From: an uncultured Ferrovum sp.
GTDB lineage: Bacteria; Pseudomonadota; Gammaproteobacteria; Burkholderiales; Ferrovaceae
Assembly (NCBI GenBank): GCA_903909215.1
Contig: CAIVUX010000011.1
Coordinates: forward strand, 1-44,895
Direction of reading: 5' to 3'
DNA length: 44,895 nt
Shown: positions 1 to 44,895 of the stretch, piece after piece
How positions within the stretch are numbered: the first letter of the stretch is position 1
Layout of the letters: each line of letters begins with the position of its first letter
The notes under the pieces: model-generated
The model's database searches: none
What the model saw: only the letters and a program-made list of their open reading frames with translations
What the model was told of the DNA's origin: nothing
Position numbers and translations under genes: made by a program

Positions 1-167
1 CCGTCATCACTGGCAATGAGGACCCAATTTTGATGGGTCTGAAGCTCTAATGAGTCCAATTGCTCCGGCAAAAACCGTGCTCCATTCATGGTCCCCATGA
101 GGATAGCAACCAAAGGACCTGCCCCAGAAGCTAATATTGAGATATTTTCTTCAATAAAATCAGTCAT
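1..167 (-). CDS. Family 2 glycosyltransferase, N-terminal fragment
   Basis: The first 167 bases, read on the minus strand from ATG at 165-167, give an open frame of 55 residues that leaves the window without a stop. After about 17 residues comes a stretch typical of the start of a GT-A fold family 2 glycosyltransferase: VAILMGTMNGARFLPEQL, then LQTHQNWVLIASDDG, where the final Asp pair is the nucleotide-sugar binding 'SDDG' element. Known members transfer sugars, often rhamnose, onto polysaccharide or lipid carriers at the cytoplasmic membrane. The acceptor and sugar cannot be told from this fragment. No neighbour in the window supports a polysaccharide cluster; it would lie to the left. Confidence 0.75.
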   Translation of the reverse strand, partial: MTDFIEENISILASGAGPLVAILMGTMNGARFLPEQLDSLELQTHQNWVLIASDD

Positions 168-366
168 TTATGTAATTTCATAAGCTAATTCGACCAAACA
201 TCAAAGAGAACAAAACTGAATCGCCCCTAATTTATATATACCCATTATAACGACCGGGGGGGGTAAATTGCCTAGAAACTATCAAAATCACCCTAAAATA
301 GAGTATTTACTCCAAAGCTTAAAACCAAGAGGTAAGACCGCTAATACCGTATACCGTACTAAGCCC
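168..366. other. AT-rich intergenic region, no gene seen
   Basis: About 200 bases lie between the glycosyltransferase start and the emrB stop. The stretch is AT-rich and holds a run of eight G at about 256-263. I see no coding frame and no convincing terminator hairpin for emrB. It probably carries the promoter of the glycosyltransferase gene, but no promoter could be assigned with confidence. Confidence 0.5.
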
Positions 367-1944
367 TTAGGCATGTTTTGCGCTGCGCTTCATTAAATAC
401 ACCAGCGGGATGAAGGCGAGAAACATAAAGCATAAGAAGCGGAAGTTATCCAGAAAAGACAGCAGCATAGCCTGCTGCCGAACAAAGGCATACACAGTGG
501 CCTGCGCTTGGCGGGCGGCATCAATCACAGGGGCTCCTTGCTGGTGAATGGCCGCGGTAAGGCTGTCCAGCATCGTGCGAGCTTGCACTGATGTGGTATC
601 CACATGAGCGGCCAAATCCACTTGATGACGCTGGGCACCCTGCGTAAGCCAGGTTTGCACCAAAGAAATGCCAAAGCTACCCCCTAAATTGCGCGACAAA
701 TTAATAATGGCTGAGGCGTTGCTGCTTTTGTTGGGGGCCATATCGGCAAAGGCTGTAGTGTTGATGGGGATAAACAAAAAACCCAAACCAATGCCTTGTA
801 AGATACGCAACGTCGCCATGGACCAGAAATCAGCCTGCATAGTCAATTGCGACATGAGGAATAATGCTAAAGCATTGCTGAGTATGCCAAACACAATCAT
901 GTGCCGCACATCTACCTTATTGATCATCAAGCCAATAAAAGGCATAAAGCACAAAACAGCCAAGCCGCCTGGGGAAAGCAGCATGCCCGCATCAGTGGCC
1001 GAATAACCCATCATGGTTTGCACAAACATAGGCAGCAATACCGTACTGCCAAACAAAACAAAGCCCAACATAAAGATAAGAGCGTTGCTGATTAGAAAAT
1101 TTCGTTGCAACAGTAATCGAACATCCATCATGGGATCGCGTTGACGCATTTCCCACCATGGCAAAATCACTAAGGCTGCGACTGATATGGTTGTCATGGC
1201 AATAATGAAATTGGATGCAAACCAATCTTCCTGCTGCCCTTTATCCAGTACGATTTGCATACCGCCAAAACCCAATGCCAATAAGGCGAAACCGATGCTG
1301 TCAATTTTAAAACCCCGGCTAATCATATCCAATCGTTGCTTAACAAAATGAGGTGGGTCAAACACCCAACGCGAGGTGAGATAGAGAGAAATAATGCCTA
1401 CCGGTACATTGATCAAAAATATCCAACGCCAAGTGAAGGTGTCGGTAATCCAACCACCCACCGTGGGCCCGATGGCAGGAGCCAATACCGTGGTGATTCC
1501 ATAAACAGCAAAGGCCATGCCGCGTTTTGCAGGCGGAAATGTGTCGGTGAGGATGGCTTGTGAACAAGGCTGTAACCCTCCTCCGCCAATCCCTTGCATA
1601 ATTCTAAATAAGATTAGTATGGGTAGGCTGGGCGCCAAACCGCAAAGCAGTGAGCTAATCGTAAAGAGTGCCACGCACAGCATATAAAAGCGGCGGCGCC
1701 CCATTAAATTAGAGAGCCATCCGCTCATGGGCAACACAATGGCATTGGCCACCATGTAAGAGGTCAGTACCCATGTGGATTCATCTTGGCCCGCCGCTAA
1801 ATCCCCTGCAATGTGACGCAGCGATACGTTGGCAATGGAAATGTCTAACACTTCCATAAAGGTGGTAAGGGCCACCGTTACCGCAATCAACCAAGGGTTA
1901 ATGGTTAAATTATTGCGGTCTACGCCATGCGCTAATGTAGTCAC
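367..1944 (-). CDS. emrB: EmrB-type DHA2 multidrug MFS transporter
   Basis: This 525-residue, very hydrophobic protein fits the 14-helix DHA2 drug:proton antiporter family. Visible family features are LDISIANV in helix 1 (about 33-40), the GWLSNLMGRRRF loop (75-86, motif A) and the PAIGPTVGGW helix-5 antiporter motif (about 156-165). Known EmrB proteins work in the inner membrane with an EmrA adaptor and a TolC channel to expel hydrophobic drugs, uncouplers or fatty acids. The start is GTG at 1942-1944, only 7 bases after the emrA stop, with no clear Shine-Dalgarno, so translation is probably coupled to emrA. It is the last gene of the panB-tolC-emrA-emrB run. No emrR/marR-type regulator is nearby. 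The substrate is unknown. Confidence 0.9.
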   Translation of the reverse strand: MTTLAHGVDRNNLTINPWLIAVTVALTTFMEVLDISIANVSLRHIAGDLAAGQDESTWVLTSYMVANAIVLPMSGWLSNLMGRRRFYMLCVALFTISSLLCGLAPSLPILILFRIMQGIGGGGLQPCSQAILTDTFPPAKRGMAFAVYGITTVLAPAIGPTVGGWITDTFTWRWIFLINVPVGIISLYLTSRWVFDPPHFVKQRLDMISRGFKIDSIGFALLALGFGGMQIVLDKGQQEDWFASNFIIAMTTISVAALVILPWWEMRQRDPMMDVRLLLQRNFLISNALIFMLGFVLFGSTVLLPMFVQTMMGYSATDAGMLLSPGGLAVLCFMPFIGLMINKVDVRHMIVFGILSNALALFLMSQLTMQADFWSMATLRILQGIGLGFLFIPINTTAFADMAPNKSSNASAIINLSRNLGGSFGISLVQTWLTQGAQRHQVDLAAHVDTTSVQARTMLDSLTAAIHQQGAPVIDAARQAQATVYAFVRQQAMLLSFLDNFRFLCFMFLAFIPLVYLMKRSAKHA

Positions 1945-1951
1945 GGGTATT

Positions 1952-3130
1952 TTATTTAGGCGCGATGGAAAGATTCACTTTTGGCTCTACCGACATGCCT
2001 GGCACCAAAGCGCGTATGGTTTCTGGTTTTTCATCAAAGACAATCTTAACCGGGACGCGCTGTACCACCTTTACATAATTACCCGTGGCGTTTTCTGCAG
2101 GCAATAAACTGAAACGTGATCCCGTGCCCGATTGAATGCTGTCCACGTGACCCTTGAAGGGGTGGTTTGGAAAAGCATCCACAGTAATGTCCACCGACTG
2201 CCCCACATGCATGCGCCGTAATTGGGTTTCTTTAAAGTTGGCCAACACCCACGGGTCCCCGTATACAATAGCCATCACAGCGGGACCTGATTGCACCAAT
2301 TGACCTAAGTCCAGTGCTTTTCGTGTGACGCGCCCTTCCACAGGGGCAACCAAACGAGTGTGGAACAAATCCAACTGGGCCTGCTCAAGAGCTGCGCGCG
2401 CCTGTGCCACCGATGCCAGCCCTCCTGCGGCTTGCGCTTCTTTTAGTGCCACCTGACGAGGCCCTGAACGGGCTTCATCCAATTTGGCTTGAGCTTGCTT
2501 TACTTGCGCGCCAGCCGAAACAATAGCGCGCTTCGCGGCATCCCATTGTGCCGCCGCCGCCCGTTGCGCTGCAATGGCTTGATCCAAACGCTGATGAGAA
2601 ATTTCATCTTTATCAAACAGCGCTTGGTAACGTGCCACATCGGCAGCGGTCAATTGAGCCTGAGCCTCGGCGGCATTGGATAGTGCCTGCGATTGTTCTT
2701 CTAGAGCGCGTGCAGAATCAAGTGCGTTACTGGCTTGTCCAATGGTTGCACGACTGACCGTGGTAGTGACAGCCAGGTCCTGACGGGTTGCGCCATGGCG
2801 CGCTTGGCTGGCCGCCAAATTGGCTTCCGCCTCTTTTACTTTAATGTCATAGTCGCGTGGATCAATTTCAGCCAACAGGTCGCCTGCTTTAACCCATTGG
2901 TTGTCTACTACAGCCACATGGGTGACGAAACCGCCCACACGTGGGCTGATCAGCACCACATTCGATTCTATAAACGCATCATCCGTATTTTCAAGATTAC
3001 GGTTTACAAACCATAAACCCGCAAACAACAACACGGCTACAGCGGCCAGAATTAGGGCCGCTTTACGAATACGCTCCGCACGGTTTGAGGGGGCGCTGGC
3101 CGCGTGGGTGGTGTTAGAAGCATCCGTCAT
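1952..3130 (-). CDS. emrA: EmrA/HlyD-family membrane fusion protein
   Basis: The 392-residue protein begins with a basic cytoplasmic tail and one membrane helix (AALILAAVAVLLFAGLWFV, about 25-43). The next segment, ENTDDAFIESNVVLISPRVGGFVTHVAVVD, is the standard EmrA/HlyD entry into the lipoyl half-motif. A long Ala/Gln-rich coiled-coil hairpin (about 95-235) follows, then the second lipoyl half (LVAPVEGRVTRKALDLGQLV) and a beta-barrel end. It should bridge EmrB and the outer-membrane channel through the periplasm. ATG at 3128-3130 has GGAG a few bases upstream. It sits 18 bases after the TolC-like gene and 7 bases before emrB, so all three parts of the pump are adjacent. Confidence 0.92.
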   Translation of the reverse strand: MTDASNTTHAASAPSNRAERIRKAALILAAVAVLLFAGLWFVNRNLENTDDAFIESNVVLISPRVGGFVTHVAVVDNQWVKAGDLLAEIDPRDYDIKVKEAEANLAASQARHGATRQDLAVTTTVSRATIGQASNALDSARALEEQSQALSNAAEAQAQLTAADVARYQALFDKDEISHQRLDQAIAAQRAAAAQWDAAKRAIVSAGAQVKQAQAKLDEARSGPRQVALKEAQAAGGLASVAQARAALEQAQLDLFHTRLVAPVEGRVTRKALDLGQLVQSGPAVMAIVYGDPWVLANFKETQLRRMHVGQSVDITVDAFPNHPFKGHVDSIQSGTGSRFSLLPAENATGNYVKVVQRVPVKIVFDEKPETIRALVPGMSVEPKVNLSIAPK

Positions 3131-3148
3131 ACAAGAACTCCAAAACGT

Positions 3149-4507
3149 TTAAGGGGCCGCATAGTCCATTTCGCCAATGGATAATTGATAATTGATCAGC
3201 GCCATTTGATAAGAAGCGAGAGCATCAATACGGGTGCTACGCGCCATGGCCAACATAGCTTGAGCATCCACCACCTCCAAGTTATCACCCACACCGGTTT
3301 TAAAACGGTCGCGCGCTTGGTCCAGTAAACGCTCGGCCAAGGTCAGACTGGTGGCCGCTGTCTTCACTTGATCTACGCTGGTCTCGAGCGATATTAATGC
3401 CAGACGAACATCTTCCTCAACCTGTTGATTGGTATCTTGCAATTCTAATTCCGCTTGGCGCAACCGGCTAGCGGCCACGTCTTGGCGGGCGTTAATGGCC
3501 CCACCCTCTAACAAGGGAATGGATAATTGCATACCAAAACTATAGGTGCGGTAATCATTATGGGCAGGGGTTACGCCACTAGGGCCCACGTCGCCCGCTA
3601 GGCTTACGGTGGGCAGATTGGCTACTGCTGCTGCACCGCGCTCACTGCTGCGTTGGGCAATCACTTGCTGCAAAGCCTCTAATTCAGGACGATGCTGTAA
3701 CGCTGCTTCTAGGGCCAAAGGCAAATGCGGCATGGGCGCCTCTTTGGCTTGCAACGGATCGGTCAACGCCAACGGTGTACCCATGGCAATGCCTAGGGCG
3801 CGGCGCAAGCGGGTATCGGCTTCTCGTGCAGCGCTGATGGCTTGTCGTTGTGCCAGCGTATTGCGCGAATGGACGTTTTCTGCACGCACCACATCAACGC
3901 CCGTGCCCAATCCCGCTTTATGTTGATCTTGCGCCAAACGCAATAGACTAGCGGACAGCTCAAGATTGGCATTGGCAGCTAACACCGCTTGCGCACTGCG
4001 CTGCGCTTCCACATAGGCGAATGCCGCAGCACCGGCTACTTGTTGAGCAATAGCTTGAGTGTGCAATTGCGCCGCATTCACGGCATGTCCTGCGGCATCA
4101 ATGTTGCGCAGCAAGGACAGGTCAAACACCCGTTGCGTGAGGCGCACGCGGGCGTCAAAAGTATTAAAGGGGCCAACCATGGTGGGGAAGCCTACAAAAT
4201 CAAATCCCATGGCTTTCAAGTTTTCTGTTTGACGTACTTGAGAAGCCTTAAATTCTAGGGATGGGCGATAACCCGCCACCGTTTCATCGGAATGCGCACG
4301 CATCTCAATGGTTTGCTCTTGCGCGCCCTTTAGTTGCACCTGTTCTTGCACAGCCAACGCTTTGGCCTGACGCAAGGAAAGCTGCAGCAGCGCATCCGTG
4401 GTTTCGGCCTGTAGGGAGCCACTCATGATGGCAAAGATTGCCACCGGCCAAACCATGGCAGAGATAGATTGATTCAACTTCAATATCGACCTCTTAAAAA
4501 AAACCAT
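3149..4507 (-). CDS. TolC-family outer-membrane efflux channel
   Basis: With ATG at 4505-4507 the protein has 452 residues. This ATG overlaps the panB stop as TAATG, the classic coupled arrangement. A longer frame opens with TTG at 4517-4519 and is less likely. The N-terminus is a signal peptide (MVFFKRSILKLNQ, hydrophobic core, likely cut after SGSLQA). The mature part has the two repeated long-helix segments of the OEP/TolC family, with ARLRQAELELQDTNQQVEEDVRLALISLETSVDQVKTA split across the second repeat and LEVVDAQAMLAMARSTRIDALASYQMALINYQLSIG at the end. Known members form trimeric channels through the outer membrane. Being upstream of emrA-emrB, it is probably the dedicated exit duct of that pump. 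Confidence 0.9.
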   Translation of the reverse strand: MVFFKRSILKLNQSISAMVWPVAIFAIMSGSLQAETTDALLQLSLRQAKALAVQEQVQLKGAQEQTIEMRAHSDETVAGYRPSLEFKASQVRQTENLKAMGFDFVGFPTMVGPFNTFDARVRLTQRVFDLSLLRNIDAAGHAVNAAQLHTQAIAQQVAGAAAFAYVEAQRSAQAVLAANANLELSASLLRLAQDQHKAGLGTGVDVVRAENVHSRNTLAQRQAISAAREADTRLRRALGIAMGTPLALTDPLQAKEAPMPHLPLALEAALQHRPELEALQQVIAQRSSERGAAAVANLPTVSLAGDVGPSGVTPAHNDYRTYSFGMQLSIPLLEGGAINARQDVAASRLRQAELELQDTNQQVEEDVRLALISLETSVDQVKTAATSLTLAERLLDQARDRFKTGVGDNLEVVDAQAMLAMARSTRIDALASYQMALINYQLSIGEMDYAAP

Positions 4508-5301
4508 TAGTGATAGCAATGTTCAGCGGCTGGAAAGCGTCCTGCTTTCACTTCGCTGACATACAGCGCCACAGCAGCCTCAATGGAACCTGTTTCACGG
4601 ATAAAGGCACGGGAGAAACGTGGTGGAATATAGGCACCTAAGCCCAGCATGTCGTAAATCACCAATACTTGACCGCTGCAACGCGCACTGGCCCCAATCC
4701 CGATGGTGGGAATTTTAACAGCAGCGCATAAGCGCTCTGCTAACGGTTCGGGTACGGCCTCAATGAGCAGTAAGCTGGCCCCGGCATTTTCTAAAGCTTT
4801 GGCAGCTTCAATGATGCGCTCGGCGGAAGCCGCGTCGCGCCCCTGCACTTTAAACCCACCCACTTGGTGAACTGATTGTGGCGTAAGGCCAATGTGGGCG
4901 CACACAGGAATGCCACGGCTGATCAAAAACTCCACTGTGGGCACCATTTCTTTACCGCCTTCAATCTTTACCATCTGCGCACCGGCGCGCATCAATTCGG
5001 CCGCGTGATAAAAGGTTTCTTGAGGAGATACTTGAGATGTGCCAAAAGGCATGTCCGCTAAAATGAAAGCCTGTTTCGCGCCACGCACCACACATTGGGT
5101 GTGATACACCACATCGTTTAATGTGACCGGCAATGGTGAGTCATGGCCCTGCACCACCATGCCCAAAGAATCCCCCACTAACAGAGCGTCCACACCTGAT
5201 TTTTCTAATACTTGGGCAAAGCTTGAATCATAGCAAGTCAGCATGGCGATTTTTTCGCCGCGCGCGTGCATGGCTTGTAAATCAAGTATTGATTTTCTCA
5301 T
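4507..5301 (-). CDS. panB: 3-methyl-2-oxobutanoate hydroxymethyltransferase
   Basis: PanB adds a hydroxymethyl group from 5,10-methylene-tetrahydrofolate to alpha-ketoisovalerate to make ketopantoate, the first step to pantothenate and CoA. The 264-residue length is exactly that of the family. Recognisable motifs are MLTCYDSSFAQ, the metal-binding GDSLGMVVQGHDSPLPVT, ADMPFGTSQ, MVKIEGG, the AHIGLTPQS loop and IGIGAS. The start is ATG at 5299-5301, five bases beyond the stop of the upstream molybdoenzyme gene. It is followed without a gap by the TolC-like gene. No panC lies next to it, which is unusual but not rare. Having a vitamin gene inside an efflux run is the odd part; it may simply share a transcript. 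Confidence 0.96.
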   Translation of the reverse strand: MRKSILDLQAMHARGEKIAMLTCYDSSFAQVLEKSGVDALLVGDSLGMVVQGHDSPLPVTLNDVVYHTQCVVRGAKQAFILADMPFGTSQVSPQETFYHAAELMRAGAQMVKIEGGKEMVPTVEFLISRGIPVCAHIGLTPQSVHQVGGFKVQGRDAASAERIIEAAKALENAGASLLLIEAVPEPLAERLCAAVKIPTIGIGASARCSGQVLVIYDMLGLGAYIPPRFSRAFIRETGSIEAAVALYVSEVKAGRFPAAEHCYH

Positions 5302-5306
5302 GCCCT

Positions 5307-7448
5307 TTAAACCTTAGTAAAATGGGCTTCGGATAATGGCAAACGCGTAACCCGCTGACCGGTGAGAGCAAAGAGTGCGTTGCACAGCGCTGGCGCAATG
5401 GGCGGGGTGCCGGGCTCGCCTACACCGCCAGGGCCTTCATGGGAGGCAATGGTGTAGACCTCCACTTTTGGCGTTTCACTTAAAGCCACCATGGGGTAAT
5501 CATGAAAATTGCTTTGTTGAACCACGCCCTCTTTAAAGGTGATCTGACCACGCAATGCCGCAGATAGCCCATATAACATAGCCCCTTCTAGTTGAGCGGC
5601 CACCGTGTCGGGATTGACTACTGTGCCCACATCTGCAGCGATCACCACCCGATGTACTTTGGGCTGCCCGTCTTGCAAGGACACTTCTGCCACTTCAGCC
5701 ACAATACTGCCAAAAGATTCTACCAACGCAATGCCGCGTGCCATGCCTTGTGGTAATGGTTTTCCCCAACCCGCCTTCTCTGCAGCCAACTCCAATACCG
5801 CACGGTGCCGGGGTGCCTTACCCAGCATGGCACGACGATATTCAAAAGGATCGCGACCGGCTGCTGCGGCCAGTTCATCAATGAAGCTTTCAGAAAAGAA
5901 TGAGTTTTGTGTGTGGCCCACGGAGCGCCAAAACCAAACCCGTACACCAGGCTGAAATTTTACCCAATCCACTTTAAAATTAGGAATGGCATAGGGAATA
6001 TCGGAGAGCCCCTCTACTGAAGTATTGTCTACTCCCTCCTTGATTAAAGCAGGCTCAAACCCAGTTCCTTCTGCAATAGAATCCGCCACTGTGCAGGCCT
6101 TCCAGGACACCACATTGCCGCTCGCATCAAGACCTGCTTCCAACGAACACACGGCCATGGGACGGTAATAATAGGCACGCAAATCATCGGTGCGGGTATA
6201 CATCACTTTAACTGGCAACTTCACTGCTTTTGAGAGCGTAACCGCCTCAACCACAAAGTCAGGGGCAAAACGCCGACCAAAACCGCCGCCTAAAAATTGC
6301 GTATGAACTTTTACTTTTTCTATGGGGACGCCGGTAATTTTTGACGCAATCATCTGATGGGGGCCTTGCGCTTGCGTGCCTACCCACAATTCCACCGCAT
6401 CCTCTTGTACCCAGGCGGTACAATTCATGGGTTCCATGGGTGCATGTGCCAAATAAGGAACATCGTAGGTGGAACGCACCGTACGTACAATGGCGGGACT
6501 GGTGGGGTCTGATTTTTGACGAGCAGTAATAGCCCCAGCGCCACTTAAAGACAACGCTGTCATTTTTTCTTTTAACGCAGGAGTGGACAAGGATGCATTG
6601 GTCCCATTATCCCACTCAACCTCTAGCAGGTCGCAACCTTTCATGGCCTGCCATGTGTTATCAGCCAATACCGCAACACCCATGCTGGTGGGGCTATCCA
6701 CGGGAACTACAAAGCGCACTCCTTTTATTTTGAGAGCGGCGGCTGCATTAAATTTAACGCGTTTGGCGCCCACCACCGGCGCACGAACCACCACCGCAGT
6801 CAGCATTCCCGGCATGCGCATATCCAAACCATACTGAGCCTTACCTATTGCTTTATCTAGGCTGTCCACTCGTGGGTGCGTCTTACCAATAATCTGAAAG
6901 TCTTTGGGGTCTTTTAAGGGGACATCTTTGGGCACGGGCAATTGAGCCGCTGCATTGGCCATATCACCATAACGCGCGCGATGCACGCCAGCGCTTAACA
7001 CACCTTGATGGGTATTTACATCGTTAATAGACACCCCCCAAGCATTGGCAGCGGCTTGACGCAACATTTGTCGAGCGGTGGCACCGGCTTGACGCAAGGG
7101 CAGCCACATGGCGCGTACCGAGGTAGACCCCCCGGTGGCTTGAGTATGAAACCAAGGGTGGGCATATTCAGGAGCAGCAGGGGCAAATTCCACTCGAATG
7201 CTAGACCAATCTGCATCCAACTCTTCTGCCAGCAACATAGGCAGCGCGGTCATGACCCCTTGGCCCATTTCCGACTTATCCACCAAGATGGTAATCAGGC
7301 CAGAAGACTCCAGGCGCACCCAAGGATTGGGGGCAAATAAGCCCATTTCAGCCGCCAGAGCGCCGCTCTCAAAGAAGCCTAATGCAAAACCACCTCCTGC
7401 CAGGGCAACTACTTTCAAGAAATCCCGGCGATCTATGACTTGGGTCAT
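5307..7448 (-). CDS. Molybdopterin-binding dehydrogenase large subunit, IorB-like
   Basis: From ATG at 7446-7448 (GGAGAG about 8 bases upstream) the protein has 713 residues. It starts with a twin-arginine signal, DRRDFLK at residues 6-12 followed by a hydrophobic stretch, so it should be exported folded with its cofactor. The rest matches the xanthine-dehydrogenase-superfamily catalytic subunit of the isoquinoline 1-oxidoreductase/aldehyde dehydrogenase type: GQGVMTALPMLLAEELD, ATGGSTS, LGGGFGRRF, and the C-terminal GEPGTPPIAPALCNALFALTGQRV that carries the catalytic Glu region. Known relatives hydroxylate N-heterocycles or oxidise aldehydes and pass electrons to a separate [2Fe-2S] subunit. 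That small subunit is absent on either side. The frame is open for 78 more codons upstream, but these cross a palindromic repeat and look non-coding. The substrate is unknown. Confidence 0.85.
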   Translation of the reverse strand: MTQVIDRRDFLKVVALAGGGFALGFFESGALAAEMGLFAPNPWVRLESSGLITILVDKSEMGQGVMTALPMLLAEELDADWSSIRVEFAPAAPEYAHPWFHTQATGGSTSVRAMWLPLRQAGATARQMLRQAAANAWGVSINDVNTHQGVLSAGVHRARYGDMANAAAQLPVPKDVPLKDPKDFQIIGKTHPRVDSLDKAIGKAQYGLDMRMPGMLTAVVVRAPVVGAKRVKFNAAAALKIKGVRFVVPVDSPTSMGVAVLADNTWQAMKGCDLLEVEWDNGTNASLSTPALKEKMTALSLSGAGAITARQKSDPTSPAIVRTVRSTYDVPYLAHAPMEPMNCTAWVQEDAVELWVGTQAQGPHQMIASKITGVPIEKVKVHTQFLGGGFGRRFAPDFVVEAVTLSKAVKLPVKVMYTRTDDLRAYYYRPMAVCSLEAGLDASGNVVSWKACTVADSIAEGTGFEPALIKEGVDNTSVEGLSDIPYAIPNFKVDWVKFQPGVRVWFWRSVGHTQNSFFSESFIDELAAAAGRDPFEYRRAMLGKAPRHRAVLELAAEKAGWGKPLPQGMARGIALVESFGSIVAEVAEVSLQDGQPKVHRVVIAADVGTVVNPDTVAAQLEGAMLYGLSAALRGQITFKEGVVQQSNFHDYPMVALSETPKVEVYTIASHEGPGGVGEPGTPPIAPALCNALFALTGQRVTRLPLSEAHFTKV

Positions 7449-7518
7449 GCCAACTCTCCAAAAATAACAGGTATTTTGTACGACGCAGCATAGTTTAACC
7501 GAAATCGGGGGTGAAATC

Positions 7519-7545
7519 GGGGTCAGACCCCATTCGGGGTCTGAC
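7519..7545. repeat. GGGGTCAGACCCC palindrome, copy 1
   Basis: GGGGTCAGACCCC, loop ATTC, then GGGGTCTGAC. It lies in the gap between the binding-protein operon and the molybdoenzyme gene. The right arm lacks the last three bases of the full repeat. Same family as the copies near 11067, 13076, 35687 and 40145. Confidence 0.9.
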
Positions 7546-7562
7546 ACGCCCCGCCGTGCCCC

Positions 7563-7597
7563 AAAAAAAAATCCCCGCATCCGGTAAGGATGCGGGG
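7563..7597 (-). terminator. Intrinsic terminator after the pedF operon
   Basis: On the minus strand a perfect 10-base stem, CCCCGCATCC / GGATGCGGGG with a five-base loop (stem arms at 7573-7582 and 7588-7597), is followed by a run of nine T (7563-7571). It starts 15 bases past the stop of the binding-protein gene. This is a textbook rho-independent terminator for the cytochrome/binding-protein operon and it isolates the molybdoenzyme gene downstream. Confidence 0.9.
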
Positions 7598-7611
7598 TAG
7601 GCACAACAGGC

Positions 7612-8457
7612 CTAGGGTGAGACGAGCCTAACGTCCCGCTTTTGACAAATGGCGCCAAGCTCGCCCGAGGATACCAGGTCATTCATAGCCGCTTGCAAGC
7701 CGCGCGCAAGCTCTACATTTTCTGTTTTAACAGCCAGCCCAATGGACCAACCCTTACCCGGAATTTGCGGATAAAGGGCTTCATGCAAACGGAAGCGCGC
7801 ATCGCCTGAGGTGCCCGCTTCAATTTGCGATTGCGTGGCCATCACCATGGCGACTTCACTATTGCGTAAAGCCTTCATGAGGTCTTGGGGCGAATCATAT
7901 ATGCGCGTTTGATTAACATACTTACCGCCTTCCACTGAAAGCAGCACCATGGCGCTAAGTGATATTTTTTCCACACCCATACGTGCATCGGCCAATGAAT
8001 CAGGGCTGGTAAAATCTGGAAACTTTTCACTGTTGTAACCAAACATAATGCGTTCATGAAAATACGGCGCGAAGATTTTCACTTGCGACACTTTATTAAT
8101 CAGTCCTTGCTCAACGGGCACATGCATCATGACATCGGCTGGACCGTAACCTAAGTAATAACCCTTCCACACCATATTGCGTAAATCTTCTTCCATGTCG
8201 TCTTTGGCATCAAAGGGAAGAAACTCCACTTTAAGCCCCAAACGCTTGGCTAAGGCTTCGCCGATATCCGCATCCAGCCCGGCACTTTTTAATGACCAGG
8301 GCCAAAAGTCGTTATAAACCGCTACCTTTAAAGTTCCCGTTTTTCGAATGTCTTCTAAGTCTGCATGGGCCAGCGTGACACCCAACAACACACCACAAAC
8401 ACATTTAAGAAAAAAATGGATACCCGATAATAGCCGCACACCAACAGAGCCGATCAT
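7612..8457 (-). CDS. Quinoprotein-associated periplasmic binding protein (MxaJ/XoxJ-like)
   Basis: The 281-residue protein has a signal peptide (hydrophobic core around 13-30, likely cut after LAHA) and the bacterial solute-binding family 3 fold, shown by GTLKVAVYNDFWPWSL, GLDADIGEALAKRLGLKVEFLPF and the late GWSIGLAVKTENVELARGLQAAMNDL. The pattern is that of binding proteins encoded with PQQ dehydrogenases (MxaJ, XoxJ and relatives), not of an amino-acid transporter. No permease or ATPase gene is near, which supports this. MxaJ/XoxJ are thought to help the dehydrogenase mature or bind its partner. The ATG at 8455-8457 overlaps the cytochrome stop by four bases (ATGA), so the two proteins are made together. 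The role is inferred from family and context. Confidence 0.75.
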   Translation of the reverse strand: MIGSVGVRLLSGIHFFLKCVCGVLLGVTLAHADLEDIRKTGTLKVAVYNDFWPWSLKSAGLDADIGEALAKRLGLKVEFLPFDAKDDMEEDLRNMVWKGYYLGYGPADVMMHVPVEQGLINKVSQVKIFAPYFHERIMFGYNSEKFPDFTSPDSLADARMGVEKISLSAMVLLSVEGGKYVNQTRIYDSPQDLMKALRNSEVAMVMATQSQIEAGTSGDARFRLHEALYPQIPGKGWSIGLAVKTENVELARGLQAAMNDLVSSGELGAICQKRDVRLVSP

Positions 8458-8927
8458 TCTGTAACCCGGCGTGATTCAAGGTAGGTCTTGATGGCCCAGA
8501 TGGCCTCTTGGCTAAAGAATCCTTGAAATGGTGGCATATACACATTGCCGTTACGCACCTTTCCGTGCAGTACGGAAACCATGAAATACTGGTTATGATC
8601 ATCAAAGCAACCTTGTTTTTTGGCAACATCGATCAAACTCATGCAGTCCATATCAAGCTTGCGCAGATCAGGGGCAATGCCTCCTGATATGGCTTCCAAG
8701 CCATGGCAACGCGCACAATTTTGGTTAAAGGCAGAGGTGCCGATTTCCAGCGCAAGGGCATTGCCGCTATAAGGGTTGCTGGATAGGGTCTCTGTTCCCA
8801 AAGACGGAAGTCCCGTGGTATCCACGCTTTGCGGGGTTACGTCACCATGGGCCAACGCTTCCAATGAGGTCACTGGCCCCCATAAGATTAGAACTAGTAA
8901 AAACAAAACAGAACGAATAGAACGCAT
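8454..8927 (-). CDS. pedF: Cytochrome c-550, PedF type
   Basis: ATG at 8925-8927 with GAGGAG about 8 bases upstream gives 157 residues. A longer in-frame reading to 9089 exists, but it has no signal peptide at its start and crosses the promoter. The protein has a signal peptide cut near ALA|HGDV (26/27), one haem site CARCH (71-75) and a likely axial Met in YMPPF (131). The mature start HGDVTPQSVDT and the blocks NCARCHGLEAISGGIAPDLR and RNGNVYMPPF are characteristic of the c-550 that accepts electrons from PQQ alcohol dehydrogenases in the periplasm (PedF of Pseudomonas putida). It is first in a two-gene operon with the binding protein and has its own sigma-54 promoter. Confidence 0.85.
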   Translation of the reverse strand: MRSIRSVLFLLVLILWGPVTSLEALAHGDVTPQSVDTTGLPSLGTETLSSNPYSGNALALEIGTSAFNQNCARCHGLEAISGGIAPDLRKLDMDCMSLIDVAKKQGCFDDHNQYFMVSVLHGKVRNGNVYMPPFQGFFSQEAIWAIKTYLESRRVTE

Positions 8928-8970
8928 GAAAAGACTCCTCTTCATTATTTTTATCATACAGAGGTGTTTA

Positions 8971-8986
8971 TGCAAGTCCTGTGCCA
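8971..8986 (-). promoter_or_regulatory. Sigma-54 promoter of pedF
   Basis: The minus strand reads TGGCACAGGACTTGCA, a perfect TGGCAC-N5-TTGCA -24/-12 element. The -12 GC is about 47 bases before the pedF ATG, which places the transcript start near 8959 and leaves a leader of some 30 bases carrying the GAGGAG ribosome site. The adjacent divergent gene is a sigma-54 activator, which is what such a promoter needs. Confidence 0.88.
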
Positions 8987-9057
8987 TAAAGATATTTATA
9001 ATATACAATTGGTTATAAATATCACCATCAGCAGCTGTTCCGTAATCCAACAAAGGC

Positions 9058-9076
9058 GTGACAGTTGTGACAGTTG
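9058..9076. promoter_or_regulatory. Tandem repeat, candidate activator binding site
   Basis: The plus strand carries GTGACAGTT twice in direct succession (9058-9066 and 9067-9075), then G. It lies 72-90 bases upstream of the pedF sigma-54 element, where enhancer-binding proteins usually sit, and 94 bases before the activator gene itself. A related GTGACGCTTG occurs on the minus strand at 13057-13066, about 100 bases upstream of the dehydrogenase sigma-54 element. The function is inferred. Confidence 0.4.
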
Positions 9077-9169
9077 CGCGTACGATCATTCACATACAAA
9101 AAAGCGTTGAAATACAACAGACGCGTCGGAGGTATGCTCTTTTAGGGCCTGCCCCAACCGGGAGGCATT

Positions 9170-11062
9170 ATGGATCAATTGTCACGAGAAGACGTTATTC
9201 GGCAATCGCATTTGCGTTCTGAGTCTTACGGATTATCAGAACGTTATGCTCCTGAATTTGATCGCATCAACCGCGGCGAGATGCAAGACCTGGTGGATCA
9301 AAACCGGGTGTTACATCTTCATGCTCTGCCCATCATGACCACCCTCTACGAACAAATCATTAATACGCATAGCATGGTATTGCTCACTGATTGCACGGGT
9401 GTGATTGTGTATTCCATTGGCGATCAAGATGTCAGTGAGAAGGCAGCGCAAGTGGCCTTGGCGCCCGGTGTGCAATGGTCTGAACAAAGCAAAGGGACTA
9501 ACGCCATCGGTACGGCAATTGCGGAAGAACGGCCCACCCGGGTTCACGGTGACGAACACTTCTTACTGGCCAATAAATTTCTAACCTGCTCCGCCTCCCC
9601 TATCCTCGATCCTGACGGTAAAGTCATGGGCGTTTTGGACGTCACTGGTGATCAGCGCAACTTCCATGGACATACCATGGCCTTGGTACGGCTGTCGGCA
9701 GAGATGATTGAAAACCAAATTTTTCGCTCCACGGCACGGGAACATGCCTTTGCCTTGTACTTTCATTGCCGACCTGAATTTATTAATACCATGATGGAAG
9801 GCATTGTCTCATTCGATCCCAACGGACATGTGCGCTCTGCCAATCGCCAAGCTCTTTCCTTGTTAGGCGTAACCCTAGCAGGCATGCGTGCGCATAGCTT
9901 TGGTTCACTTTTTGGTTTGCCGCTTTCAGCGTTTTACGATCACTATCGCATGGCCAGCCCGCAATTGATGATGCTAAACCTCAACAATGGGCTACAGGTA
10001 TTTGCACAAGGAAAAATTAACGCCAACAACCGCGCCTTCTCGTTAGGGGATACACGCGTATCCCCTCCGGCACCACAACCCTCCGCTGCTGCCAAGCTCG
10101 TCTCTTCTCATGGCCCCTGGGCTCATTTGGACCAACTGGATACGGGCCATGAGCAAATGCGCGAAAACATAAACAAGATTCGCAAGGTGATTGATCGTGA
10201 TGTTCCCATTCTTGTTTTGGGTGAAACCGGCACCGGTAAAGAAATTTTGGCGCGCGCCATACATAACGATTCCCTGCGCAAAAACAGCCCATTTATCGCT
10301 GTGAATTGCGCCTCTATTCCAGAAAACCTCATTGAGTCTGAATTGTTTGGCTATGAAGATGGCGCCTTTACGGGGGCACGCAAAAAAGGCAGCATGGGTA
10401 AATTTCTGCAAGCCAATGGCGGTACTATTTTCTTAGATGAAATTGGTGACATGCCCTTAAGTCTGCAAGCACGCTTGTTACGTGTATTACAAGAGCGCGC
10501 GGTTAACCCCTTGGGCAGCAGCAAAACATTCCCGGTAAATGTAATGGTGATATGCGCCACCCACCAAAACTTACGTGAACGTATTGAAAACAAAACATTT
10601 CGAGAAGATCTCTACTATCGCTTGAATGGCCTGATTATTAAACTGCCCGCCTTGCGTGAACGCACAGATCTAGAGATTATTGTGCGTAAAATCCTACAAG
10701 TAGAGAGCAACGGTCAAAACCATCGACTCTCTGCTGACGTGTTGAAGCTTTTCACAAATTACCATTGGCCAGGCAATATTCGCCAATTGTCTAACGTCTT
10801 GCGCACCACGGTTATTATGGCCGACGCCGACGGCCTGATTGCTCGTGACCATTTGCCGACAGATTTTTTAGAAGAAGTCATGACCGTTAAAACCCCCACA
10901 CCGTCTTCTGCTATAGCCATTGGTGAATCGCGTTTACACCGTATCGAGGCGGAAGTCATTCGACAAGTAATCGATAGTCACGCCGGTAATGTTTCAGCAG
11001 CTGCTCGACAACTGGGCATTTCGCGCAACACCATCTATCGCAAGCTTGGTTTATCCTCATAA
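9170..11062 (+). CDS. AcoR-type sigma-54-dependent activator
   Basis: This 630-residue enhancer-binding protein starts at ATG 9170 with GGAGG five bases upstream. The N-terminal third holds a GAF sensor (about 55-190: [33 protein letters not shown]) typical of the AcoR group, followed by a PAS-like segment (about 205-260). The AAA+ domain has Walker A GETGTGKE (351-358), the sigma-54 contact loop GAFTGA (398-403) and Walker [11 protein letters not shown] (418-427). The end is a Fis-type helix-turn-helix, [22 protein letters not shown]. AcoR relatives answer to small alcohols, aldehydes or acetoin. It lies between two units with perfect sigma-54 promoters, so it almost certainly controls them. 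The ligand is unknown. Confidence 0.92.
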
Positions 11063-11096
11063 AAAAAGGGTCAGACCCCGTATGGGGTCTGACCCT
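11060..11096 (-). terminator. Palindrome copy 2, terminator of the dehydrogenase gene
   Basis: AGGGTCAGACCCC (11067-11079), loop GTAT, GGGGTCTGACCCT (11084-11096): a perfect 13-base stem. On the minus strand it is followed directly by a run of T (11060-11067), so it ends the dehydrogenase transcript 22 bases past its stop. The T run lies in the stop codon region of the convergent activator gene. This repeat copy has evidently been turned into a terminator. Confidence 0.8.
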
Positions 11097-11117
11097 AGAT
11101 TCAAGAACCTTGCTGTA

Positions 11118-12863
11118 TTACTTAGTGAGTTTAAACACCCATACTGAACCACCTTGTTCCAGGAAGCTCACTTTCTTGGCTACGTCGCCGCCCCAGAGAG
11201 GCACTGCACCACCCCAACCAGATACTACGGCTACATATTGCGTTGTACCATCGGACCAGGTAATGGGAGGCGCCACAATGCCAGAGCCTGTTTGATATTT
11301 CCAGAGCTCTTTGCCGGTGCTGGCATCCATGGCTTTCAGGTAACCCTCAGGAGTGCCGTAGAACACCAGGCCGCCACCTGTGGTGAGAACGCCACCCCAG
11401 AGCGGTGCATTGTTTTTAACTTCCCACACAATCTTGCCGGTCTTGGGGTTAATGGCACGTAAGGCCCCAATGTAATCATCGTTAACTGTTTTAATGGTAA
11501 AACCAGCGCCTAAGTACGCACCGCCTTTCTTATAGGCAACAGGTTCGTTCCAAATTTCCATGCCCCATTCGTTCGCAGGAACGTAGAACAGCCCAGTTCC
11601 TGGATTGTAGGCCATAGGCATTTGGTTTTTACCGCCCAAGAACGAAGGCACTGCGAAAACCACAGTTCCCTTTTTACCATCAGCAGAAGCCGCTGGATTG
11701 CCTGGACGAACTGCATCGTCATACACCGGACGACCAGTGGTCAAATCAATGCTCTTGGCCCAAGTAATTTTCTTAACGAATGGGAAAGCATTAATCAGCT
11801 TACCGGTTTTGGCATCGTTCACATAGAAGAAGCCATTACGATCCGCCTTACCGCCAACACGTTTGCCATCCATATCAAAGGTAACGAACTCATTCGCACC
11901 ATCGTAATCCCAGGCATCATTAGGCGTGTTTTGATAGGACCAAACGATTTTGCCAGTGGTGACATCCAAGGCCACTGTGGAGCAAGAATAGAGATTATCT
12001 CCTGGACGCATATGGCTATTCCATGGAGCGGGGTTACCCGTACCGAAATAGGCTAAACCCGTCTTAGGATCGAAGGTGCCGCCCAACCATGTTGAGGCAC
12101 CGCCTGTTTTCCAAAGCTCACCAGGCCATGATGCATTGGTGGTACCGCTAATACCGTTTTCTGTTTTGTTACCATCTTTGTCAAAGGTGTAACCCATGTG
12201 ACCTTCAACGGTAGGGCGAACCCAAACCAGTTTTCCAGTACGCGGATCACGGGCTTCTACACGACCCACGATGCCAAACTCGCCACCGGATACACCGGTG
12301 AGCAACAGGCCTTTGGCAATCAATGGAGCGGCAGATGAAGAGAACCCTGCAGAATATTCATCAATCTTTTCTTTCCAGACCACTTTACCGGTGTCTTGAT
12401 CTAAAGCCACCAGTTGAGCATCGAGCGTTCCAAAAATAACCAAGTTGTCATACAGGGCGGCGCCGCGATTAACCACATCGCAGCAAGGCATAATGCCTTC
12501 TGGGAGGCGATGCTCATACTTCCACAGCTTAGCACCTGTCTTTACATCAATGGCATAAATGCGCGAATACGAAGCAGTCACAAACATTTTACCGTCATGT
12601 ACCAATGGTTGCGATTCTTGACCACGTTGCTTTTCACCACCAAAGGACATAGTCCAGGCAGGAACAAGCTTAGAAACATTTTGTGCGTTAATGGCTTTGA
12701 GCGGACTAAATCGTTCGCCCTCGGAACCCAATCCGTTGCTAAGCACTTCATGGGTATTGCTGGAGGCTTTCTCCAACATTTGATCCGTGACGGCGGTGGC
12801 GGAAGCCCCCAACGGCACGAGCAGTGCGCTCGCAACGAGCGCAAGGCATAGATTTTTCTTCAT
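11118..12863 (-). CDS. PQQ alcohol dehydrogenase with lanthanide signature
   Basis: The 581-residue protein has a signal peptide (cut near ASA|TAV, 22/23) and the eight-bladed propeller of methanol/ethanol quinoprotein dehydrogenases, with repeated tryptophan-docking motifs such as [11 protein letters not shown] and [11 protein letters not shown]. The vicinal cysteines that clamp PQQ are C127-C128. Metal ligands appear as E195, N277 and the catalytic D319. Two residues on, D321 (WDYDG, 318-322) supplies the extra carboxylate that marks lanthanide-dependent enzymes; calcium types have Ala or Ser there. The overall sequence is closer to the ExaF/PedH ethanol-type group than to classical XoxF. 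It oxidises alcohols in the periplasm, handing electrons to a cytochrome such as PedF. ATG at 12861-12863 has GGGGAG upstream, and the gene stands alone behind a sigma-54 promoter. PQQ synthesis genes are not in the window. Confidence 0.93.
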
Positions 12864-12940
12864 ATGGTGAATCTCCCCTATTAATTATAGAAATGCCCGG
12901 GTATTTCTTGTACCGGAGTGATGCCGGACAATAGGGGATG

Positions 12941-12956
12941 AGCAAATGCCGTGCCA
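12941..12956 (-). promoter_or_regulatory. Sigma-54 promoter of the PQQ dehydrogenase
   Basis: The minus strand reads TGGCACGGCATTTGCT, a perfect TGGCAC-N5-TTGCT element. The predicted start is near 12930, leaving a leader of about 65 bases before the ATG at 12863. Together with the matching element before pedF it ties both units to the AcoR-type activator between them. Confidence 0.88.
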
Positions 12957-13075
12957 AAAAACACCATGGGCGTTTTAAGGAGTATCTATTTGATTGTAGA
13001 GCACTGTATAGGGATTAGAGACGTTCCAATAAAGCATGGCATGTTTCAAAACGAATCAAGCGTCACACTAAGGAT

Positions 13076-13105
13076 GGGGTCAGACCCCGCATGGGGTCTG
13101 ACCCC
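13076..13105. repeat. GGGGTCAGACCCC palindrome, copy 3
   Basis: GGGGTCAGACCCC, loop GCAT, GGGGTCTGACCCC: a perfect 13-base stem. It lies 24 bases past the stop of the 3-hydroxyisobutyrate dehydrogenase-like gene and upstream of the PQQ dehydrogenase promoter. No T run follows on either strand, so a terminator role is less clear here than at copies 2 and 4. Confidence 0.92.
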
Positions 13106-13129
13106 TAATCAGCAGAGTCTAAAATAAGT

Positions 13130-14017
13130 CTAAGAACGTCGAAAGCGACGGATCAAACTGGAGGTGTCCCAACGACGGCCACCCATAGCCTGTACCTCAG
13201 CATAGAATTGATCAACTAATGCGGTCATGGGCAATAACGCACCGTTGTGATGGGCTTCGTTTAACACCAAACCCAAATCCTTACGCATCCAATCCACTGC
13301 AAAACCAAAATCAAATTCATCTTGCACCATGGTTTTTCCACGGTTATCCATTTGCCATGATTGCGCAGCGCCTTTTGAAATCACATCCAAAACGCGCTGC
13401 ACATCCAACTGGGCTTTATCGGCAAAATTGAGCGCTTCGGAGAGGCCCTGTAAAAGACCGGCAATACAAATTTGATTGACCATTTTGGTTAGTTGACCGG
13501 ATCCTGAGGCGCCCATTAAGGTTGCGGCCTTTGCATAGGCCGCCATAATTGGTGCCACTGCATTGAAGGCGGCCTCATCACCCCCGCACATAATGGTAAG
13601 CTGCCCTTTTTGAGCGCCCACCTGCCCGCCGGAAACCGGTGCATCCACAAACCCTACATTTTTTTGAGCGCAGGCAGCGGCCAGTTCGCGCGCCACTTCC
13701 GCGGATGCCGTGGTATGGTCCACTAAAATAGATTGTGCTGAAAGACCTACCAACGCGCCATTGTCGCCATACACTACGCTGCGAATATCGTGATCATTGC
13801 CCACGCACATAAACACCACATGTGCGCCAGCCGCCGCCAAAGCTGGTGTATCGGCAACGCGCCCCCCAGGATGCTGTGCCAACCACTCTGTGGATTTGGC
13901 TTTATTGCGGTTATACACAGTGACAGCATGACCTGCACGATGTAAATGCCCGGCCATGGGATAACCCATTACGCCAAGACCTAAAAAAGAAACCGAAGCA
14001 GGTTGAGGGGCGGACAT
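13130..14017 (-). CDS. 3-hydroxyisobutyrate dehydrogenase-family oxidoreductase
   Basis: The 295-residue protein belongs to the beta-hydroxyacid dehydrogenases. It has the NAD(P) Rossmann start FLGLGVMGYPMAGHLHRAGH (8-27), the substrate loop DAPVSGGQVGAQKG and the catalytic Lys in GSGQLTKMVNQ. Family members oxidise 3-hydroxyisobutyrate in valine breakdown (MmsB), reduce tartronate semialdehyde (GarR/GlxR) or reduce succinic semialdehyde. The sequence alone does not decide between these. Start is ATG at 14015-14017 with GGAG 11 bases upstream. It sits 29 bases after yceI and ends a long minus-strand run. No other valine or glyoxylate genes are nearby. Confidence 0.88.
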   Translation of the reverse strand: MSAPQPASVSFLGLGVMGYPMAGHLHRAGHAVTVYNRNKAKSTEWLAQHPGGRVADTPALAAAGAHVVFMCVGNDHDIRSVVYGDNGALVGLSAQSILVDHTTASAEVARELAAACAQKNVGFVDAPVSGGQVGAQKGQLTIMCGGDEAAFNAVAPIMAAYAKAATLMGASGSGQLTKMVNQICIAGLLQGLSEALNFADKAQLDVQRVLDVISKGAAQSWQMDNRGKTMVQDEFDFGFAVDWMRKDLGLVLNEAHHNGALLPMTALVDQFYAEVQAMGGRRWDTSSLIRRFRRS

Positions 14018-14046
14018 TTCTTTTTCTCCAAGAGAGTTTGGCGGTC

Positions 14047-14595
14047 TTAGTGTGCCAATATCATTTTAAATTTAACGACAACTTCTTCAGCCACGGTGTC
14101 GGGATCGGCCCAAGTGCCCTCGCCAATTTTAAAAACCGTGCGCATCAAAGAATAAGAACCTTCGGCCACTTGCATGCCGGACAGTGTATGGATTTTCATG
14201 GGAACAACAATATCTTGTGTAATACCTTTTAGGGCCAGATGACCATGCACTTCGTAATTCTCGCCGCCCAACGCCTTAATGCTGGTGGATTGAAAAACGG
14301 CTTGGGGAAAGTGTGTCACGTTAAACCAGTTTTTACCCTTCACTTCTGTTTCCGACTCATCGGAGGCCAAGTCTATACTGGCCAGGGCAATAGAAATTTT
14401 GGCATGGCTATGGGGTAGGTCAGTGGGTTTAAACACCACATCCGCATCGAAAATCTTAAAGCGACCTTCCACAGGCGCGCCCATTTGTTTGCATATAAAA
14501 CGGATCTCACTCTTATCCAACAGCACAGCTGCGCTCGCGCTTTGCGCCCACAATAACGCTAACCCTATAAGCGTGGTTCTATACAATGCCGTCAT
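14047..14595 (-). CDS. yceI: YceI-family periplasmic protein
   Basis: With ATG at 14593-14595, overlapping the cytochrome b561 stop as ATGA, the protein has 182 residues. A GTG two codons earlier is possible. A signal peptide (MTALYRTTLIGLALLWAQSASA) precedes the YceI lipocalin-like barrel: LLDKSEIRFICKQMGAPVEGRFKIFDADVVF, the FNVTHFPQAVFQST segment and GHLALKGITQDIVVPM. Barrels of this fold bind polyisoprenoids such as ubiquinone precursors. Pairing with a cytochrome b561 gene is the same as E. coli yceJ-yceI, so the two may act together on a quinone or a lipid at the inner membrane. The exact function is not established. Confidence 0.92.
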   Translation of the reverse strand: MTALYRTTLIGLALLWAQSASAAVLLDKSEIRFICKQMGAPVEGRFKIFDADVVFKPTDLPHSHAKISIALASIDLASDESETEVKGKNWFNVTHFPQAVFQSTSIKALGGENYEVHGHLALKGITQDIVVPMKIHTLSGMQVAEGSYSLMRTVFKIGEGTWADPDTVAEEVVVKFKMILAH

Positions 14596-15134
14596 TTGCA
14601 CTTACCAGAAAAACGCATGCGATCGAGCAGGTTATCTTTATCCATAAACTGATGCTTTAGGGTGGCGGCCACGTGCATAATCACCAAACCCAGTAAAGCC
14701 CAATTAAGAGATTCGTGCACCTCTTTAAATAAATCAGAAAGCTCTTTATTTTTATCTATTAAATTGGGTAAGGGAATAAAATTAAGATACACCACGCTGA
14801 CACCCGCTGCTGAGCTGTGCAGCCATCCTGTAATCGGGATGGTCACCATCAGCAGGTACAGGAAAAGATGCGTTACGCCGGAACCCTTCTTCATGTTTTC
14901 GCTCATGGAAGCGGGTAACGCGGGAACGGGATGAGTAAGACGCCAATAGATGCGATACAACACCAAGAGAAAAATGGTGACGCCTGCCCATTTGTGCCAC
15001 GCAAAGATTTTAAGCTTCCAGGGTGAAAGCTCTAAGTCGGCCATATATTGACCCACAGCAAAAGCGACCACAATGAACACTGCTACCAGCCAATGTAATG
15101 CAATGGCGGTGCCATTGTACTTAGTGTTGTTCAT
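14592..15134 (-). CDS. Cytochrome b561 family protein
   Basis: The 180-residue protein has four membrane helices with well-placed histidines: ALHWLVAVFIVVAFAVG in helix 1, FAWHKWAGVTIFLLVLYRIYWR in helix 2, THLFLYLLMVTIPITGWLHSSA in helix 3 and ESLNWALLGLVIMHVAATLKHQF in helix 4. These can hold two b haems. Such proteins pass electrons between quinol and periplasmic partners. Its ATG (15132-15134) overlaps the tatD stop by four bases, and its stop overlaps yceI by four, so the three are translated together. This makes yceI/b561 an extension of the tmk-holB-tatD operon. Confidence 0.93.
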   Translation of the reverse strand: MNNTKYNGTAIALHWLVAVFIVVAFAVGQYMADLELSPWKLKIFAWHKWAGVTIFLLVLYRIYWRLTHPVPALPASMSENMKKGSGVTHLFLYLLMVTIPITGWLHSSAAGVSVVYLNFIPLPNLIDKNKELSDLFKEVHESLNWALLGLVIMHVAATLKHQFMDKDNLLDRMRFSGKCK

Positions 15135-15898
15135 GCACTAACTCCAAATAAATTAAAAAAGTTACGTGATGTTTGTTCGGCCACCTGCGCTAATGGAATG
15201 TCACGCAGCGCGGCAATTTCCTCGGCCACATGTTTTACATAAGCCGGCTGATTGGTCTTGCCACGAAAAGGGGTGGGTGCCAAATAGGGGGAATCCGTTT
15301 CAATGAGCATATGGTCCAGTGGTATTTTTTTAGCTACGCCTTTTATAGCTAAGGCATTTTTAAAGGTGACAATTCCTGAAAATGAAATATAGAAGCCCAT
15401 TTCCATAGCCGCAAAGGCCACTGCCTCTGATTCTGTAAAGCAATGCATAACCCCTCCTACTCTTTCGGCACCTTCTTCTTTCATAATGCGCAGGGTATCT
15501 TCAGCCGCACTGCGAGTGTGAATAATGAGGGGTTTATGAGCGATACGTGCGGCGCGAATATGGGTTCGAAAGCGCTCGCGCTGCCATTCTAGGTCGCCGG
15601 TTAAGCGGTAATAATCCAAACCCGTTTCACCTATTCCCACTACTTTGGAATGGACCGCTAAATTCACCAATTGTTCCACGGTGGGCTCAGGCGTTTCTTC
15701 ATAATCAGGGTGCACGCCCACGGTGGCATACCAACGCTCATGGGTCTGTGCCACTTCTAATACTGCGGCTAAGGTGGGTAATTCCACAGAAATACACAAC
15801 GCATGAGTGACTTGATTTTCATCCATGGCGGCACTGATGGCGTCTAGATTATTTCGCAGCTCCGGAAAATCCAGATGGCAGTGAGAATCCACAAACAT
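15131..15898 (-). CDS. tatD: TatD-family metal-dependent hydrolase
   Basis: ATG at 15896-15898 begins MFVDSHCHLDFPEL, the canonical TatD start with the HxH metal pair (residues 6 and 8); the protein has 255 residues. Other metal sites are seen in GIGETGLDYY, PLIIHTRSA, GGVMHCFTES and IETDSPYLAP. Members are Mg-dependent DNases or phosphoesterases of the cytoplasm. The gene lies two bases after the holB stop, the usual place for this YcfH-type member in proteobacteria. The PilZ gene often found between holB and tatD is missing here. Confidence 0.94.
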   Translation of the reverse strand: MFVDSHCHLDFPELRNNLDAISAAMDENQVTHALCISVELPTLAAVLEVAQTHERWYATVGVHPDYEETPEPTVEQLVNLAVHSKVVGIGETGLDYYRLTGDLEWQRERFRTHIRAARIAHKPLIIHTRSAAEDTLRIMKEEGAERVGGVMHCFTESEAVAFAAMEMGFYISFSGIVTFKNALAIKGVAKKIPLDHMLIETDSPYLAPTPFRGKTNQPAYVKHVAEEIAALRDIPLAQVAEQTSRNFFNLFGVSA

Positions 15899-15900
15899 GA

Positions 15901-16905
15901 TCAATAACTCCCAGCGGCAGCGCGCAATGTCATCCAAGGTGCCAATAGACTCTCAACAAATAAACGTGGGTTAAGGGGATGGTTGACTACACGGCGTGCC
16001 TCACTCAACTGTTTTTCCCATGCCAAAAGGTCATACGCATCTAAGTGCGCCGCTAAGGCAGATTGCTGTTTGGCCAAATCAATGTGAAAACGCGCTTGCC
16101 CCAAATATTTTTGCTCCATGAGATCGTAGCTGAAACGTTGCAGCCAATCCACCAACTGAACCATGGGGATTTTAGTGGCCAATTCGGACAGCCCCACCAA
16201 GGTTATATCTGTGCGTAACAGGGCTGACATAAAAACAGTGCGTGCTGAGGAACCCTCTGCGGCCACGACGCGGGCCTCTAATGGCGCGCCTGCACAAAGC
16301 GCCAAAAAAAGGTCAGGATCCGTTACGCCCTGCGCCACCAACCATTCACGTGCTTCAGTAGGATTGGGCAGGGGCATGGGCTGATGCTGGCAACGACTGC
16401 GCACCGTAGCGGGTAAACGCCGGGGTTGATGACACACCAACAAATATAACGTACCGGGTAGCGGCTCTTCTAGGCTTTTAAGCAGAGCGTTAGCCGCATG
16501 GGTATTGAGCGCGTCGGCAGGATCGATGAGGACGACGCGCAATCCCGCGCGATGCGTACTGGTGGTCATAAAACCAGTCAGCGCACGAATTTGATTGATG
16601 CCAATCTGGGTGGGGGCTTTCTTTTTAGGGCCTTCATCGCCCTCTTCCTCATCATGATCGTCATCGCTTAAGGTGATGGCGCGATAATCAGGGTGATTGC
16701 CCGAATTAAACCAGCCACAGGCCGGACAAGTGCCGCACGCATCACCGCTGGGCTGCGGGGCTTCGCACAATAAAGCGCGCGCCAAATGTCGAGCAAAATC
16801 TGCCTTACCAATACCGCGCCGACCCGATAGCAATAGAGCATGAGGTAATGTGGCACGTTGTGCGGCCAGTTGGGCAAATAGTGCGTGCTGCCAAGAATAC
16901 ATCAT
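15901..16905 (-). CDS. holB: DNA polymerase III delta' subunit
   Basis: The 334-residue protein shows the clamp-loader AAA+ pattern of delta': ALLLSGRRGIGKADFARHLARALLCE (a degenerate P-loop), a zinc module CGTCPACGWFNSGNHPDY, then VVLIDPADALNTHAANALLKSLEEPLPGTLYLLVCHQPRRLPATVRSRCQ, broken here only by its natural length. Delta' is a stator of the loader that places the beta clamp on DNA. An acidic insert (DDDHDEEEGDEGPKKK) follows the zinc module. ATG overlaps the tmk stop by four bases. Order tmk-holB-tatD is conserved in proteobacteria. Confidence 0.95.
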   Translation of the reverse strand: MMYSWQHALFAQLAAQRATLPHALLLSGRRGIGKADFARHLARALLCEAPQPSGDACGTCPACGWFNSGNHPDYRAITLSDDDHDEEEGDEGPKKKAPTQIGINQIRALTGFMTTSTHRAGLRVVLIDPADALNTHAANALLKSLEEPLPGTLYLLVCHQPRRLPATVRSRCQHQPMPLPNPTEAREWLVAQGVTDPDLFLALCAGAPLEARVVAAEGSSARTVFMSALLRTDITLVGLSELATKIPMVQLVDWLQRFSYDLMEQKYLGQARFHIDLAKQQSALAAHLDAYDLLAWEKQLSEARRVVNHPLNPRLFVESLLAPWMTLRAAAGSY

Positions 16906-17519
16906 GAAAAACGCGCCAATAATACTGATTTAATTTCTGCAAAAATAACCTCAGGGGTACGCAATGCATCCAACACATGAAAGCGTTGCGGCTCTGCCTG
17001 CGCGCGCGCTAAGTACGCTTCGCGCACACGCGTAAAGAATTCACCCCGCTCTTGCTCAAAGCGATCTAACACGGGTGAGCCTTGCACGACCCGTTGATGC
17101 GCCGTAGCGGGGTCAAGATCGAATAAAAAAGTGAGGTCTGGTTGTAAGTCGGCCAGTACCCAAAGCTCCAATTGTTGTAAATGTGCCAAGGCTACACCAC
17201 GGCCACCTCCTTGATAGGCGAAACTGGCATCGGCAAAACGATCGCTCAGCACCCAGGCACCGCGCTGCAAGGCGGGCGCGATAACGGTGGTTACATGTTC
17301 ACGACGAGCCGCAAACATCAGCAACGCCTCGCTGTCGGCGTTCATGGGTTGATGTAACACCATTTCACGCAGAGCTTCGCCCAACGCTGTGCCACCTGGT
17401 TCGCGCGTCACCACCAAATCATGCCCCTGCGCCCTAATCCATTGCGCCATAGGGGCGAGGTGCGTGCTTTTGCCAGCACCGTCGATGCCTTCCACTGAAA
17501 TGAACCGAGCTTTATGCAT
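16902..17519 (-). CDS. tmk: Thymidylate kinase
   Basis: Tmk phosphorylates dTMP to dTDP for DNA synthesis. The 205-residue protein starts ISVEGIDGAGKSTH, the family P-loop, followed by VTREPGGTALGEALR (the Arg-containing DRX/REPG element) and DRFADASFAYQGGGRG, the substrate and lid region. Length is typical. It starts 18 bases after mltG and overlaps holB by four bases. The E. coli-type order mltG-tmk-holB is kept. Confidence 0.97.
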   Translation of the reverse strand: MHKARFISVEGIDGAGKSTHLAPMAQWIRAQGHDLVVTREPGGTALGEALREMVLHQPMNADSEALLMFAARREHVTTVIAPALQRGAWVLSDRFADASFAYQGGGRGVALAHLQQLELWVLADLQPDLTFLFDLDPATAHQRVVQGSPVLDRFEQERGEFFTRVREAYLARAQAEPQRFHVLDALRTPEVIFAEIKSVLLARFS

Positions 17520-17537
17520 AGAGCTGATGCCTAGGGT

Positions 17538-18527
17538 TTAATGGCGTTGCAGTTGATATTTTACAACCGCACGGTTATGTTCATCGAGTGTTTCTGAAAA
17601 CTGGTGGCTACCATCCCCTTTGGCCACAAAATACAATGCTGATGACTGCGCTGGATGCAATGCCGCCTCTATGGCCGCTAAGTTGGGCATGGCAATAGGG
17701 CCAGGTGGCAAACCGGCACGGGTATAGGTATTGTAAGGGGTGTCGGTGAGTAAATCTCGTTTGTGAATAGCGCCTTGATAGCGACTGCCCATGCCGTAAA
17801 TCACCGTGGGGTCGGTTTGTAGGCGCATACCGCTGCGCAAACGATTCACAAATACCGCCGCAATGAGCGATCTCTCTTCCGGTCGGGCCGTTTCTTTTTC
17901 AATAATCGAGGCCATGGTTAGGGCTTCAAATGGTGATGCATAGGGCAGGCCATAAGCACGATTTTTCCAAAGCTGGTCCAGATGCCGATTCAATGAAGCC
18001 TGAGCCCGTTTTAAAATATTCAAATCCGTGTCGTTCTTACTAAAAAAATAGGATTGGGGCAACAGCAAGCCTTCGGCTGAAGCGTTGGTAAGCCCCAGGC
18101 GTTGCAATACTTCTCGATCAGATAGCCCTTGTGTGAGGTGCTGTATATCGGGCTCGGCATTGAGGGTGGAACGAATTTGCGCGAAGGTCAATCCATCAAT
18201 AAGGCGCACCTCACCTTGCGTGCTGTCATTGCTGGTTAGTTTATTCAGCAGCTCAAGGGCCGTAACCGGCTGATTAAGTTGGTAACTGCCGGCCATAATG
18301 TGTGATTGTCGCCCCAGCAGACGTGCCGCCCAATTCAGCGACCAAGGCTCCCACAATAAGCCTTGCGCTGAAAGCTCGTGAGACACCGTGCGCAAAGAAG
18401 CGCCAAATTTTAATTCGAACTGAAAAGGGGTGGTAGGAAGAGATAGAGGGGCTGCGCAGAACAGCCCCACGCCAACCATTAGCGCCATCAGCAACCCTAC
18501 AACGAGCTGACGCAAGAGGCCAAACAC
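17538..18527 (-). CDS. mltG: Endolytic murein transglycosylase MltG
   Basis: This 329-residue YceG-family protein has an N-terminal membrane anchor (LLRQLVVGLLMALMVGVGLF), a LysM-like segment (about 35-110) and the catalytic region with the Glu in MASIIEKETARPEE, followed by VFVNRLRSGMRLQTDPTVIYG. MltG cuts nascent glycan strands in the periplasm and is thought to set their length. The start is GTG at 18525-18527, three bases after the fabF stop. In E. coli pabC lies between fabF and mltG; it is absent here. Confidence 0.95.
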   Translation of the reverse strand: MFGLLRQLVVGLLMALMVGVGLFCAAPLSLPTTPFQFELKFGASLRTVSHELSAQGLLWEPWSLNWAARLLGRQSHIMAGSYQLNQPVTALELLNKLTSNDSTQGEVRLIDGLTFAQIRSTLNAEPDIQHLTQGLSDREVLQRLGLTNASAEGLLLPQSYFFSKNDTDLNILKRAQASLNRHLDQLWKNRAYGLPYASPFEALTMASIIEKETARPEERSLIAAVFVNRLRSGMRLQTDPTVIYGMGSRYQGAIHKRDLLTDTPYNTYTRAGLPPGPIAMPNLAAIEAALHPAQSSALYFVAKGDGSHQFSETLDEHNRAVVKYQLQRH

Positions 18528-18530
18528 GGA

Positions 18531-19772
18531 TCAGCGCATGCGCTGAAAGATTAAAGTGCCATTGGTGCCACCAAAACCAAAGGAGTTGGAGAGCACTGCA
18601 TCAATTTTCATGCTGCGCGCGGTGTGGGGCACATAGTCCAAATCGCATTCTGGGCTGGGGTTATCCAGATTGATGGTGGGTGGGGCCACCTGATGGTGAA
18701 TGGCCAATACGGAAAATACGGCTTCAATTCCACCCGCTGCACCCAGCAAATGTCCGGTCATAGACTTGGTAGAGCTAATCGCCAGTTTCGTGGCGTAATC
18801 ACCAAAGGCGCGCTTCACAGCAATGGTTTCGCCAATATCACCCAAAGGCGTGGATGTGCCATGGGCATTAATATAATCAATTTGATCAGGATTTAGGCGT
18901 GCGTTTTTAAGCGCATTGAGCATACTGCGTCGCGCGCCATCGCCGTCATCGGGGGGGGACGTAATATGATGTGCATCCGAACTCATCCCATAACCTGAAA
19001 GTTCGCAGTAAATTTTAGCACCACGGGCCTTGGCATGTTCTAACTCTTCTAGCACCAATACACCTGCGCCCTCGCCCATCACAAATCCATCACGATCACG
19101 ATCCCAAGGCCGACTGGCGGCTTGCGGATTATCGTTGCGAGTGCTGAGTGCCCGGGCAGCAGAAAAGCCGCCAATACCCAGGGGGTGTACAGCGCATTCT
19201 GCTCCGCCTGCAATCATGACATCGGCATCGCCATACTCAATCAACCGTCCTGCTTCGCCAATACTGTGGTTGCCCGTGGTGCAGGCAGTCACGATGGCAA
19301 TGTTGGGACCCTTAAGGCCATATTGAATAGAGAGATTGCCGGAAATCATGTTGATGATACTGCCGGGAATAAAGAATGGCGAAATTTTGCGAACGCCCCC
19401 TTCTAGATACGCGCTGTGCGTATCGGCAATCAGTGGTAAACCACCAATCCCCGAGCCAATGCATACCCCTGCGCGCTCTGCGTAGGAGGGATTGGCCTCA
19501 ATCCCCGCGTCTTTAAGCGCCTCCATACCAGCCACTAACCCAAAGTGGATAAATACATCCATGCGACGCACTTCTTTGGGATTGAGAAATTGGCCGGCGT
19601 CAAAGTTTTTCACTTCACCGGCAATCTGGCAGGTCATGTCGCTGGGGTCGAAGCGTTTAATGCGGTCCACGCCTGAACGACCGGCACTAATGCTGGCCCA
19701 AGCCTCCTCTACAGTGTTACCTACTGGGGAAACAATCCCCAGTCCAGTAACAACCACTCGACGGCGCGACAT
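18531..19772 (-). CDS. fabF: Beta-ketoacyl-ACP synthase II
   Basis: FabF condenses malonyl-ACP with acyl-ACP in fatty-acid elongation. The 413-residue length is standard. The catalytic triad is visible: Cys in [12 protein letters not shown], His in [11 protein letters not shown] and His in [12 protein letters not shown], with the final GFGGTNG loop. ATG at 19770-19772 follows acpP by 20 bases. It is the last of the fatty-acid genes in this operon, with mltG right behind. Confidence 0.97.
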
Positions 19773-19792
19773 TGAATCAGCCCTTGCTAAAA

Positions 19793-20032
19793 CTAGGACT
19801 TGAGGTGGCTGTTGACGTAGTCAATAGCTTGCTGAACGGTGGTAATTTTTTCTGCGTCTTCGTCAGGGATTTCGCATTCGAATTCTTCTTCCAGGGCCAT
19901 AACCAACTCGACAGTATCGAGGGAGTCGGCACCCAGATCGTCAACGAATGAGGAAGAGTTTTGAATTTCTTCTTCTTTTACGCCCAATTGTTCGGAAACG
20001 ATTTTCTTGACGCGCTGTTCAATATTTGACAT
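19793..20032 (-). CDS. acpP: Acyl carrier protein
   Basis: ATG at 20030-20032 gives the usual 79-residue acidic protein [10 protein letters not shown]...; 13 further upstream codons are open but not plausible. Ser37 in [12 protein letters not shown] is the 4'-phosphopantetheine site. It carries growing acyl chains between the Fab enzymes. It is placed between fabG and fabF as in most proteobacteria, with about 86 bases before it, which leaves room for its own promoter. Confidence 0.97.
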
Positions 20033-20118
20033 GTGATGAAGTCCTTCTTCTAAGATGTACCAAAAAAACACATATAGTGTAGCAGATCATGCCCATCAAA
20101 TCACCTGTTGTAACAGGT

Positions 20119-20862
20119 TCAATCCATACTCATTCCGCCGTTGACATGCAAGGTAGCCCCCGTGACGTAGGTTGCCCCGGGGGAAGCCAGGTAAGCCACC
20201 GCATGGGCCACATCGGCTGGAATACCCAACCGACCAAGGGGGATAGCCCCCAATAGGGCCTGATGTTGGGCTTCTTCTAGGCCGCGGGTCATATCTGTAT
20301 CAATAAAACCAGGTGCTACGGCATTCACCGTAATGCCGCGACTGCCCAATTCCCGTGCCAAAGACTTGGTTAACCCCACCAATCCGGCCTTGGCGGCGGC
20401 ATAGTTGGCTTGGCCTGCGTTGCCCGTGGTGCCCACCACAGAGCCGATATTGATAATTCGCCCCATGCGGGCCTTCATCATGTCGCGCATCACGGCACGA
20501 GACAAGCGAAATACCGATTTAAGGTTGGTGTCCATCACCTCGTCCCAATCCTCATCGCGCATGCGCATGGAAAGCGTATCGCGCGTTACACCCGCGTTAT
20601 TTACCAAAATGGAAACAGCGCTGTAGCGGGTTTTAATATCCTCCACCACAGCTAAAATTCCCTCAGCATGGCGCACATCCAGTACCAGCCCCTCTCCCTC
20701 TCCTGACACGTCTTTAAGGGTCGCGTTAATGGCCGTAACCCCCGTCTGGGAGGTGGCGGTACCGATGACAGTGGCCCCCAAACGGGCCAATTCAATGGCA
20801 ATAGCCTGACCGATGCCACGGCTGGCGCCTGTTACCAAGGCAACTTGTCCTTTTAATGTCAT
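20119..20862 (-). CDS. fabG: 3-oxoacyl-ACP reductase
   Basis: FabG reduces beta-ketoacyl-ACP with NADPH. The ATG at 20860-20862 has GGAGGT six bases ahead and gives 247 residues, the usual length. An ATG four codons earlier overlaps the fabD stop (TAATG), but the ribosome site falls inside it. The SDR features are TGASRGIGQAIA, LVNNAGVTRD and the catalytic Ser/Tyr/Lys in NIGSVVGTTGNAGQANYAAAKAG, split by the usual spacing. It closes with the VNAVAPGFIDTDMT loop. Confidence 0.97.
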   Translation of the reverse strand: MTLKGQVALVTGASRGIGQAIAIELARLGATVIGTATSQTGVTAINATLKDVSGEGEGLVLDVRHAEGILAVVEDIKTRYSAVSILVNNAGVTRDTLSMRMRDEDWDEVMDTNLKSVFRLSRAVMRDMMKARMGRIINIGSVVGTTGNAGQANYAAAKAGLVGLTKSLARELGSRGITVNAVAPGFIDTDMTRGLEEAQHQALLGAIPLGRLGIPADVAHAVAYLASPGATYVTGATLHVNGGMSMD

Positions 20863-20873
20863 ATTGACCTCCA

Positions 20874-21803
20874 TTAACTAAGGGTTTCGCGCGCCGCTGT
20901 GACGGCTGCGCTGTCGTTTAAGGCGATGCCCTGAACGTCGGGTTGGTTGCGTTTCACCAAAGAGGCCAAAACTTTACCCGGACCGCATTCGGCCACCAAG
21001 GTAACCCCCTTCTTACCCATGGTCTGCATGGTTTCAACCCAACGCACCGGACTATACAATTGCTGCACCAAGGCCGCACGCACTTCATCCCCGCTGTGAC
21101 TGCTCATCACACTGGCATTATGGATGACCGGAATCTGTGGGGCCTGTACTGAAATGTCGGCCAAATAATGGCGCAATTCTTCAGCGGCAGATTTCATTAA
21201 GGAACAATGGGAAGGGACGCTCATGGCCAGCATCACCGCGCGTTTGGCGCCGCGTGCTTTGGCGGCATCAATACCGCGCTCCACAGCCGCACGATGGCCT
21301 GCAATGACCACTTGTCCGGGGGAGTTAAAATTAGCGGGCTCGAGCGCTTCATCACCACAGGCTTCAAGACAAGCGGCACGCACACCCTGATCATCCAAAC
21401 CTAAAATAGCGGCCATGGCCCCCACACCCTCGGGCACCGCTTGTTGCATGGTTTGTGCACGAAAACGGGATAGCCGCATGGCGTCCGCAAAGTTAAGGCT
21501 TTCCGCGGCCACCAAAGCGCTGTATTCACCTAAGCTATGGCCCGCCAAACAAAACGGTTTGGGGCCATTGAGCGCCTGCCAAGAGCGGTATACGGCAACA
21601 CCGGCGGCCAGCATCACCGGTTGAGTGTTTATGGTCAAGGACAAGGCCTCTTCAGGGCCGCTGTTCATTAAGGCCCACAGGTCTTCGCCCAAGGCTTCGG
21701 AAGCTTCATCAAAAGTGGCGCGAATCAGAGGTAAGCCCTGATAAGCATTCATCATGCCTACAGATTGCGATCCTTGACCCGGAAAAACAAATGCAAAACT
21801 CAT
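20874..21803 (-). CDS. fabD: Malonyl-CoA:ACP transacylase
   Basis: FabD loads malonate onto ACP. The ATG at 21801-21803 gives 309 residues beginning MSFAFVFPGQGSQSVGMM, the family start; a longer open frame is not supported. The nucleophilic Ser is in AGHSLGEYSALV, and the partner His in MSVPSHCSLM. It lies 11 bases after fabH and its stop touches the fabG reading region. Confidence 0.97.
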   Translation of the reverse strand: MSFAFVFPGQGSQSVGMMNAYQGLPLIRATFDEASEALGEDLWALMNSGPEEALSLTINTQPVMLAAGVAVYRSWQALNGPKPFCLAGHSLGEYSALVAAESLNFADAMRLSRFRAQTMQQAVPEGVGAMAAILGLDDQGVRAACLEACGDEALEPANFNSPGQVVIAGHRAAVERGIDAAKARGAKRAVMLAMSVPSHCSLMKSAAEELRHYLADISVQAPQIPVIHNASVMSSHSGDEVRAALVQQLYSPVRWVETMQTMGKKGVTLVAECGPGKVLASLVKRNQPDVQGIALNDSAAVTAARETLS

Positions 21804-21814
21804 ACCAGTCACCC

Positions 21815-22774
21815 TTACATCTGAATCAGGGCCGAGCCCCAAGTAAAACCACCGCCTACCCCGGCCAACAATATTTTTTGCCCGGGTTTAATACGACCAT
21901 CGCGCAGAGCAATGTCTAAGGCCATGGGAATAGAGGCGGCCGATGTGTTGCCATGATTGGCTACCGTGACAATGACCCGGCTCATGGGCATTTTAAGTTT
22001 CGCCGCGGTGGCTTCTATAATCCGCACATTGGCTTGATGAGGAATAAACCAATCCACGTCATCCATTGAAATATGATTAGTTGCCAGCGCTTCAAGAGAG
22101 GCCTGTTTGAGTACTTTGACGGCAAATTTAAACACCGCACCACCATCCATTTGCACGGTAGGACTGCCCACCGCAGCGCCCGCTGAAATACTACCGGGCA
22201 CAGATAAAATATCCACATGGCGACCGTCGGCATGTAAATGGGTAGAGTAAATGCCCGGTTCAGAGGCGGGTTGCAAAACCACGGCGCCCGCCCCATCACC
22301 AAACAATACACAGGTGTTGCGATCATTCCAGTCCAACAAGTTAGTGAAGGTTTCGGCCCCCACCACCAACGCGCACTTAACACTACCGCTGCGAATAAAC
22401 TGATCTGCAATGGATAAGGCATAGACAAAGCCTGTGCAGACCGCTTGAATATCAAATGCCGCCCCTTGGGTGACGCCCAACTTGGCTTGCAAAATACAGG
22501 CGGTACTGGGAAACACCATATCCGGCGTGGTGGTGGCCACAATAATCAGGTCCACCTGCTCCGCTGCAATACCTGCAGCATGCAAGGCGCGTTGTGCGGC
22601 GCGCAAGGCCAGATCACTGGTCACCTCATCTTCGGCGCGCACATGGCGTTGGCAAATACCGGTGCGCGAACGAATCCAATCATCGCTGGTATCAACGATT
22701 TTTTCCAGATCTACGTTGGTGAGAATTTTTTCTGGTACATCGCTGCCGGTACCAGTTATTTTGGAATAAATCAT
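21815..22774 (-). CDS. fabH: Beta-ketoacyl-ACP synthase III
   Basis: FabH starts fatty-acid synthesis by joining acetyl-CoA and malonyl-ACP. The 319-residue protein has the active Cys in [10 protein letters not shown], His in [10 protein letters not shown] and Asn in [11 protein letters not shown], plus the closing [13 protein letters not shown]. Its ATG (22772-22774) overlaps the plsX stop by four bases. Confidence 0.97.
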
Positions 22775-23787
22775 GCAGGTAATGGTTCCGTTTGCATAAC
22801 GGCCGCTTCAATGCGACCAGTTACGTTATTGCGTACTTCAGTAACTGCATATTGCAACGCATGACGATAGGCGTAAGCATCGGCCCCGCCATGACTTTTT
22901 ACCACCAGCCCTTTTAGGCCCAATAAGGTGGCGCCGTTATAACGGCGATGGTCCACATGTTTGCGAAACTGATTCAGTACCGGCATGGCCACTAGCGCTG
23001 CCAGTTTGGTGAATATGTTGCGTTTAAACTCTCGACGCAACAACTGACCCAGCATCCAAGCCAAACCCTCAGAGGTTTTAAGGACCACATTGCCGACAAA
23101 ACCATCGCACACCACCACATCTACGGTACCGCGATAAATGTCATCACCTTCTATGTTGCCATAAAAGTTAATGGGAGACGCGCGCAACAATTCTGCAGCG
23201 CGCTTAATCACTTCAGCTCCTTTAATGGCCTCATGGCCAATATTAAGCAAACCCACCGTGGGGCGCTCAATGCCGTCTACGGCAGAGGCCAAGATAGAGC
23301 CCATGATGCCGAATTGTTGCAGATGTTCGGGTTCGCAATCCACATTAGCACCTAAGTCCAGTACATACACATGGCCGTTAATGGTGGGTAAAGTGGTGGC
23401 AATGGCAGGGCGCTCGATGCCGGGCAGCATTTTGAGCACAAAACGGGCAGTGGCCATGAGGGCGCCTGTATTACCAGCACTCACCGCACAATCGGCCGTG
23501 CCGTCTTTGACCAAATTAATGGCCACACGCATGGAAGAATCTTTTTTCTTTTTGAGGGCTTGAGCGGGGGGCTCGTCCATAGCCACCACTTCTGTGGCCG
23601 CATGAATAGTGAGACGATCAGAGAGGCTGGCGCGTTTTTTCAACAAGGCCGTGCGCAAGGGCTCAGGTTGCCCCACTAAAATTATGCGCACCTCAGGGTC
23701 GCGACTCAGCAACTCAAGCGCGGCGGCAACAGTGACCTTAGGGCCATGGTCACCGCCCATGGCGTCGACAGCGATTGTGACGTTCAC
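22771..23787 (-). CDS. plsX: Phosphate acyltransferase PlsX
   Basis: PlsX turns acyl-ACP into acyl-phosphate for the first step of phospholipid synthesis. The 338-residue protein starts [15 protein letters not shown] and has [10 protein letters not shown] and [17 protein letters not shown], all diagnostic. The start is GTG at 23785-23787, 39 bases downstream of rpmF. The order rpmF-plsX-fabH is conserved in many proteobacteria. Confidence 0.96.
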
Positions 23788-23826
23788 GCGGCTACGTTAA
23801 TCGCGGGTGACTGGCCGGAGGCGACC

Positions 23827-24006
23827 TTATTCGCCCTTGGTGCGAACGACTTTCTTGCCGCGATAAAAGCCATTTGGGCTAATGTGGTGACGCAAGTGCA
23901 CTTCGCCCGTGGTGGGTTCGGTGGCCAATGCGGGGGCGGTCAAAAAATCATGAGCGCGGTGCATGCCCCGTTTGGAGGGGGACTTTTTGTTTTGCTGAAC
24001 TGCCAT
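23827..24006 (-). CDS. rpmF: 50S ribosomal protein L32
   Basis: A 59-residue frame on the minus strand starts [20 protein letters not shown] and ends in a Lys/Arg/Gly-rich tail ([15 protein letters not shown]). This is the L32 pattern, including the conserved GEVHLRHH segment in place of the zinc cysteines found in some other bacteria. ATG is at 24004-24006 with AGGAGCAGC just ahead. It sits between yceD and plsX, as in E. coli. Confidence 0.96.
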
Positions 24007-24061
24007 GGTGCTGCTCCTTCGATTTGGATATGAACATCCGTTTCATTAATCGTTAATCAAC

Positions 24062-24553
24062 TTACCTCTTTAATTGCGCTAAAGCTGCGAAAGGGTTAGC
24101 CCGTTTCTTTTCTGCCAATAACCCATCAGCAGCGCATTCCCCCAAGGGGTGACACGGTGCCAAGGGAAGCGCCAGCAGAATCTCCTCCTCCACTATCTGC
24201 GCAACGTCCAGCCGCTCAGGCAGGACAATCACGTCAACCCCTATTCTTTCATCTTCCAAGGCCGGGAGATCGCTTTCGCGACGCACCATCAGCAGCGTGT
24301 TATCCCCATCAAGCTTAAAGAGCATACCCTCTAAGCATCGTTGGCAGGTCAATACCAGCCGACCTTCCAATTGAATACGCAATTGCGGTTCATGGTTGTA
24401 AGTAACGTCCCCGCTAATGCGGTATTTAAACCAACCCTCACCCGAATGAAGCAGGTTTTTCAAACCCTGAATATCGCCCGGAACTCCCTCGCCTTGGAGG
24501 GTTTCACCCTGAGCGGTAAATGAGATGGGATCTAAAATAGGCGCTTCAAACAT
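24062..24553 (-). CDS. yceD: YceD/DUF177 family protein
   Basis: The 163-residue protein has the DUF177 hallmarks: GRLVLTCQRCLEGM in the middle (Cys pair CxxC), an acidic DVIVLPERLDVAQIVEEEILLALPLAP segment and a C-terminal NPFAALAQLK. It is the first gene of the rpmF-fab operon. In plants and bacteria the family is linked to 23S rRNA accumulation or processing; the precise activity is not known. It is divergent from maf, with about 100 bases between. Confidence 0.92.
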   Translation of the reverse strand: MFEAPILDPISFTAQGETLQGEGVPGDIQGLKNLLHSGEGWFKYRISGDVTYNHEPQLRIQLEGRLVLTCQRCLEGMLFKLDGDNTLLMVRRESDLPALEDERIGVDVIVLPERLDVAQIVEEEILLALPLAPCHPLGECAADGLLAEKKRANPFAALAQLKR

Positions 24554-24651
24554 AAGGGCGGCATTTTATGGGTTTTGAGCTCTATTGTCAAAGACTTATC
24601 TATGGGTAGCGGAGTCTTGGTATAGTGATGCCCTACCCTATTACCCTGCTC

Positions 24652-25236
24652 ATGACTATGAAACCGCTTATCTTGGCCTCCAGTTCCCCCTATCGACGGG
24701 AACTGCTGTCCCGACTGCAACTGCCCTTTCAGGCCGTTTCCCCCAACTTGGACGAAACCCCTTTAATGGGCGAAACGGCCATGGACACCTGCGCTCGCTT
24801 AAGCCTGGCCAAAGCGCAAAAAGTGGCCGAATCACACCCCAACGCGCTGATTATTGGCTCGGATCAAGTGGCTTTACTGGATGGGCGTTTGGTGGGCAAG
24901 CCCGGCACTCACGAGGTTGCGCAACAACAATTACGCCAAGCCAGTGGTCGTGAAATGTCCTTTCACACCGCGCTCTGCCTTCTTAATGCCAGTACCGGCG
25001 TTGCGCAGCAAACCCGCGTAGATGCACAGGTGCGCTACCGTACCCTAACCGATGATGAAATTGAGCGTTATTTACGGGCCGATACCCCCTACGATTGTGC
25101 GGGCAGCGGTCGTATTGAAACTCTTGGCATTGCTTTGGTGGACTATGTGAGGAGCGATGATCCTACAGCCTTAATTGGTTTGCCCCTCATCGCCTTAGCC
25201 CACATGTTGCGCCAAGAGGGCGTGGCACTGCCCTAA
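24652..25236 (+). CDS. maf: Maf-family nucleotide pyrophosphatase, YceF type
   Basis: The protein (about 194 residues from ATG 24652, or 192 from ATG 24658, which is equally possible) starts MKPLILASSSPYRRELL, the family signature. It has ETPLMGETAMDTCARLSLAKAQ, IIGSDQVALLDG, GKPGTHEVA and CAGSGRIETLGIAL. Placement beside yceD-rpmF and the close match to the E. coli YceF pattern point to the 7-methyl-GTP pyrophosphatase subtype, which clears modified nucleotides. No clear ribosome site decides the start. Confidence 0.9.
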   Translation: MTMKPLILASSSPYRRELLSRLQLPFQAVSPNLDETPLMGETAMDTCARLSLAKAQKVAESHPNALIIGSDQVALLDGRLVGKPGTHEVAQQQLRQASGREMSFHTALCLLNASTGVAQQTRVDAQVRYRTLTDDEIERYLRADTPYDCAGSGRIETLGIALVDYVRSDDPTALIGLPLIALAHMLRQEGVALP

Positions 25237-25247
25237 GGGATTAGTCT

Positions 25248-25382
25248 TTATTGATGGTCAGGTGGCGTCTCTTTATCGTGGTTTTGGTCTTTTTCCTCGC
25301 TTTGAGTGCGGCTGCGCGGACTTAAGGCCACCACAAAAGCAATGGCCCCAACAAATAATAAAGCGATAATGGTTTCAATCAC
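25248..25382 (-). CDS. Small single-helix membrane protein next to crcB
   Basis: A 44-residue frame starts with GTG at 25380-25382: MIETIIALLFVGAIAFVVAL, then a polar acidic tail rich in Ser, Glu, Asp and Lys to the stop at 25248-25250. It has one clear membrane helix and a charged cytoplasmic or periplasmic end. It lies 16 bases after the crcB stop on the same strand, with an AGAGG ahead at a long spacing. Codon usage looks natural, but the start is not strong. No family is recognised. Confidence 0.45.
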   Translation of the reverse strand: MIETIIALLFVGAIAFVVALSPRSRTQSEEKDQNHDKETPPDHQ

Positions 25383-25398
25383 GGCGGTGTTTTATCCT

Positions 25399-25785
25399 CT
25401 AGTTCCATAAAATGCGTGCCAGCCTCATCCCAACCAAGGTCAGCAACAATGAGCCCATAACATGCATGATGAGCGCCAGCAGGGCCCAACCCAAATGCCG
25501 GTGGCGAATGCTGTTCACCACCTCAGCTGAAAAAGTAGAAAAGGTGGTGAGTCCCCCTAAGAAGCCTGTGAGCAAAAATAATTGCAGCTCGGTGGGCACC
25601 ACGCGCAATGCAATGCCTTGGGTTAAGAAGCCCATTAAAAACCCACCCGTCAGATTGGCGACCAATGTCCCCACAGGCAAGCGTGGCAATACGCTGTTTA
25701 GGGCGATTGAAAACCCCCACCGCATCCAGGCTCCCAAGGCACCTCCTGCAGCCACAGACACAATTTGCCACGTCAGCGTGTTCAT
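25399..25785 (-). CDS. crcB: Fluoride channel CrcB/Fluc
   Basis: The 128-residue, four-helix protein shows the Fluc motifs GGALGAWMRWG near the start, GTLVANLTGGFLMG in helix 2 and TGFLGGLTTFSTFS in helix 3, which line the fluoride path and the central sodium site. Such dimers let fluoride leave the cytoplasm. Length is standard. The leader between 25786 and 25847 does not show a fluoride riboswitch pattern. Confidence 0.95.
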   Translation of the reverse strand: MNTLTWQIVSVAAGGALGAWMRWGFSIALNSVLPRLPVGTLVANLTGGFLMGFLTQGIALRVVPTELQLFLLTGFLGGLTTFSTFSAEVVNSIRHRHLGWALLALIMHVMGSLLLTLVGMRLARILWN

Positions 25786-25847
25786 AGTGCCGCTACAATG
25801 AACGCATTGTTATCATCCCGTCAACACCAAATGCCCATCAACTGCCC

Positions 25848-26582
25848 ATGACCTCTGCCGTTGCCCCCGCACCTTTGGGACGCTTGTACCTCATTCCAGT
25901 GCCCTTAAGTGCCACAGCGGATACGCTGTGCCTGCCCCCGGACACCTTAAAACAGGTGAGAGAACTCATGCACTTTGTGGTGGAAGAGCCCAAAACCGCG
26001 CGCCGTCACTTAAAAGAAATGGGGCATCCCATTCCCCTCTCTCAATTGAATATAGCGGAGCTCAACCACCGGACCCCATCAGATGCCCTCTCGGGACTAA
26101 TGGCCCCCTTACTAAAGGGTTTGGACATGGGTCTGATGTCGGAAGCGGGCTGTCCTGCCGTGGCTGACCCGGGCGCGCTGCTGGTACGCATGGCTCATGA
26201 GCAGGGCATTCTGGTGCTGCCTCTGGTAGGGCCTTCATCCTTGTTATTGGCTCTCATGGCCTCAGGGCTTGATGGGCAACGTTTTTCTTTTCAAGGTTAT
26301 CTCTCCACAGAGGCAGGGCTGCGCAAAACGCGCATTGAAGCCTTAGAAAAACGCTCACGCCTCGAGCGAGAGACCCAATTGTTCATTGAAACCCCTTATC
26401 GCAATGACGTGCTGTTTGCTGCGCTGCGCGATAGCCTAAGCCCTGCCACCTTACTGTGTGTCGCCAGCGAACTAACCGGTGCGGCGCAAATGGTGCGCAC
26501 CCAAAGCGTAGCCCAATGGCGGCGCGAGAGCGCTCCTTTGTTGCATAAGAACCCCACAGTATTTCTATTTCTAGCCATCTAA
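25848..26582 (+). CDS. SAM-dependent methyltransferase, RsmI/tetrapyrrole methylase family
   Basis: The 244-residue protein has the tetrapyrrole-methylase fold: LYLIPVPLS at the start, FVVEEPKTARRHLKEMG, then GLMSEAGCPAVADPGALLVRMAHEQGI and VLPLVGPSSLLLALMASGLDGQRFSFQGYL. This resembles RsmI, which methylates 16S rRNA C1402, but it lacks the long C-terminal part of E. coli RsmI (286 residues). A short RsmI-like paralogue beside maf is known in betaproteobacteria. Its substrate cannot be given from sequence. Confidence 0.82.
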   Translation: MTSAVAPAPLGRLYLIPVPLSATADTLCLPPDTLKQVRELMHFVVEEPKTARRHLKEMGHPIPLSQLNIAELNHRTPSDALSGLMAPLLKGLDMGLMSEAGCPAVADPGALLVRMAHEQGILVLPLVGPSSLLLALMASGLDGQRFSFQGYLSTEAGLRKTRIEALEKRSRLERETQLFIETPYRNDVLFAALRDSLSPATLLCVASELTGAAQMVRTQSVAQWRRESAPLLHKNPTVFLFLAI

Positions 26583-26637
26583 AAGCTTATGTTAGTATTA
26601 CCAATTTTTACCATTACCTAGGCCCTGTACCTCTCAT

Positions 26638-29600
26638 ATGTGGATTGTTAGACTAGCGCTTCACCGCCCCTATACGTTTGTTGTGGCCTCAATTCTCATT
26701 TTATTTTTGGGAATTGTGTCTATACGCAATACCCCCACAGATATTTTTCCCAATATCGACATCCCGGTGGTTAGCGTTATTTGGAATTACAGCGGCCTGC
26801 CCCCCGCTCAAATGGAAAAATACATCACCACCTTTAGCGAATATTCGCTCTCGGCGGGCGTTAATGATGTCCGCGCCTTAGAATCGCAATCGGTCAACGG
26901 CGCGGCAGTGATTAAAATTTATTTCCAACCCAACGTTAAAATTGCCGAAGCGGTGGCGCAGGTGGTGTCCATTTCCCAAACCATCATTCGTCGCATGCCC
27001 CCCGGCACAGTGCCCCCTTTAATTTTGCGCTATGACGCCTCCAGCGTGCCGGTATTGCAGATGTCCCTGGCCAGCAACAAACTCTCTGAATCGCAGCTGT
27101 ATGATTTTGGTATTTATCGTATTCGCTCCGCTTTGGCGCCCGTCAAAGGCGCTCGCTTGGCACTACCCTACGGCGGTAAGCCACGCCAAATTCAAGTGGA
27201 CTTAAACCCTGCTGCCATGATGGCTAAGGGTATTACCGCTAACGACGTCAACAACGCCATTTCCAACCAGAATTTAAGCTTACCCACAGGTACGGCCAAA
27301 GTAGGCGCCACGGACTATATCGTGGGGCTTAACATGAACCCCTCCACCATTGGCGCACTCAACGATGTGCCCATCAAGCAAGTGGCTGGCAATTGGATTT
27401 ATGTGCGCGATGTGGCTCAAGTGCGCGATGGTTTCGGTGTGCAAACCAATGTGGTACGCAGTGATGGGCGGCGCGGCGCCTTGCTCACAGTCCTCAAAAC
27501 GGGCCAAGCTTCTACTTTAGATGTGGTGGCTAGCGTAAAAGATATTCTTCCCAGTTTGCGTGCGCAATACCCGGACATTGAAATTTCTGAGCTCTTTGAT
27601 CAATCCCTATTCGTTAAGGCGGCCATTAAGGGGGTTGTGGTTGAAGGCTGTATCGCAGCCCTCCTTACGGCGGGCATGATCTTGCTGTTTTTGGGTAGCC
27701 TGCGCAGTACCTTTATTGTGGTGGTTTCCATACCGCTTTCCATTTTGTCGTCACTCATTATTCTCAACTTCACGGGTGAAACCTTCAACATCATGACGTT
27801 GGGTGGCCTGGCTCTTGCAGTGGGTATTTTGGTGGACGATGCGACCGTTGAAATTGAAAACATTCACCGCAATGCAAAACTGGGCCTGCCTATTGAGGAA
27901 ACCATTCTGCTGGGCGCGCGACAAATCTTTATACCCACCTTGGTGTCTTCTTTATCCATATGCATTGTATTTGTTTCAGTGCTGTTCTTAAACGGTCCTG
28001 CGCGCTATTTGTTTACGCCCTTGGCGCTGGCCGTGGTCTACGCTATGCTGGCCTCATGGGTACTGTCGCGCACGTTGGTGCCGGTGATGGTGAAATATCT
28101 GCTGCCCAAGGAATTGGATGCGGGCAACACCCATAGTGCATCTGGTTTCCACCAAAAATTTGAAGAGCAATTTGAAAAAATGCGCAGTGCCTATATGGTG
28201 GCACTAAAGGCGTGCCTTTCTCATCGGCGCAATGTATTGGTGACTTCGGGTTTTATTATTCTGGCCACTGTGGCCTTGCTGCCCTTTGTTGGGCGTGATT
28301 TTTTCCCCACCGTGGATGCAGGCCAAATTCGTATGCATGTCACTGCGCCTGCCGGCACACGCTTAGAAGAAACAGAGGTGTTGTACGGCCAAGTGGAAGT
28401 TGCGGTGCGAAAACTCATTCCCGCCACAGACATGGATCTTCTGCTGGACAACATTGGCTTGCCTCAAGCCGTTAACCTGGCCTTCACAGACACCCCCACC
28501 ATCAGTTCCGCTGATGGCGAAATTCTTATTTCTCTTAAACCCGATCACAAGGGCCATACACCCGATTACGTGCGCTTACTGCGCGCCGAGTTGCCAAAGC
28601 AGTTCCCTGGTGTGGGATTCTTCTTTCAGCCCCCTGACATTGTCAGTCAAATTTTAAATTTTGGCCTCCCTGCCCCCATCGATATACAAATTTCGGGTTT
28701 TAATCCCAAGGTACCCGCTATCGCTGAGCAAATTTTAAAACAAGTGGCGGCCATTCCGGGTGCTGCTGATGTGCATCGTCATCAAATTAGCAACGCCCCT
28801 CAACTGCAGGTAACCGTTAACCGCAACCGTGCCGCTGATTTAGGGATGACGCAGCGTGATGTGGCCAACAATGTCCTGATTAACCTAAGCTCCAGTTCGG
28901 TGATTTCCTATAATCTTTGGCCCGACCCTAAGTCCGGCGTGGGTTACCCGATTGCCATTCAAATCCCTCAACGTGATATGGGCTCACTGGATCAGATTAT
29001 GAATATGGCCATGCCCGGTAAAGGAAACGCCGCCTTTGAGCCGTTGAGCAATTTGGCTTCTGTTGAGCGAATGGAAACACCAGCCGTAATTAGCCACTAC
29101 GACGTACAGCCGGTGTTTGATATTTACGCCAACGTCCAAGATCGCGATTTGGGCTCACTCTCGGGCGACATCCAAAAAGTAGTGGATGAATGGACACCAA
29201 AGCTGCCGCCCGGCACTCGTCTCGTGGTGCGCGGCCAAGCGGACAGCATGAATCAAGCATTCTTACGTTTGGGTCTGGGAATCGTATTTGCCGCTTGTTT
29301 GATCTATTTTCTCATGGTGGTAAATTTTCAATCCTGGATGGATCCTTTCATTATTATTACCGCTCTGCCCGGTGCGCTGTGTGGTGTGGTGTGGATCCTC
29401 TTTGCCACAGCCACCACCTTTAGCGTGCCCTCTTTAATGGGCACCATTATGTGTTTGGGTGTGGCTACCGCCAACAGTATTCTGGTGGTGACCTTTGCCA
29501 ATCAATTATTGCACCGCGGTGCCACGCCCCTAGAAGCCGCCCTAGAAGCCGGCTTCACGCGCTTACGTCCGGTGATGATGACGGCAGCGGCCATGTTGAT

Positions 29601-29802
29601 CGGTATGGTCCCCATGGCCCTGGGTTTTGGCGAAGGGGGCGAGCAAAACGCACCTTTGGGTCGTGCTGTGATTGGCGGCTTATTTTTAGCCACCATTTCC
29701 ACTCTGGTATTTGTACCCGTGGTATTTGCCTGGGTAAAAGAAAATATGATTCGCCGTGGTTATCGTTTTGATGCCACAAGCGCCCATGCTGATCCCATCT
29801 AA
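26638..29802 (+). CDS. RND efflux pump, HAE-1/HME-type inner-membrane subunit
   Basis: The 1054-residue protein has the RND layout: helix 1 at the start (TFVVASILILFLGIVSI), a large periplasmic loop, helices 2-6, a second loop and six more helices. The proton-relay pair is present in GILVDDATVEIENIHRN. ATG at 26638 follows the methyltransferase by 55 bases. It is followed 15 bases later by its adaptor gene, the reverse of the usual adaptor-pump order. No outer-membrane factor gene follows, so it must borrow one. Substrates may be drugs or solvents; not decidable. Confidence 0.92.
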   Translation: MWIVRLALHRPYTFVVASILILFLGIVSIRNTPTDIFPNIDIPVVSVIWNYSGLPPAQMEKYITTFSEYSLSAGVNDVRALESQSVNGAAVIKIYFQPNVKIAEAVAQVVSISQTIIRRMPPGTVPPLILRYDASSVPVLQMSLASNKLSESQLYDFGIYRIRSALAPVKGARLALPYGGKPRQIQVDLNPAAMMAKGITANDVNNAISNQNLSLPTGTAKVGATDYIVGLNMNPSTIGALNDVPIKQVAGNWIYVRDVAQVRDGFGVQTNVVRSDGRRGALLTVLKTGQASTLDVVASVKDILPSLRAQYPDIEISELFDQSLFVKAAIKGVVVEGCIAALLTAGMILLFLGSLRSTFIVVVSIPLSILSSLIILNFTGETFNIMTLGGLALAVGILVDDATVEIENIHRNAKLGLPIEETILLGARQIFIPTLVSSLSICIVFVSVLFLNGPARYLFTPLALAVVYAMLASWVLSRTLVPVMVKYLLPKELDAGNTHSASGFHQKFEEQFEKMRSAYMVALKACLSHRRNVLVTSGFIILATVALLPFVGRDFFPTVDAGQIRMHVTAPAGTRLEETEVLYGQVEVAVRKLIPATDMDLLLDNIGLPQAVNLAFTDTPTISSADGEILISLKPDHKGHTPDYVRLLRAELPKQFPGVGFFFQPPDIVSQILNFGLPAPIDIQISGFNPKVPAIAEQILKQVAAIPGAADVHRHQISNAPQLQVTVNRNRAADLGMTQRDVANNVLINLSSSSVISYNLWPDPKSGVGYPIAIQIPQRDMGSLDQIMNMAMPGKGNAAFEPLSNLASVERMETPAVISHYDVQPVFDIYANVQDRDLGSLSGDIQKVVDEWTPKLPPGTRLVVRGQADSMNQAFLRLGLGIVFAACLIYFLMVVNFQSWMDPFIIITALPGALCGVVWILFATATTFSVPSLMGTIMCLGVATANSILVVTFANQLLHRGATPLEAALEAGFTRLRPVMMTAAAMLIGMVPMALGFGEGGEQNAPLGRAVIGGLFLATISTLVFVPVVFAWVKENMIRRGYRFDATSAHADPI

Positions 29803-29817
29803 CATTCGGACCTTTCT

Positions 29818-31002
29818 ATGAACGCATCTTTTTTCAGTTCTTTATTCGAAAAATTAAAACATTTTCTGCGCCGCTTACGTGCAGCGTCGTTGCCAGTGTT
29901 GGTGGTGTCCGGATTTCTGGCCGTACTGCTGATCATCGGTCTGGTGAATCGCTTCGGCATCACCAATAGCGCACCGCGCGCAACGGTGGCCGGCACCCCC
30001 ACTGTCTCGGTGATTAGCGCCACGCGCAGCAAACCCGATGCAGAATTGGTGTTGCCCGGCACCTTGCAACCCATGCGTGAAACCTTGGTTTACGCCCGCG
30101 CCAGTGGTTATGTTAAGCATTGGACGGTGGATATTGGCGCAACGGTTAAGGCCGGCCAAACATTAGCGACCATTGACAGTCCTGAAGTGGACCAGAACTT
30201 GGCACATGCCGAAGCTGCCCTGGCTTCTGCTCGCGCCAATTTGCAAATAGCCACCACTACCCTGAATCGCTCCAAAGAATTATTGCTTAAGAAGTTTGTC
30301 TCTATGCAATTGGTAGATGAGCAAGAGGCGCAGATGCAAGCGCGCGCAGCGGATGTGAAAGCCAATGAATCGGATGTGCGCCGCCTAAAACAAAGTCAGG
30401 CTTTTGAGCAAGTCACTGCCCCTTTTGCCGGAAAAATTACCGTTCGTAATGTGGAGGTGGGTCAACTCATTACCGCCAACAGCACCGACCCCAATGCCTG
30501 GTTATACCGCGTGTCCGCTGTTAATCCTCTGCGCTTATTTATTACGGTGCCGCAAAGCCAAGCGCACGCCATTATTCCTGGCATGGCCGCCAATGTGGTG
30601 TTGAGCGAGTTTCCCGGTCGCACCTTCGCGGCCCATGTGGTGCGCAGCGCCGGAGCGCTCGACCCCAACTCTAAAACCTTACTGACAGAAGTGGATGTAC
30701 CCAATGATCAGAATGAATTGGCCTCAGGAGGCTATGCGGAAGCACACATTATTGTAAAAATGGAACAACCGGCCATTGTATTACCCGCCAACACCATCAT
30801 CGCGCGCGCCAACGGCACGTTCGTTGCTGTAGTGGGCCAAGACAACCGTATTGCTTTAAAGCCTGTAACACTGGGACGTGATTTTGGGCTTTCCGTTGAA
30901 GTACTCACCGGCATTAGCCCGGGCGATCAAGTGGTTACCAATCCATCGGATTCTGTACAGGATAAGGCCTTGGTGACGCCGGTTGTGGCTGGAAAACCTT
31001 AG
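29818..31002 (+). CDS. RND-pump periplasmic adaptor subunit
   Basis: The 394-residue protein has an N-terminal membrane anchor (LPVLVVSGFLAVLLIIGLV), a lipoyl domain (VYARASGYVKHWTVDIGATVKAGQTLATI), a coiled-coil hairpin (about 130-190) and beta-barrel/membrane-proximal domains (ITVRNVEVGQLI, LVTPVVAG). This is the MexA/AcrA-type MFP family. Its stop TAG (31000-31002) overlaps the stop of the convergent HAD gene by two bases, so no intergenic terminator separates them. Confidence 0.92.
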   Translation: MNASFFSSLFEKLKHFLRRLRAASLPVLVVSGFLAVLLIIGLVNRFGITNSAPRATVAGTPTVSVISATRSKPDAELVLPGTLQPMRETLVYARASGYVKHWTVDIGATVKAGQTLATIDSPEVDQNLAHAEAALASARANLQIATTTLNRSKELLLKKFVSMQLVDEQEAQMQARAADVKANESDVRRLKQSQAFEQVTAPFAGKITVRNVEVGQLITANSTDPNAWLYRVSAVNPLRLFITVPQSQAHAIIPGMAANVVLSEFPGRTFAAHVVRSAGALDPNSKTLLTEVDVPNDQNELASGGYAEAHIIVKMEQPAIVLPANTIIARANGTFVAVVGQDNRIALKPVTLGRDFGLSVEVLTGISPGDQVVTNPSDSVQDKALVTPVVAGKP

Positions 31003-31652
31003 GCGTTATGGTGTAACCAGTGCACTAATTGCGGCACCGTGTCCGCGTAATGACGGGCTGGATGCTGAAGTAAAAATTCCCGCTCTTGTGCGCCATAGGT
31101 GACTGCCACCGCATCCACGCGCGCCGCATGGGCCATCATTAAGTCATGGGATGTATCGCCAATCATGAGCGTGCGTTGCGCGCTAACCCCAGCTCGTTCT
31201 ATTAAATACAGCAACATATCAGGGTTGGGCTTGGGATGCCCTTCATCGGCACAACGGGTGGCCACAAAATGTTTTTTGAGGCCTGTGGTAAGCAACGAAC
31301 GATCCAGGCCAACACGAGGTTTTCCAGTGGCCACGGCCAATAAGTGGCCCTGATGATCCAAGTGTTGCAAGAGGGGTTCCATGCCCTCGAAGGGGCGCAA
31401 CTGGTGCTCGCGCGGTAAATAATAATCGCGGTAATGCTGGATCAGGAGCGGAAATCGCTCAGGGGGTAAGTTGGGTACAGCATGCGCCACCGCCGCCACC
31501 AACCCCAAACCAATCACATAACGCGCACGCTCTATGGGTGGGGGCGGCATACCCACCTTCACGGCGGCCACCTGCATAGTCTCGGCAATCAAAGCCGCCG
31601 AGTCCATAACCGTACCATCCCAGTCAAACACAATCAGATCATAGTGGCGCAT
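30999..31652 (-). CDS. HAD-family phosphatase, phosphoglycolate phosphatase-like
   Basis: The 217-residue protein is a HAD hydrolase: FDWDGTVMDSAALI (nucleophile and general-acid Asp), AVATGKPRVGLDRSLL (Thr motif II, Lys motif III) and MIGDTSHDLMMAHAARVDAVAV (motif IV). The cap fits the Gph group. Known relatives dephosphorylate 2-phosphoglycolate or serve similar small-phosphate clean-up. The ATG at 31650-31652 overlaps the rluC end by 14 bases; rluC-HAD pairing is common in betaproteobacteria. Confidence 0.9.
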   Translation of the reverse strand: MRHYDLIVFDWDGTVMDSAALIAETMQVAAVKVGMPPPPIERARYVIGLGLVAAVAHAVPNLPPERFPLLIQHYRDYYLPREHQLRPFEGMEPLLQHLDHQGHLLAVATGKPRVGLDRSLLTTGLKKHFVATRCADEGHPKPNPDMLLYLIERAGVSAQRTLMIGDTSHDLMMAHAARVDAVAVTYGAQEREFLLQHPARHYADTVPQLVHWLHHNA

Positions 31653-32610
31653 GGATCACCGGTGTTAGGTGGGTGAGAAAGCGCGCTAATTCGGGGGGTA
31701 ATGGAACCTCTAAATTAATAGGCGCTTCTGTAATGGGGTGTTTGAAGCGCAAAGAAGTGGCATGCAAGAACATGCGCTTGAGTCCTTGTTTGGCCAATTC
31801 TTTGTTCCAAGGAAAGTCGCCGTACTTGTCATCCCCTGCCACGGGGTAACCCACGTGGGCCAAATGCACACGAATTTGATGGGTACGGCCCGTGAGCAAT
31901 TGGGCCTCTAATAGAGTGGCTTCTTGAAACCGTTCTAATCGTCTAAAAATGGTTTGGGATTCCTGACCGTCTGCTTGTACGCGCACACGCCGCTCACCGG
32001 AGACGGTGTTGTATTTATACAAAGACTCTTTCACAGCCCGCTTCTCGTCGCGAAACAGGCCCTGCGCCAAAACCAGATAGCGCTTATCCATGCCACCCCC
32101 CGCACGCATCATTTCGTGAAGCCCCAGGAGTGTGGCCCGTTTTTTGGCAATCAACAGGACCCCAGAGGTTTCGCGGTCTAAGCGGTGCACCAGCTCCAAA
32201 AACCGGGCTTTGGGCAATTCTTGGCGCAATTGCTCAATCACCCCCATGCGGATGCCGCTGCCCCCATGCACGGCCAATCCGGCGGGTTTATTAAGGGCGA
32301 TGAGGCCCTCGTCCTCATAAATCACCATTTCCATGAGTCGCGGCGCCCCTTTGGGGAGGCTATTGGGGGGTAAAAGAGGGCGCTGCTCCATGCGAACCGG
32401 AGGGATTCGCACCTTATCCCCCTCTTTTAGGCGATAGGTGGCATCCACCCGGCCACTGTTCACCCGCACCTCCCCGCCACGCAAAATACGGTATACGTGG
32501 CTTTTGGGTACCCCTTTCAGGGCACCCAGTAAATAGTTGTCGATACGCTGCCCCGCGGACTCTTCGCCGATTTCTTCCCAGACTACAGATCTTTTGCCTA
32601 ATGGTTGCAT
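31639..32610 (-). CDS. rluC: 23S rRNA pseudouridine synthase RluC
   Basis: The 323-residue protein has an N-terminal S4 RNA-binding domain (QRIDNYLLGALKGVPKSHVYRILRGGEVRVNSGR) and the RluA-type catalytic domain with HRLDRETSGVLL (catalytic Asp), AQLLTGRTHQIRVHLAHVG and a GDDKYGD segment. RluC modifies 23S rRNA at 955, 2504 and 2580 in E. coli. It is divergent from rne, as in E. coli. Confidence 0.93.
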   Translation of the reverse strand: MQPLGKRSVVWEEIGEESAGQRIDNYLLGALKGVPKSHVYRILRGGEVRVNSGRVDATYRLKEGDKVRIPPVRMEQRPLLPPNSLPKGAPRLMEMVIYEDEGLIALNKPAGLAVHGGSGIRMGVIEQLRQELPKARFLELVHRLDRETSGVLLIAKKRATLLGLHEMMRAGGGMDKRYLVLAQGLFRDEKRAVKESLYKYNTVSGERRVRVQADGQESQTIFRRLERFQEATLLEAQLLTGRTHQIRVHLAHVGYPVAGDDKYGDFPWNKELAKQGLKRMFLHATSLRFKHPITEAPINLEVPLPPELARFLTHLTPVIHAPL

Positions 32611-33041
32611 TGTGTTTATACTGTTAAGTTGTTGAGTCTATTAGGGGTCTGCCCAGTTGAGCGACCCAAACGCCGGGTTATTACCAAGACGGCGACCATT
32701 GGCTCAATAGACTTGGTTAGGATAGTGTCCCAGACAAAACGCTGGGGCGGGCGCCATGGAATACATTGCCCCCCAAAACCTTCCAAGATTGGCTTAAATG
32801 TCATAACCGGTTAATTTCGCTCACCAAAAAGTAGCGATGGTAAGTTAGTTGCGCGCTGAAAGCATCTTTTGAATTTTCCGCCTTGCGAATAGCAAGGTGA
32901 TGACGACGAACCGATCGATTGTTAATAGAGAAATTGGCACTTTTAATCACTTGAAGGCCTTGTAACATACACCACCCGCATCATAGATGCGAGCGTGGTT
33001 CGGTTTTGTCCTCCCGAAGCATAAGCGCGCGGGAGTTATAT
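32611..33041 (+). promoter_or_regulatory. rluC/rne intergenic region and long rne leader
   Basis: A 431-base gap separates the divergent rluC and rne genes. It holds no convincing coding frame. In E. coli rne has a 361-base leader through which RNase E controls its own message, and the size here is similar. A stem at the end (33011-33035) covers the ribosome site. Promoters for both genes should lie in here but I could not assign them. Confidence 0.5.
33011..33035 (+). promoter_or_regulatory. Hairpin over the rne ribosome binding site
   Basis: CTCCCG (33011-33016) can pair perfectly with CGGGAG (33030-33035); an inner GC pairing is also possible. The right arm contains the Shine-Dalgarno GGGAG that stands six bases before the ATG at 33042. 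Folding would hide the ribosome site, which suggests translational control. Not seen in any comparison, so it remains a prediction. Confidence 0.45.
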
Positions 33042-35672
33042 ATGAAGCGCATGCTGTTTAACGCAACCCACTCGGAAGAGCTGCGGGTTGCCATCGTCGA
33101 TGGTCAAAAACTCATTGATCTCGATATCGAATACGCCGGTAAGGAACAACGGAAAAGCAATATATACAAGGCGGTTATCACGCGAGTTGAACCATCGCTT
33201 GAAGCCGTGTTTGTGGACTATGGCACAGAACGTCACGGTTTTCTCCCCTTTAAAGAAATTGCCCGAGCCTATCTTGAAAGCGAAGAGGGTGAGTTTTCTC
33301 GCAGTCGTATCGCCGGATTACTAAAAGAAGGCCAAGAACTCATCGTTCAGGTGGACAAAGACGAACGGGGGAACAAGGGCGCCGCCCTCACCTCCTTCAT
33401 CAGCCTGGCCGGTCGCTATTTGGTGTTGATGCCCAACAACCCCCGCGGGGGCGGTGTATCGCGCCGCGTAGAAGGGGACGAGCGCACTGAACTGCGCGAT
33501 GTCTTGGCGCAACTGGACATTCCCTCAGGCATGTCCCTCATTGCCCGTACCGCGGGCATTGGCCGCTCCGTAGAAGAATTGCAGTGGGATTTAAACTACC
33601 TCTTGCAACTGTGGACCGCCATTGAAGCCGCCTCTCATGGCCAAAATGGCCCTTTCCTGATTTATCAAGAAGGCAGCCTGGTGATTCGCGCCATTCGGGA
33701 CCTGTTTCAACCGGATATCGGCGAAATCCTTTTCGACACAGAATCCATCTTTGAACAGGCCAAGCAGTTCATGAGCCATGTCATGCCAGACAATGTGCAT
33801 AAGGTGAAGTTGTACCACGACGACGTCCCGCTCTTCTCACGCTTTCAGATTGAGCACCAAATTGAAACCGCCTATCGCCGTGACGTGACTCTGCCCTCGG
33901 GTGGTGCCATTGTCATTGACCACACCGAAGCTTTGGTGTCGGTGGATGTAAACTCAGCACGCGCCACCCGCGGCGCGGACATTGAGCAAACAGCACTGAA
34001 TACCAATTTGGAAGCCGCTGATGAAATTGCCCGTCAATTGCGCCTGCGCGATTTGGGCGGTTTAATCGTCATCGATTTTATCGATATGGAAAGCCCGCGC
34101 AATCAGCGCGACGTGGAAAACCGTTTGCGCGATGCTCTGCGCTACGATCGGGCCCGCGTGCAGACCGGCAAAATATCACGCTTTGGTCTGCTGGAGTTGT
34201 CACGTCAACGCTTGCAACCCTCTTTGGGCGAAACCAGCCACACCGCTTGTCCACGTTGCCATGGCACGGGTTTTATTCGCGACACCGAATCATCGGCTTT
34301 GCATATTCTGCGTATCTTGCAAGAAGAATCCATGAAAGAAAACACCGCTATTGTGCGCGCACAAGTACCGGTGGATGTGGCCACCTTCTTGCTCAATGAA
34401 AAACGTTCGGATATCTACGCCATTGAGGCACGCCTTAAGGTGCATGTGATGTTAATCCCCAACTCACATCTGGAAACACCCAACTACTCGATATTGCGCA
34501 TTCGTCACGACGAAGCCAATCAATTGGATATGGCAGAAGCCAGCTATCAATTGGTGGAAACGCCAGAAGAAGCCGCCGATGTGAAGAAGGATGAGAAAGA
34601 ACGTCCTTCCAAACCGGTTGCGGCAGTGCGCGGCATTACACCGCTGCAACCAGCGCCCATGCATGTGGAAGCCAAACCCGCTGAAGCGCGTCCAGCTAAT
34701 TCCAAGTCGCTTATGGCCACCATTATGGGTTGGTTTAAATCAGCCCCTGCTGCGCCAGCTCCGGTAGCGCCTAGCACTGCTCGTCGCGAACGCAATGACC
34801 GTGAAGGTCGTGGCGGTAATGATCGCAATCGCGGTCGCGGTCGCGGTGGTCGTGGTGCGCGCAGTGAACGGGGCGAACGCCCCGAGGGCGAGAGTGGCGA
34901 GCGCCCCAATCGCAACGCTGCTCGTCGCAATGAGCCCCGCGAAACCCCCGCAGAGAATACAGAGGTTGCACCGCAGGTTAATGCGGGTCGTCGCCCACAA
35001 CAACCCCGTCCGCCAAAACGTGATGTTGAAGCCGCGCCCGTTGTTGCAATAGCCGATGTGAACGGCAACGTGGCAGCCGACAGCGCTGAGAATGCCCCGC
35101 GCGAAGGCGGAGGTCGCAGTCGTCGCGGTCGTCGCGGTGGTCGTCGTGAGCGCGGTGTGGGTCGCTTTAATGGAGCCATTACTCCAACCTTTGTGCGTGG
35201 TGATGAACCCGCCCTAGAAGTGGCGAGCCCGGCACAGCATGAGTTGGATATTTCAAACGAAGGGTTACAACCTGCAGTTCAGGCAGCAGAACCTGCATGG
35301 ACTCCTACGGCCGCACCAACGCCGGTTGCGGCGGAGCCAATTATTGTTAAACCGATTGTGGTAGAAGCAGTTGTTGCAGAAGCTGTTGTAACGGAGGTCG
35401 TTGCTGCACCACAAGAACCAGCCTATACAGCGCCTATGATAGCCGCAGCGCAGCGCTCCCCAGTGTTTGCACCAGCCACTTCTCTGGCCAGTGCCGCATT
35501 AGAAGTCCCTGCAGAGAGCGGTTTGGTATTGGTGCAAACGCGCAGTGGCGCAGCACCATTGGACACTGAACCCACACCACAGCCTCGACGTCCACGAACC
35601 CGTCGCCCCCGTGAACAAGCCAATACCGAGAACGCACCCTTGGTACAGGTAGAAACACAGACCAACTCTTAA
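33042..35672 (+). CDS. rne: Ribonuclease E
   Basis: ATG at 33042 with GGGAG upstream gives [22 protein letters not shown], the family start, and 876 residues; 12 earlier codons are open but not used. The catalytic half has the S1 domain (about 25-110), the Mg-binding D302 ([13 protein letters not shown]) and D345 (LIVIDFIDM), and the zinc-link C403-C406 (CPRCHG), matching E. coli D303/D346/C404/C407. The second half has a short amphipathic segment [14 protein letters not shown] (membrane tether candidate), an Arg/Gly-rich RNA-binding stretch (about 590-625) and acidic, Pro/Ala-rich linkers. RNase E is the main mRNA decay and rRNA/tRNA processing endonuclease and scaffold of the degradosome. 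The tail is about 185 residues shorter than in E. coli. Confidence 0.97.
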
Positions 35673-35686
35673 GGAATGCAAGAAAA

Positions 35687-35720
35687 GGGTCAGACCTTAT
35701 TCGGGGTCTGACTTTTTTTT
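35687..35720. terminator. Palindrome copy 4, bidirectional terminator
   Basis: GTCAGACC (35689-35696) and GGTCTGAC (35705-35712) form an 8-base stem, followed on the plus strand by nine T (35713-35721). On the minus strand a TTTTCTT tract follows. It lies 14 bases past the rne stop, and the T run reaches into the stop codon of the convergent ParBc_2 gene. It is a diverged copy of the GGGGTCAGACCCC repeat family. Confidence 0.85.
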
Positions 35721-36328
35721 TAGCCGGTCCAGCCTGGTAGGTAACGCGCCAAAGGATCGCGCGCTAAGGTGAGTGCTGTGTTGAAATGCTGACGCAAGGT
35801 GCTGTCTGTCACAACCACAGGTAATGCATTGCGGAAGTAATCGCCCCACAAAAATTCAGCAAAGGGAGTGACGTCTTTGGCATAACCGCCGGCTTTGCGC
35901 ACCATGCCAGCCAAGCTGCGATAGGGGTCGTCTTTTAAAGCAGACACCTGAACGGGCAATTGATGAAAACCAATACGTTGTCCTTGGGTATTATAAGGAT
36001 GTACCCATTGATGAAATTCCATCACACGCCAGAAACGCTCCACATCCAACCAAGAGTAATCGGCCAGAAGGGTTAAGAAAACCGACTCCACCCCTTCCTC
36101 ATGCAGCGCCAAGCCCAAGTGATGGTGATCTACAATGTAGTACTGCTGTTCTGGGCCCAAAACTGCCGGGAACCAATGGTTGTTTAACAACTCTGCTCGT
36201 TGCGCAGATTTTAAGCTTTGCCATTCTTGCCGCTTTTCGCTGACTTCCACGTAACCCACGCTGGCCTGCGTAGGCCGCAATGCGTTTAACGCAACGGTGA
36301 GCACATGATGGTGATTGGGTCGCAACAT
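35720..36328 (-). CDS. ParBc_2-family putative nuclease
   Basis: The 202-residue protein carries the start of the ParB-like family PF08857: LRPTQASVGYVEVSEKR (18-33) and a tight YYIVDHHHLGLALHEEGV block with D67 and H68-H70. The rest has no second domain. The family is annotated 'putative ParB-like nuclease', but its activity is largely unproven. The ATG is one base after the stop of the SulA-like gene, so it should be made with the SOS response. No partition or plasmid genes lie nearby, which argues against a segregation role. Confidence 0.7.
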   Translation of the reverse strand: MLRPNHHHVLTVALNALRPTQASVGYVEVSEKRQEWQSLKSAQRAELLNNHWFPAVLGPEQQYYIVDHHHLGLALHEEGVESVFLTLLADYSWLDVERFWRVMEFHQWVHPYNTQGQRIGFHQLPVQVSALKDDPYRSLAGMVRKAGGYAKDVTPFAEFLWGDYFRNALPVVVTDSTLRQHFNTALTLARDPLARYLPGWTG

Positions 36329-36329
36329 A

Positions 36330-36845
36330 TTAGGCCACTTGTTTTAGGTGTGTAAGCTCACTGGCGGTGGAATTGAAATAGAAGCAGGCGGTTTCGCCTT
36401 CCTCGGCAGCCCACTGTAGACGATTTAACTGATCAACGCTCAAGGCCTCGGGCCAAACCAACACGGCACCGCAGTTATGGCTGCGCAAGGCTTGTTCTGT
36501 GGCCCACAGTTTTCCTTCCACCGAACGGGCATTCACCACCAAATAACGGGATAAATTAACACCCGCTTGCAGGAGCCGTGCCGTTGGAACGGCGTAAGGC
36601 GGGGCTACCAAAATAACCCATTTGCGCAGCTGCGTGTTTTTGACCATAAAAGGCAGCAACGCATTTAACTCAGTGCTGTTGCCATGGGACGCAAGCTCAG
36701 TCACACCCAAGGGCCAATGGCGACCGGCCACAGATTCATGCCCTGCAGACTTGCCTTGCCCAATGGGGGTAACCGTGGCGCCATGGGCCTGCGAGAGGGT
36801 TTCTGTACCAAACAAATTCTTTAAACCAGTTAAAAATGAAAACAT
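36330..36845 (-). CDS. sulA: SulA-like cell-division inhibitor
   Basis: From ATG at 36843-36845, with GGAG six bases upstream, the protein has 171 residues; an ATG four codons earlier lacks a ribosome site. The family pattern is seen in ELNALLPFMVKNTQLRKWVILVAPPYAVP, LLQAGVNLSRYLVVNARS, LWATEQALRSHNCGAVLVWP and LNRLQWAAEEGETACFYF. SulA blocks FtsZ polymerisation during DNA damage; the related ImuA works with a damage polymerase. No imuB/dnaE2 is in this operon, and lexA-sulA neighbours are known in Pseudomonas, so SulA is favoured. It lies 59 bases after lexA. Confidence 0.75.
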   Translation of the reverse strand: MFSFLTGLKNLFGTETLSQAHGATVTPIGQGKSAGHESVAGRHWPLGVTELASHGNSTELNALLPFMVKNTQLRKWVILVAPPYAVPTARLLQAGVNLSRYLVVNARSVEGKLWATEQALRSHNCGAVLVWPEALSVDQLNRLQWAAEEGETACFYFNSTASELTHLKQVA

Positions 36846-36904
36846 GATGAGCTCCATTGAACAGTACCAGAGAGATTTCGCCCCCTCAGCTGGCGGACGG
36901 ATGG

Positions 36905-37507
36905 TTAGAGCATGGATCCGTTCCGAATAACCCCTACCCCCAACCCTTCAATCACCACAGAATCGCGACGCAAGTCTAAAGTGATGGGTTGAAAATCAGG
37001 ATTTTCCGGCAATAATTTGGCGTGATAACCTTCTTGTTGATAGCGCTTCACAGTGACCTCATCGCCCAAACGGGCCACGACGATTTGACCATTGCGCACT
37101 TGGGTGGTGGCATGAACCGCCAGCAAGTCGTTATCGAGAATGCCCGCATCGCGCATACTCAACCCCCGAACGCGCAGCAAATAGTCGGCGCGGGGGGTAA
37201 ACATTTGAGGGTCTACACGGTATCGGGATTCGATATGCTCTATGGCCAGAATGGGGCTGCCGGCGGCCACACGGCCTACTAGCGGAATGCCGCCCATTTC
37301 TTTAAGACGGATGCCGCGCGAGGAGCCTGCGATAAGCTCAATGGCGCCCTTGCGATCCAGGGCACGCAAATGATCTTCAGCGGCGTTGGCAGACTTAAAA
37401 CCCATACCCAAAGCCAATTCAGCGCGGGTGGGGGGTACCCCATGGGTTTCAAAGTGCTGCGTAATCCACTCTAAAATTTGTTGCTGACGCGCGGTGAGTT
37501 CGTTCAT
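36905..37507 (-). CDS. lexA: SOS repressor LexA
   Basis: ATG at 37505-37507 with AAGGAG upstream gives 200 residues. The winged helix-turn-helix ([30 protein letters not shown]) is followed by the self-cleavage site A82-G83 and the catalytic S117 ([10 protein letters not shown]) and K154 (TVKRY). On RecA-ssDNA contact it cuts itself and frees SOS genes. A LexA box sits just upstream, so the gene controls itself and the two genes behind it. Confidence 0.97.
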
Positions 37508-37521
37508 GGCGTTCTCCTTTA

Positions 37522-37537
37522 CTGTATTTTTATACAG
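37522..37537 (-). promoter_or_regulatory. LexA box
   Basis: CTGTATTTTTATACAG, a perfect CTGT-N8-ACAG SOS box, 15-30 bases upstream of the lexA ATG. It should repress the lexA, sulA-like and ParBc_2 genes together. Confidence 0.95.
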
Positions 37538-37542
37538 TATCG

Positions 37543-37592
37543 GAAAAAAAGCAACCCCCTCAATCAATCGGGTGATTTAAGACTGAGGGGGT
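37543..37592 (-). terminator. Intrinsic terminator of the small membrane gene
   Basis: On the minus strand a 9-base stem, ACCCCCTCA (37554-37562) with TGAGGGGGT (37584-37592), around a 21-base loop, is followed by GC and a run of seven T (37544-37550). It follows the stop of the 69-residue protein and shields the lexA promoter. The loop is long, but the stem and T run are clear. Confidence 0.65.
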
Positions 37593-37600
37593 GTATGGCG

Positions 37601-37810
37601 TTATTTTGCGGCGAGCGTCTTTTCTAAGGCTGCAATGGCGGCATCCCGGCCGTTCACCATGGCTTCTAAACCCTGAATTTGGGTCATTGCCAATGCCAAT
37701 TCACCGTTATCAGGAACGGACGATGGAGCAGGTTTACTGGAAGCGCCTGAGCCGCGCAACACCCAGCCCACCACCACACCCACCACTGCCGCTACGATCC
37801 ATTCAGCCAT
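37601..37810 (-). CDS. Small membrane-anchored coiled-coil protein
   Basis: The 69-residue protein starts with a membrane helix (WIVAAVVGVVVGWVL, 4-18), a basic/polar Ser-Pro linker and a C-terminal coiled coil (LALAMTQIQGLEAMVNGRDAAIAALEKTLAAK). GGGAG precedes the ATG (37808-37810) at a good distance, and a terminator follows, so it is a real, separate gene. It resembles small DUF-type membrane proteins of unknown role. Nothing ties it to the neighbouring lexA or hydrolase genes. Confidence 0.7.
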   Translation of the reverse strand: MAEWIVAAVVGVVVGWVLRGSGASSKPAPSSVPDNGELALAMTQIQGLEAMVNGRDAAIAALEKTLAAK

Positions 37811-37886
37811 AACATTCTCCCATCATCGATTATTTTAAAGTGACATCAGTCGCTACATTACGCTGAATGACCATGTTTTGCCAACC

Positions 37887-38600
37887 TTAAGAGCTCTGCG
37901 CCGGGGCCATATAAATAGACAGGAATTCCAAAGATCGTCCACGCGCCAGCGCCGCAGCACTTTGGTTGTACATGGGGCGACCCCAGCAGTTAAAGCCATG
38001 GTCTACACCTGGATAGGACAGCACCCAAGCATCTCCTTTTTTATCAAACAGTTTGGATATCGACTTCACGGCTGCGGCTGGTATATAGGCGTCTTTTTCT
38101 GCAAAATGAAGCAAAATGGGGCAGTGAATTTGACTGGCTTGCTTTAAATAGCCTTCAATACCGGCACCGTAATAACAAATACTGGCATCAACCGACCCGC
38201 TGGCGGCGGTTAAATACGACAACAGACCGCCCATGCAATAGCCCAAACTGGCCACCCGCCCGGTCACCTCAGGGCGTGCGCGTAAGGTTTTAGCGCCCAC
38301 CGTAATATCTTTAATGGCCAAATCTATATCCAAGCACGTCATCAAGCCGAATCCTTCTTTAAAACCCGCCTCGTCATAGCCCAAATTAACACGCGGCTTC
38401 ATGCGCCAGAAAAGGTCAGGCGCCAACACCACATAGCCATCCAAGGCGTACTGGTCGGCCACGGTGCGGATATGCTCATTCACGCCAAAGATTTCTTGAA
38501 TCAACACGATGCCGGGTCCCGTTCCTGTGGGAGGCAAACTTAAGTAACCTTCAAAACTTTCCCCTTCGGGGGTGGCGAGTTCAATCCATTGACCGTTCAT
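37887..38600 (-). CDS. Dienelactone hydrolase family protein
   Basis: ATG at 38598-38600 with GGAG upstream gives 237 residues; 13 further codons upstream are open but unlikely. The alpha/beta-hydrolase triad is C122 in LGYCMGGLL, D170 in AEKDAYIP and H201 in GVDHGFNC, with E36 (IQEIFG) as in true dienelactone hydrolases. Such enzymes open lactones in chlorocatechol breakdown or act as broader carboxymethylenebutenolidases. No aromatic-degradation genes are nearby, so the substrate is open. Confidence 0.88.
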   Translation of the reverse strand: MNGQWIELATPEGESFEGYLSLPPTGTGPGIVLIQEIFGVNEHIRTVADQYALDGYVVLAPDLFWRMKPRVNLGYDEAGFKEGFGLMTCLDIDLAIKDITVGAKTLRARPEVTGRVASLGYCMGGLLSYLTAASGSVDASICYYGAGIEGYLKQASQIHCPILLHFAEKDAYIPAAAVKSISKLFDKKGDAWVLSYPGVDHGFNCWGRPMYNQSAAALARGRSLEFLSIYMAPAQSS

Positions 38601-38740
38601 AAGGGCTCCGCTGGTTCGTGTAAAGGGCGATTTTCTCACAGCATCATGACAGAATTTGTAAGAAATTAACTCATTTAATAACGCGATTATTTGGCGCTAT
38701 TTGCCCACTGCCACAGGCTTATAAATGGCACGGTAAACAG

Positions 38741-40039
38741 ATGTCATCTGCTCATAAAGTGCTTTCAAAAATCTTTGGGCACGCCGCCTTTAAAGGGCAG
38801 CAAGAGGGCATTGTGCGCCACCTCATAGCAGGCCAACATGCTTTGGTGCTGATGCCAACGGGGGGCGGAAAATCACTGTGTTATCAGATACCCGCCTTGG
38901 TGCGCCCCGGCACCGCGCTGGTCGTGTCGCCCCTGATTGCGCTCATGCAAGACCAAGTGAACGCCTTGCAGATGTGTGGCATTGCAGCAGCCTATTTAAA
39001 CTCAACCCTGTCGCCCGAAGCGGTACATTACATCACCAGGCAACTACTGACAGAACAACTGAAGATTGTGTATCTGGCGCCTGAGCGGTTACTGAGACCA
39101 CAATTTTTAGCCCATCTAGATGATCTCTATAGGCGCCAGTCACTCTCACTATTTGCCATTGATGAAGCCCATTGCATCTCACAATGGGGCCATGACTTTC
39201 GTCCTGAGTATCGTCAGTTGCAATTATTAGAACAACGTTACCCGCAAGTTCCCCGCGTGGCCCTCACCGCCACGGCAGACGCCCACACAAGGGAGGACAT
39301 TGTGACGCTGTTGGGGTTGAGTGCGGGCAGGACATTTGTAGACAGTTTTGATCGCCCCAATATTTCATATGCACTTAACAGGCGTTATCATTGGCAGCGA
39401 CAGCTAGAAACTTTTTTATACCGTCGCCACGCACATCATTGCGGCATTATTTATTGTCGCACCAGACGTCTGGTGGAAGATGTGGCGCATTGGTTGCAGG
39501 AAGGCGGATGGGGCGCCCTGCCCTATCACGCAGGCATGAGTGCCGAGCGTCGTGAGTCTCATCAAGCGCGTTTCTTAAATTCACCTGATGTCATCATGGT
39601 GGCCACCATTGCATTTGGTATGGGGATCGATAAACCCGATGTGCGTTTTGTGGTGCATTTGGATTGCCCACGCAGTCTGGAAGGCTATTATCAAGAAACC
39701 GGTCGTGCCGGACGGGATGGCAAACCCGCGGATGCGCTCATGCTGTGGCATCCTGATCAAGCATTGCTCATGCGCAATCAATTGTGGCAGCAGGAACTAA
39801 ACACCGAACGGCAGGCTATAGAAGAACGCCGCCTGATGGCGTTGATTAACTATTGCGAAACAGCGCAATGTCGCCGGCAAACGCTGCTGAGCTACTTTGG
39901 AGAAGACTCTGCGGGACACTGCGGGCATTGCGATAATTGCACTGAAAACTATGGACAATGGAGCGGTGGGGAGAGGCGTTTTAACGGGGTAACCTTCGCC
40001 GCTGATCAATTCACGCCCAGAATGTCACGAACACGGTAG
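38741..40039 (+). CDS. recQ: Short RecQ-family helicase lacking RQC and HRDC
   Basis: The 432-residue protein has the SF2 helicase core: GGGKS Walker A (41-45), DEAH (141-144), ALTATA motif III, YHAGMS and the GRAGRDG motif VI (321-327). The RecQ zinc module is intact with C377, C394, C397 and C400. The protein then stops after about 32 more residues, so the winged-helix RQC and HRDC domains of E. coli RecQ (609 residues) are missing. tRNA-Leu begins 12 bases beyond the stop, so no lost C-terminus can lie downstream. RecQ unwinds forks and recombination intermediates; without RQC/HRDC the DNA preference may differ. Confidence 0.88.
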   Translation: MSSAHKVLSKIFGHAAFKGQQEGIVRHLIAGQHALVLMPTGGGKSLCYQIPALVRPGTALVVSPLIALMQDQVNALQMCGIAAAYLNSTLSPEAVHYITRQLLTEQLKIVYLAPERLLRPQFLAHLDDLYRRQSLSLFAIDEAHCISQWGHDFRPEYRQLQLLEQRYPQVPRVALTATADAHTREDIVTLLGLSAGRTFVDSFDRPNISYALNRRYHWQRQLETFLYRRHAHHCGIIYCRTRRLVEDVAHWLQEGGWGALPYHAGMSAERRESHQARFLNSPDVIMVATIAFGMGIDKPDVRFVVHLDCPRSLEGYYQETGRAGRDGKPADALMLWHPDQALLMRNQLWQQELNTERQAIEERRLMALINYCETAQCRRQTLLSYFGEDSAGHCGHCDNCTENYGQWSGGERRFNGVTFAADQFTPRMSRTR

Positions 40040-40051
40040 AATACCGCCACT

Positions 40052-40140
40052 GCCCGGATGGTGAAATTGGTAGACACAAGGGACTTAAAATCCCTCGGCC
40101 CTCATCGGCCATGCCGGTTCAAGTCCGGCTCTGGGCACCA
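40052..40140 (+). tRNA. tRNA-Leu (UAA)
   Basis: The 89 bases fold as a class II tRNA. The acceptor arm GCCCGGA pairs with TCTGGGC, with discriminator A and encoded CCA at 40138-40140. The anticodon stem AGGGA/TCCCT encloses the loop with TAA at 40086-40088, and a long variable arm and a T-arm (GCCGGTTCAAGTCCGGC) follow. It reads UUA/UUG leucine codons. Confidence 0.96.
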
Positions 40141-40144
40141 ATTT

Positions 40145-40174
40145 GGGGTCAGACCCCTCTAGGGGTCTGACCCC
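40145..40174. repeat. GGGGTCAGACCCC palindrome, copy 5
   Basis: GGGGTCAGACCCC, loop TCTA, GGGGTCTGACCCC: perfect 13-base stem, four bases after the tRNA CCA. It is followed by a partial repeat of its own end (TACATCTGACCCCTACATC, to 40193), which suggests local slippage or a broken second copy. It may end the recQ-tRNA transcript, though no T run follows. Confidence 0.92.
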
Positions 40175-40196
40175 TACATCTGACCCCTACATCGAA

Positions 40197-40254
40197 GCTT
40201 TCACGAATTCGTAAGAAAAAGATAAGACACATCGGTTACAAACTGAGGCGATTT
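40197..40254. repeat. Receptor-flanking direct repeat, copy A
   Basis: This 58-base stretch, from GCTTTCACGAATTCG to CGATTTTA, matches copy B at 42531-42590 at most positions, with a shared identical core of AAGACACATCGGTTACAAAC plus TG. It lies beyond the receptor stop, whereas B lies before the receptor start, and both have the same orientation. Confidence 0.85.
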
Positions 40255-40269
40255 TACTCGCCCCAGTTT
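40240..40269. terminator. Hairpin behind the TonB receptor gene
   Basis: AAACTGAGGCGA (40240-40251) pairs with TCGCCCCAGTTT (40258-40269), 12 bases with one wobble/mismatch, about 26 bases past the receptor stop on the minus strand. No long T run follows, so it could be a processing or stabilising hairpin rather than a true terminator. The left arm overlaps direct-repeat copy A. Confidence 0.5.
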
Positions 40270-40294
40270 CAGCATAACAAAAGAATTTATGTAT

Positions 40295-42508
40295 TTAGAA
40301 TGGTGCTGAAAAATTAACTTGGTAACTGCGGTTAGGTATTACATAAAACAAAGGGTTACCATTTGCATCAGAGTTAATAGAAGTCAGATTTCCTGTTTTA
40401 TCAAATAGGTTGTAAACACCCAAACCCACCTTGTACTTGCCTTCAAACTTATAACTCATATCAAAGTTGGTTATCGCGTAACCGCTTAAACGTAGATTGT
40501 TTCCATTTACATCCACGTTGCTATAAAAGTCACCAATATATTTCGTAACCAGTGATGCGTAAAGATTACCATCTTGGTGAATTAAACCAAACGCCGCGTT
40601 GGTTGTGGGTGCGTTTTGTAAAACTTTTCCACTTGGATCGGAATAATTATTTCTCGCAAAATTTCCATATACTGACAAGCCTTTAAACAACATGTAAGTT
40701 GCTTCAAGTTCAACGCCAGAATAAGTTACAGATGGAAGAACTGTTGCGCAATTGGTGAACCCTGACCCGCCTGGGCATGGTATACCAGTCGCAAGGTTGT
40801 TGGCATCAATGCGATAATAATCAACACCAAAGTTCAGCTTGTTGCTAACCCAATTCGTCCCAATCTGATAATTTTTTGTGGTGGTTGGATTCACTGTGCT
40901 CAAGTCAACGCCACTCTTATAAAACACATTCATGTTGGGCGCCAAGAAACCTTCTGAATACTGTGCGTAGGCAGACAGATTGGGGTTAATGGCATAACGC
41001 GTGTTAAGGGATTTAAGCACCTTGTCCCAAGTCTCGGAACCGGTGTATGGAACTAACGTTTTTTGGTTTACAGCAGCATTCATAGTGCGGGTGAAGGAAT
41101 CATACTTTACACCTGGTGTCACTTCCCAATCGGGGGTAATTTTCCAAACGTATTGTGCATAGCCTTGAATAGAATTAAGGTTGCTAAGCATGCTGCGGTC
41201 CACAGAACCAGGAGCGGTTGTGGAATATACCCCTTTTGTTACGATATTGTTTGGCGCGCCACCCAAGGTCCAATCGATTTGTTGTTCAAAGCGATCATCT
41301 TGCTGACGGTCGGCCCAAAACCCCATCTGCAATTTGTCTTGTCCAAAGTTATAGGTGGCTCTCAGGATGTCGCCGATGGAACGGTAATTATTGTGCATCT
41401 GGGCCCCTGGAACATTGCTTGGACCGTTAGCGGTACCGCCATCATTAATGGTATCTTGCAGCGTAACCGAACCGGTATTGGCGCCATAGAATCCATTGTG
41501 ATAATACGCGTAGGTATATAACTTATTATCCAGCGTCCACTTACCCATGTGACTCTTTAGCCCCACGTACTCAAAGTCGGTGCTTAGGTCATCGTAGTTA
41601 AAACCAGAATTGGATTCGCTTTGGACGTTATTCACTAGACCAAAGTTATAGCCATATTGGGATTGTTGCTGCGGGGTTGAACCATTGGGCACATGTTGCG
41701 TTGTATGGTTGTACATGGCAACGACAGTCAGGACCGTGTTGTCGGTTGCCAGTTTTTCAAACTTATAAAATGCATTATTTCTGGATTGGCCGCTGTTAGT
41801 CAGAAACCCATCAGAGTTTAAGTTCTTTAAGCTGAAATACATGCTCGAATCATTGGCATCTTTGTTGATACCACTGTTGTACTGTGCGCCCAGTAAACGC
41901 GTATTCCAACTACCGTAGGTGCCGAAAATTGTAGTGTCTGCAAGCACTGACGGCGCCTTGGATGATATGGCAATTGTGCCACCGTATGTGGCATCTCCAA
42001 TGGTACTGGCATCACCCGGACCGCGGTCTACAATAATTTGACCCATATCTTGTGGCATGAAATACACTGTTGAGTGATGGGTAAAGTCGTTTGAGTCGCC
42101 CCATGGTATGCCGTCAAAGGTGACATTGTATTGACCGTCTTGAAAGCCACGGATAGTGGGTGTGCCTCCGCCGCCGCCTGACTCCATAAGGCCGGGGCCG
42201 TTGGGCGCCATATCCACTACGCTGGGCGAAATACTAATGATCTCACTGTAGTTAGCGCCTGCGGCAGCATTTTCTTCAATATAGTGTTGCGAAATAATGG
42301 ACTGAGGCTGCGTGGCCACTAGCGAGGTTTGCGTTGGGGCTTGATAAACAGCTGAATTAACATCCACCGTTTTACCTGTGCCGCCCGTTGCTCCCACAGA
42401 ACCCAAGTCCACCGCTTGGTCTGCAAAGACAGGTGCTGCCATTTGAAGAAGTGCTGCAACAACCGCAACGTGCAAGGCACGACGCTTGAAGTGTGTGGTG
42501 GTGTTCAT
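40295..42508 (-). CDS. TonB-dependent outer-membrane receptor
   Basis: The 737-residue protein has a signal peptide (MNTTTHFKRRALHVAVVAALLQMAAPVFA, cut before DQAV), a plug domain (about 70-190, with TPTIRGFQDGQYNVTFDGIPWGD and IIVDRGPGDASTIGDATYGGTIAI) and a long beta-barrel ending in the aromatic F typical of outer-membrane proteins (YQVNFSAPF). Such receptors import large or scarce nutrients with TonB energy. GAGGGG precedes the ATG (42506-42508). The substrate is unknown. A secreted metallophosphatase, TonB and ExbD follow upstream on the same strand, so this is a coherent uptake cluster; phosphorus-linked substrates are one option, a metal chelate another. Confidence 0.9.
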   Translation of the reverse strand: MNTTTHFKRRALHVAVVAALLQMAAPVFADQAVDLGSVGATGGTGKTVDVNSAVYQAPTQTSLVATQPQSIISQHYIEENAAAGANYSEIISISPSVVDMAPNGPGLMESGGGGGTPTIRGFQDGQYNVTFDGIPWGDSNDFTHHSTVYFMPQDMGQIIVDRGPGDASTIGDATYGGTIAISSKAPSVLADTTIFGTYGSWNTRLLGAQYNSGINKDANDSSMYFSLKNLNSDGFLTNSGQSRNNAFYKFEKLATDNTVLTVVAMYNHTTQHVPNGSTPQQQSQYGYNFGLVNNVQSESNSGFNYDDLSTDFEYVGLKSHMGKWTLDNKLYTYAYYHNGFYGANTGSVTLQDTINDGGTANGPSNVPGAQMHNNYRSIGDILRATYNFGQDKLQMGFWADRQQDDRFEQQIDWTLGGAPNNIVTKGVYSTTAPGSVDRSMLSNLNSIQGYAQYVWKITPDWEVTPGVKYDSFTRTMNAAVNQKTLVPYTGSETWDKVLKSLNTRYAINPNLSAYAQYSEGFLAPNMNVFYKSGVDLSTVNPTTTKNYQIGTNWVSNKLNFGVDYYRIDANNLATGIPCPGGSGFTNCATVLPSVTYSGVELEATYMLFKGLSVYGNFARNNYSDPSGKVLQNAPTTNAAFGLIHQDGNLYASLVTKYIGDFYSNVDVNGNNLRLSGYAITNFDMSYKFEGKYKVGLGVYNLFDKTGNLTSINSDANGNPLFYVIPNRSYQVNFSAPF

Positions 42509-42530
42509 TAAAGCCCCTCAATTAATTTAA

Positions 42531-42590
42531 GCTGTCACGAATTCGCAACAAAGGAAAAGACACATCGGTTACAAACTGTGACGATTATTA
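42531..42590. repeat. Receptor-flanking direct repeat, copy B
   Basis: From GCTGTCACGAATTCG to ACGATTATTA, 23-82 bases before the receptor ATG, so probably part of its promoter region. It matches copy A at 40197-40254 with about 80% identity and one gap. Confidence 0.85.
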
Positions 42591-42641
42591 TGGAATGTGC
42601 TTAAGCTTTTATTACAAAAATTAAGTAACGGACAATAAATG

Positions 42642-43970
42642 CTATTTAGTTTGTAAGAAATTGTAAGGAGGTTGTTTCAGTTGTAGGTTAAATACATGTT
42701 TAACATTTCCGTGTACGTCCATCTCTCGCAGTTGCCAATGATCATTCATTTGTTCCAGCACAGAATAGCCAAACTCTTGGTCTGTTTGGGCTTCCAGAAT
42801 AGGAATGCCGGGAGCCGGTTCAAAATGATCAGGCAATGGTTTTGGGAAATGCGCATCCAGAGTTGATCCACTAAAACCCGTTAATAAAGTCAGCGGTTCA
42901 TGACCCGCTGTGCGGGCCAATTCGAAGGTATGCACATGCCCTTGAATGGTCATTTGAACGCCTTCCGGGAAAAACGCCTTCGATTGAAGGGTGGTGAGTG
43001 CCGCGATCAGGCTGGCGTTGCCCTTTTGCCAACCGCCGATGGGGTTGTAGCCAAAACCCAATACGGGGTGATGGAAAAGCAACCAATTGTTGGGTGTGTT
43101 GGCGGCCAGTGACACCACAGTTTTGAATTGGCGCGCATAGGTGGCCACCAAGGGTGAATCGGCTGCAGGTGACTTTTCTGAGGCGCCGGATGAATCAAAC
43201 ACAATCAATTGATCGGTGCCATTCAAGGGCACGGCATAGGGTTCGCTGTAATCAGTGCCCACATCTTGAGCCACATCACAGGCATGTCCGACACCAAAAG
43301 GATGAGGGTCCAGAAAACGAAACCACCCTTCCCCCGCCCGAGCACAAGATTCGTGATTGCCGCGCACCACCACCCAAGGGGCTGCTTGCATCAGTGGGCG
43401 CAGCGGATTAAACACATCCACTTGCCAAGTATCCCACCCATAGCCATAGGGGCTGCCTGCACAACCATCCATTAGACATGGGCTTTCGCGATAATGATAA
43501 TCACCTACATGAATCACCAGGTCGGGCTTTTCAGCAGCGGCACTGCGCGCCACTTCTGCCAAGGGCCATTGATTGGCATCGTTGCAGGCTTGATAGTCCA
43601 CGGGCGCCTTTATACGGCACCCCGAATCACCCATGAGCACAATCTTATGGGGATGGCTGTGGGCTTTGGGTAAGGGGTTACCGTTTAAAGTTACGGATTC
43701 GGCACCCATAGGCCATTCAATTTCACAGGTTTGTACCGGAAAAACGGCAGGATGCATACCGGCGGAAGGCATGTTTGATGCCGCCACTCGTATCCGCATG
43801 GGAAGTAATTGACGATCAGTCATCAGACTTGGGCACTGCGGCGCATCGGTCACCACGCGAATAATGGGTTGACCCGCGGGACCTAAAATTACAAAGGCAT
43901 TTTCAATGGGTGTTGCCGCATAAGCTGTAACCGTTTGTGCGCAGGCCGCATAAGCCAACACCACCATCAT
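42642..43970 (-). CDS. Secreted metallophosphoesterase (calcineurin-like)
   Basis: Motifs of the calcineurin-like family are in order: MGDSG, HVGDYHYRE, VVRGNHES, LLFHHP and IQGHVHTFE. These place two metals for phosphate-ester cleavage. I take ATG at 43968-43970 (442 residues), seven bases after the tonB stop, giving a short signal-like start MMVVLAYAACAQTVTAYA. An ATG at 44057 is also possible but overlaps tonB by 80 bases; a start in between would add the missing basic residues. The protein should act in the periplasm or outside. Being wedged between TonB and the receptor, it may free phosphate or trim the imported ligand. Substrate unknown. Confidence 0.85.
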   Translation of the reverse strand: MMVVLAYAACAQTVTAYAATPIENAFVILGPAGQPIIRVVTDAPQCPSLMTDRQLLPMRIRVAASNMPSAGMHPAVFPVQTCEIEWPMGAESVTLNGNPLPKAHSHPHKIVLMGDSGCRIKAPVDYQACNDANQWPLAEVARSAAAEKPDLVIHVGDYHYRESPCLMDGCAGSPYGYGWDTWQVDVFNPLRPLMQAAPWVVVRGNHESCARAGEGWFRFLDPHPFGVGHACDVAQDVGTDYSEPYAVPLNGTDQLIVFDSSGASEKSPAADSPLVATYARQFKTVVSLAANTPNNWLLFHHPVLGFGYNPIGGWQKGNASLIAALTTLQSKAFFPEGVQMTIQGHVHTFELARTAGHEPLTLLTGFSGSTLDAHFPKPLPDHFEPAPGIPILEAQTDQEFGYSVLEQMNDHWQLREMDVHGNVKHVFNLQLKQPPYNFLQTK

Positions 43971-43977
43971 TAATCGA

Positions 43978-44673
43978 TTAATGATTAAACTCCACCCAAA
44001 CTTGGAAGACGCGGGGTTGATTGGCCAGTCCCTCAGGAGGGGCTGGATAGTTGGCATCGCGCACCGCTTGCAAAGCCGCTTTATCTAGAGTGCTCATGCC
44101 ACTGGAAATCAACACATGCTCGCCACTATGGCGCCCCTGATCCAACTTAAACTCCACGCGCGTCCGTCCTGTGGCGCCCAACTCTCGGGCCGAATAGGGA
44201 AACACCAAGGCCGCTTGCACGGCGGCACGAATGCGCGCGCTATACACCGCCATTAAATCCGCATCGGTTTTTGTGGAGGCCACACGCACCGGGGGCGGTG
44301 GAGCGGGCTCCACAAAAGGCGTTGGGGCGACTTTTTCTACGGGTTGCGGGGCCTGCACAACGGGTTCAGGTTTGGGTGTTGGGGTCGGCTCGGGCGGTAG
44401 CGCTACTTTCTTTACAGGAGGGGGAGGCGCTTTGGGGATAGGCTTGGGCGGTTCTGGAACCTCCGGCTTTGGTTCAGGCGCCAAGCTATCCAACTGCAAG
44501 GTCACCACATCGCGCTGACTGGGGTGCACTTTAAGGATGCCAGAACTATAAATAACAACGGCCAAAATGAGGAGTATTGCTTCTACGCCCAACGCCAACA
44601 TCAACGCCTGTAGGTTGTCTCGCGGAACGATGGCGGATAGGGCGCCTCCGGGCACAGCGCGTTCAAGATGCAC
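43978..44673 (-). CDS. tonB: TonB-family energy transducer
   Basis: The 231-residue protein has one N-terminal membrane helix (LMLALGVEAILLILAVVIYSSG, about 24-45), a long Pro/Lys/Glu-rich rod (PEPKPEVPEPPKPIPKAPPPP and more, about 70-145) and the C-terminal TonB fold (FPYSARELGATGRTRVEFKLDQG ... VFQVWVEF). It carries proton-motive energy from ExbBD to outer-membrane receptors. The start GTG (44671-44673) overlaps the exbD stop by 11 bases. It is probably dedicated to the receptor of this cluster. Confidence 0.93.
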   Translation of the reverse strand: MHLERAVPGGALSAIVPRDNLQALMLALGVEAILLILAVVIYSSGILKVHPSQRDVVTLQLDSLAPEPKPEVPEPPKPIPKAPPPPVKKVALPPEPTPTPKPEPVVQAPQPVEKVAPTPFVEPAPPPPVRVASTKTDADLMAVYSARIRAAVQAALVFPYSARELGATGRTRVEFKLDQGRHSGEHVLISSGMSTLDKAALQAVRDANYPAPPEGLANQPRVFQVWVEFNH

Positions 44674-44895
44674 GGCGAGCCGCTATGGCAATTTGACTAA
44701 CACCGGCCGCGCGAACGGCATCCAACACTTTCATGACTTTCTGCAAATCCACGCTGCCGTCCCCTGAAATGGTGACAGCGGTTTTACTGCCCATGACTTT
44801 TAGGCGGTCTGTGAGTTGCCCAAAACTCACTGGCATTCTCTCCACCCGAATGGTGCCATCAATGGCCAATTCAACCAATAATTTGGGGGCGGGCA
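44663..44895 (-). CDS. exbD: ExbD/TolR-family protein, C-terminal part
   Basis: The frame enters from the right edge and ends at 44663-44665. The visible 76 residues are the C-terminal periplasmic domain of ExbD: PKLLVELAIDGTIRVERMPVSF, GSKTAVTISGDGSVDLQKVMKVLDAVRAAGVSQIAIAARR. The membrane helix and start lie outside. ExbD with ExbB drives TonB; exbB is expected just beyond the window. Confidence 0.9.
   Translation of the reverse strand, partial: PAPKLLVELAIDGTIRVERMPVSFGQLTDRLKVMGSKTAVTISGDGSVDLQKVMKVLDAVRAAGVSQIAIAARRAS

Follow-up and report, generated by a model that had tools for sequence, protein, structure and literature searches.

Contig C11 of an uncultured Ferrovum sp. assembly encodes a PQQ-dependent dehydrogenase on its minus strand (11118-12863). 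The whole contig, 44,895 nucleotides long, was analysed and is called the window here; it belongs to a genome of 1,534,657 bases in 51 contigs, with estimates of 99.85% completeness and 0.37% contamination. An earlier note on this DNA had placed four metal ligands, E195, N277, D319 and an extra D321, in the protein, and had proposed that it carries the lanthanide-type Asp-x-Asp (D-x-D) signature outside the XoxF clade. The locus raises the question of whether this is a lanthanide-dependent enzyme, for which alcohols and under what control, and of where its cofactor comes from.

Gene product and substrate class

The gene product (581 aa) was identified from its open reading frame, phmmer and profile matches as a PedH-type PQQ alcohol dehydrogenase. 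It scores 741 bits against TIGR03075 (PQQ-dependent dehydrogenase, methanol/ethanol family), above the curated cut-off of 480. The N-terminus, judged by eye, looks like a signal peptide, and the alignment with PedH 6zcw begins at residue 25. A phmmer comparison with PDB sequences ranked PedH first (804 bits for 6zcw and 799 for 6zcv), followed by ExaA (645) and XoxF SolV (378), with other XoxF and MxaF sequences lower. These scores bear out the closer resemblance to the ExaF/PedH-type ethanol group than to XoxF that had been suggested for the protein. An AlphaFold2 model built on an alignment of 63 sequences (pLDDT 86.1, pTM 0.89) was used in place of an earlier one from 12 sequences, in which the active-site loops were poor. 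PedH is the best match to the predicted fold (Z 59.2; 61% identity, rmsd 1.2 Å across 553 residues), with ExaA (Z 55.4) and XoxF (Z about 50) behind it, and Foldseek returned its matches in the same order.

Residues were compared in a sample of 124 PQQ dehydrogenase sequences from fetched loci (one being the window gene again), four PDB references and the window protein. PedH-like sequences were defined as those with at least 700 bits to the query and ExaA-like sequences as those with 598-654 bits; after removal of one fragment (L011) and merging of identical sequences, the duplicate window gene was excluded from the resulting 106 PedH-like sequences. The vicinal pair C127-C128 (codons 12480-12485, minus strand), the disulfide ring residues of quinoprotein alcohol dehydrogenases, is Cys-Cys in all PedH-like and ExaA-like rows, a conservation that is partly by construction since one of the two search patterns behind 80 of the loci contained PCC. 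F408, which corresponds to pocket residue F412 of PedH, is Phe in the PedH-like and ExaA-like rows, whereas the XoxF and MxaF rows have Ala or Ser there. As judged from these rows, F408 tells ethanol-type from methanol-type enzymes but does not distinguish PedH from ExaA.

Other PQQ dehydrogenases and C1 metabolism

A protein search and a PF01011 search (E 1e-20 or better) agree on four PQQ dehydrogenases in the genome, of which one is encoded in the window. All four have D-x-D and frames without inner stops, and the calcium-type motif D-x-A/S/T occurs in none of the four. The absence of a calcium-type partner, originally remarked for the window, holds for this wider search. A XoxF5 on contig C18 (956 bits to 6dam) has its own cytochrome and a MoxJ-type protein. 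The remaining two, L002 (C5:9015-10604) and L004 (C5:13467-14984), are divergent and lie 2.9 kb apart, each with a c-type cytochrome nearby and Asp at the metal-Glu position. L004 has F and Y in place of the Cys pair and Lys for Arg342, and reaches 433 bits against TIGR03075, below the cut-off of 480. The best plasmid relatives of L002 match at no more than 41%, and those of L004 at 57-59% (Skermanella).

Fae is encoded twice, which makes formaldehyde oxidation by the methanopterin pathway probable; together with XoxF5, it makes C1 oxidation likely in this organism. Such a metabolism would suit a lanthanide-binding enzyme that serves mainly in methanol or formaldehyde oxidation, or in lanthanide sensing, in place of ethanol-class alcohols, and PedH of Pseudomonas putida is reported to have an additional role in transcriptional regulation (PMC5487730). 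We consider this improbable, since for methanol there is XoxF5, with a cytochrome and a MoxJ-like protein of its own, F408 is of the ethanol type, and no PedS2/PedR2-like pair was seen among the window proteins scanned, which were part of the window's open reading frames. An ethanol-class dehydrogenase is the preferred reading, and the metal that it would use is considered next.

Metal site and phylogenetic placement

The codons of E195 (12279-12281), N277 (12033-12035), the catalytic D319 (11907-11909) and the extra D321 (11901-11903) were confirmed in the minus-strand frame and in homolog alignments. All four residues are invariant in an alignment of 12 homologs that includes the window protein. 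The same columns read E, N, D, D in PedH 6zcw and in XoxF 4mae and 6dam, with ExaA 1flg showing D-x-S and a MxaF from M. nodulans showing D-x-A; on these matching columns we rejected a chance occurrence of the motif. The four ligands are present in 106/106 other PedH-like proteins, a count that tilts toward one group because 80 of them are close relatives out of one search (the best 80 of 582 confirmed loci). Column 321 is Asp in all 106 and Ser in 9/9 ExaA-like sequences, while C127, C128, E195, N277 and D319 are identical across both sets.

A phylogenetic tree was built from 58 of the 129 sequences with motif columns 319-321 removed. It unites the window protein and PedH within an ethanol-dehydrogenase group (support 100/98), with XoxF and MxaF outside, so that the D-x-D motif indeed lies outside the XoxF clade. 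Membership in XoxF was rejected on this position and on the low phmmer scores. The D-x-S ExaA rows form one 100/100 branch that excludes the window protein, and the calcium-clade position that would have told against lanthanide use did not occur; the D-x-D (PedH) side as a single clade is supported by just 85/63. The nearest neighbours of the window protein are two members of its own family, followed by a Burkholderiales bacterium and Noviherbaspirillum. On the tree the motif changes twice, once to Ser (ExaA) and once to Ala (MxaF).

A calcium-dependent ethanol dehydrogenase of the ExaA/PedE type, with the extra Asp incidental, would have the same fold, 53-56% identity to ExaA, and the E, N and catalytic D that both groups hold in common. 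It is nevertheless very unlikely given the clean split at column 321 (D in 106/106, S in 9/9) and the separate ExaA branch. Moreover, PedH is reported to be active solely with lanthanides and to show no activity in the calcium conditions that served for PedE, which carries Ser at the position matching D321 (PMC5487730). The calcium type was rejected because residue 321 is Asp and not Ser. A point against reading the metal from this residue is that a Ser-type enzyme, PedE_M.s., is described as retaining 50-80% activity in 10 mM lanthanides (PMC10409515).

D-x-D alone is no proof of lanthanide use, since the E. coli membrane glucose dehydrogenase (m-GDH) is also reported with D-x-D in a study that classified 6,328 ocean sequences with this motif as marker (PMC11996626). 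The two D-x-D enzymes on C5, with their changed Glu position, call for the same caution. The same study names ExaF and PedH as lanthanide enzymes outside the methanol dehydrogenases (PQQ-ADH type 2b). D-x-D outside XoxF is thus already described for ExaF and PedH (PMC5487730; PMC11996626), and the window protein belongs to that described class. As every PedH-like sequence sampled here holds the motif as well, there is less surprise in it than the heading of the earlier note implied. Taken together, the sequence comparisons indicate that lanthanide dependence, as in PedH and ExaF, is very probable for the window enzyme.

Comparison with known enzymes

The closest characterized likeness is PedH of P. 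putida KT2440 (6zcw/6zcv), which shares the metal ligands, the vicinal Cys pair and the pocket F/W at 61% identity; the window cluster also includes a PedF cytochrome. The window system differs from it in that the genome search shows no calcium-type partner, the neighbouring regulator is a sigma-54 AAA+ activator and not a PedS2/PedR2 pair, and the owner is a beta-proteobacterium in which no pqq genes were detected. ExaF of Methylorubrum extorquens AM1 is likened here by its class name (type 2b; PMC11996626), its sequence being outside our alignment. A plasmid homolog from M. extorquens ATCC 55366 has 62.9% identity to the window PedH and adjoins pedF and a binding-protein gene. ExaA of Pseudomonas aeruginosa (1flg), of the calcium type, shares the fold, the E/N/D ligands, the vicinal Cys pair and the pocket F/W, but has Ser in place of D321, stands on a separate tree branch and is 53-56% identical. 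The XoxF5 methanol dehydrogenases (6dam, 6oc5) have D-x-D in common with the window protein but belong to another clade (35-40% identity), and the genome carries its own XoxF5 besides the window PedH.

Plasmid pTB101 of Aquabacterium olei carries a D-x-D PedH-type gene (9001-10665) and a D-x-S ExaA-type frame (15292-17238) about 4.6 kb apart, the latter missing from the record's gene table. By their predicted types, the two are a natural lanthanide/calcium pair.

Gene neighbourhood and sigma-54 promoters

A gene adjoining pedH, on the plus strand and convergent with it, encodes a sigma-54 enhancer-binding activator (9170-11062) with profile matches to GAF, PAS-like, AAA+ (with GAFTGA) and Fis-type HTH domains. 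Divergent from the activator gene lies pedF (8454-8930, minus strand), encoding a cytochrome c-550 (TIGR04494, 186 bits; curated cut-off 122) that is the presumed electron acceptor; its open reading frame opens at 9089, and the likely start at 8930 was picked by eye. Downstream of pedF on the same strand are genes for a periplasmic solute-binding protein of a type that accompanies PQQ dehydrogenases (7612-8457; SBP_bac_3) and for a TAT-exported large subunit that binds molybdopterin and belongs to the aldehyde/xanthine oxidoreductase superfamily (5307-7448; profile matches), whose frame opens at 7682 with a likely start at 7448, again picked by eye. Between the molybdopterin gene and its neighbours there is no further same-strand open reading frame of at least 80 aa that could be a candidate [2Fe-2S] small subunit.

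This arrangement was compared with 80 named related loci (73-81% identity) from Burkholderiales and other beta-proteobacteria, one labelled just 'Proteobacteria'. Many of their flanks end at contig ends, and within the flanks 41 loci have an activator homolog, 40 have pedF and 37 have the binding protein. The activator and pedF are divergent, with starts at most 700 bp apart, in 27 of the 35 loci that have both, and the binding-protein gene follows pedF in 37/37 loci with both. A homolog of the molybdopterin subunit was found in 0/80.

Exact sigma-54 (-24/-12) promoter sequences precede both pedH and pedF on the minus strand. The first, TGGCACGGCATTTGCT (12941-12956), lies 78 nt 5' of the pedH start codon, and the second, TGGCACAGGACTTGCA (8971-8986), about 41 nt 5' of the likely pedF start. 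The window contains three exact matches to TGGCAC-N5-TTGCW, where 0.15 would be expected, and 0/100 shuffles reach three. Near-perfect sites, with a score of at least 14 of 15 within 250 bp upstream, were found for 76/105 other pedH genes (71 of them at 75-160 bp) and 36/52 other pedF genes, compared with 0.1% and 0.4%, respectively, in letter-shuffled controls. A stricter pattern was found in 16/106 pedH rows (the window gene included) against 21/2,120 random pieces. The activator gene in the window has no near-perfect site (best score 10 of 15), and such a site was found for the activator gene in 13/39 other loci. A sigma-54-controlled operon is recognized here by its -24/-12 motif together with an AAA+ activator with GAFTGA, as a motif match alone, and we take the activator to be the likely driver of pedH and pedF. 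The third exact match in the window (15099-15114) lies within the beginning of a gene for cytochrome b561, upstream of one from the YceI family.

A precedent for a PQQ alcohol dehydrogenase under sigma-54 control is exaA of Azospirillum brasilense Sp7, which is reported to be sigma-54-dependent with a LuxR-type regulator (Singh 2017, as cited in PMC6115532), whereas the window pedH adjoins a gene for a canonical AAA+ enhancer-binding protein. Apart from this citation, sigma-54 activators beside PedH-type genes were absent from the open-licence literature matches listed, which is weak evidence.

A terminator-like palindrome, GGGTCAGACCCC-n4-GGGGTCTGACCC (11068-11095), lies between the convergent activator and pedH genes. 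With three mismatches allowed, this REP-like element occurs at 7520-7547, 11068-11095, 13077-13104 and 40146-40173, with none expected by chance, and two of the copies stand on either side of pedH. Its half-site was found in 4 of the 144 fetched loci, each from this same genome. A tRNA-Leu (TAA) gene (40052-40140) adjoins the last copy and a TonB-dependent receptor gene.

PQQ biosynthesis and import

Profile searches of the 1.53 Mb assembly did not find pqqB, pqqC, pqqD or pqqE. Among the genomes of the family, pqqB occurs in 8/32, which are precisely the eight other family genomes with a PF01011 match. Beyond the owner, 16 genomes match PF01011: pqqC is above cut-off in 15 of these, the single miss being 70% complete; pqqE was searched in 12 of the 16, with 10 above cut-off and two partial or split; and pqqD is present in 7/7 searched. 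The only pqqE match in the Ferrovum genome scores 52 bits, comparable weak matches occur in all 14 control genomes, and its frame, by eye, reads like MoaA. A sister genus has pqqB, C, D and E (plus, by eye, pqqA) next to pedH; the same place in the window has other genes.

The simplest readings are that the pqq genes were lost and PQQ is imported, or that one locus is absent from the 51-contig assembly; we lean somewhat toward a true loss. With the synthesis genes not found, the holo-enzyme would need imported PQQ. Import is reported for many Gram-negatives with PQQ enzymes and described as widespread, biosynthesis genes having been identified in just 23% of PqqU producers (PMC12124388). In the present genome, the PqqU model (cut-off 1200) matched two TonB receptors weakly, at 53 and 26 bits, and the PqqU signature Y99, R304, R365 was not seen in either, in alignments that were rough and poor. 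The weaker match is the window receptor (40295-42508; 25.6 bits), which was considered as a PqqU or lanthanide receptor and has no PDB relative at E 1e-6. PQQ-auxotrophic lanthanide methylotrophs did not appear among the open-licence literature matches listed, which is weak evidence of absence.

That the gene is dead, or its product confined to the apo form for want of PQQ synthesis, would fit the missing pqqB, C, D and E in an assembly estimated at 99.85% complete, but is very improbable, as the frame is intact with every ligand and the promoter kept, the four PQQ dehydrogenase frames have no inner stops, and many Gram-negatives with PQQ enzymes import PQQ (PMC12124388).

Proposed function and implications

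We conclude, with a probability of about 0.88 for the reading as a whole, that the window gene encodes a PedH/ExaF-type lanthanide alcohol dehydrogenase (PQQ-ADH type 2b) with PedF as acceptor and under sigma-54 control. The product would be a soluble periplasmic enzyme in which a light lanthanide(III) ion, bound by E195, N277, D319 and D321, activates PQQ. It would oxidise ethanol along with other small primary alcohols, and probably aldehydes as well, and electrons would pass to the neighbouring cytochrome c-550. The adjacent activator most likely turns on pedH and the pedF operon jointly via the -24/-12 promoters.

The enzyme itself is one more member of a clade known for lanthanide use, in which Asp or Ser at position 321 cleanly separates the lanthanide-type from the calcium-type ethanol dehydrogenases sampled. 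Its genomic context outweighs it, the leads being four D-x-D quinoproteins, a conserved sigma-54 module and the failure to detect pqq genes. More tentatively, and at somewhat less than even odds, these may describe a genome-reduced, methylotroph-like beta-proteobacterium that has only lanthanide-type quinoproteins, has lost PQQ synthesis, scavenges both lanthanide and PQQ by a non-PqqU route, and has a conserved sigma-54 module for PedH and its cytochrome in place of a calcium/lanthanide switch. For PedH-type enzymes of beta-proteobacteria, the conserved sigma-54 sites suggest a control mechanism that can be put to the test. If the absence of the pqq genes is true, the organism would be a natural C1/alcohol oxidiser that obtains both PQQ and lanthanide externally, and a test case for cofactor sharing in communities.
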